Below are positions 1 through 22,302 of a stretch of DNA of 22,302 nucleotides, piece after piece (within the stretch, counting starts at the first letter, position 1; each line of letters starts with the position of its first letter). Below the pieces are notes generated by a model. It did no database searches, was not told the DNA's origin, and saw only the letters and a list, made by a program, of their open reading frames with translations. The position numbers and the translations under genes are program-made. Location: contig JAHBMJ010002141.1 of assembly GCA_018398765.1 (NCBI GenBank), positions 1-22,302 on the forward strand, written 5' to 3'. This DNA comes from Chromera velia (lineage: Eukaryota; Sar; Chromeraceae).

Positions 1-414
1 GTGGATTGTGGAGGGAAGGGCATCTGCGAGCACGGCCGGCAGCGGCCAAAGTGCAAGGTTTGTGGAGGGAATAGCATCTGTGAGCACCGCAGGGAGCGCC
101 ACTACTGCAAGGACTGCGGTGGGAAGGGAATTTGTGAGCACGGTCGGGAACGGAGAAAGTGCAAGGAGTGTGGAGGTAAGAGCCTCTGTGAGCATGGTCG
201 ACAGCGCTCTCAGTGCAAAGAGTGTGGAGGCAAGGGCATCTGTGGACACGGCCGGCAGCGTCCCCAGTGGAAGGAGTGTGGAGGGGCGAGTATCTGCGAG
301 CACGGCAGAAAGCGCTACTACTGCAAGGACTGCGGAGGAAAGGGCATCTGCGTGCACCAAAAAAGGCGACACGGCTGCAAAGAGTGCAAGCAGGTCTCTT
401 CCCTTCCTCTTTGA
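1..414 (+). CDS. 3' end of a Cys/His tandem-repeat protein (5' end outside the window)
   Basis: Frame 1 is open from the first base to a TGA at 412-414, giving 137 residues. No genuine start is visible: the first codon is GTG inside a repeat, so the gene continues upstream. It consists of about seven 18-residue units, consensus [GS]ICEHGRxRxxCK[ED]CGGx, each with a C-x-H-x6-C-x2-C set that could hold one zinc. The third unit from the end has Trp in place of the third ligand (codon TGG for TGC, about 268-270). The last unit diverges (ICVHQKRR) and the protein ends KQVSSLPL. The same ending closes the minus-strand gene at 4591-6869, so the two are paralogues lying tail to tail. Similar Cys/His repeats occur in algal and protist proteomes as far as I recall; I know no proven function. 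Metal, nucleic-acid or protein binding is inference. Confidence 0.85.
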   Translation: MDCGGKGICEHGRQRPKCKVCGGNSICEHRRERHYCKDCGGKGICEHGRERRKCKECGGKSLCEHGRQRSQCKECGGKGICGHGRQRPQWKECGGASICEHGRKRYYCKDCGGKGICVHQKRRHGCKECKQVSSLPL

Positions 415-589
415 TCGGTTCCTCCCCTTTTTTCCTTTGTTGTATTCATCTTTTTCTTCTTCTATGTGAATGCGTGCGTCATGCGATCGATCCGCTTTCC
501 TCATGAACAGTCGCCCCCATGAAGCCTCTGCCTCTCACCTCTCCGTCCAACTGTGCGTGTTCCTTCCAACTGCTGATGAGGATCTGGTG
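415..589. other. Spacer downstream of the Cys/His repeat gene
   Basis: Pyrimidine-rich sequence follows the stop codon. The first 40 bases (TCCTCCCCTTTTTTCC and onward) resemble the bases just after the stop of the paralogue at 4591, so the shared block probably extended into the 3' untranslated region. No coding signal is seen. Confidence 0.5.
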
Positions 590-2100
590 GGAAGAGTTGC
601 ATGGGTGCATGTTTGTCCGCCAATCTTTCCTTTCTTTTACTTCATCCGCGGACACTCACTCATTTATCCTCTCACTCATCCTTTCTCCCTCACCGCTTCG
701 CTTTTCCGTGCGTACTTTGTCTCTCCCCTCTTTCCTTCTGTCAGTCCTTCTACTTGTGTTTGTGATTCTTCCACTTTGGTCCCTTTTTTCTCCGTCCTTT
801 GGTCGTTTCCGTTTTGACTGGAGACTGCAAATAGAATGATATGGTGACGTTTTATGATTGTTGCATTCTGAAGTTCAGCAAGAAGTGTTTTGCTTCCATG
901 CACGTCGCCCACTTTCTTCGCTCGTCTCTAAGGCTTCCCGTTATAATTAACTGAGGACACCAAAAAAGAAGAGTCGAAACGCGACATCATGCACGGTCAG
1001 GCAGCGAAGAACCACAAGGGAGGAGGGAAGGAAAGAGAGGCATGCAGAATTAAGGGTAGAAGGAACTCTTGAGATGCAGAAAGAGGGAAGGAAAGAGGGC
1101 AGAGCTGCCAAATGGGGGTGACGGGAGGAGAGAGGAACAGAAACGGAAGAACGCAGAAAGAAAAGAAGTCTTTGCGTTCGCAGAGGCTTCCATGAGGAAG
1201 CTGAAGAGCTTGCATGGGTGCATGAACGTCCGACCATTTTTTCTTTTACTCCATCCGACGCTCTCCACTTATCAATCCTCTCACATATCCTTTCTCCTGA
1301 AGTTCTTTGCTTTTCCTTGCGTTGCCTCTTTCCCCCCTTTTTCTCTCTCTGTCAGTTCTTCTCCCCGTGTTTGTAATTGTTCATTCCACTCTGGCCCCCT
1401 TCTTCCCTCTCCTCTGCATGTTTCCCTTTCAACCGAACAGTGCGAAGAGAAGCGGAAAAAAAAAGGTGCATACCAGATCGAGACATTCTCAAAGACCACC
1501 CAGCAAAGAGCGAAAACAGTCCTCCGATCGAGGCAGCGAGACCGTCAGACAAAAAGGAGGGCCACGGAGAGAGAGCAAAGTGTCTGAGGGAGAACCGAAA
1601 GGGAGGAGCTCGGGGGGTGGCAGGGGAACAGGGACAGAAAAGAGCAGCTCTTGAGCAGAAAGAAGGAAGGAAAGAGGACAGAGTTGACGGGAGGGGCTGA
1701 TGGGAGGAGAAGGGAAGAGAGACGGGAGAATGCAGAAACGAAGTTTGGTCGTCTATCGAGATTTCCATGTGCAAGCTGAAGAGAGCGAAACTCCATCCAG
1801 CAAAGAGCGAACAGCGTCCACAGATCAAGGCAGCGAGGCCGTCAGAGAAAAAGGAGGGCGTCGGAGGGAGAGCAAAGAGACTGAGTGACAAGAGAGGCAG
1901 CAAGGGGGCAACGTACTCGGGGACAGGGACAGAACAGAGCAAGTCGGTCGGTCAGAAAGAGGAAAGGAATCCAGGGGGGCATGCACGGGCAGAGGGGTTC
2001 GCTGTTTGTATTTGAGGGGGGAAGAGAGACGGAAGAATACAGGGGGGGAAAAGTTTTCAAATCAGCATTTGCAGACAGGTCTATGAGCAACCTGAAAAAA
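590..2100. repeat. Block of degenerate tandem repeats, about 220-300 bp units
   Basis: Two kinds of unit recur. A pyrimidine-rich unit occurs at about 590-835 and 1199-1425; both start with GCATGGGTGCATG and run through ACTYCATCCG, TCTGTCAGT and GTGTTTGT in the same order. A purine-rich unit occurs at about 980-1207 (partial), 1499-1783 and 1796-2100; the last two share AGCAAAGAGCGAA, AGGCAGCGAG, CCGTCAG and AAAAAGGAGGGC in order, then GGGACAGGGACAGAA-like and GGAAGAGAGACGG stretches. AAGCTGAAGAG occurs at the end of the first two purine-rich copies. Reading frames here are short, biased by purine or pyrimidine runs and not conserved between copies, so this is treated as non-coding. Confidence 0.6.
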
Positions 2101-2619
2101 CCTAATTTCCGTTTCCCTCCTTTCCCTCGCCCCTGTGCTTTTTTCATTCCTTCTTTGCGTCTCTGCTGGAAAGTGACCTTTCCCTCAGAGACATCATTCT
2201 GTCCGGTATCGTTTCTCTCTTGAGTCTAAGTCTATTTTTTTGATCATTAATTTTGCAGTACCTCCTTTCCTTTCCTTTTCCCTTCCACGTGTGTTGTCCT
2301 CTTCTATTCCTTTTTGTCTCTTCTGAATTCATCCTGCCAATACTTGCTTTTTCTACGCACACTTCGCCTCTTTGCTTGAGTGAAGGCGCTTGTGGTGTGA
2401 TTTGAATTGTTCAAACCAGATCCCGCTGCTTTGTCTGAGCAGCTTGGGCCGCGCAAGTTAGGCGGCCGAAGCAGGAAGTGCCTGAAGTGTCATCCTCTAG
2501 GTCATGCTGCGATTGCGGTTTCCATGCATGTCCTAGTGCATGTCTGATTTCAATGCATGTGATCATCGCTAAGATCATTGTGATTTCCGGCTGATTCGCA
2601 GCACAGGCTAGTTTCTAAT
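2101..2619. other. Spacer, no gene seen
   Basis: Mixed composition turning AT-richer to the right. Three TGCATG words lie within 36 bases (2524-2530, 2537-2543, 2553-2559) just before the AT-rich island. Nothing else recognisable. Confidence 0.4.
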
Positions 2620-3180
2620 TTTACTCTGCAAGTAGAACAGTGCGCTGATGTATCATATGTTAATGCTTTACAGTAGAATTTTTGAATTTTATATAGAATT
2701 ATGTTTGTTTATAAAAATTACCCGATCGATGTGGACTTCGCTGAAGTTCGCTCATTAGGAACATCTTAGTTTAATTGATTCTAGAATTGATTCTTATCAC
2801 TGTGATATGGATACATCACTAGATACATCACTCCAATGCGCTCACCTATCTTGATTTGACTTATGAGCGTTGTCAGTTTGACTCTTGATCTAACGTTTCA
2901 TAGTTGACGAAAAAAAAATACCAAAATCCATTTTTTAAAAACTGCATGTATAAAAAAATGGTCGTTTTATCAATTTGTTTAGTATACTGTTTTTATATAT
3001 TTTTGTAGGGGACGAACAATGATATTGACATGATGTGCTAGATGATGTACAAGTCAGTGCCAGTATATAAAATCAGGATTCTTAGTATTGATTCCAATTA
3101 AAATAAACCATAATCTAGACCAATGACATGATCACAAGTCAGAATTTGATATGATTATGATATTTACGGACCGTGTTGAT
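2620..3180. other. AT-rich island 1
   Basis: Strongly AT-rich by eye, with A and T runs (2910-2960, 2985-3005), many short ATTGATT/TAGAAT words and a doubled CACTAGATACATCACT motif at about 2815-2833. No frame longer than about 40 codons. It lies between the two convergent Cys/His repeat genes. Confidence 0.6.
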
Positions 3181-4189
3181 AGATGCAGTAAAGACTAATT
3201 TGAAAAAGTCCATCTCTACATGAAGCCAATTCCGCGTGCGTGTCTAAATGACTGTACCGCGATCTCGTCGTACCAGGGAGATGACGAGCGGACTTACGGG
3301 CAAGCCGGCAAGCACATTCAGAAAAGTGACGGGCGGACAGAAAGGCCGGAGGACTTGGCCAGAGGAAGTAAAGGTTGCCGTCTGAACGCTCCTCTGTCCG
3401 AGTCAGAAGCACCCACACATTGCCATACACCCACACCCACACTTGCCCCCCCCCCCTCCAAAAAATACACACGTGCAGACCGCGACAGAAAAAGGAGACA
3501 TCGCGCACAGGCCTGCAGCATCACGCAGACGTCCCCCCCCATCAATCTCATCTGAAACAAACAAACCATCTCCCTCCCCACAACAATTTTTCTCCTTACA
3601 GGTGGGCCAACTGATCTCTCCATTGAAAGAGACATCGACATTCTTGACAAGCTGAGCGAAAGAAGAGAAGAGAAGAAAAGAGGACAGAAAAGAAAGGAAG
3701 CAGGAGCAGAAAACGGAAGGAACAGATCAACCCAGTCAGACGCATCATCCAGGGCCACCCTCTCAGTCTGTCTCTGCACGTATGAGTGTGTCCAAACCAT
3801 TCGGGGTGCCTATCTGAAAGATCCACCAACTCTTCTCCCCTAACGCCTTTAGGCAGAGGTCACAACGTGCAGAGTTGTCGGAGAGGAAAGGGCAGATGGA
3901 TCGAAAGAAATTGAGAGGAGAGGCATGCAGCTACCGTAAGTGCATGTGAGAGGCTCTCCTCTGTCCAACACACATCCACACATGGACACATAAATGCCGG
4001 AACGGAGACACTCTGTGTAGGCATGCACATGCAAACACACTTGCTGACCATCCCTTCCCACAAGATTTTCCTTCCACTAAAGAAAAAGCAACATAGAGGA
4101 GAATGCATTGTCAGAAGAAATAAAGGCACTGTGAGACTGGCTGCACAAGAAAGTGCGCTCTTATATCCCACAAACGTACGACCACACGA

Positions 4190-4225
<36 letters not shown>

Positions 4226-4590
4226 CCACCCATGCAGACCCCCCTGAAAGACGGACACCGCGTGAAAGCAGACAGTCCACCCTCCCATCCCATCTGAGCA
4301 AGCTCCCGAAACCCCAAAAGAATCATTCCAAGACAGGCAAGAGACACTCTTGACCGGCAAGGAGAATCAAAATAGAAAGAGAAGGAAAAAGAGCGCAGAA
4401 AAAGGAAGAAATCGATAAACGCTGCCAGATGCAGAGGAGTCACGCAACCCCCTGTCTGCTTGAGTGAGCCCACTCGCAGCATTCAGCCATTTCTACAGGA
4501 GGAAAACAGGTCGTGAACGTGGCGCACGCATTCGGAACTGAAGAGACCCGACACACTCCAAACACACACAAAAAAAGGGGGGGGAAATCA
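3181..4590. other. Gene-free spacer 3' of the CBM20/repeat gene
   Basis: Ordinary to C-rich composition with CCCACAC tracts near 3415-3450, runs of C (3447-3456, 3532-3540), a purine-rich stretch at 3655-3720 and a (CA)n tract. Frames here translate to Cys/Val or Pro/His low-complexity strings from the repeats and are not credible proteins. The part nearest 4590 would be the 3' untranslated region of the minus-strand gene. Confidence 0.5.
4192..4223. repeat. (AC)n microsatellite
   Basis: About 16 uninterrupted AC units. Confidence 0.95.
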
Positions 4591-6869
4591 TTAATGAGGA
4601 AGGGAAGAGATCTGCTTGCAATCTTTGCAATGATGGCGCTGCTTTTGGTGAACACAGATACCCTTTCCTCCACAGTCCTTGCAGTAGTATCGCTGACGCC
4701 CGTGCTCGCAGATACCCCCCCCCCACACTCCTTGCACTGGGGACGCTGCCGGCCGTGTTCACAGATTTTCTTCCCGCCGCACTCCCTCCACTGATAGCGA
4801 TGACGCCCGTGCTCACAAATGCCCTTCCCGCCGCACTCCTTGCAATAAGTGCGTCGACGACCGTGCTCACAGATGCTCCCCCCTCCACACTCCTTGCAGT
4901 GAGAGCGAACACGACCGTGCTTGCAGACGCCCCCCCCCCCGCACTCTTTGCACCCAGAACGTTTGCGACCGTGCTCACAGATGCTCTTCCCTCCACAATC
5001 CTTGCACTGAGAGCGAACACGACGGTGCTCACATATACTGGACCCTCCGCAATCCTTGCACTTTTCTCGCTGTCGGCCGTGCTCACAAATACCCTTCCCT
5101 CCACAATCCTTGCAATAGTGACGCTGCCGCCCATGTTCACAGATGCCCTTCCCTCCGCATTCCTTGCAAGAAGTGCGTCGACGACCGTACTCACAGATGC
5201 CCTTCCCTCCGCATTCCTTGCAAGAAGTGCGTCGACGACCGTGCCCACAGATGCCCTTCCCTCCACAGTCTTTGCATATGCTCTGCTGTCGGCCATGCGG
5301 ACAGAGGATCCTTCCGTGTCGGTCTCTCTTGACCTCTCCTGTGCCCTCTCTCTCCTTCCCTGTTCTGTTGACCTCTCTTCTCCCACTGCCACCGTCACGC
5401 TGTCCACCCATCTGATGCTGCTGCTGCGCGTCGGTGCTGGAGGTGAAGGGGCGCTTTCGGTCAGCGTGACACCCTCTCTGTGCACCTGCATGTTCTGTGC
5501 AGTCTGTGTGACCACGGTCAGAGGGACAAAACGGATTGATCGCCCGTCCTGTCTGACAGGCTCTCCTCCCCCCCATCAACCTCCCTTCCGTTCCCTCAGG
5601 ATCTGACGGCTTGTCGCCCCCTGTCCAGTCTTTGTGAGATTCGGAGACGGCACAACAGGAAGGAGAAGAGAGACGGCGGCGCTTCGGTCCCTCACACACA
5701 GAGGAATCCCACTGCGCCTCTGACGATGCTTTGTCGGAACGGGACTGATGGACCCCTAGAAGAGACGCACCCCCACATGTCAAAGCACTCCTCCCTCTCA
5801 ACACACCCACTCTCCTCTCTCCATCAACACAGACAGGTGCGAATCTGCATCTCTCGTCATCAAAATGATCATGTCCCTTCTTCTCCCCCATCACCTCATT
5901 TACAGATACACACTGCCCTGTGGAAACATACAAAGACTCAGACTGAGCAGACGCGACCAGAATGTTCTTAGAGGCAAGTGTGACTCCGACGCCACCCACC
6001 GTCGCCTTCCCGCTCTCCCTCAAGGACACTCTCCCACCCCCCTCACTCTGCCGTCCGTCTGCAATGCGGTGGGTAAGCACACTTTCAGACCGCACTTCGT
6101 GTCCCCTTTCGTGTCCCCCCCCAACCTCTTTCCCAGACGAAACGCAAGTGAGAGAAGGAGACGAAAGGACAAGTGCAGGAGCAGAGAGCGACGTGTCAGA
6201 CTCTCTGACCGACAGGCCGCCCTCAGGTGGACCCCCGAACCCTCCCCTCTCACTCATTTCCCCCCTCTCCGCCTGTCTGTCTCCCTCACCGTCCATCTCC
6301 GAGGAGACAGAGGGGAACGTGTCCTGTTCGAGTTGCTGCTGTGCTAACACCATGTCTTCCAATCTCAACGCAGTCACCTGTGTCTGCCCATCTCCCCAAC
6401 GCCCCCCAAACAACGCAAACCCGCCACCAATCACCTCCACCTCCCGCAACCCACACCCCAAAGGCTCCCACACGCCCCCACAACAGTCCTGACTTCGACC
6501 GTCTGTGTGAGCTGATAATGAAAGGGCTGAAGTGACTGCGGAAGAGTTCTGACAACCATCTACCAGAACCGCGCCATCAACTAGCGCCATACCACCGCAA
6601 GCGGACGAACCTGCACCGACAGTGTCGGCACCTGGTCCGACAAGGGCAAACTGAAATCGAACCTGAGAGCGCGCGCTGTGAAGCATGGGAAAAGACATCC
6701 ACACGCCTGCGAAGGCAGGGTTCTTTACTCGATGGAGGGTGACACCGCGACTCGCATCCCACCCTCCGAGCTCTGAACTGCTCCCGATCACCACCAACCT
6801 CTGCCCCTCCCGAGGCTCCACACCAGAGCACGCGAAAAGCACACAACCCGTCTCCGCCTCGAGCATCAT
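4591..6869 (-). CDS. CBM20-like domain plus 13 Cys/His repeats; frameshifted near the 3' end
   Basis: The chosen start is the ATG at 6869-6867; the frame is open back to a TGA at about 6950, and an upstream coding exon joined at CTGCAG/GTGTCAC near 6920 is possible. From this ATG, residues 8-138 look like a CBM20 starch-binding module: GSSSELGGW at residues 29-37, a Trp at 57 and VWEPLG at 132-137 fit its conserved GS..LG.W and WE positions. A long Ser/Gly/Arg-rich linker without predicted fold follows to about residue 510. Then come 18-residue units [GS]ICEHGRxRxxCK[ED]CGGx (about 5315-4600); the tenth has Trp for its third ligand. In unit 12 a run of 10 G shifts the frame: with one more base the chain would run through two more units to KQISSLPH and TAA at 4591-4593, matching the paralogue's ending. 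As read, it leaves the repeat and stops at 4440. Starch or glycan binding is inferred. Confidence 0.75.
4600..5315 (-). repeat. 54-bp coding tandem repeats (13 units)
   Basis: Units of 54 bp encode C-x-H-x6-C-x2-C modules. Neighbouring units 2 and 3 (about 5157-5264) are nearly identical at DNA level, which points to recent duplication or homogenisation. Because 54 is a multiple of three and the units lack stops, all three minus frames and one plus frame stay open here, which creates long false frames. Confidence 0.9.
4715..4724. other. Homopolymer of 10 C (G on the coding strand) at the frameshift
   Basis: Between TGT and ATC of a unit there are normally 12 nt. Here there are 10 G plus T, i.e. 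11 nt. A neighbouring unit (4930-4940) has 11 G plus C, 12 nt, and keeps the frame. This is either a sequencing or assembly slip or a real length variant. Confidence 0.8.
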
Positions 6870-6990
6870 GATGTTTGGCCGCGAAGGGAAACACAAACGT
6901 GGATCGCGGTGTGACACCTGCAGGATGGCGACAAGCAAACAATTACATCAACAGAAAAAATCAACGTTTTCGTCCAGATGCGCAATCCAC

Positions 6991-7044
6991 ATTACCAAAA
7001 TAAGTCTCCGTTCAATCCCATCAACTGACTTGATTTTGGTAAAT
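6991..7044. repeat. Inverted repeat (hairpin) upstream of the CBM20/repeat gene
   Basis: ATTACCAAAATAAGTC at 6991-7006 pairs with GACTTGATTTTGGTAAAT at 7027-7044, with two single-base bulges and a 20-nt loop. It lies about 120-175 bp upstream of the chosen ATG. Confidence 0.7.
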
Positions 7045-7568
7045 TCGACTTGAGCACCAAAGAGCCAGACCAGAAGCCCAGGACCTTAAAGAAGCACCCA
7101 CTACACTGCGATGATCGGACGCCCCGCTCTTCCGATCGGCAACGCGTAGACGGTTTTTCTGAGTTTTTCCTTGAGCGGGTGATCTCCTGGCCCTTCAGTC
7201 GATTGACCGATTTCAGAAGACAAGATCCAGTTGAGAGACTCACCAGCAGTTCAGTGTCTCCGTATGTATGTGCAAATGGCGTGAACCTTCGCCAGAGACT
7301 TGATATCAATACCGTGAAAGCCTGAGGCTCCTCGCTGCGAAGACAAAGAGAGCACTATTCAAGAGAGACAAAACGCAACCGTGTTGAAGTCTTTCTTCGT
7401 CGTTCAGCAGTACACTGTCATCGATTCGATCCCTGAGTGCTTATACACAGAAGGCTGTCAGGGCATGAAGTGTGACGAACACAGCCTCATTTCATCTCTG
7501 ATTCTTCAATGAACGATGACAAATGACGTCAGCTGGTGATAGTCAGTGCCAGAAGAACGAATCTGACG

Positions 7569-7593
7569 AATGCATGGGAGCGATCCATGCATT
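7569..7593. repeat. Perfect 9-bp hairpin
   Basis: AATGCATGG (7569-7577) and CCATGCATT (7585-7593) are exact reverse complements around a 7-nt loop. The arms contain TGCAT, a word frequent in this window. Confidence 0.75.
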
Positions 7594-7599
7594 GAACGG

Positions 7600-7735
7600 C
7601 TGTCGCCCGCGATCGCGATGCAGTGGCATTTCCAGCGCGCGCGGCGGCGCGGATCCCGAAGGACCCGCGCGGGGAGCGCGGGGCCTGAATTTGCTTGAAG
7701 GTGCCCGCGCGGCCGCGTGAGTCGATCGCATCTTT
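7600..7735. promoter_or_regulatory. CpG-rich core of the divergent spacer
   Basis: Dense in CG dinucleotides (GCGCGCGCGGCGGCGCGG and similar), clearly above its surroundings. It lies about 230 bp upstream of the + gene. Promoter function is inference from position and composition. Confidence 0.4.
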
Positions 7736-7964
7736 TTCCGCTGCGAGCAGCCATGCCGGGGTCCAAGTTGCTGTTCTCGATCGGAAAATGATTGAGGAGA
7801 CGGCAAACTCAAGAGTTTGTTCGAAGTGGAGTTCTTCCAAAGATCTGCACGAGTCGAATAGTTGCAGACTCATACACACAGAACTTTGCTTTTGCCTCTA
7901 GCTGATTAGACAATCACGTGTCAGAAGCGTACAGTGAATCCGGCCCTTCCAAAGATTCTGGAAA

Positions 7965-8372
7965 ATGGAGCAGCAGCAGCCTCCAGGAGTGCAGGAGCCA
8001 GAGGGGCAGCCTCAGCCTGCTACATTCTGCTACTGCGGTACGGTCGAGTATCCTGAGATTGGTCCCGTTACCTTTCTGATTCCCGCGCTTGACTGGGTTG
8101 ATAGTGACGAGGAGGCAAATGTTGAACTGCGGCCTCCAAAAGAATGGTTGGAGCAGCTGAAGAAGCAGGAGGACCGGGACTCATGGTGGAATGCTGAGGC
8201 TGCGGGGTTCATCTTGACGACACAGCCGCTCCTTGCAGACAAGGATGGCGAGGGCCCTGCTATGAAGATGAACAGAAAGAAGTTCAAAGAGATTGGCCAA
8301 GTGGATCTCTCCGATCTACAGGCACAAGATGAGGTCCCTGCGGGTCAGCTTGACGGAGAGGTCCCAAACTAG
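7965..8372 (+). CDS. Small acidic protein, function unknown
   Basis: An intact frame of 135 residues starts with ATG in a good context (AAAATGG; A at -3, G at +4) and ends at TAG 8370-8372. Residues 1-21 are rich in Gln, Pro and Glu. A central segment (about 25-95) has FCYCGTVEYPEIGPVTFLIP, an acidic DSDEEA patch, PPKEWLEQLKKQEDRDSWW and a short hydrophobic GFILTT stretch. The tail is again acidic. There is no signal peptide or clear transmembrane span. The ordered Trp-rich centre between low-complexity ends, and base use unlike the flanking spacer, argue that it is a real gene. I do not recognise the family. It is transcribed away from the CBM20/repeat gene and converges with Rab GDI. Confidence 0.7.
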   Translation: MEQQQPPGVQEPEGQPQPATFCYCGTVEYPEIGPVTFLIPALDWVDSDEEANVELRPPKEWLEQLKKQEDRDSWWNAEAAGFILTTQPLLADKDGEGPAMKMNRKKFKEIGQVDLSDLQAQDEVPAGQLDGEVPN

Positions 8373-9059
8373 GGTCCCAAATTGAGAGCTGGAGGACCAT
8401 GCAGAATCCAGCCAGTGAGATAGACGACTGTGGAAGCGGCAGAGCCGCAGAGAGAGGTCAAGACGGAAAGTAGAGTTCATGAGTAACTGAGGGAATATAT
8501 AGGTGGTGGAAAAGACTAGGAAAAAGAATTGTGAACGAGAAGGGAATGAAGACGTGCATGCGTGAAGGGCCGGGTGATTCCTGTTGTTCTAGCTACACCG
8601 AATTCTGACTGCATGCCTTCAAGCGGAATCATCTAGAAACGGATCCATTTTAAGAAGTACTCGCATGTAGAGAGCGACAGAATAGACGGCAGAGAAGACG
8701 TTTAATATGCATGGGAAGACCAGCAGCTCTCAGTGGAAGCCGGTCGTACGCAAAGCAGGAACGAGGTCAAAGACAGTCAAGAACGTGGAAAAACATAACA
8801 GAACGGGGGGGTTGCGCTGTCTCAGGCACTGTCAGCGCCTCTTTGTTTCTGTGGTTGTCTTTCTTTGCTTTTAGCCTGGAAATTGTCAGACTCCGTGACA
8901 CACACCCACACCCACAGTGGTCCCACACCCACACTACACACACGCTCACCGGCATTCACACAGGAGAATACAGGAGATGGAAGAAATGATGGATGAGGCT
9001 CTGAAAGCTAGAAGACACACGTCCGCCGGCCGTTTAGGCAGTTTGCAAACGGATTGAAG
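8373..9059. other. 3' spacer of the 135-residue gene
   Basis: Purine-rich then mixed sequence with a CACACCCACA tract at 8899-8945. No gene seen; frames are short and repeat-driven. Confidence 0.5.
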
Positions 9060-9950
9060 GGAATTCACAAATAATTGGTTGCGTACCTAGTTGCGTACGA
9101 TTGATGATTTCACTCCGATTGTTACTAGTCGTAGGACGGAACAAATCGACAAACTAGGTTAGATCCGCCTCTCATATATGGGGACGCGGCATGCATGAAA
9201 AAACCCTCAATCATCATTGTTACTAGGATTGTTACCGATTGTTATCTAATTTTTGGCAATTTCACCAACTTTACATAAAGTTTGTACTAGTTTGTGCCTA
9301 GCTTTGTGCATCAGCAATTGCATTAATTAAATTGCGATTCATAAATTATGAAGCTATATGTTAAATAGGCCTACCTATTAGCCTACCTAGTGACCTAGAC
9401 TTAGGTATCTGCTTTCAGCCTTTTTTACAACACCTAGCATAAAACATGAATGAATGAATGACTATAGCTAGGACTATAACCGTCAGAGCCTAGCTCGTGG
9501 CAGTCCATGTTTATACAAGTTTTGTTTCATATATCTATTCAATGCATCAATTAAATAATTTAAATTATATGTAACACGGTACTAACACCTTTATAAATCT
9601 AGTTATCATAAACGTCTGTGCATTGCTGTACGCTCCAGTCTCCAATTTTAAATTGAGTTTTTAAATTCCATATTCCCAAAAGATATAAATGTTGTTAATA
9701 TTCAATCAATCAATCAATCAATATTGATTTCTAGGTTGATTTCTAAATATGGTCCTAGATGTGGTCAAATTCTAATGGTTAAACTATTAATATAATTTTC
9801 ATTATTAAGCTAGTTATTAACTTATTATAGTATCTGAAAACACTAGCAAACCTCAACACAGATCTAGACACAGATATTACTTAAACGGATCTAGAAATTC
9901 AACCATATACATATATCGTGCACCATCATGCATCAAGAATAAATTACAGC
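9060..9950. other. AT-rich island 2
   Basis: About 890 bp of AT-rich DNA with many TAG/CTAG words (CCTACCTA, CCTAG), repeated GATTGTTAC words (9117-9250), a TGAATGAATGAATG run near 9448 and (AATC)n at 9704-9723. There are no frames of note. It sits between the + gene ending at 8372 and the - gene ending at 11175, that is, in a convergent spacer. Confidence 0.65.
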
Positions 9951-10428
9951 TCGGAGGGCCTTAGACTTGAACGAACGTGGCTCGCATGCATGCAGGAACT
10001 TGATGGGAAGAGTCGAAGGATTTGGTCCCTCCCGAGACAGCCGGGGCCTCATTGCAGTGATGACAAACGCGTCTCCCTCCCTGCCGAATGTCCTCACTAA
10101 CTTCTTAACGCTGCAAGTCTGGCCGAGCAGTCTGTTCTCTCCCTGCCGGCTTGCAGATAGACGCATTCCATCCATCCATCCATGCAGGGGTCGAGAGCGG
10201 TACACGATGAGAGGGTTTGACTGCCTAGTGAAGGGCGTACTGGAACGGAAGAAGTCAACAGTCCACCCAATCTCCTTTCACCGCATGGTAGACGGGATGG
10301 GGCAAGGCTCAAATCTAAGAGGGACAGATGACAAATGGAAGGGGAGGGGAGGTGTAAATTTTTACTGTGAAGGACAGTCAAACGGGAAAGGGAGCGGAAA
10401 GCGAACAGACGGCATTCCGTTTCCTGCC

Positions 10429-10481
<53 letters not shown>
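10429..10481. repeat. (CT)n(GT)n compound microsatellite
   Basis: About 10 CT units pass directly into about 16 GT units. It is the reverse complement in kind of the (AC)n(AG)n block at 10801-10849. Confidence 0.95.
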
Positions 10482-10484
<3 letters not shown>

Positions 10485-10763
10485 AGGTTGGAAGTCAATT
10501 CGAAAGGGATGAAGAGAAGAGGACCGTAACACAGCAAAAAGAAAGAAGAGAGAAAGACAGGAGGGAAGGAAGGAAGAAAGGAATAGGAATTTCATTCCCC
10601 TGACGATCCGCCAGCCCCCCTTCCCCCCCTTTTTCCGCCACACATCTTCCCGTCTCTTCTCGTCATGCCCCTGCCTGCACGACCTTACGGCAGTGAGAGG
10701 AACTTTCTTTCTTCTTCTTTGCTTTTTTATTCTTGGAGTTCCGAGGGATCCTGAGAGAATCAG

Positions 10764-10781
10764 GACACACACACGCACGCA

Positions 10782-10849
<68 letters not shown>
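10764..10849. repeat. (AC)n(ACGC)n(AC)n(AG)n compound microsatellite
   Basis: AC units, about seven ACGC units (10773-10800), about 15 AC units, then about nine AG units. Confidence 0.95.
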
Positions 10850-11174
10850 AAGTAGGCGTGAAATAAAAATTCAGCTAGAGAGAGAGAGACTGACAAAGGG
10901 CCTCTCCTCAAAAACACAAACAGAGCACACGCACCTCTCCCCCCACGTCCGCCTGTGCAACCCCCACCATGCCCCTAGGGATGGATGAAGAAAGTCGTGC
11001 GAAGGAGAAAAAAATATCGAGCAAGCAGGGAGATATCGAAAAGGGCAAGGCCAAAGAAAAGCAAACAAACACCCAAGAATACTCTCCCACAGATTAAAAG
11101 CAGAAGAGGAAGAAACGAAAAGGCGTAGATCCAATTTATAATTCTCCAGTCGTCTCACTGATTCACTCACTTAC

Positions 11175-12235
11175 TCACTCACTGACAGTGCTGATGTTCA
11201 GGTCCAGTTCCTGTCCCGTAATGTTTTTCCACCTGTGTGCAGAATGGCAGGCAAATTTGTGAATGCAAATGATGCATACACACCAAGTCGCATGGACTGA
11301 TGAGGACAAGTCGGTTCGGCACCCAGAAGACTGAGTCACAAAAAGGGATAAGGCCAGGCCATTTGGCATCACACAGACTAGTAGCTGAGTACAAGAAAGA
11401 CCGCACAAACGTTTTTGACTTTCATCATTCTGAAGAAGCGAAAGCTTCTTTGAGGACAAACAAACGCCTGATTGCAATCATTTGAACACTTCCGTAGGGA
11501 CATGCGGAGGCAGCCGTCTTTACTTTCTTTTACTTTGGAAAAAAAAAGTACGTACATGCGGAGGCAGTCGTCTGTTGCGGACTCGAAGTGACTGAGAGCG
11601 TCGTAGGACTCCGAAACAAAAACGCCGTCCTTCGCCCCGTCGTCAATAGGCTCGTACACGTCGCTCAGCTGCACCCACCAAGGATTCATTTTCATACTGA
11701 ATTCTGTTTCATGCATTTTCATACACTCATTTTCATACACAAAGAATGCGTACACGTCGCTCAGCTGCATGCATCAAGGAAGTAAGGAAGGAAGGAGGGC
11801 ATACACGTGTGTGCACACGCACCCATGCTGCCATATATCGAGAAGGTTCGAAGAAGTAAAAGATGACAGACAAAAGAGTCCTTACGAGATAGACGGACGC
11901 ACCAGCAGACAAAGAAACATTCCACCAAGCCGGTCCTCAAAATGTCTTCTTGACGTCTCTCTGCCCCACACAGAAGAGTATCGCCTCTTTTCATACTCTC
12001 CATTTGTTTGTAAGGTCTGGATGGAACCGACACGCCTCGTCTTGTCCTCAGTCCACGAAGAAAAAAAAGGCACTCACCGAAACGAAGTGTTCCTTGATGG
12101 GCCCCAGAAGGCGCAGAGCCGGTTCGACCTCGCTAAGAGGGTTGTTGCTCTCCACAGTTGTCGACACGATTGCAATGTAGAATCCCTGCTTGCAGACCTG
12201 GTGCTGGGAGGAGACCATCATCACGTACACGTCTG

Positions 12236-12311
<76 letters not shown>

Positions 12312-14087
12312 GTTACTTTCATACTTTTTGTAGATGCACGGAAACAGACCTTGAGACACCCTTTTTTCCAGATGGGTGTGTGTTTATCAGTGTGTCAATG
12401 CGTTTCCACGTACGTCTGTCAATCGGCCTCCTGTCGATGAATATATTTTTCCGCATGTCTGTTCCTGCCTGCTTGTTTGTATCAGAACAACTCCTCACCC
12501 CCCCAGAAAAGGAGACGCTGACCTGACTGCCTGCCGAGCTGGCTCTGAGGGATGATGATCTGACATGACGCCGCGTTGTTGGTGTTCGGAATGGGGGCTG
12601 TGAGAATGCACACAACTCGGACAGTCCTTCCAGTCACCCGCACCTGCATGGTGGGAAGGAGGGAGGGAGGGAATGAGGGGCATGCAGGGATTGAAAATGG
12701 GGGTTGACTAGGTGAGATAAGAACATCGAGAGAGAGCTTCACAGGGAGGGAGGAGGTACAGTTTTGTTGGCGTTTGCTTTGTGGGACCAAAATGTCGTCG
12801 ACTGTGCGGCTGACACTTTCACCCAGCTACAAGGCTAATCCAGTATCAAACAGAAATAGATCGATCGTGCCAGAGTAAGGACAGACCTTTGGCAAGTCAG
12901 TCACGTAAGAAGGATCACAGACGACCATCTTGCACTTGGCGACTTCCCCTGTGGTTGCCTTCACCCCGCAGACTTTGCCATCTTCTCCGAATTCGAATCC
13001 GGCGATCGGCTTGTTCAACATGTACGTGCCTCCGTGGATGGCAGACAGTCTGCTCAAGAAGAAGAAGAGAACGTGTGGTATTTCTTTGAGCAGAAAAAAG
13101 GATGAGTGGATTTCAGGCAGGCTGTTCTTGTTGTGTGTAGGGCCTGGAGAAGTATGGGTGGAAGAGGGAGGGTCACTGCTGCGGAAAGTCAAGGGAACTT
13201 TCGGGAAGGGTTCTGATTCTGGGGCAAACCGGAAAGGGGTGAGTGAGTGAGTGAGTGAGTGAGAGAGAGAGAGAAAGAGACAGAGTAACATGACTTCTTT
13301 TTTTCTTGTTCTTTCTGACAGACAGACTATACGGTTTCTTTCCCTCCTTTTCTTCATGAACACAAGCGACAAAAAGAAAGAAAACAACAAAGACAAAAGA
13401 ACATCACGACAACTCAGGCAGACAGAAAGAGGGAGTCAGAAGGAAAGAAGTGCATCTACCGACTGACCTGGAGAACCCCTCAGGCAGGCCTCCCAGACCA
13501 TACAGAGGGTAGATGAAGGGGGAGGAGCCATACCTCGTCAGAGAGAACATGTACAGCTTCACCTTCTCCATCGTTTCTCCCATGGGCCTGTGTAGATACC
13601 TGCAGGCACCGTTACTCACTCACACAGGTCTACCTCCGTACATACTTTCAACCCCCCTCTCTCTCCCGTGCACACACATAAACAGCATTTCTTTCCTCAC
13701 AGCTCTGCCCTAAAAAAGTCACGTCTTCATCCTTGTATTACTCATACATCCACAGGACCTCTTCTCTTTTCTCTTCTCTCTAATTCAATCAAGAAAAAAT
13801 TGTTGTTGTACGTAACTGACAGGAAGAAAGCGAGACGCCCCTCCCCCGCCACCCCTCCCCAGGTTCTGCTTTCGCTAAAGGAAGGCCAACGGCCTGTCTG
13901 ACTGTGCAAGAGAGGCAGACTGTGGACACCGCTCATACACAGAAGCACATACATGCACACAGACGCAAAGACAGATAGATGGACAGATGGACAGACAGAC
14001 AGACTGTATCGTCTTTTCTTTCCTTTTTCTCTTCCTTCAGACAGACAGACAGACTATATCGTCTTTTCTTCACTTCACTTTTTCCTC

Positions 14088-14120
<33 letters not shown>

Positions 14121-14374
14121 GCACGTGAGTCGATGTGGGGGACGGCAAGGCTGGGAGACGGGGCTGGAAATTCATTTCTACTATTATCTTCGTCGGGGGA
14201 AGCTGCAGGGATCCTTTGTGCTGGTGGAAAAATTGGGTTCCCCGGGAAGCCGGGAGGGGGTGGGACGTACGGTCGGTGATCCCGATGGCTCCAAATCTTC
14301 CCGTTCGGATTGTGGGAAAGCCAAACGAGGAGACGACGGAACCAACCGTTCAACCGACTCAAAAGATGCTTCCA

Positions 14375-14406
<32 letters not shown>

Positions 14407-17073
14407 TATATGTTTCTTCTTCTCCCTGACAGACAGACAGACAGACAGACAAAGAAAAAGAGAAAGACAGACCCGTCGTTAGTGTACAGTGCGACTGCGT
14501 GACCAATGAAATCAATCGTGTTCGTGTGAAGACCTGCAGAGACACGCAGAAGAAAATCGAATCAAAAGGGACGAAGGATGTCGAAGAATAGAGCCAGCAC
14601 AAAAACCAGAGAGCTAGCGAAACGGAAAAGAAAAAAAGGGACGCAAAAGAAAAGGACACCAGAAGTCGGAAAGACGGGACGGCCAGTACACTGATCAAGT
14701 CCCCTTTCCTTCCTGCCCCGCCCCTTATGCCTCTCAAGAAATCGACTCACCGAAACTTTCATAGACCTCTCTCATGGTCGTTCTGGAAGGATCAAAATCT
14801 GCAGTCAGTCAGTCAGTCAGGCAGGCAAACGAACGAAAACATCCATTCTGTCACCTATACATCCTCATTCAACCATTCGCACACTGGAAACCGATTGGCC
14901 CTTTCCCTGTCTCTCTCTCTGTCTGCTTCCTGTCCTTTTATACCGCTGCCAGGCTCACTGACGACATGGCTTCTTGAGGAATTGACTAATTTTCTGGTTA
15001 ACTACCTTCCCGCTTGCCTCTCCTCTCCCCCCACTGACTGACTGACTTTTCCATGTCGACTTGTCATTGTCGTCCCATTTGGCTGCGAATTGGAAGAAGT
15101 TCTTGCACCGGTTCTTCTCCAGGATGGACATCAGAGGAGACTTCAGAGCCTCTGTGTCGGTTGCGGGGACCTGGAGAGAGGGAGGGAGAGAAGCAATGAG
15201 AGGGGAGGAATAGAGAAAGAGGGGTAAGGAGAAGAAGAGAAGATTTTTTATTTTCATTTGACAGGCGAATCTCGAGCTTCACGCTGACTGTTCAGAATTT
15301 CCGGTGCAAAATGCAGCAAAAAGTTCCAGCACATGTTAAGGCATGAGAACTACTGATTGCTGACGCGCTTGCTACTCAGGGCTTAACCCTCACTACTTCA
15401 ATTTTACATGTGTAGAAACATGAACATAAACCCGTCACCATACAGACCACATAGGCTCAACCGGCAGGAAATGTCATCGCTTCAGACAGGGAGCCATCGA
15501 CAGCAGAAACAGTACGTTCTTGTCTGTGCAGACTGACTACCCCCAATCCTCGCCCCAATATTGTCCCTCTTCAAATCAAACAGACACCTTTTTCCCCTCT
15601 CCCCTTTCTTCCCAACCTACCTTGTGAATGAACTTTTCCGAAGTGAACATCCCCCCTGCCTGGTACTGATACACATACGTTCCCTCCACGCAGTGCCACT
15701 CCAGATAGCGAGTCACCTGCATGCACATTTCGTTTGTGCATAAACATATTAGTATACATCCAAGTGAGAGAGACACACAGAGACCCTTTTTTTTGCAAGT
15801 GCGGTTGCGTCTCTGCACCACAGTCCTCCCTGACTCGCTCTGATCCTCTCCAGCGCAGGTCGATCCGATTGCAGGAGGCATGTTTCTACTGAGGAGCAAG
15901 ATGAACGGAACACTACGACAAAGATATGCCGAAAACCGGAAGCAGGTCCGTCACTCTCTCTCGTTACGTCACTATCTATCTGTTCCGAGTGGACTCTCTC
16001 TCTTCCAGTCTTGCCTCCTTCTCGTGTCGTCTGTTCTTTTTTTCAACTGAACGTACACAGCCGCTCCACACACTTACGAGACTGCATGCCCCCAATACAT
16101 CCGCACAAGTCTTCTGAGAAACATGCAACGGTTTTTCTCTCTGCTTGTGTCCCGGTTAAATTCGGACCTTTGTGTGCAGGAGCATTTTGACCAGATTCCC
16201 ACAGGACATGATGAACTTGGGTACATGCATTTACTGTCATACAGAATTCTTTTTCATAAATGTATGACAGTAAATGCACGGACCTTTGTGTGCAGGAGCA
16301 TTTTGACCAGATTCCCACAGGACATGATGAACTTGGGAACCAGATCTACGTTCCAGTCCCTGTTGGCCCCCAGGTCGGGTGAGGGTTTCTGGCCGGGTCG
16401 GAACTTATCCCATAGGTTTGTCAGGTTCAGAGACGCGCACTCACCCCCGTAGTAGTTGTTCCTGTCTACATGGAGCACCTTCTTGCCTGCACACACAACA
16501 ATTGCATTTGTACATTTTAAAAGAGATCCGAGACCTTCCAATCTATCTACAAGAACTTTCTTGCATCCATGGAAACGGAAGGAGATCCGGAAACAGAGAA
16601 TGAAGCCGTCGGAAGAGGGGACCAGAAGGCGAAAGAAAAAGAAAAGGCGGTGTGTGATAGAACAGGGCCAGCTGCTCTACAGCAGAAGCCGTTGGGGAGA
16701 CGTGTGAGTCTCAGGGGCATCTAGGTTACTCAGGCAGCAGAAGAAACCGTGTGAGCAAGGGATCACTTAAGCACTCAGTCAGAGTCACACAGGAAGGGAA
16801 AGAGACGGTTCCTGACCGTGCACGGAGAGCAGCCCGGAAAGGATGCATTCCTTCAGCCCTGTGCCACAGACAACAACCTGCAGAGACGAAGCGAGCAGCA
16901 AAAACAAGTAGAGAAGCCAGGAAGAGCGAAATATAGACCAAACGCAGCACACCAGGCGACTCAAAGAGGAGGTACCAGGAGACAGGTAGATACAACGATG
17001 GGCATCCGGAGAAGAAGGGACTGACGTCGAACTCCTCCCCCTCGGGGAACTTCATCACAGGAGGCCCTGACAT
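11175..17073 (-). CDS. GDI1: Rab GDP-dissociation inhibitor (13 exons)
   Basis: Rab GDI extracts GDP-bound prenylated Rab GTPases from membranes and recycles them through the cytosol. Exons in gene order: 17073-17026, 16877-16817, 16486-16284, 15716-15621, 15170-15047, 14798-14751, 14533-14473, 13599-13468, 13049-12887, 12643-12523, 12232-12078, 11668-11556, 11232-11175. They sum to 1383 nt (460 residues plus TGA), close to the family's usual 445-450, and every splice phase matches. Diagnostic stretches in order: EEFD then [15 protein letters not shown] (N-terminal GxGxxxC region), [133 protein letters not shown]. The start is set by [17 protein letters not shown]7 is an alternative. No REP-type insertion is seen, so this is GDI and not Rab escort protein. 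Three introns carry exon-edge duplications. Confidence 0.95.
11500..11573. repeat. Exon 12 edge duplicated in intron 12
   Basis: ACATGCGGAGGCAGYCGTCT occurs at 11500-11519 and 11554-11573 (19 of 20 identical). The right copy spans the 3' edge and splice donor of the penultimate GDI exon; the left copy lies 54 bp inside the intron. The 34-bp spacer holds TACTTT...AAAGTA self-complementarity. Confidence 0.85.
11653..11779. repeat. Exon 12 acceptor edge duplicated in intron 11
   Basis: A 31-bp segment at 11653-11683 (acceptor TGCAG plus the first exon bases on the minus strand) recurs at 11749-11779 with 3 mismatches, 96 bp upstream in gene direction. The 65-bp spacer contains three ATTTTCATAC words and CATACTGAATTCTGTTTCAT (11693-11712). 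Confidence 0.9.
12237..12309. repeat. (AC)n microsatellite ending at a splice acceptor of intron 10
   Basis: On the gene strand this is a (TG)n tract of about 73 nt that ends about one base before GCAG at the start of the exon 12232-12078. Confidence 0.95.
13239..13273. repeat. (GAGT)n(GA)n microsatellite in GDI intron 8
   Basis: About five GAGT units followed by GA units. Confidence 0.95.
13321..13340. repeat. GACAGACTATA-TTTCTT element, intron 8 copy
   Basis: The word GACAGACTATACGGTTTCTT recurs with small changes in intron 7 at 13998-14020, 14048-14070 and 14400-14420. Confidence 0.6.
13970..14121. repeat. (GACA)n arrays with interspersed TATCGTCTTTTCTT, GDI intron 7
   Basis: GACA tracts alternate with a pyrimidine stretch; two copies of GACAGACTRTATCGTCTTTT are 50 bp apart (13998 and 14048). 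The last GACA run covers 14090-14121. Confidence 0.85.
14376..14450. repeat. Second (GACA)n array in GDI intron 7
   Basis: Two GACA runs are separated by CTATATGTTTCTTCTTCTCC, the same arrangement as at 13998-14100. Confidence 0.85.
14799..15046 (-). other. GDI intron 5, with GTCA/TGAC tetranucleotide repeats at both splice sites
   Basis: The intron opens with GTCAGTCAGTCAGTGG and closes with CTGACTGACTGACTGCAG on the gene strand. The donor is therefore one of three equal GTCAGT words 4 nt apart; only the first keeps the protein frame. Confidence 0.8.
16163..16337. repeat. 59-bp exact duplication of a GDI exon edge around a foldback spacer (intron 3)
   Basis: 16163-16221 and 16279-16337 are identical over 59 bp. 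The right copy is the end of the exon ending at 16284 plus its donor; the left copy is intronic. The 57-bp spacer holds 18-bp perfect inverted arms (16226-16243 and 16261-16278) around a 17-nt loop that includes GAATTCTTTTTCAT. Confidence 0.95.
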
Positions 17074-17747
17074 TCTGTTGTCCCACCCTTCTTATGGTCT
17101 CTCTTCTCTCCTATCCGTCTTGAAGAAGCAACAAATGCAAGAGGAGGATACCTTACGAGGTTCAAAGACGAAACAACGAGGACACAGAAAAGCGAAAAAC
17201 AAAAATGGGAACGCCACGCCCAGACCGACTGCAAGCTCTCGACCCTCAGAACCTTCACAAGGATGCTTGCACGCCCAGTCAAGTTCTCATTTTGCTTCTC
17301 TTCATGCTGGCTGCCATCCGAATCGTCTTCTTTGCATCTTCTTTGCTGTCTGCTCGAGATTCATGTGGATCGCGGCCCCGGACTCTGCGGGCCCGGAGCC
17401 CGGCGTCAAAACGCAAAAACGCGCCTTCCGGGCCCCTGACCCGACCTTCCCGTCTCCGAAATTCGAAGGCAGTCGCCGAGACAGAACGAGACTGCAAAGC
17501 AAAAACGTCTAGACTTCTGACGTTCAGAGCTTTGTCAGAATCAGACCTGCACATCCTGCCGACAGTTCACCTGGTTTGATTCCAGTCTTCTTCCTTCTGT
17601 GCCTGTCGCGTCAGAGACCTGTTTTCTCTCGGTCGCGCTTCTTGAACTTTTCTTGGTTCTTCATTCTTTTCTTCCTCCTGAGCAGAGAGAAAGAGCTGTC
17701 CGAAGAAGGAATAGATCTGTCTACCGAAGACAAATTGCATTGAGAAG
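17074..17747. promoter_or_regulatory. Divergent intergenic region between Rab GDI (-) and the TPR gene (+)
   Basis: A spacer of 674 bp between the two start codons. It has a GC-rich core at about 17371-17460 (GCGGGCCCGGAGCCCGGCG and a matching CCGGGCCCC) and a pyrimidine-rich stretch near 17660-17685 followed by GAGCAG, which could be a 5'-UTR splice acceptor. The TPR gene's ATG has A at -3. No TATA box is called. Confidence 0.45.
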
Positions 17748-20140
17748 ATGCAGGAGGAAATTTCTCCCGCGGTGCGTGCAGCTGCTCTAAAGGAAGAGGG
17801 CAACAAATTTCTCAGCGATGGAAAGACAGAGAAAGCCATTGAGGCCTACACAGAGGCCATCGCCTTAGAACCTTCCAATCACATTTTCTGGTCCAATCGT
17901 TCTGCTGCCTATTTGAAGATTAATAATGGAGAGGAGTCGTTGAGAGATGCAGAAGAGTGCATTCGCGTATCTCCTCCGGAGTTCTGTAAAGGTTACAGCA
18001 GGAAGGCGACTGCGTTGATGCTGTTGAACCGTCCTGCAGAGGCCTTGGAGACGTGTCAGATCGGATTGAAGGCCGATCCAGGTAACAAAGTTCTTCAGGA
18101 GACTTTGAAGTCTTCCAAGAAGAGCTACGTGAACCAGCACCTCACAAAGACACCATGGATTGGCACAGTGTCTGAGGCCTTGGGGGGGTACGAGCAGTCT
18201 TTTCAATTTCAACCCGAGGGTGGTGTGTGTATTCAGATCTTGGGGAATAAAATGGATGGACGGTATAACATCAACATCGATCATAAGCCCTTCTGGCTGG
18301 ATGTCTATCTCCCAGACTGTCCCACGGGGGTTCCTCATGTCTTTAAATTTGATGTAGACCTTCTTTCAGACCTCCAGAAAGAAATTGATAGAAGGGAAGG
18401 TGTTCGAGCCGAGTCGAAGAAAAAGAAGAAGAAAAAGGGAAAGAAAGCGAATAAGGAGAAGGAAGAGCAGGGACAGCAGGTGGCAGGAGCAGGAAACGAG
18501 GAAACGGACTCAGCAGCTGCTGCAACAAGTGCAGCAGGGGGGGATGAGGATACATCCCCCTCTGCTCCTTCCCCCGCCTCCTCCTCGTCTCCTTCCCCGT
18601 CCTCTTCCTCCACAGCTTCTGCCGACCCCGGTTGGCATTTGTCTGAGCCCACCAGCCTGACACTAGTGTGTCCTTACATGTCCGTAGAGAGGCCGAGGAA
18701 GTTTGAGGGGGAGGGGATGGTGGAAATGAAGGCGATCTCGGCAGGGGAAGCAGATGCGTTGATGGCAGGAACGCAAAGGAAGGTGGACGCAAAGATTTTG
18801 GCCTTGCCCTTTGACGACCAAGTCAGTCAGTCTTTTTCCTGTCTTGTTCTTCTTTTCTGTCTCCTCACTCCACTTCTTTCCTTTCCTTCTGACGCTTCTC
18901 TCTCTGACTGTTCTTCTGCACCCCTCCCTCCTCTCTCCGCCTTTCGACCTCTCTCTCGCTTCCTCTGAACATGTATCTATGTGCCTCTTTTGATTTGCCT
19001 CCCTCCCGTTTGCGCACTGCCTGCCTGCAGGTGAAGAGTTTCTGCGAGGAGATGGTGTCCCTCCTGCCCGAGCACATGCAGGGACCCTCCCCCACAGACA
19101 GCGCAGAGGAGGGGTCTGCCAAAATGGCCGCAGCCCTCAGACTGCAGTCCAACATGATGAAATTGGACAACAGGTAGGTCGGAACAGCAGACAGACAGAG
19201 AGGGAGAGACTCAATGTATTCGATCCTCCTGGCTGTCTCTTGACTTGGATATTCCACTTCCCTAATGTGTGACTTCTTCACTTTTCATTCCATCAAGATA
19301 GATCTACAGAGTCAATCAGCTGGGGCTCGCTTCTCTCTCTTTTCCCTGAGTTGTGTGTGAAAGCGGGTGACGTCAGCCTAGTTCTATGTTCTTGCTCTCT
19401 TCTTATCTTGTCGAATTTGTGATTCGCGTTCCTTTCCTCTGTGACAAATAGTCATCCACAACCATGCTCCGTTACACACAAGAAGCGAATACAAACAATT
19501 TTCCGCCAGTGCTGGAATAGCACTTTTACTTCTTCCTCCCCCAGAGTACATCGGTATCAAGGGCCATTTTCTTTCTCTCTGCAGCGCCTGCTTGAATGAT
19601 CAGGAGGTTTACCTGGCACAAGTGAAGTTTCGGTTTGTTTTTCATTCGGCGTGCAGGTACCCGGAGCCCGTCTCTCTTGCCGTACAGCTGTATGTGGAGG
19701 GTCAGCAGGAGCCCCCCCCTGCGGTGAAGCAGTCCATAGAGACTTTGAAGAAAAAGATGGACGCTTTGGGCTTGAAAAAGAACGAGGAGGAGGGGATTGG
19801 TTCCGCCTCCTCTGCCAGTAGACTGAAGGAGGAGAAGGAGCGGTTGGAGGCAAAGAGAAAGGAAGCGTCTGCAACCCTGTCGTCGCATGATGATGAAGAG
19901 GGCAGGAGCAAAAGCACAGAGGCGCCTTCGAATTTGGATGACCCTGAGGGCAGATCTGTGGGGGGAGGGGGGAAGTTGAGTGGACGTCAGAAGGCGGCAA
20001 TTGTCCTCACTGCGATGGCGGTTGTCGGAGGGGGGGTTGCGCTCTTCCTGTACCTGACGAGGAAACCTTCTTCGTCGTCTTCTGGACGGGAGGGAGGGGG
20101 GGGGGCGTCTTCGAGTTTGAGAGGAGGGGGGGGTTCATAG
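17748..20140 (+). CDS. Tail-anchored TPR co-chaperone-like protein (3 exons)
   Basis: Exons 17748-18821, 19031-19173 and 19657-20140 (566 residues), or with an earlier acceptor a last exon of 19585-20140 (590 residues); all phases fit. Residues 12-112 are three TPR motifs of the Hop/Sti1 type. The five carboxylate-clamp residues that grip the EEVD tail of Hsp70/Hsp90 are present: K15, N19, N50, K81, R85. Residues 130-215 form a probable beta-rich domain I do not recognise (PEGGVCIQILGNKMDGRYN). A Lys-rich run (224-238) and a Ser/Ala/Pro-rich linker follow, then a conserved-looking segment (GWHLSEPTSLTLVCPYMSVE). Exon 3 holds a charged, probably coiled-coil stretch, a membrane span (AAIVLTAMAVVGGGVALFLYL, 19994-20056) and a short Arg/Lys/Ser/Gly tail. 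The layout resembles chaperone-docking TPR proteins of organelle or ER membranes such as OEP61. The target membrane cannot be told from sequence. Confidence 0.85.
19994..20056 (+). other. C-terminal transmembrane anchor of the TPR protein
   Basis: A 21-residue hydrophobic stretch preceded by RQK and followed by TRK lies 27 residues from the C-terminus, with no N-terminal signal peptide. This is the usual form of a tail-anchored protein. Confidence 0.85.
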
Positions 20141-21579
20141 GGTGGGGACGCGTGAGTGATGTGATTTGATGTAGTCCTAGTTTTCATGCGATGCTCTCTT
20201 TTTTCTTCTTTGTTCTTTTTTCGCTTCTTCTGCCTTTCTGTCTGTGTGAAGTCTAGACCAGGAGAAATGCGCAGCGACGAGAGAGTTGCTTGTGCGCGTG
20301 CGTGTCCTTGTGGAGGTGTTGCATGCATGTGTGGGCGAGTGACTGTTGTTGTAAGTGCCCAGCTGATGGGGTTGGATTCGGGTTTTGTTTGTTGCTGAAT
20401 AAACAGGACAAGGGGGGTGAGTGTGAATGTTCCAGTGAATGCGACTATAGATTTGTTCCTCGCTTTCTACTTGACTGCTCTCTCTCTCTTCTCTCTCTCT
20501 TCTTTTCACACAGAAGCCTGTTGCCTGGCCGTAGCACACAGACAGGAAAGAAAAAGTGCAGAGTCAGAAAAGACGAACGAAAAAAAAAGAATTTCGAAAC
20601 GTCCAAAAGGATAGATGAGAAAGTTTAGCGAGAGAAACGGGAAAAGAATAGATGGGAAAAAGACTCAAAAAGAAGGGGGGAAGGGGGGCCACATATCAAA
20701 AATTGGATTGTCAACCACACATAGTGAAACACTTTTGTTTTGTCCCGATCTGACGCACACTAGTTGCGTGCTCTCTTCTTCAAATGCGGGGTGGGGTTTT
20801 GTGGCTTTTGTGTCTCTCTCTCGTCTCTGGGTGTCCCCTCAACTCCCCCCGACAATTTTCTCTTGTCTGCTTGTGTTTCACAATAGGAAGAGAAGGCGCA
20901 GGAAAACAGAAGCCTCCCTCAGGGCTCTCACCCAGTACAGTGGATGATCATGAAGAGAGCAGACAAACAAAAAGAGGGAGTCACACACAGAAAATCGATG
21001 CCAGAAAAAAGAACTCACCTGCTGAAAATGAAGCCCAAAAGTAGACCACAGGGGGGAAAACCGAACGAAGACGAGAAGAGGGGGCGCCAGGTCGAAAAGA
21101 GGAATGATTCAGACTCCTCCCTCCTTTCCCTCCCCTCCCTTGCAGTTCCTCAACTTTTCTCGTTATACCGCATTTCTTCCCCTTCGTCTCTCTTCATTTC
21201 TGATCCTTTCCTTTTCCCGTGCGCTGTCAGTGGAGTGCTTGCTGGGGGGACTGGAAGCACAAGAGCTCACGTAGAGAGAAAAAATTCTTGTGGAAGCAAG
21301 ACCGTTGGGGAGGGAGAGAGTGAGGGGTGCACACGAAGGTAGAGAGAAAGAAAATTAGGTTGAGAACCAGAGAGTGGCAGAGACCCCGAAACAGAGGAAC
21401 GTGCGTATGCGTGTGTCAGACTGTCAGTCAGGTCTGTGCGACGACACACCAGATAGAAACCTGTCAGAACTCGAAGGGAAGGCTGGCCACTGGCAACATA
21501 GAAGAGGCCCGGGGCTATGGGAAGAGGGCCGGAGCTCCATGCATACAACGAACGACTACTACCGGGACTAGGCAATGAA
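20141..21579. other. Gene-free spacer 3' of the TPR gene
   Basis: The first 260 bp would be the 3' untranslated region. The remainder is purine- and pyrimidine-rich low-complexity DNA. Frames here (for example around 20944-21342) are Lys/Arg/Ser-rich, lack recognisable domains and are not supported as genes. Confidence 0.5.
20398..20403 (+). terminator. Candidate polyadenylation signal AATAAA of the TPR gene
   Basis: A canonical hexamer about 258 bp after the stop codon, followed within 40 bp by a GT-rich stretch (GGGGGGTGAGTGTG). Whether this organism uses AATAAA is not known from the window. Confidence 0.4.
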
Positions 21580-21905
21580 ACTTATGGTGGTTACTATGTG
21601 CCTAGCTATGTGCATGATGTAGTATTAAATCTTACTGTAATCCTATCTCAGGCTATCTACATGTAGTCTAGCGTATATTAAATCGTTATGGTGCTACTAG
21701 TTAACTTTCTGAGTCTTTATTAAGACTAATTAAGACTGTTTCATAACTCTAACTAGTAATGACTTAACATGTATATTCATATCATCACTTCATTCAGGTT
21801 TATTAAACTTAATTTATGCGTTTTATGATTAATTGACTAATCTAGTTAATTGATTAAATTGAATTTATGTTCTCATCTAGTGATGAGGTATTAAGGGTCA
21901 GAGAG
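21580..21905. other. AT-rich island 3
   Basis: AT-rich DNA with CTAG, TTAAT and TAATTGA words (for example 21825-21865). It ends sharply at a tandem duplicate of GAGGTATTAAGGGTCAGAGA (21885-21904 and 21906-21925), which is followed by a GC-rich GGCGCGGCGCGCGC stretch. Confidence 0.6.
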
Positions 21906-22302
21906 GAGGTATTAAGGGTCAGAGAGAAGAGGCGCGGCGCGCGCAGCATCATACCAGTCTAAATCGATCCGCGCATGCCATCGAGCGCCGTCGAGCGAAT
22001 TGTACATGTCAGCAATACATGCATGAAGCGTTGCATGCGGGAAATTACAATATACACGTGAACATGCATACAGAAAGTGCAGAACTGAAAGAGACTGAAT
22101 GCGAGTGGACAGAAAAGCAAAGAGCATGTCATATACGGGACATACAGACAAGTGTATTACATGAAATACAACAGATACAGACAGAGCAGACGTGCACGTG
22201 AGCGATCGATCGACCGATCGACCGAGAATTAGAAATACAGATAGAGAGTGTGTATCGAGGTCCGGACTAGAGAGATCTGTGAACTCGAGACCATTCCCGA
22301 AA
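21906..22302. other. Right end of the window, no gene seen
   Basis: GC-rich for about 50 bp, then ordinary. TGCATG/GCATGC words cluster at 22018-22065, and GATCGATCGACCGATCGACC (22204-22223) is a short GATC-type repeat. No coding signal. Confidence 0.4.

Follow-up and report, generated by a model that had tools for sequence, protein, structure and literature searches.

A family of short foldback inserts between long direct duplications, often with splice-site motifs, in the genome of Chromera velia

Introduction

It has long been asked how introns become longer and how splice sites shift their position. Among mobile DNAs, MITEs and foldback elements are short, non-coding, carry inverted repeats and reach high copy numbers. 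Tandem duplications with filler at paired nicks combine a duplicated target of tens of bp with inserted filler sequence.

Introners occur in genes as short, repeated insertions whose ends are often inverted, and they use splice sites of the target duplication; the accessible part of a survey of these elements gives 3–9 bp for the duplications of those characterised previously (Gozashti et al. 2022, PMC9860276). For the introner elements of the alveolate Amoebophrya, the accessible part of the respective report describes hairpins and direct repeats of 3–5 nt over exon–intron boundaries, and gives 10–15 bp for the repeats of MITEs (PMC7789003). A literature search for introners in Chromera returned only this Amoebophrya paper. 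At the level of titles and abstract openings, literature on introners, Chromera introns, long target duplications, Penelope-like elements, intron gain by break repair and exon–intron boundaries (closed-access work being mostly outside this scope) contained no description of a family such as the one presented here.

The arrangement studied here was read in a stretch of 22,302 nucleotides of the Chromera velia genome, in the following called the window, and in further loci of the same genome. It consists of an insert, E, between two direct copies, A, of host sequence (A-E-A). Compared with MITEs and foldback elements, these inserts are likewise short, non-coding, built with inverted repeats and present in many copies, but their ends and length vary and the duplications are far longer and variable instead of short and of fixed length. 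With tandem duplications at paired nicks they share a target copy of tens of bp with inserted filler, whereas in the present case a single dispersed family, with more than 1,000 matches, makes up the filler. Many similar copies in genes, by which introners are recognised, are also found in this family, together with often inverted ends and splice sites within the target duplication; unlike the 3–9 bp given in the accessible part of the survey (PMC9860276), however, the duplications have a median of 41 bp (range 18–88 bp), and at those sites where the adjoining exon could be read by homology (14 of 71) the insert appears to add length to an intron already present. The Amoebophrya elements resemble the present ones in hairpins, direct repeats over exon–intron boundaries and an alveolate host, but, as far as the accessible text of the report goes, differ in their repeats of 3–5 nt, as opposed to tens of bp, and in introns that are non-canonical and identical with the element, whereas the sites examined here look like GT-AG (PMC7789003).

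Results

Two inserts in a Rab GDI gene

The 20-bp pattern CATACWGAATTCTKTTTCAT, allowing up to 3 mismatches, matched the window at two places, 11693–11712 and 16238–16257. Both have 0 mismatches to the degenerate pattern and differ from each other at 2 of 20 bases, whereas shuffled windows averaged 0.01 matches, and two matches were not reached in any of 100 shuffles. The original prediction, according to which two spacers share 18 of 20 core bases beyond what chance would produce, thus held at exactly these positions. The features are as follows (a slash marks a junction):

16163–16224, minus strand: intronic copy A2 of the duplicated exon end and 5′ splice site, 3′ of the insert in the transcript (direct repeat family D17)
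16225–16278, no strand assigned: foldback element with arms TGCATTTACTGTCATAC and GTATGACAGTAAATGCA around AGAATTCTTTTTCATAAAT (DNA fold and genome-wide family match)
16238–16257, plus strand: 20-bp core of the 16-kb locus (pattern match)
16279–16340, minus strand: copy A1 on the exon side, running on into the coding exon (Pfam GDI; PDB RabGDI alignment continuous across K/V)
11653–11684, minus strand: doubled 3′ splice site and exon start, TGCAG/CTGAGCGACGTG, copy on the exon side (flanking repeat, Pfam and PDB alignment)
11685–11748, no strand assigned: element copy that has decayed or been rearranged; three TTTTCATAC units, hairpin gone (fold z +1.3)
11693–11712, plus strand: 20-bp core of the 11.7-kb locus (pattern match)
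11749–11780, minus strand: doubled 3′ splice site and exon start, copy on the intron side (flanking direct repeat)
12312–12330, plus strand: possible single-arm remnant GTTACTTTCATACTTTTTG adjoining a CA microsatellite (sequence; no flanking duplication seen by eye)

At the 16-kb locus, the A-E-A layout spans 16163–16340, with copies of 62 bp that are 98% identical (1 difference in 62) around a spacer of 54 bp. The corresponding layout at 11653–11780 has copies of 32 bp, identical at 29 of 32 positions when counted by eye, around a spacer of 64 bp. The insert at 16225–16278 is predicted to fold into a hairpin of −17.6 kcal/mol (z −8.0), which none of 200 shuffles equalled. In the 11.7-kb insert, unlike in the former, the hairpin is lost. 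A scan of window positions 11000–17000 against Rfam yielded only sub-threshold, miRNA-like matches to the hairpin and none above the gathering score. Microsatellites are abundant in the window.

Both loci belong to a single minus-strand gene for a Rab GDP dissociation inhibitor (Rab GDI; Pfam GDI, 4e-42). A query made from the first two exons, which we joined ourselves, found 3p1w as its best PDB chain. This chain is named RabGDI and is a Plasmodium protein. Since the alignment runs unbroken across the exon joint (K/V), the exon ends at the 5′ splice site AAG/GTCCG within the 16-kb duplication, the last exon base in A1 being 16284 and the first intron base 16283. A second aligned block starts at LSDVYEP and fits a 3′ splice site TGCAG/CTGAGC, so the other exon begins after TGCAG within the 11.7-kb duplication, with exon bases at 11653–11668 and the intron from 11669. 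Hence, as had been predicted, different exon edges are duplicated: one insert comes with a doubled 5′ splice site (16163–16340) and the other with a doubled 3′ splice site (11653–11780). At both loci one copy of A is continuous with the coding exon, the insert and the second copy lie on the intron side, and the intron extends well past A-E-A.

A large family of variable foldback inserts

The original prediction had proposed to search the whole genome for the core. In 177.8 Mb on 4,040 contigs, the core (up to 3 mismatches) gave 604+630 = 1,234 matches, compared to 24+26 = 50 for the reversed pattern, and the arm TGCATTTACTTTCATACAGAA gave 1,137+1,125 compared to 0+3 for its control. These counts exceed the number of elements, as an element can contribute up to two matches and an array many. 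For closer analysis, the first 30 core places (all exact), 20 further regions from the core list and the first 30 exact arm places were merged with the window into 60 stretches (265,016 bp), the intact copies being taken in list order and not at random.

A typical insert reads TGCATTTACTTTCATACAGAATTCTTTTTCATACAG...GTATGAAAGTAAATGCA and is 22–120 bp long (median 58 bp, 87 inserts), with the extremes originating from arrays. Two arms, and thus inverted-repeat ends, were present in 56 of 83 inserts (a few elements being counted twice), and the other 27 were one-armed, some of them as artefacts of array splitting. Three of four tested inserts folded with z between −5 and −8, two of these together with flanking sequence. 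Both the ends and the centres of the inserts vary. A rarer centre, CAGGGAGCGC, which would complete a longer palindrome, has 81 matches at up to 3 mismatches, and the insert of C1083 at 5843 looks like exactly half of this longer palindrome. Opposite arms are widely spaced within 18.0–21.0 kb of C1386 and 8.2–9.1 kb of C1427. A longer relative with the same ends between flanking duplications was not found in the 265 kb, where all 10 matches measured at most 220 bp.

Flanking duplications

Among 104 core clusters, 103 had enough flank to be scored for direct repeats (threshold score at least 16), and such duplications flanked 97 of them, compared to 19 of 417 random places. Flanking repeats, which had been put forward as a test of the original prediction, are therefore a regular feature of the family. 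Of the six clusters without a clear duplication, one adjoins an N gap, another lies next to a further copy, a third is borderline and three plainly have none. Merging of arrays left 73 sites, and 71 after merging of two near-duplicates. Over the 73 sites, A is 18–88 bp long (quartiles 31, 41 and 49 bp). Since 3 of 71 A copies contain element-like letters, a few of the longest values are overstated. The copies are 78–100% identical (median 97%; perfect in 22 of 92), which indicates a range of ages.

Tandem arrays, in which A occurs three to six times at a spacing of 63–128 bp, were found at 9 of 71 sites, and the place lists contain longer ones (C1875 with 11 core matches about 100 bp apart and C135 with 9 matches 64 bp apart). 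At the outer edges of the duplications no clear nuclease motif was seen, the largest information being 0.13 bit. Of 88 A-X-A structures, X denoting any spacer, 26 fell outside the element filter. These are mostly tandem repeats, but include at least two elements missed by the filter and about eight other inserts, as judged by eye.

Association with exon–intron junctions

TGCAG or AGGT occurred on either strand in 52 of 71 A copies, compared to 21.9 ± 4.0 in random stretches that were drawn from the same loci and matched in length (200 sets, maximum 33). This 2.4-fold enrichment of splice-site motifs agrees with the exon-border preference that was to be expected from the original prediction. 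A junction with an open frame of at least 150 nt on the exon side was present in 49 of 71 sites, compared to 22.7 ± 3.9.

Submission of 41 pieces to homology searches gave 12 with Pfam matches and 2 more with matches to PDB chains (PRP6, NOG1); the other 27 were unusable. The Pfam matches are GDI (twice), an SDHA-like FAD domain, an M16 peptidase, a dynein heavy chain, two TPR exons, three EGF exons, a WD40 and a weak DIOX_N (E 0.029), with the TPR_1 and WD40-type matches below the Pfam curated cut-offs. A PDB match to lysozyme (E 0.03) was dismissed as chance. The junctions, which were placed by hand, lie inside A clearly in 12 of these 14 sites and doubtfully in two, namely C57, where the frame meets a stop behind the supposed GT site, so that A may instead span the end of the gene, and C67, which depends on the match at E 0.029. 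In the GDI exons, dynein and NOG1 the junction is given directly by the alignment, which extends up to it or begins there, while elsewhere the splice motif fixes the position. As the pieces were picked, partly by eye, to overlap A, these sites indicate that inserts touching an exon include its splice site, whereas the frequency of exon contact is not measured thereby. A splice motif is held by 12 of the 14 homology-read A copies, and with this rate as a rough calibrator most of the 71 sites would lie at junctions.

Next to intact arms, AGGT was found 1–8 nt outside the arm in 22 cases genome-wide (19 with arrays counted once), compared to 2 for the permuted GGAT and about 9 expected at equal base frequencies, which is a modest excess; AGGTNNGT was read in 13 of the 22. 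The TGCA end of E as source of the acceptor was considered and rejected: G follows in only 44 of 289 intact ends, so TGCAG is not supplied by E itself.

In the 12 homology-read A copies that remain when C57 and C67 are left out, the intronic part, with junctions placed by hand, is shorter than the exonic one (median 9.5 vs 30, p 0.03), whereas in heuristic sets of 50, 49 and 38 sites the position of the junction within A was not significant (p 0.45, 0.32 and 0.11). By this measure, therefore, targeting is inseparable from exon-preferring insertion combined with selection. A home-made gene finder, which over-predicted exons and then learned microsatellite-like splice motifs, and a codon-usage model, which drifted to a repeat gene, were both discarded, so gene structure rests on homology and splice motifs.

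Discussion

Our main reading, to which we assign a probability of roughly 0.55, is that of a large family of MITE/introner-like foldbacks of about 30–90 bp which are inserted into long staggered breaks and are kept where the duplicated stretch has a splice site. The staggered break, the mobility, an enzyme that moves the element and the sequence of steps are inferred. In this scheme, a MITE-like element, short and with inverted repeats, would enter a break whose strands are cut tens of bp apart, and filling in of the long overhangs would duplicate the target A and give A-E-A. Where A has a splice site, one exon with its splice site would stay intact, E and the second A would become extra intron, and the gene would survive. 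Later, the direct repeats may slip into A-E-A-E-A arrays, and the hairpin would decay over time. Random insertion combined with purging within exons would presumably lead to no more than a slight enrichment at exon edges, as the interior of introns stays open to insertion; the insertion would therefore either prefer edges, or prefer exons and then be filtered by selection. A narrower reading is a mobile hairpin family aimed at exon–intron junctions, with cuts 20–60 bp apart, by which splice sites are duplicated wholesale. We regard it as tentative and give it somewhat less than even odds. Against the main reading it counts that DNA transposons are not known to make duplications of 20–60 bp with variable length, that no longer relative was found in the 265 kb, that 27 of 83 inserts are one-armed, that the outer edges show no clear nuclease motif and that E does not itself supply the TGCAG.

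The long and variable duplications point to one of two processes: two nicks tens of bp apart whose gaps are filled in, or a switch of template that moves back across the target. In the latter case, a break end would copy an arm from an existing element, snap back at the AGAATTCT palindrome, copy its own arm, re-anneal tens of bases upstream and copy the target again, so that E would be the recurrent filler of an error-prone repair and not a transposon. This would fit the window element, which has ACTGTC in both arms, while GCATTTACTGTCATACAG occurs exactly nowhere else and 279 other matches are one mismatch off; in this element, one arm either was the template for the other or corrected it. 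The variable ends and centres, the 27 of 83 one-armed inserts, the half palindrome of C1083 and the roughly eight other inserts among the 26 of 88 A-X-A structures outside the element filter would fit as well. Overall, however, arm variants are matched between arms in 25 cases and unmatched in 54, the arm types, which are often shared within an element, look like subfamilies, and that one sequence has more than 1,000 matches speaks for a dedicated mobile unit. We favour foldback insertion into a staggered break and place templated repair second, as a fairly unlikely alternative. A short hairpin RNA might also be retroposed by an enzyme of the LINE or Penelope-like type, the nicks of which leave target duplications of variable length. 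This would explain the variation in length of A and the A-rich right ends seen by eye in three one-armed copies (C173, C286 and C942), but such a tail is absent from most of the 87 inserts, many inserts are two-armed and no constant 3′ end was seen among them, which makes this route improbable.

Even less probable is that E and part of A form a newly made intron, spliced from a GT in A1 to an AG in A2. TGCAGGT, present in 8 of 71 A copies, could serve as both sites, yet coding sequence was found on one side only of A-E-A in the homology-read sites (14 of 71), and the GDI intron continues well beyond the arrangement. Correspondingly, no wholly new intron was found among these 14 sites; judging from their sequences, the insert appears to adjoin the splice site of an existing intron and to lengthen that intron. 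The original prediction of a foldback or inserted template is thus upheld by the family, the flanking duplications and the motif enrichment, while its introner half has so far found no support, the homology-read inserts appearing to lie beside the splice sites of existing introns. Chance or ordinary simple repeats, which the microsatellite-rich window might suggest, are refuted by the controls with shuffles, reversed pattern, arm, random places and length-matched motifs, and retain a practically negligible probability.

The family suggests an unusual way of mobile-DNA insertion. A hairpin between two host copies, often with a splice site, would lengthen introns and leave genes unbroken, and with more than 1,000 core matches in one genome and duplications ranging from identical to decayed, the steps of this process could be traced. 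If the long target duplications stem from insertion, an unusual nuclease or repair route would be involved; if they stem from templated repair, the genome would record the repair of breaks at exon edges. A hairpin aimed at junctions, if true, would constitute a new mode of integration and, within one genome, continually give rise to intron growth, splice-site turnover and new minisatellites.

A search of the viral contigs for TTTACTTTCATACAGAATTCT gave 0 exact matches. In the assembly itself, a search for PsaA/PsaB was negative. With regard to the host, 58 light-harvesting matches indicate that it is photosynthetic.

Duplications with other spacers and variant arrangements

Duplication with filler may be wider in this genome than the family of short fold-back elements. 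Structures in which a duplicated stretch A flanks a spacer X that failed the element filter (A-X-A) were found at the following places, given in coordinates of the fetched stretches:

C24:18706, 815-889
C756:18000, 2359
C1414:79300, 10697 and 1801
C57:100672, 472

The acceptor of an EGF exon is enclosed by one of these structures, and a poly-T/poly-A hairpin is present in one of them.

Element matches were also located in regularly spaced runs:

C1875:105009-106030
C135:68096-68625
C124:36659-37186
C3482:28944-29313
C343:61263-61620

Going by match positions alone, these runs are apparently minisatellites derived from elements between direct duplications of host sequence (A-E-A).

Genome matches to the arm further revealed intact arms in opposite orientation at wider spacing:

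C1386:18098(+)/20946(-), 2.9 kb apart
C1427:8291(+)/8964(-), 0.7 kb apart

Both pairs are possibly longer relatives, or simply two adjacent elements each. The one-armed inserts of C173, C286 and C942 carry A-rich right ends, a trace that a retroposed RNA might produce.

Other repeats and open reading frames in the window

The following features lie outside the elements:

3-357, +, 54-bp tandem-repeat array
4653-5276, -, second 54-bp array
17748-18968, +, ORF with a TPR co-chaperone-like start (by eye)

The two arrays are mutually inverted, with a likeness of up to ~75% along long arms. The second lies within an ORF (4440-6938, -) that encodes CKxCGGKxICEHGR-type repeats and whose beginning, judged by eye, looks like a starch-binding (CBM20-like) domain. 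In the region of the Rab GDP dissociation inhibitor gene, positions 13968-14459 hold several blocks of CAGA/GACA microsatellite, one of them with a 49-bp higher-order unit.
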